Below, piece by piece: positions 1-47,103 of a stretch of 47,103 bases of DNA. The position numbers were made by a program, and so were the translations under genes. The DNA comes from Bacillota bacterium. Its GTDB lineage: Bacteria > Bacillota > Dethiobacteria > DTU022 > UBA8154. The stretch spans positions 1 through 47,103 of the forward strand of contig DUNV01000013.1 of the NCBI GenBank assembly GCA_012839215.1, in the 5' to 3' direction. The notes beneath the pieces were generated by a model. That model saw only the letters and a list, made by a program, of their open reading frames with translations. It was not told where the DNA came from and searched no databases. Position 1 is the stretch's first letter. Each line of letters opens with the position of its first letter.

Positions 1-1203
1 ATGGCCAAGAAGAAATTTGAGCGCACCAAGCCGCATGTAAACGTCGGCACCATTGGGCATGTGGACCATGGCAAGACCACCTTAACATCGGCAATTACCT
101 ACTGTTTAGCATCACAGGGTTATGCCTCCCGCATGGATTTTGAATCCATTGACAAAGCGCCGGAAGAGCGGGAGCGGGGCATCACCATTGCCACGGCGCA
201 CGTGGAATACGAAACAGAAAACCGTCACTATGCTCACGTTGACTGTCCCGGCCACGCCGACTATGTCAAGAACATGATCACCGGCGCGGCACAAATGGAC
301 GGTGCCATCCTGGTAGTATCGGCTGCTGATGGGCCCATGCCGCAGACCAGGGAGCACATCGTTCTGGCCCGCCAGGTTGCCGTACCCTATATAGTCGTCT
401 TTCTCAACAAAGCGGACCAGGTCGACGATCCCGAGCTTTTGGAATTGGTTGAAATGGAAGTGCGTGATCTGCTCAACATGTATGAATTTCCGGGTGACGA
501 CGTACCCGTCATCACCGGATCGGCCCTCAAGGCCATGGAATGTGGCTGTGGCAACAGGGATTGCCCCAATTGTAAAGTGGTCTGGGAACTGATGGATGCC
601 ATTGACGATTACATTCCCACACCCGAGCGTGACAAAGACAAATCCTTTCTCATGCCCGTTGAGGACGTCTTTACCATTACCGGTCGCGGGACCGTGGCCA
701 CTGGCCGCGTCGAACGCGGCATCATCCACATGGGCGACGAAGTAGAAATAGTCGGTTTTAGCGAGAAGCCGCGCAAGACAGTCGTCACTGGTGTGGAAAT
801 GTTCCGCAAGACCATGGACGAAGCAGAAGCCGGCGACAATATCGGCGTTCTTCTACGGGGCATCGATCGGGAAGAGATCGAACGTGGCCAGGTCTTAGCC
901 AAGCCGGGCAGCATCAAGCCCCACACCAAATTCAATGCTGAAGTCTACGTCCTTAAAAAGGAGGAAGGTGGCCGGCATACACCCTTCTTCCAGGGTTACC
1001 GTCCCCAGTTCTATTTCCGTACCACGGACGTAACGGGTGATATCACCCTTCCCGAGGGCGTGGAAATGGTCATGCCTGGTGATAACGTCAACATGGTCAT
1101 CGAGCTGATCACCAGCATTGCCACGGAAGAGGGCCTGCGCTTTGCCATCCGCGAAGGTGGCCGCACTGTGGGTGCCGGGGTTGTTACCTCTATTATTGAG
1201 TAG
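1..1203 (+). CDS. tuf: Translation elongation factor Tu (EF-Tu)
   Basis: GTPase that delivers aminoacyl-tRNA to the ribosomal A site in the cytoplasm. The 400-residue protein is full length and starts exactly at the window edge. The G1 loop GHVDHGKT (residues 19-26), DCPGH (81-85, with the catalytic His) and NKAD (136-139) are visible, as are domains 2 and 3. After GSALKAME it carries a small Cys-rich insertion with Cys at 181, 183, 188 and 191, which looks like a metal knuckle. Codon use differs from the ribosomal genes that follow: Arg is mostly CGN rather than AGG/AGA, and third positions are richer in C. The downstream gap to rpsJ is 114 nt. Upstream context (fusA, rpsG) lies outside the window. 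Confidence 0.98.
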
Positions 1204-1317
1204 TGGAACAGGGAAGAAGTGGCCAGCGATGAAAGAGGAGGTTGCCGCAACCTTGGTGGCGGGTAATTCCTGTGGAGCAGTCTGTGCCAAAGCAATCAGA
1301 CGCTGAGGAGGAGAACA

Positions 1318-1626
1318 ATGCAAAACCAAAAAATTCGTATTAGATTAAAGGCCTTTGATCATGAGCTCTTGGATCAGTCCGCACGAAAAATTGTCGATAC
1401 CGCCAGTCGGACAGGAGCCTCTGTTTCGGGACCGGTACCACTTCCCACGGAAAAAACTGTCTATACCGTGATAAGGGCTCCCCATAAGTACAAGGATTCC
1501 CGTGAACAATTTGAAATGCGTACGCACAAAAGGCTGATCGATATTATTGATCCAACCCCGGCTACCGTGGATGCCTTAATGAGGCTGGACCTGCCCGCCG
1601 GCGTGGATATTGAAATTAAACTTTAG
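1318..1626 (+). CDS. rpsJ: 30S ribosomal protein S10
   Basis: Small-subunit protein of the 30S head; in other bacteria it also works with NusB in antitermination. At 102 residues it has the normal length. The family signature [12 protein letters not shown] sits near residues 60-72. The start ATG is preceded by a GAGGAGGAG Shine-Dalgarno that overlaps the stop of a 25-codon open frame in the tuf-rpsJ gap. It is the first gene of the S10 operon, with rplC 25 nt downstream. Confidence 0.97.
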
Positions 1627-1651
1627 GGTTTCCATGGAAGGGGGGTAAAAG

Positions 1652-2284
1652 ATGAAGAAGGGCATTTTGGCAAAAAAAGTCGGTATGACCCAAGTGTTTG
1701 ATGAAATGGGACGCGCCATCCCTGTCACTATAATGGAGGCAGGGCCCTGTACTGTGATCAGCAAGCGGTTACCTGAGAAGGATGGCTATCGGGCTTTGCA
1801 GGTGGGGTTTAAACCCGTGAAGGAAAACCGCCTCAACAGTCCACAGCGGGGCCATTTTAAAAACGCCGGTGTCGATCCGTTAAAATATGTAAGGGAGTTG
1901 CGCCTGGATGATGGTGCTGCCGATTATGAGGTTGGGCAGGAAATTAAGGCAGATATTTTCGCGCCGGGTGAATATGTCGATGTAACCGGGATTTCCAAGG
2001 GTAAGGGATTCGCCGGTTCGATCAAAAGACATGGACATTCCAGGGGAGCGATGACCCATGGTTCCCGTTATCATAGGGGGCCGGGATCGCTGGGAGGCGT
2101 GGATGCTGCACGGGTCTTTAAGGGCCATGCCCTGCCGGGAAGAATGGGCGGGGAGAGGGTAACAGTTCAAAAACTAAAGGTTATCAAGGCGGACCCCGAA
2201 AAAAACATTTTACTTGTCAAAGGAGCGGTTCCGGGCCCCCGGGGTAGCCTTTTAATAGTAAAAAATTCCGTTAAAGTTAGTTAG
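1652..2284 (+). CDS. rplC: 50S ribosomal protein L3
   Basis: Early-assembly large-subunit protein whose central loop reaches toward the peptidyl transferase centre. The 210 residues match the family length. The N-terminus MKKGILAKKVGMTQVF and the loop GSRYHRGPGSLGG (about residues 137-149) are diagnostic. The ATG follows an AAGGGGGG ribosome binding site. It lies between rpsJ and rplD with gaps under 30 nt, so cotranscription is likely. Confidence 0.97.
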   Translation: MKKGILAKKVGMTQVFDEMGRAIPVTIMEAGPCTVISKRLPEKDGYRALQVGFKPVKENRLNSPQRGHFKNAGVDPLKYVRELRLDDGAADYEVGQEIKADIFAPGEYVDVTGISKGKGFAGSIKRHGHSRGAMTHGSRYHRGPGSLGGVDAARVFKGHALPGRMGGERVTVQKLKVIKADPEKNILLVKGAVPGPRGSLLIVKNSVKVS

Positions 2285-2301
2285 AAAGGGGGCAAAAGAG
2301 C

Positions 2302-2928
2302 ATGCCCACGGTGGATGTTTTAAACATGGATGGTGAGCGGATCGGGGAACTGGAGCTAAACCCGGTTATTTTTGATGCTGATATAAAGGAACATTTGCTA
2401 TATGATGTGGTGAAAATGCACCAGGCCAATCGAAGGCGTGGCACAGCCGCAACAAAGGACAGGTCCGAGGTGCGGGGCGGGGGAAAAAAGCCCTGGCGTC
2501 AAAAGGGAACGGGTCGGGCGCGGCACGGCAGCATTAGGTCACCCATCTGGCGGGGAGGCGGGGTTACGTTTGGACCGAGGCCCCGCAGTTTTAAGTACCT
2601 GCTTCCCAAAAAAATGAGACGGGCAGCCCTTTATTCTGCGCTTACTTCCAAAGTAAAAAAGGATCAGCTCATTGTTCTGGATAGCTTGCAGCTTACAGAG
2701 GCGAAAACCAGGAATGTGGTCCGTCTGATGAACAATCTTCATGTTGGGGGCAAGGCACTCGTCGTCACAGCTGGATCCGATCTGGATGTTTACCTTTCTT
2801 GCCGTAACATCCCAGGTATTAAATCGATCGTGGCAAACCAGATTAATGTTCTGGATATTATGAAATATGATCAGCTCATTATGACGAGGGATGCTGTCAA
2901 CGTTGTCGAGGAGGTGTTTGCCTCATGA
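2302..2928 (+). CDS. rplD: 50S ribosomal protein L4
   Basis: Lines the peptide exit tunnel; in E. coli it also autoregulates the S10 operon, but no comparable leader can be judged here because the operon start is uncertain. The 208 residues include the typical extended loop [19 protein letters not shown] (about residues 57-75). An AAAGGGGGC site precedes the ATG. Its TGA overlaps the rplW ATG in an ATGA arrangement, implying translational coupling. Confidence 0.97.
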
Positions 2929-3209
2929 AGGATCCACGGGATATTATTTTTAGGCCGCTGGTGACGGAAAAGGCAACCAATTTAATGGAAGAAAATAAAT
3001 ATGCCTTTATCGTCGATAAGAGGGCCAATAAAATTGAAATTAGAAAAGCAATCGAGTCACTTTTCGACGTTAAAGTCGAGGCAGTCAATACGATGAATAT
3101 CAGTGGAAAACCCAAAAGGGTAGGCATACACAAAGGGTACAAACCCAGCCGAAAAAAGGCTATTGTGACCTTAAAGGAAGGAAGCAAGCCCATCGAACTC
3201 TTTGAGTAA
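2925..3209 (+). CDS. rplW: 50S ribosomal protein L23
   Basis: Sits at the mouth of the exit tunnel and is the docking site for trigger factor and SRP. The 94 residues are typical. The start [13 protein letters not shown] and the C-terminal [21 protein letters not shown] stretch identify it. It overlaps the rplD stop by 4 nt, with a GGAGGTG Shine-Dalgarno inside the end of rplD. Confidence 0.96.
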
Positions 3210-3272
3210 TTCCCAGGCGTGCAAGATAAAACCGTAGGCCCGTCATGTTTTGCAGAAAGGAGGTCAAGGCAA

Positions 3273-4100
3273 ATGGCGATAAAGAAATTCGTACCCACTT
3301 CACCAGGTAAACGTTTTATGACTGTTTCCAAATTCGATGAAATTACGAAAAAAGAACCTGAGAAATCCCTATTGGAACCACTGAAAAAAAGGGCCGGGCG
3401 CAATGTCTCCGGCAGGATTACAGTCAGGCACCAGGGCGGTGGGCACAAACGCAAATATAGAATAATTGATTTTAAAAGGGACAAGGATGGGGTTCCCGCC
3501 AGGGTTGCTGCTATTGAATACGATCCCAACCGCTCTGCACGTATTGCTCTTTTGCATTATGCAGATGGGGAGAAAAGATATATACTGGCCCCTCTGGGGC
3601 TGGATGTGGGATCGGTGATCAGCTCCGGGCCGGGGGCGGAAATCAAACCCGGAAACGCCCTCAAGCTGAGAAATATACCTGTGGGTACACTGATCCATGG
3701 CATCGAAATGATACCGGGCAAGGGGGCACAGTTAGTGCGCTCCGCTGGTGGAGTAGCCCAGCTGATGGCCAAAGAAGGGAAATATGCCACCCTGAGATTG
3801 CCTTCGGGGGAAATGAGGATGGTTCCTGTCGATTGTAAGGCAACTATCGGGCACGTGGGAAACCCTGAACATGAAAACATAACCATTGGAAAGGCGGGTC
3901 GTTCCCGCTGGTTGGGGAAAAGGCCCGCGGTGAGGGGCTCGGTGATGAACCCGGTAGACCATCCCCATGGTGGTGGTGAGGGGAAAGCCCCTATCGGGCT
4001 CAAGAGTCCGGTAACACCTTGGGGAAAACCGACACTGGGCTTTAAAACAAGATCGAAAAAGAAAAAATCAAATCAGTACATTGTTAAAAAACGTTCATAA
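3273..4100 (+). CDS. rplB: 50S ribosomal protein L2
   Basis: Large-subunit protein needed for subunit association and peptidyl transfer. The start is placed at ATG 3273 ([14 protein letters not shown]), which follows an AAAGGAGGT site by 9 nt. The same frame is open for 18 more codons upstream, but that stretch is not family-like. This gives 275 residues, the usual length. The invariant segment [17 protein letters not shown] near residues 223-239 contains the functionally important His. Confidence 0.97.
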
Positions 4101-4130
4101 ATTTCCATTAGGGGAAAAAGGGGTGATTTA

Positions 4131-4415
4131 GTGGGACGTTCTTTAAAAAAAGGACCCTTTGCCGAAGCCAGGCTATTAGCAAGAATTGAGCGCATGAATT
4201 CGGCAGGGGAAAAAAGGGTTATCAAAACGTGGTCCCGGGGATCCACTATCTTTCCCGAGATGGTAGGCCATACTATTGCGGTCCATGACGGGAGAAAACA
4301 CATTCCAATTTATATTACGGAAGATATGGTTGGCCACAAACTAGGGGAATTTGCTCCCACACGAACCTTTCGTGGTCATGGGCACCATACCGAAAGATCA
4401 ACATCCTTAAAATAA
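4131..4415 (+). CDS. rpsS: 30S ribosomal protein S19
   Basis: 30S head protein that forms a complex with S13 and contacts the A-site side of the head. The 94 residues begin with GTG ([10 protein letters not shown]), the standard N-terminus. The C-terminal [14 protein letters not shown] block is conserved. Its partner S13 is the interrupted gene at 13436, which makes the intact state of this gene relevant. Confidence 0.97.
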
Positions 4416-4462
4416 TTATTGTGGTCTTTAAGGCGGTATGAAGTAAAGGGGGTTTTGGAAAT

Positions 4463-4804
4463 ATGGAAACTAAAGCACAGGCTAAATTTATCAGGATAGC
4501 TCCCCGTAAGGCCAGGATAGTAATGGATCTTATCCGAGGCAAAAACGTCAATGAGGCGCTGGGAATCTTGCGTTTTACTCCCAAAAAAGGTTCCAGGATC
4601 ATTGAAAAGGTTCTCAGGTCGGCGATTGCCAACGCGGAGAACAATAATGATCAGAGCCGGGATACGCTGGTAATATCCAGGGCCTTTGTCGATGAGGGGC
4701 CTACGCTAAAGAGATTTAGGCCGAGAGCGCAGGGTCGGGCCTCGCGTATTCGCAAGAGAACCAGTCATATTACTGTCATGCTGCGGGAAAGGGAGGAGGG
4801 ATAA
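4463..4804 (+). CDS. rplV: 50S ribosomal protein L22
   Basis: Exit-tunnel protein whose beta-hairpin lines the constriction. The 113 residues are normal. The pattern [18 protein letters not shown] near the N-terminus and [16 protein letters not shown] at the C-terminus are characteristic. An AAAGGGGG site precedes the ATG. rpsC begins 3 nt after its stop. Confidence 0.97.
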
Positions 4805-4807
4805 TCG

Positions 4808-5494
4808 TTGGGCCAAAAAATTAGTCCGGTTGGTTTCCGCATCGGTGTCATTCGAGATTGGAATTCCCGCTGGTATGCCGAGAAGGATTACCAGGAACTG
4901 TTGCATGAAGATTTAAAGGTCAGGGAATTTATAAGGAAAGGCCTTGATGGATCCGGGATATCCAGCATTGAAATCGGGCGTGCGGCCAACAATATGCGCA
5001 TTACAATCCACACAGCAAAACCGGGAATGGTCATTGGCAAGGGCGGCTCGGGTGTGGATAAACTGCGGCGTGATGTGGAAAAAATGACCGGTAAAAAAGT
5101 TCATATTAACATCGTGGAGATAAAAACACCGGAACTGGATGCCTACCTCGTGGCCGAAAGCATTGCCCAGCAGCTCGTCAGAAGAATTGCTTTTCGCCGG
5201 GCCATGAAACAGGCCATCTTCAGGACGATGAGGGCCGGGGCAAAAGGGATCAAGGTTGTTTGCAAGGGCCGCCTGGCCGGGGCAGAAATGGCCAGGACAG
5301 AAAAGTTTCATGAGGGAACTGTGCCCCTACAGACATTGCGGGCAGATATTGATTATGGTTTTGTGGAAGCCCATACAACTTACGGCCGTATTGGAGTTAA
5401 GGTCTGGATTTATAAAGGGGAAGTCCTCCCAAAGTCCACGGACCAGGAAGAAGGTCAACAGAAGGGGGGCAGAGAGAAGCATGTTAATTCCTAA
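4808..5494 (+). CDS. rpsC: 30S ribosomal protein S3
   Basis: 30S protein at the mRNA entry channel with helicase-like function. Translation starts at TTG 4808 ([18 protein letters not shown]); an upstream GGGAGGAGGG at the rplV end serves as ribosome binding site. The 228 residues contain the type II KH domain with the loop VIGKGGSG (about residues 77-84). The stop lies 14 nt inside rplP, so the two genes overlap. Confidence 0.97.
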
Positions 5495-5927
5495 AAGGGT
5501 CAAGTTTCGCCGACATCAAAGAGGGCGGATGAAAGGATATTCCAAGGGCGGAACGGATATTCATTTCGGTCAGTTTGGGCTGCAGGCATTGGAACCATCC
5601 TGGATTACCAGCCAGCAGATCGAGGCAGCACGTATTGCCATGACCCGCTATGTAAAAAGGGGGGGGAAGGTCTGGATTAAAATTTTTCCCCACAAGCCTG
5701 TTACTTCTAAACCGGCTGAAACACGCATGGGTAAGGGCAAAGGATCTCCGGAATACTGGGTTGCGGTAGTCAAACCGGGGCGGATCATGTTTGAATTGGC
5801 AGGGGTTCCTGAGGATATTGCCAGGGAGGCTATGCGCCTTGCTGCCAACAAATTACCGATTAAATGTAAGTTTGTGAAAAGAGAAGAAATAGGTGGTGAA
5901 GCCCGTGAAGGTGAGCGAAATTCGTGA
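5481..5927 (+). CDS. rplP: 50S ribosomal protein L16
   Basis: Organises the A-site region of the 50S subunit. The frame is open from 5256, but the family N-terminus [19 protein letters not shown] and a good GGGGGGCAGAG ribosome binding site fix the start at 5481. This gives 148 residues, slightly longer than usual because of an acidic C-terminal tail ([11 protein letters not shown]). It overlaps rpsC by 14 nt and rpmC by 23 nt. Confidence 0.96.
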
Positions 5928-6102
5928 GCTTTCCAATCAGGAGCTTCAGGATAAAATCCGGGAGCTGAAAGAGGAGCTTTTTAACTTGCGCTTTCAGATG
6001 GCCACGGGCCAACAGGAGAATACTATGAGGCTTGGGCATGTCCGCAAAAGCATTGCCAGGATAAAAACTGTTCTGCGGGAAAGGGAGTTGTCGGCCCTTT
6101 AG
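5905..6102 (+). CDS. rpmC: 50S ribosomal protein L29
   Basis: Small helical protein near the exit tunnel, contacting L23 and trigger factor. The chosen start is GTG 5905 ([14 protein letters not shown]), which matches the family N-terminus and lies 8 nt after AGGTGG. GTG codons at 5893 and 5896 overlap that site and are less likely. The product has 65 residues. It overlaps the 3' end of rplP. Confidence 0.93.
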
Positions 6103-6133
6103 GGTTTATCGTTCCCAGAAAGGAGGCATCGGC

Positions 6134-6391
6134 TTGGAAAGAGGCAGGCGTAAAACCAGGGTTGGAAGAGTAGTGAGCGATAAAATGGAAAAGACGATCG
6201 TAGTGGCTGTGGAAAGAAACACGCACCATCCACTATATGGAAAAACGATCCGTAAGACAACGAAATATAAGGTTCATGATGCCGACAACCAATGCAGAAA
6301 TGGAGATAAGGTTAGAATTATGGAAACCAGGCCACTAAGCAAAGAAAAAAATTGGCGGCTTGTAGAGATTATCGAAAAATCACAGTTGTAG
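6134..6391 (+). CDS. rpsQ: 30S ribosomal protein S17
   Basis: Primary 16S rRNA-binding protein of the 30S body. It starts at TTG 6134 after AAAGGAGGC. The 85 residues include the OB-fold signatures [17 protein letters not shown] and the segment [21 protein letters not shown], split here for length. It is the last gene of the S10-type block before rplN. Confidence 0.96.
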
Positions 6392-6415
6392 TTTGCGGTG
6401 AAAGGAGGGGCCTTG

Positions 6416-6784
6416 ATGATTCAACACCTGTCCGTTCTTAGAGTTGCCGATAATACAGGGGCCCGCAGGATCATGTGCATTAAGGTTTTGGGCGGACCAA
6501 GGCGACAATTTGCCGGTATTGGTGATATAGTGGTAGCCTCGGTCAAGGAAGCCATACCTGGCGGGGTTGTTAAAAAAGGAGACATCGTCCGAGCTGTTAT
6601 CGTCAGGACCAAAAAAGGACACCGGAGAAACGACGGGACTTTTATCCGCTTTGATGAAAATGCCGCGGTTATTATTAATGAACAAAAAGCGCCCAGGGGT
6701 ACACGTATTTTTGGCCCTGTAGCCAGGGAATTGCGGGAAAGAGACTTTATGCGCATTGTTTCCCTGGCGCCGGAGGTGCTTTAA
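6416..6784 (+). CDS. rplN: 50S ribosomal protein L14
   Basis: Forms intersubunit bridges and binds IF-2 and RsfS at the subunit interface. The start is ATG 6416 ([16 protein letters not shown]), with AAAGGAGGGG 5 nt upstream; six upstream codons in frame are not family-like. At 122 residues it has the exact family length. The C-terminus [18 protein letters not shown] is canonical. Confidence 0.97.
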
Positions 6785-6819
6785 TAGGTAGTAAATTGTG
6801 GTAAGGAGGTGTGGCCAAA

Positions 6820-7146
6820 ATGCCAAACAAGCTTCATGTGCGCAAAGGAGATCGCGTCCTTATTCTTTCCGGAAAGGACAAGGGACGTAAGTCGAGGGTT
6901 ATTACTGCCTTTCCGCGCAAAAACAAGGTATTAGTTGAAGGTGTGAACATGGTTAAAAAACATGCCCGGCCGACCCAAAAGGTTCCCCAAGGCGGTATCA
7001 GGGAGACGGAAGCTCCTATTTATGCCAGCAAGGTGATGGTGATCTGCCCCTCCTGCCAGAAACCTACACGGCTGGCCAGGCGGGAACTATCTGATGGGAA
7101 AATGGCCAGGGCCTGCAAAAAATGTGGGGAATTAATCGGTAAATAA
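6820..7146 (+). CDS. rplX: 50S ribosomal protein L24 (zinc-ribbon form)
   Basis: Assembly-initiating 50S protein near the exit tunnel. ATG 6820 ([13 protein letters not shown]) lies 10 nt after AAGGAGG; GTG 6811 is only 1 nt from it and is rejected. The 108 residues hold the KOW motif near the N-terminus and a C-terminal CPSC...CKKC pair. This is the metal-binding type common in Clostridia. Confidence 0.96.
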
Positions 7147-7208
7147 GAAGCCCCCTTTGCTCAACCAGATTAGCGATTAGTCAGGGCAAAGGTAGGAGGA
7201 GGGTTAGT

Positions 7209-7751
7209 ATGTCAAATCTAAAACAAAAATACGAAGAGGAAGTTCGTCCGGCCCTAATGGAACATTTTTCCTACAAAAATATTATGCAGGTTCCCCGTCT
7301 GGAAAAAGTTGTAGTTAACATGGGGGTGGGGGAAGGAAAGGAAAACCCCAAGCTTTTGGATGCAGCAGCGGGTGATATGGCCCTCATTACCGGCCAAAAA
7401 CCGATTATTACCAGGGCAAAAAATTCCATTGCCAGTTTTAAGCTGCGGGAGGGTATGTCCGTTGGTTGCAAAGTGACGTTGCGTGGTAAAACGATGTACG
7501 ATTTTGTAACCAAGCTGATCAATGTGGCACTGCCACGCGTCAGGGACTTCCGCGGGATATCACCGAAATCCTTCGATGGCAGGGGTAACTATTCCCTGGG
7601 ACTCAAAGAACAGATCATTTTTCCCGAAATTGAATACGACAAAATAGAGAAAATACAAGGAATGGATATTACCATCGTTACAACGGCCAAAAATGATGAA
7701 GAGGCCAGGGAGCTGCTGAAACTAATAGGGATGCCGTTTAGAGCCGCCTAG
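7209..7751 (+). CDS. rplE: 50S ribosomal protein L5
   Basis: 5S rRNA-binding protein of the central protuberance that contacts P-site tRNA and S13. The 180 residues match the family. [16 protein letters not shown] near the start and [17 protein letters not shown] in the middle are signatures. The ribosome binding site GTAGGAGGAGG precedes the ATG. Its bridge partner S13 is interrupted in this sequence. Confidence 0.97.
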
Positions 7752-7822
7752 GCAAGGCACTAAAATGATTATACTTCAGGGAAGGGAGGTGCGGCCTGGT
7801 TAAATAAAGACCAGGAAAATTA

Positions 7823-8008
7823 GTGGCGAAAAAGTCAATGATTGCCAAGGCTAAAAGAAAACCAAAGTTTGAGGTTCGCAGGTATAACCGCTGCCAACTG
7901 TGCGGACGCCCGAGGGCATATTTGCGTAAGTTTGGAATGTGCCGCATTTGTTTCCGGAAACTTGCCCATGAGGGTGTCATACCCGGTATCAAAAAAGCAA
8001 GTTGGTAG
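7823..8008 (+). CDS. rpsN: 30S ribosomal protein S14, zinc-binding type
   Basis: 30S head protein. The 61-residue form has CQLCGRP near residue 24 and CRICFRK near residue 40, forming a zinc ribbon (the type Z, C+ form). GTG 7823 is the only possible start, since an in-frame TAA lies 18 nt upstream. The strong AAGGAGGTG is more than 30 nt upstream, and the local ribosome binding site CAGGA is weak. Confidence 0.95.
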
Positions 8009-8042
8009 CTTATGGGGTTGAAAGGAGGCTTAAGTTTAGAAA

Positions 8043-8438
8043 ATGATGACCGATCCTATCGCCGATATGTTAACCAGGATTCGTAACGCTAATACAGCAG
8101 GGCACGGTAATGTGCAGGTGCCCTCTTCAAAAATAAAAGTGGCTATTGCCGATGTTTTGAAAGACGAAGGATATATCAAGGATTTTGAAGTAATCAGCAA
8201 TAAAAAACAAGGTAATCTCAAGCTTTATTTAAAGTACGGGCAAAATGCCCGGGGTGTTATATCGGGCCTCAAGCGGATTAGTAAGCCGGGACTACGGGTT
8301 TATGCGGGAAAAGACGAGATGCCCAAGGTTTTAAATGGTCTTGGTGTGGCAATCATCTCTACTTCCCAGGGAATAATGACAGATAGTAAGGCGCGCCTCG
8401 AAGGCCTGGGTGGCGAAGTTATATGTTATGTGTGGTAG
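8043..8438 (+). CDS. rpsH: 30S ribosomal protein S8
   Basis: 16S rRNA-binding protein of the 30S platform; in E. coli it represses the spc operon. The 131-residue form starts [19 protein letters not shown] 8046 would give the more usual MTDPIADML, but ATG 8043 is closer to the AAAGGAGG, which is 14 nt away. An in-frame TAG blocks any earlier start. The C-terminus [11 protein letters not shown] is canonical. Confidence 0.96.
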
Positions 8439-8450
8439 GAGGTGGAAATA

Positions 8451-8990
8451 ATGTCACGTATTGGTAACAAGCCCATTTCCATACCGGAAGGGGTAGAAGT
8501 TACAATCGGGGAAGAAAATAAGATTACTGTTACAGGGCCAAAGGGAAAACTTGTTAAAATGATTCCCTCCTGCCTGGAGATTAAAAGGGAGGACGGGCAG
8601 ATTCTTGTCACGCGTCCTTCAGATAGAAAAGAGCATCGCTCCCTGCATGGTTTGGGGAGAACACTACTGGCCAATATGGTTGACGGGGTTTCCCAGGGAT
8701 ACAGCAAAAAACTGGAGTTGGTTGGCGTCGGTTACCGGGCAGCGAAACAGGGGGACAATCTGGTTCTCAATGTGGGCTATTCACAGCCTGTAAATATTGT
8801 TCCGGAAGAGGGTATTACGATAGACGTTCCGGCACCAACTAGGATAACGATCACGGGTATTGATAAACAGCTTGTTGGTGACATAGCAGCAAGGATTCGG
8901 CGGGTCAGGCCTCCTGAACCCTATAAAGGAAAAGGGATCAAATACGAGGGCGAATATATACGGCGCAAAATTGGCAAGGCAGGGAAATAG
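8451..8990 (+). CDS. rplF: 50S ribosomal protein L6
   Basis: Lies near the GTPase-associated centre and the sarcin-ricin loop. The start is ATG 8451 ([17 protein letters not shown]), 7 nt after TAGGAGGTGG. The 179 residues are the expected length. The C-terminal [16 protein letters not shown] is the family hallmark. Only 12 nt separate it from the rpsH stop. Confidence 0.97.
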
Positions 8991-9029
8991 CCATAGGGTA
9001 GACAAAGTTTTAAAGAGGTGAGCTAGACA

Positions 9030-9398
9030 GTGGCAAGAGTTGAAGAAAAAAGATTGGCCAGGAAACGGCGCCACGTGCGAGTCAGGAAAAAGATTCAGGG
9101 TACTGCCGAGCGGCCCCGGCTGAGTGTTTACCGAAGCCTCAGGCATATTTATGCACAAATTATTGATGATCTGGAAGGGCATACCATGGTTTCGGCCTCC
9201 ACTAAGGATCCATCCCTAAGAAAGGAACTTCAGGAAACAATGAACAAGGAGGCAGCAAAACGGACGGGTGAACTTTTGGCCAGGAAAGCATTGGAAAAAG
9301 GGATCGATACGGTCGTCTTTGATCGCGGTGGTTACCTTTATCACGGAAGGGTCAAAGCCTTGGCTGAAGGGGCGAGAGAACAGGGATTAAAATTTTAG
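9030..9398 (+). CDS. rplR: 50S ribosomal protein L18
   Basis: 5S rRNA-binding protein of the central protuberance. It starts at GTG 9030 after AGAGGTGAG. The 122 residues include the basic N-terminus and [20 protein letters not shown]. The C-terminal [20 protein letters not shown] is characteristic. The order rplF-rplR-rpsE is standard. Confidence 0.97.
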
Positions 9399-9422
9399 GA
9401 ACCAGGAAGGAGGATCTTAAGT

Positions 9423-9920
9423 TTGCCGAAAGTTGAATCCCAGAGTGAATTATCTGAAAGGGTTGTACGCATAAACAGGGTAGCAAAAGTGGTCAAGGGT
9501 GGCCGGCGGTTCAGTTTTAGTGCGCTTGTTGTCGTTGGTGATGAAAACGGCATTGTGGGTACCGGTCAGGGGAAGGCGGGGCAGGTTCCCGATGCGATTC
9601 GCAAGGGTGTCGATGATGCCAAAAAAAACATGATTAAGGTTCCTATGGCCAATACAACCATTACACATGAGGTTATTGGACATTTTGGTGCTGGAAAGGT
9701 TCTACTAAAACCGGCTTCCGAGGGAACAGGTGTTATTGCCGGGGGCCCGGTGAGGGCCGTGCTGGAGCTGGCAGGCATTAAAGATATACTCACAAAAAAT
9801 TTGGGCTCATCTAATGCCCTAAATATGATAAATGCTACAGTTGAAGGTTTAAAGTCGCTGAAAACACCGGAAGAAGTTGCCAGAAAACGCGGCAAAGAAC
9901 TGGAAGAATTGAACGCCTAA
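9423..9920 (+). CDS. rpsE: 30S ribosomal protein S5
   Basis: 30S protein at the mRNA entry site affecting decoding accuracy. It starts at TTG 9423 after AAGGAGG. The 165 residues contain the N-terminal dsRNA-binding-like segment [19 protein letters not shown] and the C-terminal [19 protein letters not shown], both diagnostic. Confidence 0.97.
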
Positions 9921-9933
9921 GGGGTGAAACGGT

Positions 9934-10113
9934 ATGGGTGGGAAGATTAAAATTACGCTTGTCAGGAGTACACTTGGAAGCAAGCCCTCTCACCGCAAAA
10001 CGGTGAAAGCGCTGGGCCTGCGCCGCATAAACCATACTGTTGAACATGTGGATACTCCTCAAATTAGGGGAATGATTTTCCATGTAAAACATCTGGTTTC
10101 AGTGGAGGAATAA
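9934..10113 (+). CDS. rpmD: 50S ribosomal protein L30
   Basis: Small 50S protein found by direct translation between rpsE and rplO. ATG 9934 to TAA 10111-10113 encodes 59 residues: the start [12 protein letters not shown], the conserved [15 protein letters not shown] and a [10 protein letters not shown] ending. This matches L30 in length and order. AGGGGTGAA precedes the start. It lies 13 nt after the rpsE stop. Confidence 0.96.
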
Positions 10114-10170
10114 TATCGGTTACCTTATCGTTGATTGTTACCACTAAGGTAGGGAGGTGTTCCAAGTAAA

Positions 10171-10611
10171 ATGTCTTTGCATGAATTAAGGCCTGCTCCT
10201 GGATCCCTGCATGCTCCCAAAAGGGTGGGCAGAGGGACTGGTTCCGGGTGGGGTAAAACTTCGGGCCGCGGGCAAAAAGGGCAAAAGTCAAGATCTGGCG
10301 GGGGCACCCGGCGAGGTTTTGAGGGTGGGCAAATGCCCCTTTTCCAACGTTTGCCCAAGCGCGGCTTTAAAAACAGGTTCCGCCGGGAGCCGGAAATAGT
10401 TAATGTCGAGGATCTAAACTGTTTTGATGAGGGAACGGTCATAACCCCGGAACTGTTACAGGAGAGGGGAATTGTCAAATCCCTCAAAAACGGTATCAAG
10501 ATCCTCGGCCAGGGTCAGCTGGAAAAAGAACTGATTGTCCGGGCTGGCAGTTTTAGCTCGCAGGCAATGGAAAAGATTTCAAGGGCCGGCGGTAAGGCTG
10601 AGGTGATTTAA
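10171..10611 (+). CDS. rplO: 50S ribosomal protein L15
   Basis: Late-assembly 50S protein. The 146 residues begin [18 protein letters not shown], followed by a Gly/Arg-rich region ([19 protein letters not shown], about residues 18-36). GGGAGGTG lies 11 nt upstream of the ATG. The stop TAA is separated from secY by one base, typical of translational coupling. Confidence 0.97.
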
Positions 10612-10612
10612 T

Positions 10613-11869
10613 ATGTTGGAAACGGTTCGCAATGCACTGGGGATAAAGGAGCTACGGCAAAGGCTTATCTTTACCTTGCTCATGCTGGTTATCCACCGCA
10701 TTGGTTCCCACGTCCCGGTTCCGGGGATCAATCCGGAGGTTTTGGCGGATTTTTTCCAGGGTGATACCCTTTTTGGTTTTTATAATGTTATTGCCGGAGG
10801 TGCCCTGAGCAAATTCACTGTTTTTGCCATGGGGATCATGCCCTATATTAACGCTTCTATTATCATGCAGCTGTTAACCGTGGTCATTCCCAAGTTTAAG
10901 GAATGGAGCGAGGAAGGTGCCGAAGGACGCAAAAAGATGATCCAGATCATCCGTTATGGAACTGTTGTCCTGGCTTTCCTTCAGGCTACCGGGATGACAT
11001 TTAGCCTGATGCAACCGGCAATTACAGATCGTGGTTGGGCTTCCTATATGGTTATTATCATTTCTTTGACAGCCGGTACAGCTTTTCTGATGTGGCTGGG
11101 TGAATTGATTACGGAAAAAGGCATTGGAAATGGAATCTCGCTGATTATTTTTGCCGGAATTATTGCCGGATTTCCTTCGGGTGCCGGAATGACCATCGAA
11201 CTTTTACGTCTTGGGGAAGTGCGCCACTTTATTCTTGCTCCCGTTATCGTGATTATGATTGCCTTAATCGTGGGGATTATCGCACTGGAAGTAGGCCGGA
11301 GGCGCATACCGGTACAGTATGCCAAACGGGTGGTTGGCAGGCGTGTTTACGGCGGGCAAAGTACGCATATTCCTCTCAAGGTAAACCAGGCAGGTGTTAT
11401 TCCAGTTATTTTTGCCTCGGCAATCCTTATGTTTCCGGCAACTATTACCATGTTTATCAATCATCCGTTTACCAGGGGCATTTCCGAAGCATTAAAATTT
11501 GGAACAGTTTTGAACACAGTTCTCTATGCGGCTTTCATCGTTCTTTTCACCTTTTTTTATACGGCAATACAGTTCGATCCGATTAAGGTTGCCGGTGATA
11601 TCAAGAAATATGGCGGTTTTATTCCGGGGCTGAGGCCCGGAAGGCCAACAGCAGATTATTTGCGTAAAATATCGAGTAGGTTAACCTTTGTTGGTGCCTT
11701 TTCACTGGCCTTTATCTGTATTTTACCGATTATCATGCAGAATATTTCTCACCTTAACCTTATTTTCCAGGGTACTTCCCTGATTATTGTTGTGGGTGTG
11801 GCGCTGGAAACGATGCGCCAGATCGAAAGCCAGATGCTGATGCGCAATTATCAAGGCTTTATGAAATAA
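10613..11869 (+). CDS. secY: Protein translocase subunit SecY
   Basis: Channel-forming subunit of the SecYEG translocon in the cytoplasmic membrane. The 418 residues fit the family. The N-terminal RLIFTLLMLVIHRIGSHVPVPG is split here for length; ten hydrophobic segments and the cytoplasmic loop GGQSTHIPLKVNQAGVIPV (about residues 245-263) are visible. It starts 1 nt after rplO. The next gene is map, so adk, normally found between them in this lineage, is absent here. Confidence 0.97.
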   Translation: MLETVRNALGIKELRQRLIFTLLMLVIHRIGSHVPVPGINPEVLADFFQGDTLFGFYNVIAGGALSKFTVFAMGIMPYINASIIMQLLTVVIPKFKEWSEEGAEGRKKMIQIIRYGTVVLAFLQATGMTFSLMQPAITDRGWASYMVIIISLTAGTAFLMWLGELITEKGIGNGISLIIFAGIIAGFPSGAGMTIELLRLGEVRHFILAPVIVIMIALIVGIIALEVGRRRIPVQYAKRVVGRRVYGGQSTHIPLKVNQAGVIPVIFASAILMFPATITMFINHPFTRGISEALKFGTVLNTVLYAAFIVLFTFFYTAIQFDPIKVAGDIKKYGGFIPGLRPGRPTADYLRKISSRLTFVGAFSLAFICILPIIMQNISHLNLIFQGTSLIIVVGVALETMRQIESQMLMRNYQGFMK

Positions 11870-11882
11870 GGAGTCGGTTCTT

Positions 11883-12629
11883 TTGATTATTATTAAATCG
11901 GCCAAGGAAATTGAACTCATGCGCCGGGCCGGGCGTATCGTGGCCCAGGTTCTACAAAACATTTCCGAGGCGATTAGGCCGGGCATAACCACAGCACAAC
12001 TCGATAATCTGGCCCGGCGCTTCATAAAATCACAACATGCCAAACCGGCCTTTTTGGATTATCATGGTTTTCCGGCCAGCATATGTACGTCCGTTAACGA
12101 AGAGGTCGTGCATGGGATTCCCAGTCTGAGGCGCTTGGCGGAAGGTGATATTGTCAGTGTAGATGTAGGGGCTTCCTATAAAGGCTATTTTGGCGATGCG
12201 GCTTGCACATTTCCTGTGGGGAAAATTTCCCCCTTGGCCCAAAAATTAATTGATGTTACAAAAGGTTCACTACTGCGGGGCATTAAAGAGGCAATTCCCG
12301 GGAAACGTCTCTACGATATTTCCTCAGCGATACAAACCTTTGTAGAAAGACAAGGCTTTTCTGTTGTGCGAAATTATGTGGGACACGGGATTGGTACTTC
12401 CATGCACGAGGAACCACAGGTTCCCAATTTTGGTACCCCAGGAAAAGGGCCTCTTTTGCAGGAGGGGATGGTGTTGGCTATTGAACCAATGGTCAATGTC
12501 GGCAGCTGGGAAGTTAAAACGTTAAAGGATCAATGGACAGTGGTTACCAAAGACGGAAGCCTTTCGGCACATTTCGAACATTCGGTGGCAATTTTGAAAG
12601 ATGGTCCGGAAATTCTTACTACTCTCTGA
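11883..12629 (+). CDS. map: Type I methionine aminopeptidase
   Basis: Removes the N-terminal Met from nascent proteins. It starts at TTG 11883 after AAGGAG. The 248 residues contain all metal ligands of the pita-bread fold: the Asp in SVDVG, the Asp in GDAAC, the His in GHGIG, the Glu in AIEPM and the Glu in HFEHS; the substrate His lies in the HEEPQ segment. It follows secY by 13 nt with no adk in between. The next gene is a KOW-domain protein. Confidence 0.97.
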   Translation: MIIIKSAKEIELMRRAGRIVAQVLQNISEAIRPGITTAQLDNLARRFIKSQHAKPAFLDYHGFPASICTSVNEEVVHGIPSLRRLAEGDIVSVDVGASYKGYFGDAACTFPVGKISPLAQKLIDVTKGSLLRGIKEAIPGKRLYDISSAIQTFVERQGFSVVRNYVGHGIGTSMHEEPQVPNFGTPGKGPLLQEGMVLAIEPMVNVGSWEVKTLKDQWTVVTKDGSLSAHFEHSVAILKDGPEILTTL

Positions 12630-12683
12630 TTCGGCTTGCCAAAGGGTGGGTAGGGAAGTTTAGAGCGGGAAGGCGGGGGTAAA

Positions 12684-12995
12684 GTGGATGTTGTACCAGG
12701 GCAGCTGGTCAAATCGCTGCAGGGCAGGGATAAAGGAAACCATTATCTTGTTATTGGTTTCGAAGGTGAAAGGGTACTTTTGGCTGACGGGCGGGGCAGA
12801 TCGGTTGATCGGCCGAAGAAAAAAAACCCCAAACACCTACAACCTTACCGTTGTGTATCAGATGGGATAAAGGAGATAATCCGGCAGGGCAAGTTGAGTG
12901 ATACCGAGCTGAGAAATATCCTAAATACTTTTTTGATGGGCAATGCAGTTTACTGTCCTGACTACCTCCGGAACCCTTCTGAAAGTGGAAGTTAA
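12684..12995 (+). CDS. KOW-domain RNA-binding protein (L14e-like)
   Basis: A 103-residue protein with an N-terminal KOW motif ([20 protein letters not shown], about residues 6-25) and the segment [11 protein letters not shown] near residue 43. Proteins of this type are regularly encoded between map and infA in Clostridia and resemble archaeal/eukaryal L14e. They probably bind rRNA or ribosomes, but their role is not established. The start is GTG 12684 after GGCGGGGGT. The C-terminal 50 residues are less conserved and predicted helical. Confidence 0.85.
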
Positions 12996-13017
12996 AGAAA
13001 GGAGGTATGCCCAGGGT

Positions 13018-13239
13018 ATGTCCCCCAAAAAAGATGTCATCGAGGTAGAAGGTAGGGTAGTCGAGCCCCTGCCTAATGCCATGTTCAGGGTAGAACTGAA
13101 AAATGGGGTGAAGGTTCTTGCTCACGTCTCTGGCAAGATCCGCATGAATTTTATCCGTATTTTGGCCGGGGATCGTGTTTTAGTTGAACTTTCTCCTTAT
13201 GATTTGACAAGAGGACGGATCACCTACCGTTATAAATAA
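13018..13239 (+). CDS. infA: Translation initiation factor IF-1
   Basis: Binds the 30S A site during initiation. The frame is open from 12943, but the family start [16 protein letters not shown] fixes ATG 13018, 12 nt after AAAGGAGG. This gives 73 residues, essentially the usual 72. The OB-fold core [11 protein letters not shown] and the ending [16 protein letters not shown] are canonical. It overlaps nothing and is followed by rpmJ. Confidence 0.96.
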
Positions 13240-13258
13240 ACCAAAAGGGGGTTTGTAA

Positions 13259-13375
<117 letters not shown>

Positions 13376-13435
13376 CAGCAGGTATTTTGGGGTATAATAA
13401 TTACGTTTAACCTTTTTCTAAGGAGGTGCAAAGGC

Positions 13436-13807
13436 GTGGCCAGGATTGCAGGGGTGGATTTGCCCCGGGATAAGCGTGTGGAAATTGCCCTGACCTATAT
13501 TTATGGAATGGGGCAAAAAAGGGCCCAAAATGCTCTACAGAACACAAATATAAATCCCCAGACGCGGATTAGGGATCTTACTGAAGAAGAGGTCAACCGG
13601 TTAAGGGAGTATATTGATAAAAATTATAAAGTTGAGGGTGATTTACGTCGCGATGTAGCAATGAACATCAAACGTCTCATCTAAATAGGATGCTATCGCG
13701 GCATTCGCCACCGGCGAGGCCTTCCGGTGCGGGGTCAAACGACAAAAAACAATGCCCGTACCCGCAAGGGTCCCAAGAGGACAGTCGGTATCCGCAGGAG
13801 AAAATAG
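13436..13807 (+). pseudogene. rpsM: 30S ribosomal protein S13, interrupted by an in-frame TAA
   Basis: 30S head protein that forms bridges to L5 and contacts P-site tRNA. It starts at GTG 13436 ([16 protein letters not shown]) after TAAGGAGGTG. Codon 83 is TAA (13682-13684) where the family has Glu in RLxEIGCYRG. Reading through in the same frame restores a perfect S13 C-terminus, [17 protein letters not shown] to RTVGIRRRK, ending at TAG 13805. The full frame would be 123 codons, the usual size. Without readthrough the product is 82 residues and lacks the C-terminal tail. One G-to-T change explains it. It could be a sequencing error, a real truncation or recoding. The gene lies within an otherwise intact alpha operon. 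Confidence 0.9.
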
Positions 13808-13823
13808 GAAGGGGTGAAATTAG

Positions 13824-14219
13824 ATGGCCAAACGAAAAACATCTTCCCGGCCTAAACGCAGGGAACGTAAAAATATCGAACATGGAGTTGCCCATATCAA
13901 ATCAAGCTTTAATAATACTATTATATCGATTACTGATTTGCAGGGTAACAATGTGGCATGGGCCAGTTCGGGAATGGTTGGCTTTAAAGGGTCCAGGAAG
14001 TCTACTCCGTTTGCTGCACAGTTGGCTGCGGAATCGGCAGCCAGGATGGCAATGGATCATGGAATGAGGCAGGTTGAGGTACTAGTTAAGGGACCCGGCT
14101 CAGGTCGTGAGGCGGCCATTCGTTCACTTCAAGCCGCCGGCCTAGAAGTTAACCTGATCAAAGATGTGACTCCTATTCCACACAACGGTTGCCGCCCTCC
14201 AAAACGGCGCCGTGTCTAG
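13824..14219 (+). CDS. rpsK: 30S ribosomal protein S11
   Basis: 30S platform protein at the mRNA exit, next to the E site. The 131 residues contain [16 protein letters not shown] and the C-terminal [18 protein letters not shown], both diagnostic. AAGGGGTGAAA precedes ATG 13824. It starts 16 nt after the TAG that ends the S13 reading frame. Confidence 0.97.
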
Positions 14220-14252
14220 TAGTAACTATTACAGGAGGTGAATAGACCAAAA

Positions 14253-14882
14253 ATGGCAAGATATACAGATGCTTCCTGCAGGCTTTGCCGGCGTGAAGGT
14301 ACCAAATTGTACCTCAAAGGTGATAGGTGTTATAGCGAAAAATGTGCTTTTACGCGTAAAGGTTATCCCCCCGGGGCGCATGGGCGAGGCAGGCGGCAAA
14401 AAATATCAGAATATGGATTGCAACTGCGGGAAAAACAAAAAACACGCCGCATTTATGGTGTTTTAGAAAAACAGTTCAGGCGTTATTTTGTAGAGGCAGA
14501 CAGGCGCAAGGGCGTCACCGGCGAGACGCTGCTGCAAATTTTGGAAAGCAGGCTGGATAATATTGTTTTTCGCATGGGACTGGCACGTTCCCGTGCCGAG
14601 GCCCGGCAGCTAATTCGTCATGGTCATTTTGCAGTTAATAATCAAAAGGTTAACATCCCATCCTATCTGACCAAACAGGGAGATGAAATTTCCGTCCGGG
14701 AAGGGAGCAAAAACCAACCCTTTTTTAAAGAATTAGCGGAATGGGGTGCTACCCAGGGGACTGCTGCCTGGCTCGATGTTGATCGTGAAAAACTGGCGGG
14801 AAAGGTAATACGTCTTCCCCTGCGGGAAGAGCTGGACATTCCTATTTCAGAACACCTTATTGTAGAGCTTTATTCACGTTAA
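14253..14882 (+). CDS. rpsD: 30S ribosomal protein S4 (zinc-binding form)
   Basis: Nucleates 30S assembly and lies at the mRNA entry. ATG 14253 ([16 protein letters not shown]) follows ACAGGAGGTG. The 209 residues have four N-terminal Cys (CRLC and CYSEKC), the zinc-binding form, then an S4 RNA-binding domain ([20 protein letters not shown], around residues 93-112). Confidence 0.97.
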
Positions 14883-14916
14883 ACAACTCTAAGTAAGGTA
14901 GGAGGGGAATTAATAA

Positions 14917-15858
14917 GTGATTGAGATTGAAAAGCCGAGGATTGAATGGGTAGAACGAAATGGGAAAGAGTATGGTCGCTTTGTCATCGAACCCTTGGAA
15001 AGGGGTTACGGTACAACCCTTGGTAATTCTCTGCGCCGCATACTTCTTTCTTCGCTGGAAGGAGCGGCAGTCGTCAGTGTAAAGATTGATGGTGTCCTCC
15101 ATGAATTTTCCACAATTCCGCATGTCTTGGAGGAAACGCCGGAAATCCTAATGAATCTCAAGGCCCTGCGGCTAAAAATATTTGCAAGTGAACCGCAGCT
15201 GCTTATCATAGACGCTGAGGGCAAGGGTGAGATCAGGGCCAAGGATATTCAGGTTCCCGCGGACGTAGAGATCCTTAACCCCGATTTGCTTATTGCCACC
15301 CTTGAAGAAGAAGGGAAACTCTATATGGAGATAACGGCTAGCAGGGGGCGGGGTTATTTTCCCGCGGAACGCAACAAACTACCCAACCAACCAATCGGTG
15401 TTATTCCCGTAGATTCCATCTTTACCCCCATTAGGAAGGTAAACTATTTTGTCGAGAATACCAGGGTTGGCCAGCACACCGATTTTGATAAGTTAACTCT
15501 GGATCTTTGGACAGATGGAAGTGTGGAACCTGATGAATCCCTGAGCATGGGGGCAAAGATTCTTAGCAAACTCCTCAATCTTTTTATCAACCTAACCGAG
15601 GAAGTGGATGAAGAGGAGGTAGTTGCTGAAGAAGAAGAAAGCGAATTGGAAAAGGTCCTGGAATTGACTATTGAGGAACTGGATCTTTCCGTGCGTTCCT
15701 ATAATTGCCTGAAGAGGGCGGGAATTAATACAGTTGAAGAACTGATCCGCAAAACAGAAGATGAAATGATGAAGGTGCGTAATCTGGGGAAAAAATCCCT
15801 AGAGGAGGTAGTCAACAAGCTCGATGAACTTGGACTGGCACTTAAGGAAGCGGAGTAA
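14917..15858 (+). CDS. rpoA: DNA-directed RNA polymerase alpha subunit
   Basis: Dimerises to scaffold RNA polymerase assembly; the C-terminal domain binds UP elements and activators. It starts at GTG 14917 after AGGAGGGG. The 313 residues show the N-terminal dimerisation domain ([20 protein letters not shown]), an acidic linker near residues 228-245 and the alpha-CTD helix-hairpin-helix ([16 protein letters not shown]). The gap to rplQ (88 nt) contains an unusual hairpin. Confidence 0.98.
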
Positions 15859-15889
15859 AAATTACTACCTGAAAAGTATATACTTTCTA

Positions 15890-15948
15890 TGTGGAAGGGG
15901 GTGCTATGCTGATCCTACACAACGGTTAATCAGCAGGATCAGCTAATG
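15890..15948 (+). promoter_or_regulatory. rplQ translation-start hairpin with 7-codon mini-ORF
   Basis: A perfect 9-bp inverted repeat, GCTGATCCT (15908-15916) and AGGATCAGC (15935-15943), encloses an 18-nt loop. A strong SD (AAGGGGGTG, 15895-15903) lies 42 nt from the rplQ ATG at 15946, too far to act linearly. With the hairpin folded the effective distance is about 6 nt. The same SD also precedes a mini-ORF, ATG 15906 to TAA 15927-15929, encoding MLILHNG. A second weak SD for rplQ (AGGA, 15935-15938) is buried in the 3' arm. A structured spacer or mini-ORF coupling are both possible. Confidence 0.6.
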
Positions 15949-16290
15949 ATGATGGCCCACCGTAAATTCAGCCGTACAACTGGCCCCAGGCGGGCTCTTC
16001 TGCGTAACCTGGTCACCTCATTGTTTATAGCCGAACGTATTGAGACGACCGAGGCAAAAGCAAAAGAGATTGCCAGCATTGCTAATAAAATGATTACTTT
16101 GGGGAAACGGGGCGATCTTCATGCCCGGCGGCAGGCTTTGTCCTATATGATGGATGAGTCGGCGGTAACAAAACTATTTGAAAAAATTGGGCCCAGATTT
16201 GAGGCCCGCGATGGAGGCTACACCCGTATTTTGAAAAAGGGTTTCAGGCGGGGCGACGGCGCACCCATGGTTATTTTGGAACTGGTGTAG
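15946..16290 (+). CDS. rplQ: 50S ribosomal protein L17
   Basis: 50S protein near the tunnel exit. The 114 residues begin [16 protein letters not shown], with three successive ATG codons (15946, 15949, 15952) as possible starts. The conserved [13 protein letters not shown] and [12 protein letters not shown] identify it. It ends the alpha operon proper. Its ribosome binding site is unusual, as described for the hairpin just upstream. Confidence 0.95.
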
Positions 16291-16338
16291 ATCCCCATAC
16301 TGCCCTGTCATGGGAAAAAACCGGGGGTGGAGCATAAA

Positions 16339-17169
16339 GTGAGCAATATTATTGAGATTGCCGGCCTTACCTATCATTATCAATTTGAAGGCGAGGAGAA
16401 ATTCAAGGCCCTTGACGATCTTTACCTGCAGATTCCCGAAGGTGAATACCTTGCCCTGATAGGCCCCAATGGTTCAGGTAAATCAACACTGGCAAGGCAC
16501 CTGAATGCGTTGCTGCTCCCCAGCGAAGGAAGGGTTATGGTAGAAGGCCTTTCTACTTCTGGAGAGGACAACCGATACGAGATACGTAAGTTGGTTGGCA
16601 TGGTTTTTCAGAACCCTGATAACCAGATCGTCGCCACGACAGTAGAGGAGGATGTGGCCTTTGGGCTGGAAAATCTGGCTATTCCCCCGGAAATAATTCG
16701 CCGTAGAGTTGCTGATGCCCTGGAAATGGTTGGCCTTGCCAATCTGGCGCACCATGCCCCCCACCTTCTTTCAGGAGGCCAAAAACAAAGGCTGGCTATT
16801 GCCGGAGTTTTTGCCATGCAACCCCGCTGTCTAGTCCTGGATGAACCTACTGCCATGTTAGATCCGCGGGGGCGCCGGGAGGTGCTGGAAACACTAAAAC
16901 GGCTCAATCACAATGAGAAAATTACCGTGGTGCATATTACCCACTTTATGGAGGAAACATTGGAGGCCGATCGGATCGTGATCATGGATAAAGGCAGGGT
17001 GGTCCACGAAGGGCAGCCATCCGATATATTTAGCGGGGCAATAGAGTTGGAAGATCTGGGGCTGGAAATCCCCTCGATTCCTAGGGTGGTGCAAATCCTG
17101 CGCCAAGGGGGGCTGAATGTCCCTCCGGGCATCCTGGATGTAAACCAGTTGGTGAGCTATCTATGTTGA
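16339..17169 (+). CDS. ecfA1: Energy-coupling factor transporter ATPase EcfA1
   Basis: One of two ABC ATPases that power the ECF module for vitamin and metal uptake, shared among several S-components. The start is GTG 16339 (MSNIIEIAGLTYHY), placed after the GGGGGTGGAG site; GTG 16327 overlaps that site. Walker A GPNGSGKST, signature LSGGQKQRLAIAG and Walker B CLVLDEPTAMLD are intact. About 276 residues. It overlaps ecfA2 by 7 nt. No S-component gene is present in the window. Confidence 0.95.
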   Translation: MSNIIEIAGLTYHYQFEGEEKFKALDDLYLQIPEGEYLALIGPNGSGKSTLARHLNALLLPSEGRVMVEGLSTSGEDNRYEIRKLVGMVFQNPDNQIVATTVEEDVAFGLENLAIPPEIIRRRVADALEMVGLANLAHHAPHLLSGGQKQRLAIAGVFAMQPRCLVLDEPTAMLDPRGRREVLETLKRLNHNEKITVVHITHFMEETLEADRIVIMDKGRVVHEGQPSDIFSGAIELEDLGLEIPSIPRVVQILRQGGLNVPPGILDVNQLVSYLC

Positions 17170-18026
17170 TTGAAACCAATAATCTATCCTATGTCTATAT
17201 GCCCGGGACACCCTTTCAGGTGGAAGCACTAAAAAATATTACCCTGGGGATTGAAAAAGGATCATTTGTCGGGATCATCGGAGAAACAGGTTCAGGAAAG
17301 TCCACCCTGGTGCAGCATTTTAATGGCCTGCTGAAACCAACCTCGGGAAAAGTACTGATCGATGGCACAGATATCTGGTCCCAGGGTTATGAGCGGGGGG
17401 GGCTGCGAGCCAGGGTTGCACTGTTGTTTCAATATCCTGAACATCAACTTTTCGAAGAAACTGTTTTTAAGGATGTGGCCTTTGGACCGCGTAACCTTGG
17501 TTTACATGGCGAGGATCTCTCCCGCAGGGTTCGCCAGGGGCTAGAAATGATCGGCCTAGATTACGAAACGTACAGTAAAAGATCCCCATTTGCCCTTAGT
17601 GGCGGTGAAAAAAGAAGGGTTGCCCTAGCCGGGGTTCTGGCCATGCAGCCGGAGATCATCGTTCTAGATGAGCCTACGGCGGGTATGGATCCACAGGGGC
17701 GGCTTAATCTTTTGCGCCTGATTGAAAGGCTGCATAAGGAAGAAAACCTAACTGTTATCCTTGTTACCCATAACATGGAGGATATTGCACGCCTGGCTGA
17801 TCGATTGTTGGTTTTCTCCAAGGGGAAAATTGTTTTCCAGGGTACCCCGGCACACGTGTTTTCCTTTGCGGAGGAAATCAAAGCAATGGGGTTGGACGTG
17901 CCCCCGCTTGTAGAACTAGTGCAGGAGCTACGCAAGAGAGGTAAAAGCGTAGCCAAGGGATTTTTAACGGCAGAGGAAACTGCTGCGGAGATACTTTCCG
18001 GCCTGTCCGGGAGGAACAAGCTATGA
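17163..18026 (+). CDS. ecfA2: Energy-coupling factor transporter ATPase EcfA2
   Basis: Second ABC ATPase of the ECF module, forming a heterodimer with EcfA1. The 287 residues carry Walker A GETGSGKST, signature LSGGEKRRVALAG and Walker B IIVLDEPTAGMD. ATG 17163 lies inside the end of ecfA1, and its TGA overlaps the ecfT ATG (ATGA). Tight coupling suggests stoichiometric synthesis. Confidence 0.95.
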   Translation: MLIETNNLSYVYMPGTPFQVEALKNITLGIEKGSFVGIIGETGSGKSTLVQHFNGLLKPTSGKVLIDGTDIWSQGYERGGLRARVALLFQYPEHQLFEETVFKDVAFGPRNLGLHGEDLSRRVRQGLEMIGLDYETYSKRSPFALSGGEKRRVALAGVLAMQPEIIVLDEPTAGMDPQGRLNLLRLIERLHKEENLTVILVTHNMEDIARLADRLLVFSKGKIVFQGTPAHVFSFAEEIKAMGLDVPPLVELVQELRKRGKSVAKGFLTAEETAAEILSGLSGRNKL

Positions 18027-18823
18027 GCATGAGAAGTATTACCCTAGGACATTATATTCCGGGAAGATCCCTTTTGCACCGGCTCGATCCCCGTCTAAAG
18101 TTAATTAATTTGCTGATTCTCATCGTTTCGCTTTTTTTGATTAAATCATTTTATGGTCTGATATCATTTGCCTTATTTTTACTAGTTATTTTTTTTGGTT
18201 CACGGCTCCCCGGGAGGTATTTTTTGCGCGGTCTTAGGCCTATTTTGTATATCATCCTTTTTACGCTCATTCTTCATATTTTTTTTACCAAGGGTGGCGA
18301 GGTTTATTTTCGCTATGGTGTACTGACCGTGGAAGAAGCCGGGGTTTTTTTAGGGCTATTTATGACCTTGCGCCTTTTATTATTAGTCATCACTACTTTG
18401 TTAATCACTTTGACCACCTCGCCGGTAGCTTTTGCTGATGGCATCGAATACCTGCTCAGTCCCCTGCGTAGGGTGGGTGTTCCGGGTCATGAGATTGCCA
18501 TGATGATGACCATTGCCTTGCGCTTTATTCCCACACTCATGGAGGAAAGCGATAAAATTCGCAAGGCACAGATGGCCCGGGGTGCAGATTTCGAGTCGGG
18601 CAGTATTTTACGCCGGGCACGGAATATGGTTCCTTTGCTTGTTCCTCTTTTTATCAGCGCCTTCCGGCGTGCTGACGATTTGGCCGTGGCCATGGAAGCA
18701 CGGTGCTATCGGGGAGGGGATAAAAGAACTAAAATGAGAGAACTTAAAACCTCTTCCCTGGACTATATCGGTATACTGACCGCCCTGGGGATCTGCCTAT
18801 CCATTTTAATTACCGGTGTTTAG
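18023..18823 (+). CDS. ecfT: Energy-coupling factor transmembrane protein EcfT
   Basis: Membrane scaffold that couples EcfA1/A2 to substrate-binding S-components. The 266 residues have several hydrophobic segments. Two cytoplasmic coupling motifs are present: Ala-Arg-Gly in KAQMARGADFE and Ala-Arg-Cys in AMEARCYRGG, the hallmarks of the family. Translation is coupled to ecfA2 by a 4-nt overlap. truA starts 10 nt after its stop. Confidence 0.95.
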   Translation: MSMRSITLGHYIPGRSLLHRLDPRLKLINLLILIVSLFLIKSFYGLISFALFLLVIFFGSRLPGRYFLRGLRPILYIILFTLILHIFFTKGGEVYFRYGVLTVEEAGVFLGLFMTLRLLLLVITTLLITLTTSPVAFADGIEYLLSPLRRVGVPGHEIAMMMTIALRFIPTLMEESDKIRKAQMARGADFESGSILRRARNMVPLLVPLFISAFRRADDLAVAMEARCYRGGDKRTKMRELKTSSLDYIGILTALGICLSILITGV

Positions 18824-18833
18824 GGGGGAACGC

Positions 18834-19568
18834 ATGGCAACTTATAAACTGGTCATTTCCTATGATGGAACAGCCTATCATGGTTTTCAATACCAGGAAA
18901 ATGCTTATACCGTACAAGAAGCCCTGGAAAAAGCTATCCATAAACTGTATGGCGAAATGATCAGGGTGGGGGCGGCGGGCCGGACCGATGCCGGGGTCCA
19001 TGCCAGGGGGCAGGTGGTCAGTTTCCGTGCCCCGGAAACGATCCCCGGCGAAAGGCTGGGGCAGGCCCTGAGGGGTGTTTTGCCCAGGGATATTGTAGTT
19101 GTAGAGGCGGGAAGGGTTGATGATGGTTTTCTTTCCAGGAAGGATGCCAAGGGAAAGGTTTATACTTACACTATCGATAATGGGCCCCACAAGGATGTCT
19201 TTATGAGAAACTATTCCTGGCATCTGCCCCGCCGCCTGGATCTGGAAAAGATGCAGAAAACGGCAATACTATTTCTCGGTGAACATGATTTTAAATCCTT
19301 CCAGGCAGCGGGCAGCCCTGTTAAAACCACAGTGCGTACTATTTCGTCCCTTACGGTTACCAAAAAGAACCGCTTTGTTGTTCTGCGCTTTGAAGGCAAC
19401 GGTTTCCTTTACAAGATGGTGCGCCGTATAACAGGGACCCTGGCAAGAGTAGGCTTGGGGAAAAGGGAACCCGGGGAGGTGCTATTGGCACTGAGAGATG
19501 GTGAGCGCCGTTTTGCCGGACCGACTGCTCCACCCGGCGGTTTGTGTCTTGAAAAGGTATTATACTGA
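18834..19568 (+). CDS. truA: tRNA pseudouridine synthase A
   Basis: Makes pseudouridine at positions 38-40 of the tRNA anticodon stem. ATG 18834 (MATYKLVISYDGTAYHGFQ) lies 6 nt after TAGGGGGGA; the frame is open 6 codons further but begins inside ecfT. The 244 residues include the catalytic Asp in GRTDAGVHARGQ and the C-terminal FLYKMVRRITGTL. The order ecfT-truA-rplM-rpsI is conserved in Firmicutes. Confidence 0.96.
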   Translation: MATYKLVISYDGTAYHGFQYQENAYTVQEALEKAIHKLYGEMIRVGAAGRTDAGVHARGQVVSFRAPETIPGERLGQALRGVLPRDIVVVEAGRVDDGFLSRKDAKGKVYTYTIDNGPHKDVFMRNYSWHLPRRLDLEKMQKTAILFLGEHDFKSFQAAGSPVKTTVRTISSLTVTKKNRFVVLRFEGNGFLYKMVRRITGTLARVGLGKREPGEVLLALRDGERRFAGPTAPPGGLCLEKVLY

Positions 19569-19574
19569 TAAATG

Positions 19575-19715
19575 AGGTTTGCGTAGCTAAATCATTATGT
19601 TTGCTGCTGGAAATCGCCGCTTGACGGAGGTTGATTATTGTAATAAAATATCCTTTGTGATCTACGCAACTAATGCAGGAATTTGTTGTTGTAAAGGGAA
19701 GGAGGTGCACGGCAC
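19575..19715 (+). promoter_or_regulatory. Putative rplM leader RNA
   Basis: The 147-nt gap between truA and rplM has a long-range 8-bp perfect inverted repeat, TTGCGTAG (19579-19586) and CTACGCAA (19662-19669), enclosing 75 nt with smaller helices. An L13 leader family is known upstream of rplM in Firmicutes and controls the L13-S9 operon. Position and overall architecture agree, but I could not align it to that family. The strong GGAAGGAGGTG of rplM follows the structure. Confidence 0.45.
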
Positions 19716-20171
19716 GTGCAAAAAACCTATATGGCAAAAAAAGAGGGCATCGAACAACAATGGCATCTTATTGATGCCTCAGGATTGCCCCTAGGAAGGC
19801 TGGCCAGCGAGGTGGCTAGATTGCTAAGGGGTAAACATAGACCCACCTATACGCCCCACGTGGATATGGGTGATTACATTGTGGTGATTAACGCATCGAA
19901 AATTGTCTTAACCGGGAAGAAGGCAGAGCAAAAGTTTTATTACCGCCATACTGGATACCCGGGAGGGCTTAAAAAAATACGCTATGATGATCTCATGCAA
20001 AGATGGCCGGAAAGGGCAGTTTATCTGGCAGTAAAAAGGATGCTTCCTTCCAATCGGCTGGGAAGGGCCATGATGAGAAAACTAAAAATCTATGCCGGTT
20101 CCCAGCATCCCCATGAAGCACAGAAACCGGTGCTGTGGGATTATAGACCCAAAAGGGTTGTGGAAAACTAG
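19716..20171 (+). CDS. rplM: 50S ribosomal protein L13
   Basis: Early 50S assembly protein. It starts at GTG 19716 ([16 protein letters not shown]), which matches the family N-terminus; ATG 19731 would truncate it. The 151 residues include [19 protein letters not shown] and the C-terminal [21 protein letters not shown] lies 8 nt upstream. It is cotranscribed with rpsI. Confidence 0.96.
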
Positions 20172-20205
20172 GAAAACAGATTGTTGAAAGGAGGAAAAGC
20201 AAAGA

Positions 20206-20598
20206 TTGGCTCAGATACAATATCGCGGCACAGGGCGCAGGAAAAAATCTATTGCCAGGATACGACTTTTGCCCGGCGAAGGGCGCATTACCATCAATGA
20301 AAGAGATCTCGATGACTATTTTGGGCAGGATACATTAAAAGTTGAGGTTCGGCGCCCCTTGGAGGTCACCGCAACAAATGGAAAGTTTGATGTTATTGCC
20401 AAGGTGGAGGGCGGAGGACTAAGCGGCCAGGCTGGCGCAATCAGACATGGTATTGCCAGGGCGCTCTTGGAGGCGGATCTGGATTATCGCCCACTCTTAA
20501 AAAAAGAGGGGTTTCTAACAAGGGATCCCCGCATGAAAGAACGTAAAAAGTACGGACTAAAAAAGGCCCGCCGTGCTCCCCAATTTTCCAAGAGATAG
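20206..20598 (+). CDS. rpsI: 30S ribosomal protein S9
   Basis: 30S head protein whose C-terminal Lys/Arg contact P-site tRNA. It starts at TTG 20206 after AAAGGAGG. The 130 residues include [19 protein letters not shown] and the ending [12 protein letters not shown], with the conserved terminal Arg. Its C-terminal tail shares the P-site with the S13 tail that is cut off by the rpsM stop. Confidence 0.96.
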
Positions 20599-20657
20599 TT
20601 TTTGTTTCTTTACACACGGGTTTCTTTACAATTACAAAGTTTGCCCATGGCAATCGC

Positions 20658-20697
20658 CAACCGTCAGGGGGGAGAATTCCCTTTGGCGGTTTTTTGT
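20658..20697 (+). terminator. Rho-independent terminator after rpsI
   Basis: The stem AACCGTCA...TGGCGGTT with inner GGG/CCC pairs is followed by six T residues (20690-20695). It lies 60 nt after the rpsI stop and marks the end of the translation supercluster. Confidence 0.8.
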
Positions 20698-20872
20698 ACT
20701 GTTGTTTATTGCATAACAGAATTACCGGGAGGGGGTAGTTGCTGTATCTAATTTCCAGTTGCCTACGTTTCGTGGCCAAATAGGCGGGATTTTAAATGAC
20801 TATTGATAACCCCCCTATCTTGTTCTTGCATTTTTTGTTCAGCTATGCTCTGAAAAGGGCATATCTTGGTAG
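20698..20872. other. Intergenic stretch between rpsI terminator and next promoter
   Basis: No gene is recognised in the 349-nt gap apart from the terminator at its start and the promoter at its end. A G-run (GGGAGGGGGT near 20730) and a C-run (ACCCCCCT near 20809) could pair across about 75 nt, but no known RNA family was recognised. Confidence 0.5.
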
Positions 20873-20901
20873 TTGTCAAACAGTCTAAAGTCTATTATAA
20901 T
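20873..20901 (+). promoter_or_regulatory. Sigma-A type promoter for the GGGP synthase gene
   Basis: TTGTCA (20873-20878), a 17-nt spacer and a perfect TATAAT (20896-20901). The start codon lies 46 nt downstream of the -10 box. Confidence 0.75.
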
Positions 20902-20947
20902 GAAATTATAGGAAAAGGGTTAATAAGAAAAACTGGGAAGGTTGATT

Positions 20948-21682
20948 ATGCTAATATCAAATTATTTGAACGAAAAAGTTAAAAATGGTACAGTGCATAT
21001 TACCTTAATTGACCCGATGAAACAATCTGCTGATGTTGCAGGTAGGCTGGCACTAACTGCGCAAGAAGTGGGAAGCGATCTTATCCTCGTTGTGGGCATG
21101 GGTGGGCTGACCCAGAAAAATCTTCTGGAGACGGCAAGTGCCATTAAGGAAAAAATATCGATACCTGTGGTTTATTCCCCCGTTGGTGCCGAGGCACTTT
21201 GTTTTTCCTTCGATGCCCTCTTATTTTCCAGTCTTCTCAATGCAAAAAACTGTTCCTTTATCAGTGGTGGACAATCCAAGGCGGCCATTGTTTTAAAAAG
21301 GATGGAAGTCCAGACAATACCTGTTGGGTATTTAATCATTGAACCGGGAATGAAAATAGGGGAAGCGGCGGATCTGGACCTTATTCCCAGGGATAACTAT
21401 TGGATGGCGGCAAGCTATGCCGTGGCAGCCGAACTTTTTGGTATGGAATATATCTATCTGGAAGCCGGTATCAGTGCCGCACAGCCGGTTCCCGCCGGTA
21501 TGATTCGTGCTGTCAAAAAAGAACTTTCAATCCCTCTGATTGTCGGGGGTGGGATCCGAACGGCTGTGGATGCGCGCCGGGTTAGGCAAGCGGGTGCAGA
21601 TGTGGTTGTTACGGGGACAATTATAGAAAATGCTGGTTACCGCGAGAGACTGCGTTCTATCCTCAGCGCTCTAAAAGATTGA
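20948..21682 (+). CDS. Geranylgeranylglyceryl-phosphate synthase family protein
   Basis: A TIM-barrel prenyltransferase of the GGGPS/PcrB family, which joins a polyprenyl diphosphate to sn-glycerol-1-phosphate through an ether bond, the first step of archaeal-type lipids. The start is ATG 20948 (MLISNYLNEK), 7 nt after GGGAAGG. The 244 residues show HITLIDPMKQ (with the metal-binding Asp), YIYLEAGIS, PLIVGGGIRT and AGADVVVTGTIIEN. The IPVGYLIIEPG and AAELFGMEY parts look more like the archaeal/Bacteroidetes group than Bacillus PcrB. It has its own promoter. Chain length and real substrate cannot be read from sequence. The polar head-group partner, glycerol-1-phosphate dehydrogenase, is not in the window. 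Confidence 0.85.
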   Translation: MLISNYLNEKVKNGTVHITLIDPMKQSADVAGRLALTAQEVGSDLILVVGMGGLTQKNLLETASAIKEKISIPVVYSPVGAEALCFSFDALLFSSLLNAKNCSFISGGQSKAAIVLKRMEVQTIPVGYLIIEPGMKIGEAADLDLIPRDNYWMAASYAVAAELFGMEYIYLEAGISAAQPVPAGMIRAVKKELSIPLIVGGGIRTAVDARRVRQAGADVVVTGTIIENAGYRERLRSILSALKD

Positions 21683-21748
21683 TCTGCGGGAATGTTCGCA
21701 ATAATATAAATATGACTGACAATAAGGCATTCTGAAAGGGGTAGATTT

Positions 21749-22237
21749 GTGAAGAAACTTCTTTTGCTCATGATGGGATGCTTTTTTTTGTTAGCCGCCG
21801 GTTGCACTTTTGAGCGGCTGGAATCAGAGGAAACCCTGGCCAGGCCGGATGTTTTATGGAAAACAACATGGCTTATAGAGGAACGCCAAACGAGTATTGA
21901 TCTTGGCACCGATGAAGCCCTGCTTGAGGCCTCCTGTTTTGTTTATTACCAGGGGGATGGGATGGTAAAGGATGTGAAAATCCATATGGGCAGTCCCCTA
22001 ACCGATGGGTTGATAGATGACAGCGTGCAGGAAAAAACTTTTTCTGTCGTAAAGCCTGGCTATAAACTGAAATACTTTATGGATGCAGGATATCCCCAGT
22101 GGAGGGAAAGAATTCCCGCTGCCATCTCTACGGGTAAGCTAATCGACGATTTCCGGGATAATACCTATGTTTCTATCTCCTGGAAGGATAAGGAGGATGA
22201 ACATAGTGTCAGATTTTATGATTTTGGGCAGGAATAG
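21749..22237 (+). CDS. Predicted lipoprotein of unknown function
   Basis: A 162-residue protein with a lipoprotein signal peptide: MKKLL, a hydrophobic stretch, and the lipobox LAAGC with Cys at residue 19. It would be anchored on the outer face of the membrane. The mature part is acidic and has no domain that I recognise. It starts at GTG 21749 after GAAAGGGG. It may be cotranscribed with the GGGP synthase gene 66 nt upstream. Its 3' end converges on the chromate transporter genes. Confidence 0.75.
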   Translation: MKKLLLLMMGCFFLLAAGCTFERLESEETLARPDVLWKTTWLIEERQTSIDLGTDEALLEASCFVYYQGDGMVKDVKIHMGSPLTDGLIDDSVQEKTFSVVKPGYKLKYFMDAGYPQWRERIPAAISTGKLIDDFRDNTYVSISWKDKEDEHSVRFYDFGQE

Positions 22238-22261
22238 TATACCCACATATATAAATAAATT

Positions 22262-22792
22262 TTAAAAACCATATAAAATTATACCGGCTGCTGCGCCCAG
22301 AATGATAAGGATTATAGGGTGCATCCTTGTATAAAAGAGGAGAATGAGGCTTACAGCGGCAACAGTGTAGCTTTGCAGATCGATCATGGCCTCGCCTCCC
22401 AGGACAAATGCGGCCAGGACGATGAGCGAAAGCACAGCAGGGTGTATTCCCTGCAGGGCCTGTTCCAAACGCCTGTTTTTCTGGTAGCGGATGACCAACC
22501 AGCCAACTGGCAGAACGAGCAGCAAAGGGGGTGTAATAACCCCGATAGTGGACAGGATTGCACCTGCAAGGCCTGCCACCCGGTAGCCCACAAAGGTGGC
22601 TGCATTAATAGCTATGGCCCCCGGGGTCATTTCCGCCACAGCGATGATATCAATAAATTCGAAAGGATTTATCCAGCCTCGGCTTTGAACAATTTCCAAT
22701 TCCATCAGGGGCAGCATGGCATACCCTCCTCCAAAACCAAAAAGGCCAATACGGAAAAAAGATAGAAAAAGAGCAAATAGTATTGTCGTCAT
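22262..22792 (-). CDS. Chromate transporter family protein, second half-size subunit
   Basis: A 176-residue membrane protein of the CHR family, short (single-domain) type. The N-terminal LFGFGGGYAMLPLMELEIV and the TPGAIAINAATFVGY motifs are typical. Short CHR proteins usually occur in pairs and act together. Its ATG overlaps the TGA of the upstream partner gene (ATGA), so they are translationally coupled. The substrate may be chromate or another oxyanion; the family name alone does not settle this. Confidence 0.9.
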   Translation of the reverse strand: MTTILFALFLSFFRIGLFGFGGGYAMLPLMELEIVQSRGWINPFEFIDIIAVAEMTPGAIAINAATFVGYRVAGLAGAILSTIGVITPPLLLVLPVGWLVIRYQKNRRLEQALQGIHPAVLSLIVLAAFVLGGEAMIDLQSYTVAAVSLILLFYTRMHPIILIILGAAAGIILYGF

Positions 22793-23397
22793 TTATGCGG
22801 GCCTCCTCCGGCTTTTTTTCCAAGTGAGGGTTTCAGGAAACCGGTCAGTGCCCCCGCAGCAATAATTACTGCCGGATGAGCACGCAAGATGAGCAAAACT
22901 CCCAGGAAGAACAGGAAGAGGATTAGGCCGCGCCTATTGCCGATCATCTCTTTTCCCAACCTGATGGCAGCAAAGATGATAAGTGCCACCACTACCGGCC
23001 GGATGCCTTTAAAAGCGGCTTGTGTGATGGCGTTATCCCTGTACTGCCAAAGGTAAATGGCGGTGATCATTATTATAAGAAAAGAGGGCAGTATTGCTCC
23101 AAACAGGGAAAAAAGGCCTGCCCTGATCCCTCCTAGCTTATAGCCCGCCAAAAGGGCAAAGTTAATAGCCATCGGTCCCGGCAGCGATTGGGTTATTCCC
23201 AGGGTTTCCAGAAATTCTTCGGTGTTCATCCACCTCCTTTTATGGACTATCTCCTCCTGGATCAGGGGCAACATGGCATATCCCCCGCCAATGGTAAAGG
23301 CCCCTACTTTCAAGAAGACAAGAAACAGCTCCAGGACTGTTGGATGTGCATTCCCCTTTCCTTTTTTATCTTCATTTTTATCTTTATCTGTTTTCAT
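22789..23397 (-). CDS. Chromate transporter family protein, first half-size subunit
   Basis: A 202-residue CHR-family membrane protein, the first gene of the pair. After a charged Lys/Asp-rich N-terminus it has AFTIGGGYAMLPLIQEEIV and SLPGPMAINFALLAGYKLGG, equivalent to the motifs in the partner. About five or six membrane segments are visible. The promoter just upstream on the minus strand would drive both genes. The N-terminal 18 hydrophilic residues are unusual, but the start codon is the only good one. Confidence 0.9.
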   Translation of the reverse strand: MKTDKDKNEDKKGKGNAHPTVLELFLVFLKVGAFTIGGGYAMLPLIQEEIVHKRRWMNTEEFLETLGITQSLPGPMAINFALLAGYKLGGIRAGLFSLFGAILPSFLIIMITAIYLWQYRDNAITQAAFKGIRPVVVALIIFAAIRLGKEMIGNRRGLILFLFFLGVLLILRAHPAVIIAAGALTGFLKPSLGKKAGGGPHK

Positions 23398-23432
23398 TAT
23401 CTACACTTTTCCTTCTGCTACAGTTACCCGTC

Positions 23433-23461
23433 ATTTTACCCCTTTGGCAAGGTTTTGTAAA
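23433..23461 (-). promoter_or_regulatory. Promoter for the chromate transporter pair
   Basis: On the minus strand, TTTACA (23461-23456), a 17-nt spacer and TAAAAT (23438-23433). The start codon is 35 nt downstream of the -10 box. Part of it overlaps a small dyad, GGTTTTGTAAAACC (23451-23464), which could be an operator. Confidence 0.55.
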
Positions 23462-23609
23462 ACCCTTCGGCTTTTGCCTGCAATGTAGGAATGTCTTATT
23501 TCTATCTATTGTGCATAAAATAACAGAGGGAGGGGGTTACCGTACCCTGGCTAGTGGTAGGGAACTAGGTGTGCGGCAAGAAAATGTCTTTGGAGGGAAA
23601 AGGAAGGGT

Positions 23610-24704
23610 ATGGGAAGGATTAGGAAATTGTTCCCCGGTTCAAATTCAGCATATGGTTTTTATTCGTTATATGATCAGATTGTCGGCCCGGAGGCAGAGC
23701 GCATTATCATCCTTAAAGGAGGCCCCGGGACCGGGAAATCATCTTTTATGACGAAGATAGCGAAGGCATTATCGGAAAGTGGATATGATCTAGAATACCA
23801 TTTTTGCTCTTCGGCCAATGGTTCCCTGGATGCGCTCTATCTACCAGGAAGAAAGATTGCTCTCATGGACGGCACTTCACCCCATATCATCGAACCAAAA
23901 TATCCCGGCGCGGTGGAGGAAATTGTTAATCTGGGGGAGTACTGGGATGCGGCGAAATTAAGGGAGCAAAAAAAAACAATTATCGGGCTCCAGGATGAGA
24001 TCAGCAATTCTTTCCGGCAGGCCTACCACATGCTGGCTGCGGCAAAACTTTACCGGGATGCTCTCGAAGGATGTTTCCGGGATACCAATCAGACGCTCAT
24101 GCTTTCCCTAGTGGGGGATCTGCTGCAAAAAATAGTACCGGAAGGAAGAACAACTTTCATCCGAAAAAGACCCCGCCGGCTGTTTGCATCGGCTATTACA
24201 CCTGATGGCCCGGTAAATTACCTGGATACACTTGTAGGCCATCTTTCCCATGTTTACATTCTAGTTGGCAAAAACAGCGGGATAAAAAGTAGGATTGTGG
24301 CAAAAATCTTAGCTGGCATTACCGAATACGGTTACTTTGTGGAAATATACCCTTGCGCTTTTGATCCCAGAAGAATGGAACATCTCGTCATTCCGGCACT
24401 AGATACGGCCATCATCAGCAGCGCCCAGCCACACAGCTATTCCCCCTCCGGCGCTAATGAGGTGGTAATCGATGATGAAGTGCTGCATCCTGCCTTGCGC
24501 CGGGGATTTGATCAGGCGGGTGCTGGGGGCGACCTGGGGGCGCTGCAAGAGGGTTTGCACAAAACCTTTCAACAGGCAGTTTCCTTTCTTTCCCGGGCAA
24601 AGTTGCTGCACGATGAGTTGGAGGGGCTGTACATCCCCCTGATGAAGTTTGCCCAGATCGACAGTTTGCGGGAAAGGTTGTTGCTATCCATTTTAGACAA
24701 CTGA
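23610..24704 (+). CDS. PRK06851-like P-loop protein with duplicated domain
   Basis: The start is ATG 23610 (MGRIRKLFPGSNSAYG), the usual N-terminus of this clostridial family, although the frame is open 90 codons upstream. The 364 residues hold two related halves. The first has an intact Walker A, GGPGTGKSS (residues 37-45). The second (from about RLFASAITPDGPVNYLD, residue 190) has GKNSGIKS at 220-227, where the last Gly of the Walker A is replaced by Ile, so this P-loop is probably dead. Function is unknown; family proteins are annotated as nucleotide kinases or ATPases without proof. It converges with the next gene, leaving only 10 nt between the stops. Confidence 0.75.
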   Translation: MGRIRKLFPGSNSAYGFYSLYDQIVGPEAERIIILKGGPGTGKSSFMTKIAKALSESGYDLEYHFCSSANGSLDALYLPGRKIALMDGTSPHIIEPKYPGAVEEIVNLGEYWDAAKLREQKKTIIGLQDEISNSFRQAYHMLAAAKLYRDALEGCFRDTNQTLMLSLVGDLLQKIVPEGRTTFIRKRPRRLFASAITPDGPVNYLDTLVGHLSHVYILVGKNSGIKSRIVAKILAGITEYGYFVEIYPCAFDPRRMEHLVIPALDTAIISSAQPHSYSPSGANEVVIDDEVLHPALRRGFDQAGAGGDLGALQEGLHKTFQQAVSFLSRAKLLHDELEGLYIPLMKFAQIDSLRERLLLSILDN

Positions 24705-24714
24705 CCTTAAGGCA

Positions 24715-25287
24715 TTAGCGGGGCGGGGATAGCTCCCTTGTTATCTGTTTTTTAAAGGCCATCATCGTCTCTTGATAATCATTGTTGAACCGGTTCAGGG
24801 CCTCCCGCCAGGGTTTTGTGCCAGAAATGTTGAATCCTGCCAGAGCGCTACCCCGAAATCCCTCATTGACCAGTTTCTCTTTTAGAATGGGGCTATGCTT
24901 TTCCTGTAGATCAGCCTCTTTTTTCTTTAACCGATCAAGATGTTCCCGGAAAGATGTTAGGGTTTTCTTGCAAATGTTTTTAATTTCCATATCATCTGTT
25001 AAAAAAGTGATCGTTTCCAGCACTTCAGTAGTATTGGCCAGGTTTACTCCCTCCACAAGCCGGTTTGCTAAAACATGAAAGGCTTTTTGGCGAATTTCCT
25101 GTGGATAACGTCCCATGCTTTCCTCGATCTGTTCCTTGTTTGTTTTCCCTTCCAATAAGGAGCTCCCTAGGGATGCGGCTGCTTTCAAATATTTTTCCTC
25201 ATCTAATTTCTCCAATTCTTTCCTGTCAGTTTGCAGTGCCCCTACTCTTTCCAGGGCAATTTCCAGGGATGATTTGATCTTTTTCAT
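24715..25287 (-). CDS. Helical protein of unknown function
   Basis: Start at ATG 25287 (MKKIKSSLEIALERV); ATG 25299 directly abuts the AAGGAG site and is less likely. The 190 residues are highly charged, with long amphipathic helical stretches and a probable coiled coil near residues 108-140 (FREHLDRLKKKEADLQEKHS). No signal peptide, membrane segment or known domain is recognised. It is divergently transcribed from the metallo-beta-lactamase gene, with a 65-nt shared promoter region. Confidence 0.7.
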   Translation of the reverse strand: MKKIKSSLEIALERVGALQTDRKELEKLDEEKYLKAAASLGSSLLEGKTNKEQIEESMGRYPQEIRQKAFHVLANRLVEGVNLANTTEVLETITFLTDDMEIKNICKKTLTSFREHLDRLKKKEADLQEKHSPILKEKLVNEGFRGSALAGFNISGTKPWREALNRFNNDYQETMMAFKKQITRELSPPR

Positions 25288-25292
25288 GGTAG

Positions 25293-25322
25293 TTACCATC
25301 TCCTTATAAACTATGTTATAAT
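25293..25322 (+). promoter_or_regulatory. Probable promoter of the MBL-fold hydrolase gene
   Basis: TATAAT (25317-25322) with a poor -35, TTACCA (25293-25298), 18 nt upstream. It lies in the short divergent intergenic region. Confidence 0.4.
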
Positions 25323-25352
25323 CTTATCATATCAAAAATGGAGGTTAAATGG

Positions 25353-26042
25353 ATGCAACTCACAGAAAAAATATATGCCTACCCCTGGAAAGGCATGGGG
25401 AATAACTGTAATGCTTACCTTTATGCCGGTGAGAAAAAAATTCTCATGGATCCGGGGCATATACATAACGAATACAATGAAAAATGTTTAGAAAAGTTGC
25501 TGGCGGAAATGAAAGCCGATGGATTTACCCCTGAGAAGATTGATCTGATCATCTGCACCCATGGCCATCCTGATCATTGCGAGGCGGCCGCGCTCTTACA
25601 GGATGAATATCAAATACGCGTGGCTATGCACAGGGAAGAGGAAACTAGCATGGATATCATGGCGAAGTTTTTTGAGCAGATGGCTGGCAAGAGCCCTGAG
25701 CGTCCCAGGATCGATATCTATCTCCAGGAGGGGGAGCTGGAGCTGGGCACAGGGGGTATTAAGGATAAAGTGGTGCTTTATCTGACCCCCGGCCATTCCC
25801 CCGGTTCCCTCAGTATTTATTTTCCCGATGAGCGCGCTCTCGTTACAGGGGATGTTGTTTTTAGTGGTAGTATTGGTCGTACAGATTTCCCGGGAGGGGA
25901 TTTTTTAACGCTAGGTAAAAGTGTGGAAGAACTGTCCCACATTGAAGATCTAGAATGGCTTTTGCCCGGGCATATGCAAATAGTCCAGGGGGAAGAGGCC
26001 ATCCGCCGGAACTTTACGATGATCAAGAGGATGTTTTTCTAG
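25353..26042 (+). CDS. MBL-fold metallohydrolase (glyoxalase II-like)
   Basis: A cytoplasmic metallo-beta-lactamase-fold hydrolase of 229 residues. The start is ATG 25353 (MQLTEKIYAYPWKGMGNN), 8 nt after GGAGG; ATG 25338 overlaps that site. The metal ligands are visible: THGHPDH (HxHxDH), the His in TPGHSPGS, the Asp in TGDVVF and the His in LPGHM. The overall pattern is closest to glyoxalase II / hydroxyacylglutathione hydrolase-like proteins, but the substrate is not predictable. Confidence 0.88.
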   Translation: MQLTEKIYAYPWKGMGNNCNAYLYAGEKKILMDPGHIHNEYNEKCLEKLLAEMKADGFTPEKIDLIICTHGHPDHCEAAALLQDEYQIRVAMHREEETSMDIMAKFFEQMAGKSPERPRIDIYLQEGELELGTGGIKDKVVLYLTPGHSPGSLSIYFPDERALVTGDVVFSGSIGRTDFPGGDFLTLGKSVEELSHIEDLEWLLPGHMQIVQGEEAIRRNFTMIKRMFF

Positions 26043-26101
26043 TTACCAATGCTACGAAGGTACTTCGCTTAATCATCATTATGAAAATCCTTTTTTAAAA
26101 A

Positions 26102-26223
26102 TACACCCCAGCAGAAGCCTGGCCGGAAGGTTTTTAGCCAAATTTCCACCGCGCGGGTTTTTAAATGCCCCTTTTTTTAATAGGATTATAAAAAGGAAGA
26201 AAAAACAAATTAATTGGGGTGTA
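26102..26223 (+). promoter_or_regulatory. Long-range inverted repeat covering the cwlD-like ribosome binding site
   Basis: TACACCCCA (26102-26110) is perfectly complementary to TGGGGTGTA (26215-26223), which contains the SD GGGGTG of the amidase gene starting at 26231. Pairing across the 104-nt spacer would hide the SD. It may control translation or may be chance. Confidence 0.35.
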
Positions 26224-26230
26224 AAAGCGC

Positions 26231-26953
26231 ATGATCCTTTTTTTGCCTTTAAAAATTCCCAGGTGGTTTTATCTTTTTGGTGTCTTTATTCTTCTGTTGC
26301 CCTTTTTGCTTTTTTTCTATTTCGCCGATCTAAATAGAAGTTGCCCTGCTTCTGCCCTGCTTCCTCTCTCTCACATGGTTATCGGAGTGGATCCCGGGCA
26401 TGGGGGTTACGATCCAGGTGTGGTAATTTCCGAAGATGGGATTATCGAAAAGGATATTGTCCTGGGTATCGGCCTTTGCCTGGAGGAATATCTGCAACAG
26501 GGAGGGGCCAAAGTGGTGATGACCAGAAAGACAGATGCGGATCTACTGGAACTGCCAGCGGCTGGACCCAAAAAGCGTAAGGATATGGACAACAGGCTCG
26601 CCATCCTGGAAAATTCCCGGGTAGATCTACTGGTGAGTGTGCACGCTAATTCCTTCCCGGCAGCAAATTGGCGTGGTGCCCAGACATTTTATCAAAATGG
26701 CAAGGAAAATGGTGAGATTCTAGCCGGCTGCCTACAGTCTGAACTGACCCGGGTTTTGCAGAATACTGATCGTCTGCCACAGGCCGGGGATTTTTTCCTT
26801 CTCAGGGAACTTGGGGCACCGGGGGCGATCGTAGAGGTGGGTTTTCTTTCCAATCGTGAGGAGGCCACACTATTGCTGGATAGCGATTATCAAAAAAAGA
26901 TTGCCTGGGCAATTTATGCAGGAATAATCAGGTATGCCAATCACGAGGGGTAA
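26231..26953 (+). CDS. cwlD: N-acetylmuramoyl-L-alanine amidase, CwlD-like
   Basis: An Amidase_3 zinc enzyme that cleaves the stem peptide from muramic acid. In spore formers CwlD works on cortex peptidoglycan to make muramic-delta-lactam, which is needed for germination. The 240 residues have an N-terminal membrane anchor (residues 11-32) and then the catalytic domain: DPGHGGYDPG, the Glu in IIEKDIVLG, the His in SVHANS and the Glu in VEVGFLSN. Size and layout match CwlD. Placement downstream of the ribosomal cluster is common in Clostridia. Its SD may be masked by the upstream inverted repeat. Confidence 0.85.
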   Translation: MILFLPLKIPRWFYLFGVFILLLPFLLFFYFADLNRSCPASALLPLSHMVIGVDPGHGGYDPGVVISEDGIIEKDIVLGIGLCLEEYLQQGGAKVVMTRKTDADLLELPAAGPKKRKDMDNRLAILENSRVDLLVSVHANSFPAANWRGAQTFYQNGKENGEILAGCLQSELTRVLQNTDRLPQAGDFFLLRELGAPGAIVEVGFLSNREEATLLLDSDYQKKIAWAIYAGIIRYANHEG

Positions 26954-27042
26954 CCCGACTGTTTATTTTGTATTTATGTAGGAAAATTTATTCTTTTGGC
27001 GAAATAGTCATTAGACACAGTTTAGTGAAAGGGGGTAATGTT

Positions 27043-28734
27043 TTGGAAAACAGTACGAGGGATGCGTTATGGATTGCCAACTATGAGGAAGGGGTCAGGC
27101 CTTCCCTTAAATATCCTGAAATCCCAGTCCATTATATTCTGGCACGGGCAGCAAGGCGGTTTCCCCAGCGCAATGCAACAAACTTTTTGGGTGCCACACT
27201 TTCGTATCGTGATCTTTTTGCCCAGGTCAACAAAATGGCCGCCGCACTTGCCGGCCTTGGTGTTAAAAAAGGCGAAAGGGTCGGTATTATTTTGCCAAAC
27301 TCCCCACAGGCATTGATTAGCTATTTTGCTATCTTGCAAATTGGTGCCATTGCAGTTTTAATTAACCCCCTTAGCGCCGAGATGGAACTTGTACACATTA
27401 TCAATGATGCCGGCGTCGAAAACTTGATTTTAATCGACTCTGTTTACCGGCGTATTTCTAATATTAAGGATCGGACTAAGATTAAAAATCTAGTGGTGAC
27501 AGGCCTTCATGACTATCTGAACTTTCCTGCCAATCTGTTTTTTTCTCTTCGGAAGCGAAGCAAGGGAACGGCAGCCAATATCTATTATAGGGATGGAATT
27601 TATCGCTTTACACAGTTAATCCGCAATGCTCCTGATAGCCCGCCCGCGGTGGAAATTGATCCCCGTAAGGATGTAGCCATCCTGCAGTATACAGGAGGAG
27701 TCACGGGGACCCTCAAAGGGGCTATGCTGACACATTTCAACCTTGTGGCCAATACGGTCCAGTTCCGGGAGTGGTTTTCTTCTTTAAGGGATGGGGAAGA
27801 ACGTTTCTTGGGCGTTTTGCCCGTTATGCAAATTTATGGGATATCTGTTGTCAACCTGGGCGTTTTTACCGGATCCATGCTCATCCTGCTGACCAGGTTC
27901 GAGGTTGACAGGGTTTTAAAAACGATCAACAAGACACGCCCATCTTTTTTCCCCGGGGTTCCGACAATGTTTGCTGCTATTAACAACTATCCCGATGTGA
28001 GGAAATATAATATTTCTTCCATTGATTATGTAAACTCTGGGGGGGCACCGCTTCCCCCTGAGGTTTGGGAGAAGTTTGAAAAGTTAACCGGTGCGCGCCT
28101 GATGGAGGGCTACGGTCTTGTCGAATCCTCTCCGGTGGCGATTTCCAACCCCGCCAAGGGTAGGAGAAAAATGGGGAGCATCGGGTTGCCTATTTCCGAT
28201 ACGCAGGCAAAAATTGTCAGCCTAGAGGAACCGGAAAGGGAGCTGGGGGTGGGGGAAATTGGTGAACTTGCCATTTCCGGCCCCCAGGTGATGAAAGGCT
28301 ACTGGAACAACCTTGAGGAAACCAACCTTGTCCTCAGGGATGGATGGCTTTATACTGGGGATATTGCCGAGATGGATCGGGATGGCTATTTTTATATTAT
28401 CAATCGCAAAAAGGACATGATCATTATGGGTGGATACAATGTTTTCCCCCGGGAGGTGGAGGAGGTCCTTAGGCGCCATCCCAAGGTCATGGAAGCAGTT
28501 GTCATGGGTATACCCGACGATTATTATGGGGAAGTTGTTAAAGCATATATCTTTCCCCGGGAGGGAAGGGTTATCCTGGAGGATGAACTGCGGGATTACT
28601 GCCTTAACAAGCTGGCCTCGTATAAGATACCCAGACAATTTGAGATCCGCAGGGAGCATCCGGCAAAAGATTTGTCAGGCCCGAGCCTTCGCCGCTATCT
28701 TCTGCGGGAGGGGGACGGGAAGAAAATTAGTTAG
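27043..28734 (+). CDS. Acyl-CoA synthetase (AMP-forming) homologue with altered catalytic motifs
   Basis: An ANL-superfamily adenylate-forming protein most like long-chain acyl-CoA ligases. The start is TTG 27043, 7 nt after AAAGGGGG; 563 residues. The fold is complete, but key positions differ from the family: A3 reads YTGGVTGTLKG (residues 216-226, Val for Thr), A4 is LPVMQIYG (Gln for His), A5 is GYGLVESSP (Val for Thr), and the C-terminal A10 reads SGPSLRRYL with Pro547 in place of the catalytic Lys (codon CCG, 28681-28683). A7 YTGDI and the RKKDMI hinge are retained. Adenylation is therefore doubtful. It heads an operon with the AmmeMemoRadiSam genes 12 nt downstream. Confidence 0.85.
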   Translation: MENSTRDALWIANYEEGVRPSLKYPEIPVHYILARAARRFPQRNATNFLGATLSYRDLFAQVNKMAAALAGLGVKKGERVGIILPNSPQALISYFAILQIGAIAVLINPLSAEMELVHIINDAGVENLILIDSVYRRISNIKDRTKIKNLVVTGLHDYLNFPANLFFSLRKRSKGTAANIYYRDGIYRFTQLIRNAPDSPPAVEIDPRKDVAILQYTGGVTGTLKGAMLTHFNLVANTVQFREWFSSLRDGEERFLGVLPVMQIYGISVVNLGVFTGSMLILLTRFEVDRVLKTINKTRPSFFPGVPTMFAAINNYPDVRKYNISSIDYVNSGGAPLPPEVWEKFEKLTGARLMEGYGLVESSPVAISNPAKGRRKMGSIGLPISDTQAKIVSLEEPERELGVGEIGELAISGPQVMKGYWNNLEETNLVLRDGWLYTGDIAEMDRDGYFYIINRKKDMIIMGGYNVFPREVEEVLRRHPKVMEAVVMGIPDDYYGEVVKAYIFPREGRVILEDELRDYCLNKLASYKIPRQFEIRREHPAKDLSGPSLRRYLLREGDGKKIS

Positions 28735-28746
28735 GGAGATGATCTT

Positions 28747-30081
28747 TTGGGCATTATTGCAGCCGGGGTTGCACCCCACCCGCCCATTATAATCCCTGAG
28801 GTTGGGCGTGGGGAAGAAAAAAAAGCAGTAAAGACGATAAAGGCCATGCAGATATTCGCCGAACGTCTTGCGAAGATAAATGGCGAGACCATAGTTTTTA
28901 TTACTCCGCATGGTCCCATGTACAGGGATGCCCTGGCAATTCTCGGTGAAACCAGGCTAAAGGGCGATTTTGCCGGATTTTATGCTCCGGGCGTGCAACT
29001 TGCGGCGGAAAATGATCGGGAACTTGTCCGCGCCATTGAAAAAGGGAGCCGGGAAACCGGGATCGGGGTTGCCCTGCTTGAAGGGGCAAGTGAATCCGGT
29101 TCCAGTGGGGAGTTTAACCTTGATCATGGTGTTACCGTCCCCCTTTATTTTTTGCAGGAGGCCGGGACTGGCAAGCGCTGCGTCGCCATTACCTATGCAC
29201 CCCTATCCTACCGGGAACTTTACAATTTTGGCAAAGTTATAAAAAAGGCAGCGGAGGAGCTTGGAAGAAGAGTTGTGGTCGTGGCCAGTAGCGATCTTTC
29301 CCACCGGCTTAGCAGGGACTCCCAGGCAGGTTATCATCCCCGGGGCAAAGAATTTGATCGGACGCTAGTGAAGCACCTTGAAGATTACCAGGTCGACAAA
29401 ATATTGACGATGGACATGGATCTAGTCCAGGCTGCCGGGGAGTGTGGGCTGCGTTCCATTGCAGTCATGCTGGGGTGCCTGGATGGGGAGGAGGTAAAAC
29501 CGGAGGTATTATCCTATGAAGGACCTTTTGGCGTTGGCTATGCGGTGGCCCTTTTTACACCGCAAGGAACAGGGGGATCCCTCCATACACATATTGCCCG
29601 CCAGGCTTTGGAAAGCAGTGTCAAGGGGCAGGTACGTTTCCAGGTTCCACCTGATCTCCCGGAAGAATTTCACCAGCCGGGAGCTGTTTTTGTTTCCTTG
29701 AAAAAACATGGTGCCCTGCGGGGTTGTATCGGCACCATTTATCCTTCAGAAAAAACCCTGTTGGAGGAGATTGCTATCAATTCCCTCAATGCCGGCCTGC
29801 GGGATCCCAGATTCCCCCCGGTTACAGAGGCTGAACTGGAAGAACTGGAATATAGTGTCGATGTGTTGACGGAACCGGAAAAGGTGGAAAGTATTGCCCA
29901 GCTCGATCCCAAGGTTTACGGTGTCATTGTTCGCAGTGGCGAACGAAGCGGGGTGTTGCTCCCCGCGCTCGAGGGGGTTGATTCCGTTGAGCTGCAACTG
30001 GATATCACCAGGAGGAAGGCTGGGATCGGCCCGCACGAGGATGTGGAAATCTTCCGTTTCAGGGTTAACCGGTTTTACTAG
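28747..30081 (+). CDS. AmmeMemoRadiSam system fusion: MEMO1-like (B) plus AMMECR1 (A)
   Basis: A 444-residue fusion of two widely conserved but functionally obscure proteins. Residues 1-270 are a MEMO1 / class III extradiol dioxygenase-like domain, with VAPHPPIIIPEVG, TPHGP (55), NLDHGV (124-129) and SSDLSHR (181-187) as likely metal or active-site segments. Residues 275-444 are AMMECR1, with its hallmark LRGCIGT (324-330) and RDPRFPPV. It starts at TTG 28747 after AGGGAGA. The next gene is the radical SAM member of the same system, so the whole three-part system is present in two genes. Confidence 0.92.
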   Translation: MGIIAAGVAPHPPIIIPEVGRGEEKKAVKTIKAMQIFAERLAKINGETIVFITPHGPMYRDALAILGETRLKGDFAGFYAPGVQLAAENDRELVRAIEKGSRETGIGVALLEGASESGSSGEFNLDHGVTVPLYFLQEAGTGKRCVAITYAPLSYRELYNFGKVIKKAAEELGRRVVVVASSDLSHRLSRDSQAGYHPRGKEFDRTLVKHLEDYQVDKILTMDMDLVQAAGECGLRSIAVMLGCLDGEEVKPEVLSYEGPFGVGYAVALFTPQGTGGSLHTHIARQALESSVKGQVRFQVPPDLPEEFHQPGAVFVSLKKHGALRGCIGTIYPSEKTLLEEIAINSLNAGLRDPRFPPVTEAELEELEYSVDVLTEPEKVESIAQLDPKVYGVIVRSGERSGVLLPALEGVDSVELQLDITRRKAGIGPHEDVEIFRFRVNRFY

Positions 30082-30135
30082 ACAAAATAACTGATATAAA
30101 ATTTGTGATAAGTTCATACGGAAAGGAGGCCTTGC

Positions 30136-31176
30136 ATGCCTGAAAAAGAAGCGCTCTATTATCGCCGGGAAGGCGAGGATATTTACTGTACTCTTTGCCC
30201 CCACGGCTGCCGGATTAGAGATGGGCAGAAGGGGGTCTGCGGTGTGCGCCAGGCAAAATCCGGTAAGTTGATAACTCTTAACTATGCACGCTGTGCCTCG
30301 ATGGCCATGGATCCTATCGAAAAAAAGCCTCTTTATCATTTCTATCCGGGATGGGAGATCCTTTCGGTTGGTACTTTCGGCTGCAACCTGCATTGCGCCT
30401 TCTGCCAGAACTGGACTTTGGCACGGGGAGAAGACATGGACGCCCCGGGGTGGAAGGAAATCGGGCCCGAAATGTTTCCGGATATACTAAAGGGCCGCCC
30501 CCGGAAGGAACAGCTCGGAGTGGCCTATACCTACAACGAACCGGGAATCTGGTACGAATTTGTCCTTGATACAGCGGGGCTCCTGGCCGGAAAGGGGTTT
30601 AAAAATGTCCTGGTGACCAATGGCCATATTAACCCCGAACCGCTGGAGGAGCTTCTTCCTTTTATCGATGCCGCGAATATAGATGTCAAGGCTTTCAATG
30701 ACAATTTCTACCGGCGTTATTGCCGTGGCAGGGGGCTGGGGGAAGTGCTCCGCACGGTGGAGAAGGCCCATACGAGGTGCCATGTTGAACTGACCTACCT
30801 CGTTATTAATACCCTTAACGATAACCCGGATGAAATCAGCGAGTTTGTCAGTTGGGTGGCCTCGCTGGATAAAAATATTCCTGTTCACTTTAGCCGTTAT
30901 TTCCCCAATTATCACCTCGATATTCCTCCCACATCACTGACTACCATGCAAGAGGTTTGGGAGATCGCCACACAAAAACTTTCCTACGTTTACCTCGGCA
31001 ATATTAGGGATGATGAATACAGCACCACGTTTTGTCCTTCATGCCGCCGGCCTCTTATTACCCGTGATGGTTACCGCGTTCAAAATGCCGGCCTCGATGG
31101 GAAAAGGTGCGAAAACTGTGGTTATACTATTAATTTGACAGGGCATATTTATGAAGTGGGGGGTAATTGCCCTTAA
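30136..31176 (+). CDS. amrS: AmmeMemoRadiSam system radical SAM enzyme
   Basis: A radical SAM enzyme of 346 residues. The cluster motif CNLHCAFC (Cys83, 87, 90) binds the [4Fe-4S] that cleaves SAM. The N-terminal CTLCPHGCxIxxGxxGxC pattern (18-35) resembles the pyruvate-formate-lyase-activating-enzyme family. The C-terminal CPSC...CENC pair (about 297-334) may form a zinc ribbon or auxiliary site. It is preceded by AAAGGAGGC. The substrate is not established. It is genetically bound to MEMO1 and AMMECR1 in many anaerobes and archaea, as here. Confidence 0.92.
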   Translation: MPEKEALYYRREGEDIYCTLCPHGCRIRDGQKGVCGVRQAKSGKLITLNYARCASMAMDPIEKKPLYHFYPGWEILSVGTFGCNLHCAFCQNWTLARGEDMDAPGWKEIGPEMFPDILKGRPRKEQLGVAYTYNEPGIWYEFVLDTAGLLAGKGFKNVLVTNGHINPEPLEELLPFIDAANIDVKAFNDNFYRRYCRGRGLGEVLRTVEKAHTRCHVELTYLVINTLNDNPDEISEFVSWVASLDKNIPVHFSRYFPNYHLDIPPTSLTTMQEVWEIATQKLSYVYLGNIRDDEYSTTFCPSCRRPLITRDGYRVQNAGLDGKRCENCGYTINLTGHIYEVGGNCP

Positions 31177-31215
31177 ATTAAGATCACCTGGAGGGTTACT
31201 ACTATCGAGCGAATT

Positions 31216-32538
31216 TTGCAGCATTTTCATGAGGTAATCATCGGTCTGCCATTGACGATGGTTATTTTTTCTGCCGGGGTTTTCCTAACTTATCGGCTGC
31301 GGGGGTTGCAGCTAAGAAAGTTTTTATATGTTCTTAGGAGCACCTTGGGAGATCTATTTGCTCCCGGGGGGGAAAGGACCGTTGGTGAGATCACGCCATT
31401 CCAGGCACTGACAACTGCCCTGGCTGCTACCGTCGGGACGGGGAATATTACCGGGGTGGCCACAGCCCTTTTTTTGGGGGGGCCCGGGGCTATCTTTTGG
31501 ATGTGGATTTCAGCCTTTTTTGGTATGGCCACAAAATATAGCGAAATAGTCCTGGCGATAAAATATCGCAGCAGATCGGGGGGGAGTTTTTCCGGGGGGC
31601 CGATGTATTTTTTGCATAGTGGGCTTCGCAGTCCGCTGCTTGCTTCACTTTTTTCCATACTGGGGGCTCTGGCGGCTTTCGGGATTGGCAACATGGTCCA
31701 GGCGAATTCAGTTTCCAGCGCGGCTGGCGCCACCTTTGGGGTTTCCCCTTACCTCTCGGGCTCGATCATGGCCCTGCTTTGTGGCTTGGTCATTTTTGGG
31801 GGGCTACGGCGGATTGCCCTGATCACTTCGGCCATTGTCCCTTTTATGGCCCTGTTCTACTTCCTGGGCGGATCTATTGTCCTTTTTGTCTTTCGTACCC
31901 AAATCCCCACCGCATTTTTGACCATTGTTGCCGGAGCTTTTCAAGGGAAGGCCGCTTTGGGTGGGGTCGCCGGCGGGGCAGTTCTTCAGGCCTGGCGTAT
32001 AGGTATTGCCCGTGGTATTTTTACCAATGAGGCGGGTTTGGGAAGCGCCTCCATTGCCCACGCGGCCGCCCGAACACCTCACCCTTCCCGGCAGGGGATG
32101 TGGGGCATCCTAGAGGTATTTATTGATACCCATATCATCTGTACCCTAACTGCGTTGGTACTCATCGTTACCGGTGCCTGGCGAACAGGACTCGATGGGT
32201 CGGCCATGACTGCCTGGGCTTTTAGCCGTGGATTGCCGGGGAAGATGGGGCAATATATCGTGACCATAGGACTTATTTTTTTTGCTTTTTCCACCCTTTT
32301 AACCTGGTATTACTATGGGGTAGAGTGTGCCGGCTATATTTTTGGTAAGGGCTTGGCTAGGACCTACCGTTTTTTATGGATAATATTTATTTTTGTTGGT
32401 TCTATCGGTGGGTTGCGGGTTGTTTGGGGACTGGCAGATATTTTAAATGGATTGATGGCAATACCCAACCTGGTGGGACTGGTGGCCCTCAGCGGGGTAA
32501 CAGTGAGGCTGACAAAGGAATATATTTCTACCTGGTAA
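31216..32538 (+). CDS. Sodium:alanine symporter family protein (AGCS)
   Basis: A membrane symporter with about ten or eleven hydrophobic segments, 440 residues from TTG 31216. The family blocks ATVGTGNITGVATALFLGGPG (split for length) and TNEAGLGSASIAHAAA identify it as AGCS. The good SD GGAGGG (31190-31195) is 20 nt from this TTG but only 8 nt from ATC 31204, which is in frame and would give IERILQHFHEV; an ATG there would be the normal start. It may import alanine, glycine or another amino acid with Na+. It follows the radical SAM gene by 39 nt and probably ends that operon. Confidence 0.88.
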   Translation: MQHFHEVIIGLPLTMVIFSAGVFLTYRLRGLQLRKFLYVLRSTLGDLFAPGGERTVGEITPFQALTTALAATVGTGNITGVATALFLGGPGAIFWMWISAFFGMATKYSEIVLAIKYRSRSGGSFSGGPMYFLHSGLRSPLLASLFSILGALAAFGIGNMVQANSVSSAAGATFGVSPYLSGSIMALLCGLVIFGGLRRIALITSAIVPFMALFYFLGGSIVLFVFRTQIPTAFLTIVAGAFQGKAALGGVAGGAVLQAWRIGIARGIFTNEAGLGSASIAHAAARTPHPSRQGMWGILEVFIDTHIICTLTALVLIVTGAWRTGLDGSAMTAWAFSRGLPGKMGQYIVTIGLIFFAFSTLLTWYYYGVECAGYIFGKGLARTYRFLWIIFIFVGSIGGLRVVWGLADILNGLMAIPNLVGLVALSGVTVRLTKEYISTW

Positions 32539-32656
32539 CCCGTGAAAAATCCGATCGCATAGAGGTATTTAGCGATAAAAAATAGAAATAAAGTATAAAT
32601 GATAGATACATTGACGATATAATTTTTGCTGTAGCACATAGGGAAGGGGGTACCCT

Positions 32657-33535
32657 GTGGCTTTTGTATGGGAACAACTTTTAGCCGGAATTACCCATTT
32701 TCGTCCCGATTGGCGGGATGTTATCGATATAGCTATCGTGACCTATATACTTTACCGATTGATCGTTCTCATCAGGGGCACCCGGGCTGAACAACTGGTG
32801 AAGGGGCTGGTAGTTCTTTTGATCGCCCTTGTTGGGAGTGGACTGCTCGGGCTAAGAACGATAAATTGGTTTTTACAGGGCCTGATGACGATAGGACTTG
32901 TCGCCATTCCTATCGTTTTCCAGCCGGAGCTAAGGCGCGCCCTTGAACAACTGGGCAGGGGCAAAATCTTTCAAGGATCGCCCTCTGATTATGAAGAGGA
33001 AAACTTTCAAATTGTGTTGGAGGAACTTCTCAAGGCAATTCCCGTGTTGGTTAAAAAAAAGATAGGTGCCCTAATCGTCTTGGAGCGGAAAACAGGCCTG
33101 AAAGAATATGTGGAAACAGGGATCAAAATCGAAGGCCTTGTTACAGCAGAACTTATAGTTAATATTTTTATGCCTCGCAGTCCCCTGCACGATGGTGCAG
33201 TGATTATTCGCGATTTAATCATGGCTGCTGCCGGCTGTTACCTACCCCTGACAGAAAACCCCAATCTCAGCAAGGAGCTGGGAACCCGGCACAGGGCCGG
33301 GTTGGGAATAACGGAGATATCCGATGCTGTGGTAATTATTGTATCCGAGGAAACGGGGGTTATCTCCCTTGCCCACGATGGAAGACTGACCCGTTACCTC
33401 GATGAAAAAACTTTGCGTGGCACGCTTCTCAGCCAGTACTTTTCTGTTAGCAAACCGAAAAAAAGTGTCATTCCCGCTATTTTCGCCCGGAGGTTTAACC
33501 AGAACAATGCCGAAACAACTGAGGAAGAGGAATAG
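32657..33535 (+). CDS. cdaA: Diadenylate cyclase CdaA
   Basis: Membrane-bound enzyme that makes c-di-AMP from two ATP. The 292 residues have three N-terminal membrane segments (to about residue 90), then the DAC domain with the catalytic LHDGAVII (near 178) and GTRHRAGLG (near 216) motifs. It starts at GTG 32657 after AAGGGGG. It overlaps cdaR by 29 nt. The cdaA-cdaR-glmM order is the conserved one, linking c-di-AMP to wall precursor synthesis and osmolyte/K+ control. Confidence 0.95.
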   Translation: MAFVWEQLLAGITHFRPDWRDVIDIAIVTYILYRLIVLIRGTRAEQLVKGLVVLLIALVGSGLLGLRTINWFLQGLMTIGLVAIPIVFQPELRRALEQLGRGKIFQGSPSDYEEENFQIVLEELLKAIPVLVKKKIGALIVLERKTGLKEYVETGIKIEGLVTAELIVNIFMPRSPLHDGAVIIRDLIMAAAGCYLPLTENPNLSKELGTRHRAGLGITEISDAVVIIVSEETGVISLAHDGRLTRYLDEKTLRGTLLSQYFSVSKPKKSVIPAIFARRFNQNNAETTEEEE

Positions 33536-34454
33536 CCTAATCGAGAACCCGACTTTTACCAAGATCCTATCATTTTTTCTGGCTCTGATTCTCTGGTTTT
33601 TTGTTTCCGGGGACAATCAGGGTACCTTGAGTACCGAAATGCGTCGTACCTTTGAGGAAATTCCCCTGGCCTACCGCAACCTGGGCGATGATCTGGTCGT
33701 CGTAGAAGTGGTCAATAGCATCAAGGTGACCCTGCAGGGGCCCCAGCATTCTTTCGATGGGTTAACACCTGCCGATCTAGAGGCATATATTAACCTAAAC
33801 GGAAAAAAAGAGGGGCGGCATGAGGTACGCATTGATGCTACTGCCCCACCGGGTATGAGTGTTGTGCGGATCGAGCCGGCCAGTTCTGTTGTTATCCTGG
33901 AAGATCTTATTGTCCTGCAGATGCCGGTCGAGCCTGAGTTTCGGGGCGAGAACAGAGATGGCATGATCGTCGATGAATCATATTTTGAACCGGAACAGGT
34001 TTTTGTTCAAGGGCCCAGGAATAAGGTTGAACTTACTAAAAGGGTCATTTTCTACCTGGATATTAACGTGGCGAAGGGATCAATCCGTAAAAATGTCCGG
34101 CTTTACCCTGTGGATAGCATTGGAAGGATCGTTAATGATGTGGTTGTTTCACCCGAATATGTTGATGTAGAGGTGAATTTTGCTTTCCCACAAAAAGATC
34201 TTCCCGTAGAGGCAGTTTTCGATGGGAATGGAAAGAAAGTGGAGACGATCGATATCGATCCATCGACAATCACTGTCCAGGGGCCCAAAAATCTGCTCAG
34301 GGATATTGATGCTATTCATACCGAAAAGATTTCTTTGAAAGAATGGGAAAACGGCATGGCCAAAGAGGTGGCCCTGGTTTTCCCGGAGGGAATCAAGCCG
34401 GTGGCAGGTGACAATGGAACAGTTCAGGTAAAACTTTTTCTGGTGGAAGATTAA
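33507..34454 (+). CDS. cdaR: CdaA regulator CdaR (YbbR-domain protein)
   Basis: Extracytoplasmic regulator of CdaA. The start is ATG 33507 (MPKQLRKRNSLIENPT), inside the end of cdaA and 12 nt after GGAGGT, although the frame is open 35 codons further. The 315 residues have one N-terminal membrane anchor (about residues 19-36), then about three YbbR repeats with recurring VxVQGPxxxV-like strands, for example VFVQGPRNKVEL and ITVQGPKNLLRD. Glu/Asp and Val rich. Confidence 0.92.
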   Translation: MPKQLRKRNSLIENPTFTKILSFFLALILWFFVSGDNQGTLSTEMRRTFEEIPLAYRNLGDDLVVVEVVNSIKVTLQGPQHSFDGLTPADLEAYINLNGKKEGRHEVRIDATAPPGMSVVRIEPASSVVILEDLIVLQMPVEPEFRGENRDGMIVDESYFEPEQVFVQGPRNKVELTKRVIFYLDINVAKGSIRKNVRLYPVDSIGRIVNDVVVSPEYVDVEVNFAFPQKDLPVEAVFDGNGKKVETIDIDPSTITVQGPKNLLRDIDAIHTEKISLKEWENGMAKEVALVFPEGIKPVAGDNGTVQVKLFLVED

Positions 34455-34474
34455 TCTTTAATAGGGTGGGAAAT

Positions 34475-35830
34475 ATGGGCAGAATGTTTGGGACAGATGG
34501 AATTCGTGGGGTGGCCAATGTGGAGCTGACCCCGGAGATAGCATTAAAAACTGGACGGGCTGTTGCAGCTTTGCTGAAAGAACAACAGGGTTCTTCCCGT
34601 CCCTGTTTTGTGATTGGCATGGATACACGCGTTTCGGGAAAAATGTTGGAAAGTGCCCTGGTGGCAGGAATTACCTCGGCCGGGGTCGATGTTCACCTCC
34701 TGGGGGTTATTTCCACCCCGGGGGTTTCTTTCCTCATCAGGCACATGAAGGCGGCGGGAGGGGTCATGGTTTCTGCTTCCCATAACTCATTTCAGGATAA
34801 CGGCCTAAAATTTTTTAATAATCTGGGCCACAAGCTTAACTCTGAGTTGGAAGAGGAAGTGGAACGCCTTTACTTTCAAGAAGCGGACTTTATGCCGCGG
34901 CCTTCGGGGAAGGAAATAGGGCGATCCTATCACGGGGAAAATGCCGTAGAGCATTACCTTTCCTTTTTGGAAGGGTGTGCCCCACCGTTGCGTGGGATCA
35001 AGGTTGTTTTGGACTGTGCCAACGGCTCCCTTTATCATATTGCCCCCAGCCTGCTAAAACAGTTGGGGGCTGAGGTGACCCTACTGTCGGGCAATCCTGA
35101 CGGGCTTAATATTAATGTGGGCTGCGGTTCCACGAATCCAGCCGTGTTGCAGGAGACTGTCAGGAAAGTGGGGGCTCATGCAGGCCTGGCCTTTGATGGG
35201 GATGGCGATCGGCTCATTGCCGTGGATGAAAAGGGGGAGTTGGTGGATGGGGACGCAATCCTGGCTATCTGTGGAATACATATGAAAGAAAAAGGTCTTC
35301 TCACAGGCGATACGGTTGTGGCCACGGTGATGAGCAACGGTGGGCTGGAGATGGTGGCCAGGGAAAAAGGTTTTCAGGTACTGCGCACCAGGGTTGGCGA
35401 TCGTTATGTGCTGGAAAAAATGCTTAAAGGGGGCTATGTTCTGGGGGGTGAGCAGTCGGGGCATGTTATCTTTTCTCACCTGCTACCCACCGGTGACGGG
35501 CTCCTGACAGCTTTGCAACTTCTCAAAGTTATGGTGGAAAAAGGGGTTCCTTTATCGGAACTGGCCGGGGTTATGCCCCGGTTTCCCCAGATCCTTGTCA
35601 ACTGCCCCGTGCGGGAAAAGGATGGCTGGCAAGAAAACCCGCGGTTGGCCGCCGCCTTGGAACAAGCCCGTAAAAGGTTGGGCACTTGGGGGAGGGTCCT
35701 TGTGCGGGCCTCCGGCACCGAACCTCTTATCCGTATCATGGTGGAAGGGGAAAATTACGACCTTCTCCATGAACTTTCCTCTGAACTTGCTTTGATGATC
35801 GGGGAGGAGCTTGGCCAGGAAAAACAGTGA
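34475..35830 (+). CDS. glmM: Phosphoglucosamine mutase
   Basis: Interconverts glucosamine-6-P and glucosamine-1-P for UDP-GlcNAc synthesis. The start is ATG 34475 (MGRMFGTDGIRGVAN), 5 nt after GGGTGGG. The 451 residues have the phosphoserine loop VSASHNSFQDNG (about 98-109), the Mg loop DGDGDR, the sugar loop GEQSGH and the phosphate loop RASGTEPLIR, all intact. In other Firmicutes GlmM binds and inhibits CdaA, consistent with the operon. Confidence 0.96.
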   Translation: MGRMFGTDGIRGVANVELTPEIALKTGRAVAALLKEQQGSSRPCFVIGMDTRVSGKMLESALVAGITSAGVDVHLLGVISTPGVSFLIRHMKAAGGVMVSASHNSFQDNGLKFFNNLGHKLNSELEEEVERLYFQEADFMPRPSGKEIGRSYHGENAVEHYLSFLEGCAPPLRGIKVVLDCANGSLYHIAPSLLKQLGAEVTLLSGNPDGLNINVGCGSTNPAVLQETVRKVGAHAGLAFDGDGDRLIAVDEKGELVDGDAILAICGIHMKEKGLLTGDTVVATVMSNGGLEMVAREKGFQVLRTRVGDRYVLEKMLKGGYVLGGEQSGHVIFSHLLPTGDGLLTALQLLKVMVEKGVPLSELAGVMPRFPQILVNCPVREKDGWQENPRLAAALEQARKRLGTWGRVLVRASGTEPLIRIMVEGENYDLLHELSSELALMIGEELGQEKQ

Positions 35831-35907
35831 TACCAAATTAAATAGATATGGATACTATAGTAGTAGCATGATACCACGGCAATAATTTATAAACTGGGGG
35901 ATGTCTC

Positions 35908-37746
35908 ATGAGCGGTATAGTTGGCTATACGGGAGGGCAAAGCGCTTACCCTGTTTTATTGAGCGGATTGAAAAAACTGGAATATAGGGGCTACGATTCC
36001 GCCGGCATGGCACTCCTATGCCCCAAGGAACTCAAAATAGCCAAAACAATGGGCAAAATCAGTATCCTTGAAAAAATGATTGGGGGAGATGGTTATCTGC
36101 AAGGCCTGGCGGGAATCGGCCATATCCGCTGGGCTACACACGGGGCTCCTTCTGATATTAATGCGCACCCCCATCTCGACTGCTCCCAAAAATTTGCTAT
36201 TGTCCATAATGGGATAATTGAGAATTACCTGAACCTGCGCCGCTGGTTGGAAGAACGCGGGCACCGTTTCATTTCAGAAACAGACAGCGAGGTCCTCGCC
36301 CACCTAATCGAACATTTCTTTGACGGGGATCTTTTTCGGGCTGTGGCCAATACCGTGGAAAAGGTTGAGGGTTCCTTTGCCATGGCGGCCATCTATGATG
36401 GGGAAAAAGAAAAACTGGTTTGTGCCCGCAGGGATTGCCCACTGATTATTGGGCTGGGGGAGGGGGAGAATTTTGTTGCCTCTGATGTGCCTGCCTTTTT
36501 AGATCATACACGGCGGGCGTACATTCTGGAAAATGGAGAAATAGCTGTTGTAACAGCAGACGCGGTGGAAATATATACGTCGCGGGGTGAAATCCGGACA
36601 AAAAAGGTAGATGAAATTACCTGGAATGCTGCTGAAGCGGAAAAAGAAGGTTATCCCCACTTCATGATCAAGGAAATTATGGAGCAACCCCAGGCCCTGC
36701 GTAGAACCATGCAGGGCCGGCTGGGCGGGCCGGGGGGGGGATTTGCCCTGCCCGAGTTAAACCTTACTCCCGAAGAAATTGGTGCCATCGAACAAATCTA
36801 TATCATTGCCTGCGGCACTTCTTACCATGCCGGCCTGGTTGCCAAATATACTATGGAAAGGATCCTGAAGATACCTGTCGAGGTGGATCTGGCCTCCGAG
36901 TTTTGCTACCGGGAACCGCTCCTGGACAAGAATATGCTCTTTATTGTTATTAGCCAGTCAGGTGAAACGGCTGATACCCTGGCGGCGCTCAGGCTGGCCC
37001 GGAAGAAAGGCAAGAGGGTCCTGGCCATTACTAACATAGTTGGCAGTTCTGTGGCACGGGAGGCCGACAATGTATTCTTTACCTGGGCTGGCCCGGAGAT
37101 TGCTGTTGCCTCCACCAAAGCCTACTTGACACAGCTTTCTTCCCTTTATCTGATTACATACTATTTGGCACAGGAAAAGGGATCCCTCAGCGGGGCAGAA
37201 TTGGGGGAGGCCGGGAATGCCATGCTTAATCTACCCGATCTGGTAGAAACTATCTTGGCACGGACTGATGAAATACAAAAAATGGCTGCATACCTTGCTC
37301 CCTGGGAAAGCTGTTTTTACATCGGCCGGAACATTGATTATGCTGTTGCCCTGGAAGGGGCACTCAAACTTGAGGAAATTTCCTATGTTCATGCCGAGGC
37401 CTATGCCTCGGGCGAGCTAAAACACGGCACCCTGGCCCTGGTTACCGAAGGGATCCCTGTTGTGGCTCTCGTTACCCAAAGGGCGATTATCGAAAAATCC
37501 CTGAGTAATATCAAAGAAATCAAAGCCCGGGGGGGGCATGTGTTTTGCTTTGCCCAGGAAGGGGAGGCAACGGACGAATTCCAGCGGGAGGTGGATGGCT
37601 TGTTTAGAATACCCGCCACCCTGGATATCCTTATGCCCATTTTATCCGTCATTCCCCTGCAGCTTTTGGCTTATCATACCGCCATAGCCCGCGGGTGCCC
37701 TGTGGATAACCCCCGCAACCTGACCAAAAGTGTCACTGTTGAGTAA
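35908..37746 (+). CDS. glmS: Glucosamine-6-phosphate synthase (isomerizing), nucleophile Cys replaced by Ser
   Basis: Makes glucosamine-6-P from fructose-6-P and glutamine. The 612 residues contain the glutaminase domain (1-240), then two SIS domains with IACGTSYHAG, SQSGETADT and the C-terminal PRNLTKSVTVE. The first residues are MSGIVGYTGG. The family has MCGIVGYxG, in which the Cys exposed after Met removal is the glutaminase nucleophile. Here codon 2 is AGC (Ser), one base away from TGC. No other in-frame start exists nearby. Glutamine use should be lost or very weak; ammonia-dependent synthesis may remain. The 77-nt gap upstream is too short for a glmS ribozyme. Confidence 0.95.
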   Translation: MSGIVGYTGGQSAYPVLLSGLKKLEYRGYDSAGMALLCPKELKIAKTMGKISILEKMIGGDGYLQGLAGIGHIRWATHGAPSDINAHPHLDCSQKFAIVHNGIIENYLNLRRWLEERGHRFISETDSEVLAHLIEHFFDGDLFRAVANTVEKVEGSFAMAAIYDGEKEKLVCARRDCPLIIGLGEGENFVASDVPAFLDHTRRAYILENGEIAVVTADAVEIYTSRGEIRTKKVDEITWNAAEAEKEGYPHFMIKEIMEQPQALRRTMQGRLGGPGGGFALPELNLTPEEIGAIEQIYIIACGTSYHAGLVAKYTMERILKIPVEVDLASEFCYREPLLDKNMLFIVISQSGETADTLAALRLARKKGKRVLAITNIVGSSVAREADNVFFTWAGPEIAVASTKAYLTQLSSLYLITYYLAQEKGSLSGAELGEAGNAMLNLPDLVETILARTDEIQKMAAYLAPWESCFYIGRNIDYAVALEGALKLEEISYVHAEAYASGELKHGTLALVTEGIPVVALVTQRAIIEKSLSNIKEIKARGGHVFCFAQEGEATDEFQREVDGLFRIPATLDILMPILSVIPLQLLAYHTAIARGCPVDNPRNLTKSVTVE

Positions 37747-37802
37747 GCTGGTTGAGGAAAAATATAATTAATTTCTGGGGCTAGGAATAGGGGGATTTGC
37801 TT

Positions 37803-38084
37803 GTGTTTTCCAAAGAGCAATTTGAAAATTATAGAAAGATGGGCAAAGAATACCAAAGGCAAAAGGAAAAGGAAACAAAAGGCAAAAGATACACAACTGC
37901 AAACGGAAAGGAAATTGCCTGCCTGCAATGTAAAAACATTCATTTCCATAAAGGAAGGGCCTTATTAAACACAAGGGGCATGTCATTTTTGGGTTTGGAT
38001 TGGCTGGATGAGGCAGCCGTTATACTCATCTGTACCGATTGCGGCTTTATCCACTGGTTCAACAGGGATGTCATCCCGGGTTAA
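37803..38084 (+). CDS. Small zinc-ribbon protein of unknown function
   Basis: The start is GTG 37803 (MFSKEQFENYRKMGKEYQ), 8 nt after AGGGGG; TTG 37797 is too close to it. The 93 residues have a charged Lys/Glu-rich N-terminal helix and two Cys pairs, CLQCKN and CTDCGF, about 37 residues apart, which together can bind zinc. It may bind nucleic acid, but no function can be assigned. A terminator follows. Confidence 0.7.
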   Translation: MFSKEQFENYRKMGKEYQRQKEKETKGKRYTTANGKEIACLQCKNIHFHKGRALLNTRGMSFLGLDWLDEAAVILICTDCGFIHWFNRDVIPG

Positions 38085-38104
38085 GAAAAGCAGGAAAAAA
38101 TTGG

Positions 38105-38130
38105 GGGCCTCCATATAGGCCCTTTTTTTA
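38105..38130 (+). terminator. Rho-independent terminator after the zinc-ribbon gene
   Basis: A 6-bp perfect stem GGGCCT / AGGCCC (38105-38110, 38117-38122) with a 6-nt loop, followed by seven T residues. Confidence 0.85.
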
Positions 38131-38522
38131 CTGGTTAAATTAGCCCGGCAAACCGAATATCAAAGCAATAATTTAGGTGGCCCCCTACACTGGGCCTTTA
38201 TTTGTTGGAAAAACCCGAAGTTCAACAATAAATATTCGATAAAAATATACATTATCTATCAAAGGGAAAATGATCCATTTTGCAGAAAGTATAAACATTG
38301 GGACAAGTACCTGTAGATTTTGCCCAGGTTCCAAATTGCATAGTTGAAATATTTTATTACACCCTGGTTTACCTGAGTGAAAAGGCGGAGGCGATTTCAT
38401 TGTTTCCTAACGAACTGATTAACTTTATCTTTAATGGTGATATATCTTAGTTAGATTGCTGGGGCAAATTAATATGATCGCAAAATGCACTGTCAAGGTA
38501 TTCATAATTAATGCCTGGCTTG
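38131..38522. other. Long AT-rich intergenic region with mini-ORF
   Basis: No full gene is recognised. A weak hairpin, GGCCC (38179-38183) / GGGCC (38192-38196), is followed by TTTATTT. A 16-codon frame, TTG 38400 to TAG 38448-38450, encodes MFPNELINFIFNGDIS behind a good GGCGGAGGC site and may be the remnant of a lost gene. The rest is AT-rich and stop-dense. Confidence 0.4.
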
Positions 38523-38551
38523 TTGCCTGGGAAAGTGGGGTGTTGTATTAT
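38523..38551 (+). promoter_or_regulatory. Promoter of the cyclase-like gene
   Basis: TTGCCT (38523-38528), a 17-nt spacer and TATTAT (38546-38551). The start codon is 36 nt further on. Confidence 0.5.
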
Positions 38552-38587
38552 TATATAGGTAGTGTATGTTAAAGATGGAGTGAGGGC

Positions 38588-39463
38588 ATGAGCAAGGCAC
38601 TATACCTAAATTTAAAAGATAATCAATTGGTTTTGTTTGCCGATATAATCGGTTTTAGTAATGCTGTCATGGAGAATAAAAATGTAACCCAGGACGACAA
38701 AGATGATCTGATTGTCAACCTGCATGTTATCTATAATCAATTTATTGAAAAATATTCTTCCAGGCGGCAAGAGAAGATGGGTATTAAATTTCTTTGGGTA
38801 TCAGACTCGATCATCGTTACAACACCAAAAGAAAACGTAAACCAATTATTTTCGGTTCTGGTTGATATAACGAATACTCTCTATTGTGCGGGCCTACTTC
38901 TGAGGGGTGCGATTGCGCTTGGCAAAATTTACCACGAGCACAATATCTGGGGGCCTGCTTTTATTCGCGCTGTGCGGATAGAAGCAAACATAGCTGTTTA
39001 TCCAAGGGTGCTACTGCAAAAAGGTGTCTATCAGATACTGGATATCGATCCCTGCTACAAAGACTTTATTGAAACCTCTGAAACACCCGGATATATGCAA
39101 TTTAATTATTTTGATTGTTATATAACACAGATGATGTCTCAAGGAAAAGATGTTACTTCAAACATATCAATATATGGTAGTTTTATCCGGCATTACTATA
39201 ACAAGGCCAAACGTCCCGATCATTTGGTAAAGTACGTATGGTTGGCCGAAAAGCTTGCATCGGCTATTAAAAAACATAGTGGCTACATTGATGGTTGTCT
39301 GGCGAGTAGGAGTAAGGGGGTTAATATTTTGGGCAAGGTGGTTCGGATAACGAGCCATAAACAATACTTGGAGTATCTAGAACCAATCAAGCTGGATAGG
39401 ATAATGCAGACATTGCATTTTCCCGGAACGGACTCTTCTTCGGGCTCCCATTGGCAAAGGTAA
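38588..39463 (+). CDS. Class III nucleotidyl cyclase-like protein (Pycsar cyclase-like)
   Basis: A 291-residue soluble protein whose first half matches the class III cyclase fold. FADIIGFSNAV carries the first metal Asp (D19), VSDSIIV the second (D73). LLRGAIALG (104-112) and GPAFIRAVRIEA (122-133) then PRVLL follow in the family order. The pattern DIxGF / SDSI / RGAIxxG / GPA...E / PR is the one seen in Pycsar antiphage cyclases (PycC), which make cCMP or cUMP, and in related uncharacterised proteins. The C-terminal half (after residue 150) is not recognised. It has its own promoter and a strong terminator; no effector gene adjoins it. The start is ATG 38588 after GGAGTGAGGG. Confidence 0.6.
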   Translation: MSKALYLNLKDNQLVLFADIIGFSNAVMENKNVTQDDKDDLIVNLHVIYNQFIEKYSSRRQEKMGIKFLWVSDSIIVTTPKENVNQLFSVLVDITNTLYCAGLLLRGAIALGKIYHEHNIWGPAFIRAVRIEANIAVYPRVLLQKGVYQILDIDPCYKDFIETSETPGYMQFNYFDCYITQMMSQGKDVTSNISIYGSFIRHYYNKAKRPDHLVKYVWLAEKLASAIKKHSGYIDGCLASRSKGVNILGKVVRITSHKQYLEYLEPIKLDRIMQTLHFPGTDSSSGSHWQR

Positions 39464-39527
39464 AATAATAATATTTTAGGGAGTCAAAATCCAAGCTTGT
39501 TGGTAAAAATTTAGGCTGTGAAAGATA

Positions 39528-39583
39528 TAAACTGTATATAATGCATATTAGTATACCTACATATGTTATATACAGTTTTTTTC
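39528..39583 (+). terminator. Strong AT-rich terminator after the cyclase-like gene
   Basis: A 12-bp perfect stem AACTGTATATAA / TTATATACAGTT (39530-39541, 39566-39577), with an inner CATAT/ATATG pair in the loop, followed by a run of T (to 39582). Confidence 0.85.
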
Positions 39584-39656
39584 TAGGTATATTGTTGGCG
39601 GATTACTTTCTGGATTTATTGTGCAGGGGGTTCTAGGCTACGGGGGCTGGTTAAAT

Positions 39657-39685
39657 TTGCAAATTAACAGTCAAGCCATTATAAT
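39657..39685 (+). promoter_or_regulatory. Promoter of the tautomerase gene
   Basis: TTGCAA (39657-39662), a 17-nt spacer and a perfect TATAAT (39680-39685). The gene start is 48 nt downstream of the -10 box. Confidence 0.65.
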
Positions 39686-39733
39686 GGAAAACAAATAAAT
39701 TAATGCTAAATTTCTTTAGGGGAGGTGAATTTT

Positions 39734-39928
39734 GTGCCAACGATATTTTTTTATGGGCCGGAACTGGAAAGGGATAAGAAAAAGGAACTTATCAGCTCCT
39801 TTACAAAAAAGGCCAGCGAATTGACAGGAATTGATGAATCGGCCTTTGTTGTTTATTTAAGGAAAAGTGAGCATGAAAATGTTGGGGTAGGCGGGGAGCT
39901 CCTGGCAGATATGATCAAAGATCAGTAA
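39734..39928 (+). CDS. 4-oxalocrotonate tautomerase-like small protein
   Basis: The start is GTG 39734 (MPTIFFYGPELERDKK), 6 nt after GGGGAGGTG; GTG 39725 overlaps that site. With this start the protein has Pro at position 2, which becomes the N-terminal catalytic base Pro1 of the tautomerase superfamily after Met removal. The 64 residues match the 4-OT subunit size, and the LTGIDESAFVVYLRKSEHENVGVGG arrangement (split for length) agrees with the beta-alpha-beta fold. The substrate is unknown. Confidence 0.75.
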   Translation: MPTIFFYGPELERDKKKELISSFTKKASELTGIDESAFVVYLRKSEHENVGVGGELLADMIKDQ

Positions 39929-39969
39929 AAATAGCAATCGGACTGGAATGGGGAGGAGATTTTTAGCAA

Positions 39970-40188
39970 ATGAAATGTGAATACCTTGAAACATGCCTGT
40001 TTTACACCGGTAAAATGGATATTGATAGCGGTGTGGGCAAGTTATATAAGGAACGGTATTGTGAAGGGGATAAAACAAAATGTGCCAGATATCAGGTATT
40101 GATGAAGCTGGGGAGGCCTGCCGTCCCCAATGATCTTTACCCCAATATGCATGAGCGCGCAGAGGAGATCATTAATAAGGCCAAGTAA
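39970..40188 (+). CDS. Small conserved Cys-containing protein of unknown function
   Basis: 72 residues beginning MKCEYLETCLFYTGKM, with four Cys (positions 3, 9, 31 and 38) arranged CxxxxxC and CxxxxxxC, suggesting metal or cluster binding. KERYCEGDKTKCARY and LGRPAVPNDLYPN are the recognisable blocks. Similar small proteins occur in anaerobes, but I know of no established role. GGGGAGGAG precedes the ATG. It may be cotranscribed with the tautomerase gene 41 nt upstream. Confidence 0.7.
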   Translation: MKCEYLETCLFYTGKMDIDSGVGKLYKERYCEGDKTKCARYQVLMKLGRPAVPNDLYPNMHERAEEIINKAK

Positions 40189-40214
40189 GATTCCTAATTA
40201 ATGCTTGGTGGGGG

Positions 40215-40283
40215 CGCCGGCAACTTTCCAATATGCCGGCGATGCTGGGCCATCAAATCATTTGTTTGATGGCCCATTATAAT
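40215..40283. terminator. Two stem-loops between converging genes
   Basis: The first hairpin is CGCCGGC / GCCGGCG (40215-40221, 40235-40241). The second is a 12-bp perfect stem TGGGCCATCAAA / TTTGATGGCCCA (40246-40257, 40265-40276) followed by TTATAATTTT. The second is likely the terminator of the plus-strand genes. It could also act on the minus-strand ATPase transcript, although no T-run follows in that direction. Confidence 0.65.
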
Positions 40284-40307
40284 TTTGAAAGAGCGGGCAT
40301 ATTAATT

Positions 40308-42989
40308 TTAGCGTTTCCATAGCTCTCCGAAGGCGAGGGTGGAGGAGGCTAGGGCAGTGATTAAGAGCCAGTCACCGCTCGCAAGTGCAACTGTCCTAAA
40401 AATGGACATAGGAAATGGTGCAAGGAGTACAGTAAGCTGCAATGCAATTGAGAAACCCATCCCTACGAGGAGTAGCCTGTTTCCAAAAAGGCCGCGCCGC
40501 AAGGCAGACTCCTTTAGCGAGCGGAAATTTATGACGTGTACAAGTTGGCTAAGGGCCAGGGCAGCAAAGGCCATTGTCTGCCCCTTGACGGTGGATTCCT
40601 GCCAACCTGCATAAAATGCCAGAAGTGTTATGGCAGCAATAAAGATGCCATAGACAGCTATCGTTATTCCTCCCCCCCGCTGGAAAATGCCTTCCTGGTA
40701 TCCCCTTGGCGGTTGTTGCATAGTGCCCCGTTCCGGCGGTTCCACCCCTAAAGAGAGGGCCGGTAGGCTGTCGGTAACCAGGTTTATCCACAAAAGCTGG
40801 ATGGGCAGCAGGGGCAGGGGCCATCCAAGCACCATCGCCCCTATAATTGTGAGGATTTCCCCCACATTGGCGGAAAGCAAAAAATAAATTGCCTTTCTAA
40901 TATTTTCAAAAATTACACGGCCTTCCTGGACAGCATGCACGATGGTGGCAAAATTATCATCAGCCAGGACCATTTCCGCTGCCTCCTTGGCCACGTCGGT
41001 GCCCGTCAGACCCATGGCAGTTCCGATATGGGCTTTTTTTAGGGCGGGGGCATCGTTGATTCCATCGCCGGTCATGGCCACTATTTCCCCCCGGGCCTGC
41101 AGTGCCTCCACGATGCGGACCTTGTGTTCCGGGGAAACCCGGGCAAAGACGGAAAAACTGTCAACTCTTTCGCGCAGCTCCTGTCGATCCAGCCGATCCA
41201 GTTCACTGCCGCTGATTGCCTCATCATCATTCATGGCCAACCCCATTTCCCGGGCAATAGCCTGTGCTGTTTCCTTGTGATCCCCGGTGATCATTTTTAC
41301 GCGTATCCCCGCCTGCCGGCAGAGTTCCAGTGCCTGCCCGGCTTCCTGCCTGGGTGGATCGATCATTCCCGCAAGCCCCACGAAAACCAGCCCCGTTTCA
41401 GCCTCCTCTGCATTTTCGGGTGGTTCCCCTTCCAGGGGCTTGAGGGCAAAGGCCAGGACACGCAGGGCTTGCCTCGCCATTTTGCTATTTTCATTAAGGA
41501 AGTATTCCTGCTTGCCAGGATCCATTTTCTGAATCCCATCATAGCCAAGCCACGTACTGCACCTTTCCAGCACTTCCCCCGGGGCCCCCTTGGTCATCAA
41601 AAAATCCCTAGCCCCTGCTCCATCCGGCCATTCTGGCAAGTTCCCATGGTGTACGGTAGTCATCATCTTGCGCTTGGAATCGAAAGGATACTCCTTTAGG
41701 CGCGGCAAAGCGGCTTCCAAACCCTTTTTATCATAGCCGGCCTTGCCGGCCAGGGCAATGAGGGCGCCCTCAGTAGGATCGCCTATTACCTGTGTGGCCC
41801 CATTATTTTTAGCTAGCGAGGCATTATTGTTGAGGAGGGCAATTTTCAACAGTATGGAAAGCGGCGGATCGTCTGCTGGTTCCATAATTTTACCTTCCTT
41901 TGTAAATTTGCCGACTGTCTCGTAACCTTCGCCGCTAACTTGTAAACTGTTGCTGCCTGTAATCACCTTTCTGACCGTCATGGCATTGTGCGTCAGGGTG
42001 CCTGTTTTATCAGAACAGATTACAGTGGCCGTACCAAGCGTTTCCACTGCGGGAAGCTTGCGGATGATGGCACCCCGTCTGGCCATCCGCTGCACACCCA
42101 GTGCCAGCACAATGGTGACAACCGCCGGAAGACCCTCGGGGATGGCCGCCACGGCCAGGCTAACCGCTAGAAAAAACATGTCGCTAAAACTGTTTCCCTT
42201 GGTGATGCCCAGGAAAAAAACAAGCAGGCACAAAAGAATTGTCAGTAGCCCAAGCTGGTGACCAAAACGGGCCAGCTTCCCTTGCAGGGGGGTTTTGCTT
42301 TCACCGGCATTTTCAATCAAACCGGCAATCCTGCCGATTTCTGTATACATCCCTGTGCCGGTGACAACGGCCTTTCCGCGGCCAAAAGTAACCGTGGTGC
42401 CCATGTGCACCATGTTTTCCTTTTCTGCCAGAGGTGCTTCCCCGTCTAGCAGGGAGTCAGCCTTTTTTTCCACAGGCCTGGATTCCCCGGTAAGGGCAGA
42501 CTGATCTATTTTTAAGTCGGCCGTTTCCAGTAGCCTCCCATCGGCTGGCACAAAATCTCCCGTTTCTATTATCACCACGTCACCCGGGACCAATTTGCGG
42601 GCCGGCACTTCACCAATTTCTCCATCCCGGATAACTCTAGCCGTAGGGGCGGAAAGTGTTTTGAGGGCATCAAGGGCTTTTTCGGCACGGTATTCCTGGA
42701 TAGTTCCTAAAATAGCGTTAATAGCGATGACTACCAATATGACGAGGGCATCAGTGCTTTCCCCAAGGGAAAAGGAGATTGCGGCGGCAACCAAGAGAAT
42801 TGCCACCAGAAAATCGGCAAATTGAGCAAAAAAACGCCGCCAGAGGGATAGGGGCTTTTGGGTCGGCAATAGGTTCAACCCATATCTATGTTGCCGCTGA
42901 GTCACCTCGGCAATCCCCAGCCCCCGGGGTGCATCTGATCGTAGCCTCCTAAGTGCTTCTTCCCTAGTACAGGTGGACCAATCAGGCAT
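40308..42989 (-). CDS. Cation-transporting P-type ATPase (SERCA/PMR1 type; Mn2+ or Ca2+ exporter)
   Basis: An 893-residue P2A-type ATPase. It has the actuator TGES (167-170), PEGLP in M4 (284-288), the phosphorylation motif SDKTGTLT (Asp327), [11 protein letters not shown]5 LLSANVGEI and M6 [13 protein letters not shown]. These match the ion-site residues of SERCA and PMR1 pumps, including the M4 Glu, the M5 Asn/Glu and the M6 Asn/Thr/Asp. It exports divalent cations from the cytoplasm. The ATG follows GGAGGAG by 6 nt. The upstream yybP-ykoY riboswitch points to Mn2+ as the physiological signal and possibly the substrate; Ca2+ remains possible. Confidence 0.93.
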
Positions 42990-43024
42990 AAAAACTCCTC
43001 CATTTCATTTTTTAGTCTACCCAA

Positions 43025-43164
43025 TAAAAAAGCAAGATCCCCGGCATGTTTAGATGGCATGCCAAAGGTCTTGCCACTTGTCATTTGCAAGCGAAGGGCC
43101 AGGTATAAAATACCGTGTATGTTGACCCTGATCGGCAGTTAGTCCTACCGGCTACTCCCCTTTT
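43025..43164 (-). promoter_or_regulatory. yybP-ykoY (manganese) riboswitch with terminator
   Basis: On the minus strand the 5' UTR has the aptamer signatures AAAGGGGAGTAGCC (from 43163) and, at the 3' side, GCAAGACCTTTGGC (43074-43061). P1 pairs AAAGG (43163-43159) with CCTTT (43068-43064). The 3' part can instead form a terminator: outer stem GCAAGA / TCTTGC (43074-43069, 43037-43032), inner GGCATG / CATGCC (43063-43058, 43048-43043), followed by six T. The aptamer and terminator share GCAAGA, the standard logic of Mn2+-induced antitermination. It controls the downstream P-type ATPase. Confidence 0.85.
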
Positions 43165-43171
43165 CATCACT

Positions 43172-43201
43172 ATTATACGACGGGGGGAACAAAAGGGTCA
43201 A
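43172..43201 (-). promoter_or_regulatory. Promoter of the riboswitch-ATPase transcript
   Basis: On the minus strand, TTGACC (43201-43196), an 18-nt spacer and TATAAT (43177-43172). The aptamer begins 8 nt after the -10 box, so the 5' end of the RNA fits. Confidence 0.75.
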
Positions 43202-43325
43202 CATTTTTTTTAAAGGCCTGAACATATGGATTAATTTCCGTTTCCATGATAATTTAGCAGGAATAATAGTAATATTTACAGAAGGGTGTGACTAGAAAAA
43301 CTCTTCAGAAAGGGGCATCGCAGAC
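43202..43325. other. Divergent intergenic region upstream of the MFS gene
   Basis: Part of the 336-nt gap between the ATPase and the MFS gene. Besides the riboswitch and its promoter, only an AT-rich stretch (near 43255-43280) and the GAAAGGGG ribosome binding site of the MFS gene are seen. No clear -35/-10 pair for the plus strand was found. Confidence 0.4.
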
Positions 43326-44600
43326 ATGAAAAACAGAAATGTTGTTAACGTAGGCCTTCTTTCTATCCTGTTTACAATTACACTTTTTCTTCGTTCCAGC
43401 ATGGCGGTAATTGCCAATGATCTGATGCAGGAATTCCTACTTACGCCCGTAACGCTGGGAATAATCTCTTCCATATTTTTTTGGGTCTACGGTATCCTGC
43501 AAATGCCTGTCGGCTATATTGCTGATCGTTTTGGTGTTCGCCGGACGGTGATCACCTTTGGTCTTATCGGCGTAGGCGGGACAATACTTTTTTGTCTGGC
43601 AAAGAGCATCTCCATCCTTTCCTGGGCAAGGTTGATGATTGGTATTGGGACTGCAGGGGTTTTTATTCCTTCGGTTAAGTATGTCTCCATATCCTTTCAG
43701 CCCCAATATTTCGCCAGAATGACCAGCCTGATCAGCTCAGTGGCCAATATTGGCCCTATACTGGCTGCCTTTCCCTTGGCGTTGTTCGTTGAAACAACAA
43801 ACTGGAGGATGCCATTTGCAACAACTTTTGTTTTTTACCTGATACTACTAATTGTTGCCTGGTTTCTTTTGCCTGGCAGGCCCGTTGATAAAGGGGATAA
43901 GCATTCCGGGGGTGATCATCCCGCGAGGGGGCATCAAACAGGGGAAAAAGGTAGACCTGTTATCGGCACGCTGGCGAAATATTATAAGGTTATCTTTTTT
44001 CTGCTGTGGGCCTTTTTTGTCTATGGCATACTCTTCGGTTTCCAGGCTCTCTGGGGTTGTCTCTATCTGCAGGATGTTTTCAACCTGGGCAGGGAGGATG
44101 CGGGGATCATTTTGATGTTTATTTCCATCGGGGTGATGATCGGCGGCCCCTTTTGGAGCGTTTTATCTGAACGCTACCTCGGTGCGCGCCGCCCATTGCT
44201 GCTGATTGGAACATTAATGATGTTTTTTTCCATTGTTTGCCTGTATTTACTAAAAGCCTATCCCGGATTTTTTCTCTTATCAATGTTGTATTTTGTTTTT
44301 GGCCTTTTTGGGTCTGTCTTTTTGATCAACATGTCATGTGTCAAGGAACTGGTTCCCCTAGCAGTGACAGGGACGGTAGTGGGCATGCTTAATACTATCC
44401 AAATACTCAGTGCCGGTTTTTTCCAAAGCCTAACCGGGGTCTATATTAATTATTTGCAGAATATAGCGGACGTGCATCTTGTTTATAGGAAGGTCTTTCT
44501 TGTTTATGGCCTATGCATCCTGGCTTCTTTTCTTCTCACTGTTTTCCTTATGCCCGAGACATTTCCCCATAAAAAAACGGAGCAACAAGTTCAAGCATAA
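43326..44600 (+). CDS. Major facilitator superfamily transporter
   Basis: A 424-residue membrane protein with about twelve hydrophobic segments in two halves, separated by a long charged cytoplasmic loop (KHSGGDHPARGHQTGEKG, about residues 194-211). The MFS signature GYIADRFGVRRTV lies between segments 2 and 3. The general pattern resembles anion:cation symporters and oxalate/formate-like MFS members, but the substrate cannot be read. It is transcribed divergently from the ATPase. Confidence 0.85.
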   Translation: MKNRNVVNVGLLSILFTITLFLRSSMAVIANDLMQEFLLTPVTLGIISSIFFWVYGILQMPVGYIADRFGVRRTVITFGLIGVGGTILFCLAKSISILSWARLMIGIGTAGVFIPSVKYVSISFQPQYFARMTSLISSVANIGPILAAFPLALFVETTNWRMPFATTFVFYLILLIVAWFLLPGRPVDKGDKHSGGDHPARGHQTGEKGRPVIGTLAKYYKVIFFLLWAFFVYGILFGFQALWGCLYLQDVFNLGREDAGIILMFISIGVMIGGPFWSVLSERYLGARRPLLLIGTLMMFFSIVCLYLLKAYPGFFLLSMLYFVFGLFGSVFLINMSCVKELVPLAVTGTVVGMLNTIQILSAGFFQSLTGVYINYLQNIADVHLVYRKVFLVYGLCILASFLLTVFLMPETFPHKKTEQQVQA

Positions 44601-44704
44601 CTTGTTTTCAGCAATAATTACAAAAGGGGGGGTATTTATATGGGGAATTATACTTAAATAAAGTTTTTTAGAACTGCTTTTATTAAATGGGAGGGGGTCG
44701 AAAC

Positions 44705-45538
44705 ATGGAAGGTGTTAACGTACTGGACTGTTTTGTGAGGGTGGCGCCACTTTTAAGGGAGCTGAATATGTCTGATGTGGCTATTGTTGTTGCAGAGGCA
44801 AAAAACAGGACAATCCTGAGCTATGTTCCCGGTGAAACGATCAAATTACCGGTGGAAGTGGGCAATGTTGTACACGATACTTCCGCAGTGGTAGAATCAA
44901 TCATTAAAAGGCAGAAAATAGTACGCAAAATAGGCAAAGAAATATTTGGTTTCCCCTATCTGGGGGTAGCTTTGCCGCTTTATGATGATGATGATCATGA
45001 GCTGCTCGGTGCAATTTCAATTAATATATCTCTTGCCAAAGAGGATCAGGTCCTGGAAATGGCCGACGAAGTGGAGAAATCTATTGATGAAACTAGCGAA
45101 ATTATGGAGGAATTTGCCGCTAAGTCCCAGGAATTGATGGCTATAAGCGATAACCTGGCTAACTATTCTACTATTCTCAGCGATAATGCCAGCAAAACGG
45201 ATAATATACTAAAAATTATTGGAAAAATCGCCTCGCAGACGAATCTTCTTGGTCTCAACGCCTCCATTGAAGCTGCCAGGGTAGGGGAATTGGGAAAAGG
45301 GTTTGATGTTGTGGCCAAGGAGATCCGCAAGTTGTCCAAGGATAGTAGCGATTCAATCCAGGGAATTAACCCCATCCTTGGCATTTTGGCAGAAACAAGT
45401 GAAGAAATAAGCAGTGCTGTCAGCAATATTAGGGAAATTTCCCATGTGCAGGCCAGCGGTTCACAGGAAATTTTTGCCTCTATCCAAAATATTCACGAGT
45501 TGGCTAAAAAATTAGTAGCGATGACAGAGAACCACTAG
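44705..45538 (+). CDS. Soluble methyl-accepting chemotaxis-like protein
   Basis: The start is ATG 44705 ([17 protein letters not shown]), 7 nt after GGGAGGGGG. The 277 residues have an N-terminal ligand-binding-like domain (1-120, GAISINISL at its end) without membrane segments, then a short signalling domain. The signalling tip [21 protein letters not shown] (split; about residues 178-198) matches the chemoreceptor hairpin, with small changes from the usual QTNLLALNAAIEAARAGE. It is probably a cytoplasmic receptor acting on CheA/CheW or another kinase. No che genes are in the window. Confidence 0.85.
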
Positions 45539-45614
45539 CAACCAGGTTACATAAGTTGAAAATTTTTGGGTAAATTACTTGAACAAGGTGTTTATGATGG
45601 AGGTAGGCCTGGTT

Positions 45615-46136
45615 ATGGTAGACATCATGGATAAAATCCAAAAGATAACGGAAATCGGCAAATCAACAGATGAAAAACGAAAAGGCATCAACATCAGTGC
45701 TGTTTTTTATATCTGGGATACGCTGGTACTAAAATATGATCTTTTGGAAACCATTGGTATCCTGCGCAATTTTATCGAGGGTAATGATCTTAAATTTGTC
45801 GTTGGCCAGGTGGAGAAGAGCCTGAGGGGCGGCGTGGAATCAATGGAAGGCCTGATGGAGGATTATGGCATACCGCAGCCCATTAGGCCTCCTGCCGATA
45901 ATAGAACGACTGTAAAACTGGAGCATTTCACTGATAGGTTTATCTTTGAAGGCATCTTTGAAGGGTTCCAATCATTTTTTCCTGTTCTCGCCCATGGTTT
46001 TATGAATAGCACTTCTCCTAAAGCAAGAAAAGCTTTAAAGGATCATCTTTTAAAGGCGATGGAGGTACAGGATTTAGTTATCGAATATGGTAAGTTAAAG
46101 GGTTTTATTCATGAACCTCCCGATTACAAAGCATAG
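45615..46136 (+). CDS. DUF3231-like protein, copy 1
   Basis: The start is ATG 45615 (MVDIMDKIQKITEIGK), 10 nt after GGAGGT; the frame is open upstream from TTG 45579. The 173 residues are mainly helical. Paralogous to the next gene, with which it shares ISAVFYIWDTLV-type, YGIPQPIRPP and FMNSTSPKARK-type blocks. The pattern of helical bundle plus LxxxYGIPLPxRPP recalls DUF3231 and spore coat F-like proteins of spore formers. The function is unknown. Confidence 0.6.
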   Translation: MVDIMDKIQKITEIGKSTDEKRKGINISAVFYIWDTLVLKYDLLETIGILRNFIEGNDLKFVVGQVEKSLRGGVESMEGLMEDYGIPQPIRPPADNRTTVKLEHFTDRFIFEGIFEGFQSFFPVLAHGFMNSTSPKARKALKDHLLKAMEVQDLVIEYGKLKGFIHEPPDYKA

Positions 46137-46151
46137 AGGGAAGATGCGGAG

Positions 46152-46670
46152 ATGAAGATACTCGAGAAAGTGCAAAAGATTAAAGAGGCATGCATGTCCA
46201 CCAAGGATTTGCAGCGAAACATCAATGTTAGCGAGGCCTATCACCTCTGGAGCCACTTGGTGCAGAGGTATAGCGTCCTGCATATCACAGAAACCTTTGA
46301 ACCCTTTATCAGGGATGGGGATCTAAAAATAATCCTGGCAACGGGGAAAAATACCCTCAGTAAGAATATTGGGATTTTGGAAAAGGAAGCCGTTCTGTAT
46401 GGTTTGCCCCTGCCTCTGAGGCCACCAAAACAGACAAAGGTTTCCGGCACCTCCGATCCCTTTTCAGACAGGCATATTTACAGGCGGGTACTCAGAGGAA
46501 TCCAGTCTTTCCTGCCCACCCATATGGCGGCTTTTATGCATAGCACGACTCCTAAAATTAGAGAACTGTTTTTTAATTTTATGATCGAGGAGTTGAAACT
46601 CTATGATAAATATCTTGAATACGGGAAACTAAAGGGGTATACGATCATGCCCCCTGCCTACAGTCAATAA
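46152..46670 (+). CDS. DUF3231-like protein, copy 2
   Basis: 172 residues from ATG 46152 (MKILEKVQKIKEACM), 15 nt after the first copy. The shared features with copy 1 are the N-terminal helix (KVQKIKEA versus KIQKITEI), INVSEAYHLWSHLV, YGLPLPLRPP, FMHSTTPKIRE and a C-terminal LEYGKLKGY...PPAYSQ. It is a tandem duplication with clear sequence divergence. The likely ferritin-like or coat-like helical bundle is an inference. The gene pair follows the chemoreceptor-like gene. Confidence 0.6.
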   Translation: MKILEKVQKIKEACMSTKDLQRNINVSEAYHLWSHLVQRYSVLHITETFEPFIRDGDLKIILATGKNTLSKNIGILEKEAVLYGLPLPLRPPKQTKVSGTSDPFSDRHIYRRVLRGIQSFLPTHMAAFMHSTTPKIRELFFNFMIEELKLYDKYLEYGKLKGYTIMPPAYSQ

Positions 46671-46771
46671 AAGTTTGATGGGTGGCTAGACATAAATAAA
46701 GGGATTTGCTGTTTATTGTCGAATTATTACCCTTTCAGTACTTTTATTTGCATGTGTTTGGGGTGAGGAAA

Positions 46772-47103
46772 ATGAGGCCTGGCAAACCAGAGCCCTCCGT
46801 ATTCGATGATAAGCTTTTCCATGCCCTTTCCGTTATGGCTGAAAGGAACAATTTCATCCAACCGGAAATGTATGGGAAATATAATACAAAACGTGGACTG
46901 AGAAACAGTGATGGTACCGGGGTTCTAATCGGGTTGACAGATATCGGTGAGGTCCATGGTTATATCGTTGATGATGGGGAAAAAATCGCCCAGGAAGGGC
47001 GCCTTTATTATCGGGGTATAGAAATTAACGAGCTGGTCAAGGGCCTGCAGCAGGAACGTAGGCATGGCTATGAGGAAATCTGCTTTCTGCTCTTGTTCGG
47101 CAC
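46772..47103 (+). CDS. Citrate synthase, N-terminal part (cut by window end)
   Basis: ATG 46772 after GGGTGAGG opens a frame that continues past the window edge; 110 complete codons are visible. The segments KRGLRNSDGTGVLIGLTDIG (residues 41-60) and RLYYRGIEINELVKG, then EEICFLLLFG, are typical of citrate or 2-methylcitrate synthase of the bacterial/clostridial type. The catalytic His and Asp lie outside the window, so the exact activity cannot be judged. It condenses oxaloacetate with acetyl-CoA or propionyl-CoA. Confidence 0.88.
   Translation, partial: MRPGKPEPSVFDDKLFHALSVMAERNNFIQPEMYGKYNTKRGLRNSDGTGVLIGLTDIGEVHGYIVDDGEKIAQEGRLYYRGIEINELVKGLQQERRHGYEEICFLLLFG

Follow-up and report, generated by a model that had tools for sequence, protein, structure and literature searches.

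A FadD-type acyl-CoA synthetase lineage that has lost the A10 lysine once and lies optionally upstream of the AmmeMemoRadiSam genes

The window analysed here, a stretch of 47,103 nucleotides of contig DUNV01000013.1 from a member of the Bacillota, contains a gene, P0001, whose product is homologous to FadD-type acyl-CoA synthetases and has no lysine at the catalytic A10 position. Our preferred reading, to which we would give a probability of roughly 0.45, is that P0001 belongs to a FadD-type lineage, of beta-oxidation by descent, in which the half of the active site serving adenylation was lost once and the half serving AMP and CoA was kept, and that it does not belong to the AmmeMemoRadiSam system.

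The gene is an uninterrupted open reading frame of 563 amino acids that begins with a TTG start at 27043, preceded by a AAAGGGGG-type ribosome site, and closes with a stop ending at 28734. The intact 563-codon gene described in the initial annotation is thus confirmed. Its product exceeds the gathering scores of both AMP-binding (PF00501, 287 bits against 29.9) and AMP-binding_C (PF13193, 54.6 bits against 24.5). Full-length homology, the two Pfam domains and the predicted fold are shared with the FadD/LcfA long-chain acyl-CoA synthetases (NF005220 and NF004114); however, P0001 falls under both of these NCBIfam cut-offs (530 bits against 1116 and 493 bits against 766), as it does under that of NF004837 (397.9 bits against 476), and the clade to which it belongs has neither the A10 lysine nor the first P-loop threonine nor the A4 phenylalanine of that type. 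Identity to enzymes with normal motifs is 44–53%. The AlphaFold model of P0001 (pLDDT 87) has an acyl-CoA synthetase fold and matches solved CoA ligases over its full length, among them 5bsr, a 4-coumarate:CoA ligase with AMP and CoA (Z 48.4, rmsd 2.3, 511 residues aligned), which we take to be in the thioester-forming conformation. The conformation of the model was considered as a clue to the half-reaction that is retained and was then dropped, since the model of a canonical control, L051, gives the same thioester-like matches (5bsr, 5bst, 3a9v, 4eat and 5x8f), so that the predicted conformation has no discriminating power and says nothing about function.

The gene and its altered motif positions are given below; the A10 position was read from the codon and the alignment column, while the other four residue coordinates were obtained by arithmetic from the start of the reading frame, the residues themselves being aligned.

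27043..28734, + strand: P0001, FadD-type acyl-CoA synthetase homologue without the A10 lysine (open reading frame, Pfam and alignment)
27700..27702, + strand: codon 220, first threonine of the A3 P-loop changed to Val
27829..27831, + strand: codon 263, A4 His changed to Gln
28120..28122, + strand: codon 360, A5 Thr/Ser changed to Val
28402..28404, + strand: codon 454, A8 Asp before RKKD changed to Asn
28681..28683, + strand: codon 547, A10 lysine position, Pro (CCG)

These positions were compared with 106 canonical homologues, a set that includes homologues from 80 named genomes and excludes L046 (the gene of L023), L151 and L153 (the genes of L048 and L049) and L152, a 36–38% paralogue that keeps the GK. 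The A10 column is lysine in 106 of 106 canonical rows and in none of the 12 clade members that cover A10 (8 Ala, 2 Pro, 2 Val), a count taken over 12 and not 13 because L159 is an N-terminal fragment. The proline that the initial annotation had read at 28681 therefore stands, and the lysine is absent throughout the clade, including its members next to Memo. The A3 motif of P0001 reads TGGVTG, and the first P-loop threonine is gone from all 12 members, as opposed to 101 T and 5 S among the canonical rows. At A4, the histidine is kept in 8 of 13 clade members and lost in 5, P0001 with its glutamine among the latter, against 106 of 106 in the canonical set; the neighbouring Phe262 is lost in all 13. 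The residue before RKKD is asparagine in the whole clade (12/12) and D or E in the canonical rows (104 and 2). The substitutions reported earlier at A3, A4 and the hinge are all real. The one reported at A5 is also present, although normal homologues carry T or S there (63 T, 42 S and 1 R), so that A5 is not strictly threonine; the clade has 6 T, 5 A and the single V of P0001, with 6 of 12 members eroded.

Other parts of the active site have been left intact. The A3 lysine, A5 glutamate, A7 aspartate, A8 arginine, hinge Lys457 and the A8 glycines Gly463 and Gly464 are kept in 12 of 12 clade members, and of the 92 canonical positions conserved at 97% or more, 63 are wholly retained in the clade. 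The pattern of residue loss is non-random with respect to chemistry. In a survey of 374 superfamily sequences, the A10 lysine, together with the A5 glutamate, A7 aspartate and A8 arginine, is among five residues that are invariant, and mutation of the P-loop threonine (index 325) hinders activity (PMC6122825); in GrsA, thiolation is supported by an A8 lysine (PMC11253843). A relocated lysine was sought in the clade alignment, and no basic residue gained or conserved clade-wide was found in the C-terminal A10 tail. Basic residues gained clade-wide elsewhere occupy five positions (19, 35, 38, 136 and 208), none of them inside a named motif. Conservation of the A10 tail is lower among clade members (0.58) than in the canonical set (0.68), with every other segment tested being equally or more conserved in the clade. 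This is to be expected of a tail without its catalytic residue, and it also tempers any claim of strong constraint in that segment.

The gene without the A10 lysine was found in 11 of the 23 genomes of the window's family, 60 related genomes having been searched. Ten family relatives are 60–68% identical to P0001, and one further genome (G016) has only an N-terminal fragment. An A10-less synthetase, a MarR gene and a fadN sharing 96% identity with the fadN of G011 are carried by contig G053:C39 (locus L158), which was binned in a different family and is probably misbinned. On a tree of 47 of the 119 rows the A10 loss falls on one branch as one change of state, with an SH-aLRT of 100. Since the loss is both clade-wide and monophyletic, chance and sequencing error are excluded as its cause. 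Within the window's own genome the loss is confined to P0001 among the sequences counted: of 13 matches, leaving out P0001 and four partial or PaaK-like ones, all eight other readable full-length AMP-binding paralogues keep the GK.

The gene is also under strong purifying selection. Pairwise dN/dS is 0.091 for G003 and G012 and 0.083–0.115 for pairs within genus g5, these being the closest pairs, as more distant ones are saturated at silent sites; the values are similar to or lower than those of the closest pairs for Memo/AMMECR1 (0.10–0.20) and for the radical SAM gene (0.09–0.20). Such values argue that the loss of A10 is not decay. It is true that some clade members show further erosion of their motifs and that the branch leading to P0001 is long (0.38 on the 47-row tree), both of which would suit a decaying pseudogene or an error in the sequence; however, no internal stop is present in the nine full-length family relatives, dN/dS is about 0.09 and the same A10 loss recurs in every member, and this explanation, which we regard as scarcely credible, was discarded. 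As to the earlier preference for selection over decay, selection for some role is borne out by the same figures.

The genes on either side of P0001 are as follows.

26231..26953, + strand: CwlD-like N-acetylmuramoyl-L-alanine amidase, upstream backbone gene (TIGR02883, 206 bits, under the cut-off of 221.55)
28747..30081, + strand: Memo/AMMECR1 fusion (AmmeMemoRadiSam proteins B and A), a neighbour not judged to share the function of P0001 (TIGR04335, 135.5 against a cut-off of 99; TIGR04336, 44.9 against 26)
30136..31176, + strand: AmmeMemoRadiSam radical SAM enzyme, a neighbour (TIGR04337, 310 bits against a cut-off of 220)

This arrangement had raised the question of whether P0001 serves the AmmeMemoRadiSam system (TIGR04335, TIGR04336 and TIGR04337) as a dedicated sensor for acyl groups or nucleotides. 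The genes of that system do adjoin P0001 on the same strand, with a gap of 12 bases to Memo in the window, and a recurring neighbourhood does exist inside the family, where in each of the 11 carriers the synthetase gene precedes Memo on the same strand, immediately so in 9 of them. The system, however, occurs with or without the synthetase gene. Of 60 relatives, 57 have Memo and 56 the radical SAM gene, both being present in all 35 good-quality genomes, as against 11 of 23 family genomes with a full or A10-covering synthetase of the clade. Among 21 Memo loci of the family the synthetase gene is present at 11 and absent from 10, the latter including the two remaining genomes of the window's genus. 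The locus tree requires six gains or losses of the synthetase gene, at least five of them on well supported branches, while Memo and the radical SAM gene persist, and in G007 and G011 fad genes intervene between the synthetase and Memo. Membership of the synthetase in the system was rejected on this distribution, and the proposed role as its sensor, largely contradicted by the same counts, is left without support and is very improbable. Beyond the family, neither Memo nor radical SAM genes were found beside canonical homologues in the flanks of 80 named loci, searched up to 6 kb, and of 35 class loci, which often extended only 1.5 kb and several of which cover one gene twice. No paper on the function of AmmeMemoRadiSam was recognised by title or abstract.

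Memo and the radical SAM gene share their backbone, as far as contigs reach, with cwlD, an alanine carrier, dacA, ybbR, glmM and glmS, in families f1, f2, f3 and f5. The neighbourhood is best described as a housekeeping backbone with optional inserts, and the position of the synthetase gene before Memo, AMMECR1 and the radical SAM gene appears to be an insertion site inherited within the family and not a sign of functional membership.

A simpler origin for this position is offered by the beta-oxidation operon that lies between the synthetase gene and Memo in two family genomes. In G011 the intervening genes are MarR, fadN, fadA, fadE, MarR and a metallo-hydrolase (FadE at 883 bits, cut-off 600), and in G007 the order synthetase-MarR-fadN-fadA-fadE-MarR-Memo was read over two contigs that share an exact end of 121 bases. 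The same gene set occurs with an acyl-CoA synthetase in the fadN-fadA-fadE operons of Paenibacillus, Cohnella and others, and in 13 of the 80 named loci a canonical homologue adjoins the three fad genes together; unlike these, the synthetase of the family has no catalytic lysine. By descent, the gene most likely belongs with the acyl-CoA synthetases of beta-oxidation. Of the 23 family genomes only two, G007 and G011, have fadN, so that a pathway accounting for the gene is missing from most carriers, and these include the window's genome, in which fadN gave no match; fad genes are absent at the window locus and at most carrier loci. The basal family member on the locus tree, G004, has the synthetase gene with no fad genes before Memo, so the fad operon could be a later insertion instead of the ancestral state. 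The synthetase gene may either have been left behind by the fad genes or have been joined by them later, and the trees are compatible with both.

As to what the protein does, the changes on the adenylation side fall into those found in all members (the A10 lysine, the first P-loop threonine and the A4 phenylalanine) and those found in some (the A4 histidine and A5 Thr/Ser), and judging by these residues efficient synthesis of an acyl-adenylate from ATP has most likely gone. The residues that would bind AMP (A5 Glu, A7 Asp and A8 Arg) and those that would serve the thioester half (the hinge lysine and the A8 glycines) are retained. With one half dismantled and the other kept, binding of acyl-AMP, or of acyl-CoA together with AMP, is probable, and catalysis would extend at most to the reversible conversion of acyl-AMP and CoA to acyl-CoA and AMP, on substrates that are presumably fatty acyl. 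A tentative extension, possible but by no means the expected outcome, is that the family has fixed a natural half-ligase, which no longer carries out ATP-dependent adenylation and either interconverts acyl-AMP plus CoA and acyl-CoA plus AMP or senses the balance between them.

Loss of the lysine alone is no proof that ligation is lost, since the K487A mutant of Mycobacterium tuberculosis FadD13 keeps about 4% of activity (PMC2793005). P0001 could accordingly be a real acyl-CoA ligase that is slow or restricted in its substrates and adenylates independently of the lysine. The retention of the A3 lysine with the A5, A7 and A8 residues named above is consistent with this, as is the position of the synthetase gene at the head of a fad operon in two genomes, G007 and G011, which both keep the A4 histidine and A5 threonine. 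We nevertheless find it doubtful, because three adenylation residues are gone in every member and the tail offers no conserved basic residue as a substitute, because further erosion of A4 and A5 is limited to members, the window's among them, whose loci carry no fad genes, and because G011, where the fad operon is intact, encodes two further acyl-CoA synthetases whose A10 is normal. It is unlikely, too, that P0001 is a non-catalytic regulatory or partner protein that binds acyl-CoA or AMP independently of AmmeMemoRadiSam. Strong constraint in spite of the lost catalytic residues would suit such a role, and MarR-type genes stand on either side of the fad genes of G007 and G011 and next to Memo in relatives, but an invariant hinge lysine and A8 glycines, which belong to the CoA half-reaction, exceed the needs of binding alone.

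A whole family in which the A10 lysine was lost a single time, and in which the gene has stayed under strong selection, offers a natural experiment on which of the two steps of the ligase reaction is dispensable to a cell. If the half-ligase proposal is true, the clade would represent in nature what A10-lysine mutants are in the laboratory. Such engineered proteins, PrpE mutants and FadD13 K487A (PMC11255334 and PMC2793005), likewise miss this residue from an otherwise complete enzyme, whereas the loss in the clade is natural, fixed in the family and accompanied by further changes on the adenylation side. No naturally A10-less acyl-CoA synthetase was recognised in a literature search by titles and abstracts. 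Annotating this gene as FadD would imply an activity that it probably lacks or has only weakly.

Several features of the surrounding region were observed in addition. Memo and AMMECR1 form a single stretch in the window (28747–30081) and in G008, G011, G019 and G021, and two open reading frames in most other family genomes (loci L131–L146), which suggests repeated fusion or fission. The stretch before the synthetase gene or before Memo is an insertion hot spot (L035, 800–10400; L139, 1100–11050; L037, 3896–7501), and its open reading frames in other family genomes, read by eye, include peptide-ABC transporter, LemA/HtpX-like and phosphodiesterase-like genes or an open reading frame of 1201 amino acids. 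MarR-type regulators adjoin Memo in families f2 and f3 (L142, 1388–4087; L148, 10149–10598; L150, 8224–8694), and family f2 has genes for an enoyl-CoA hydratase and for an HD-domain protein between cwlD and Memo; the Memo site seems to collect fatty-acid genes. Further upstream in the window, at 20942–21682, is a PcrB-like gene, presumably geranylgeranylglyceryl phosphate synthase-like, which is a conserved backbone gene of the order.
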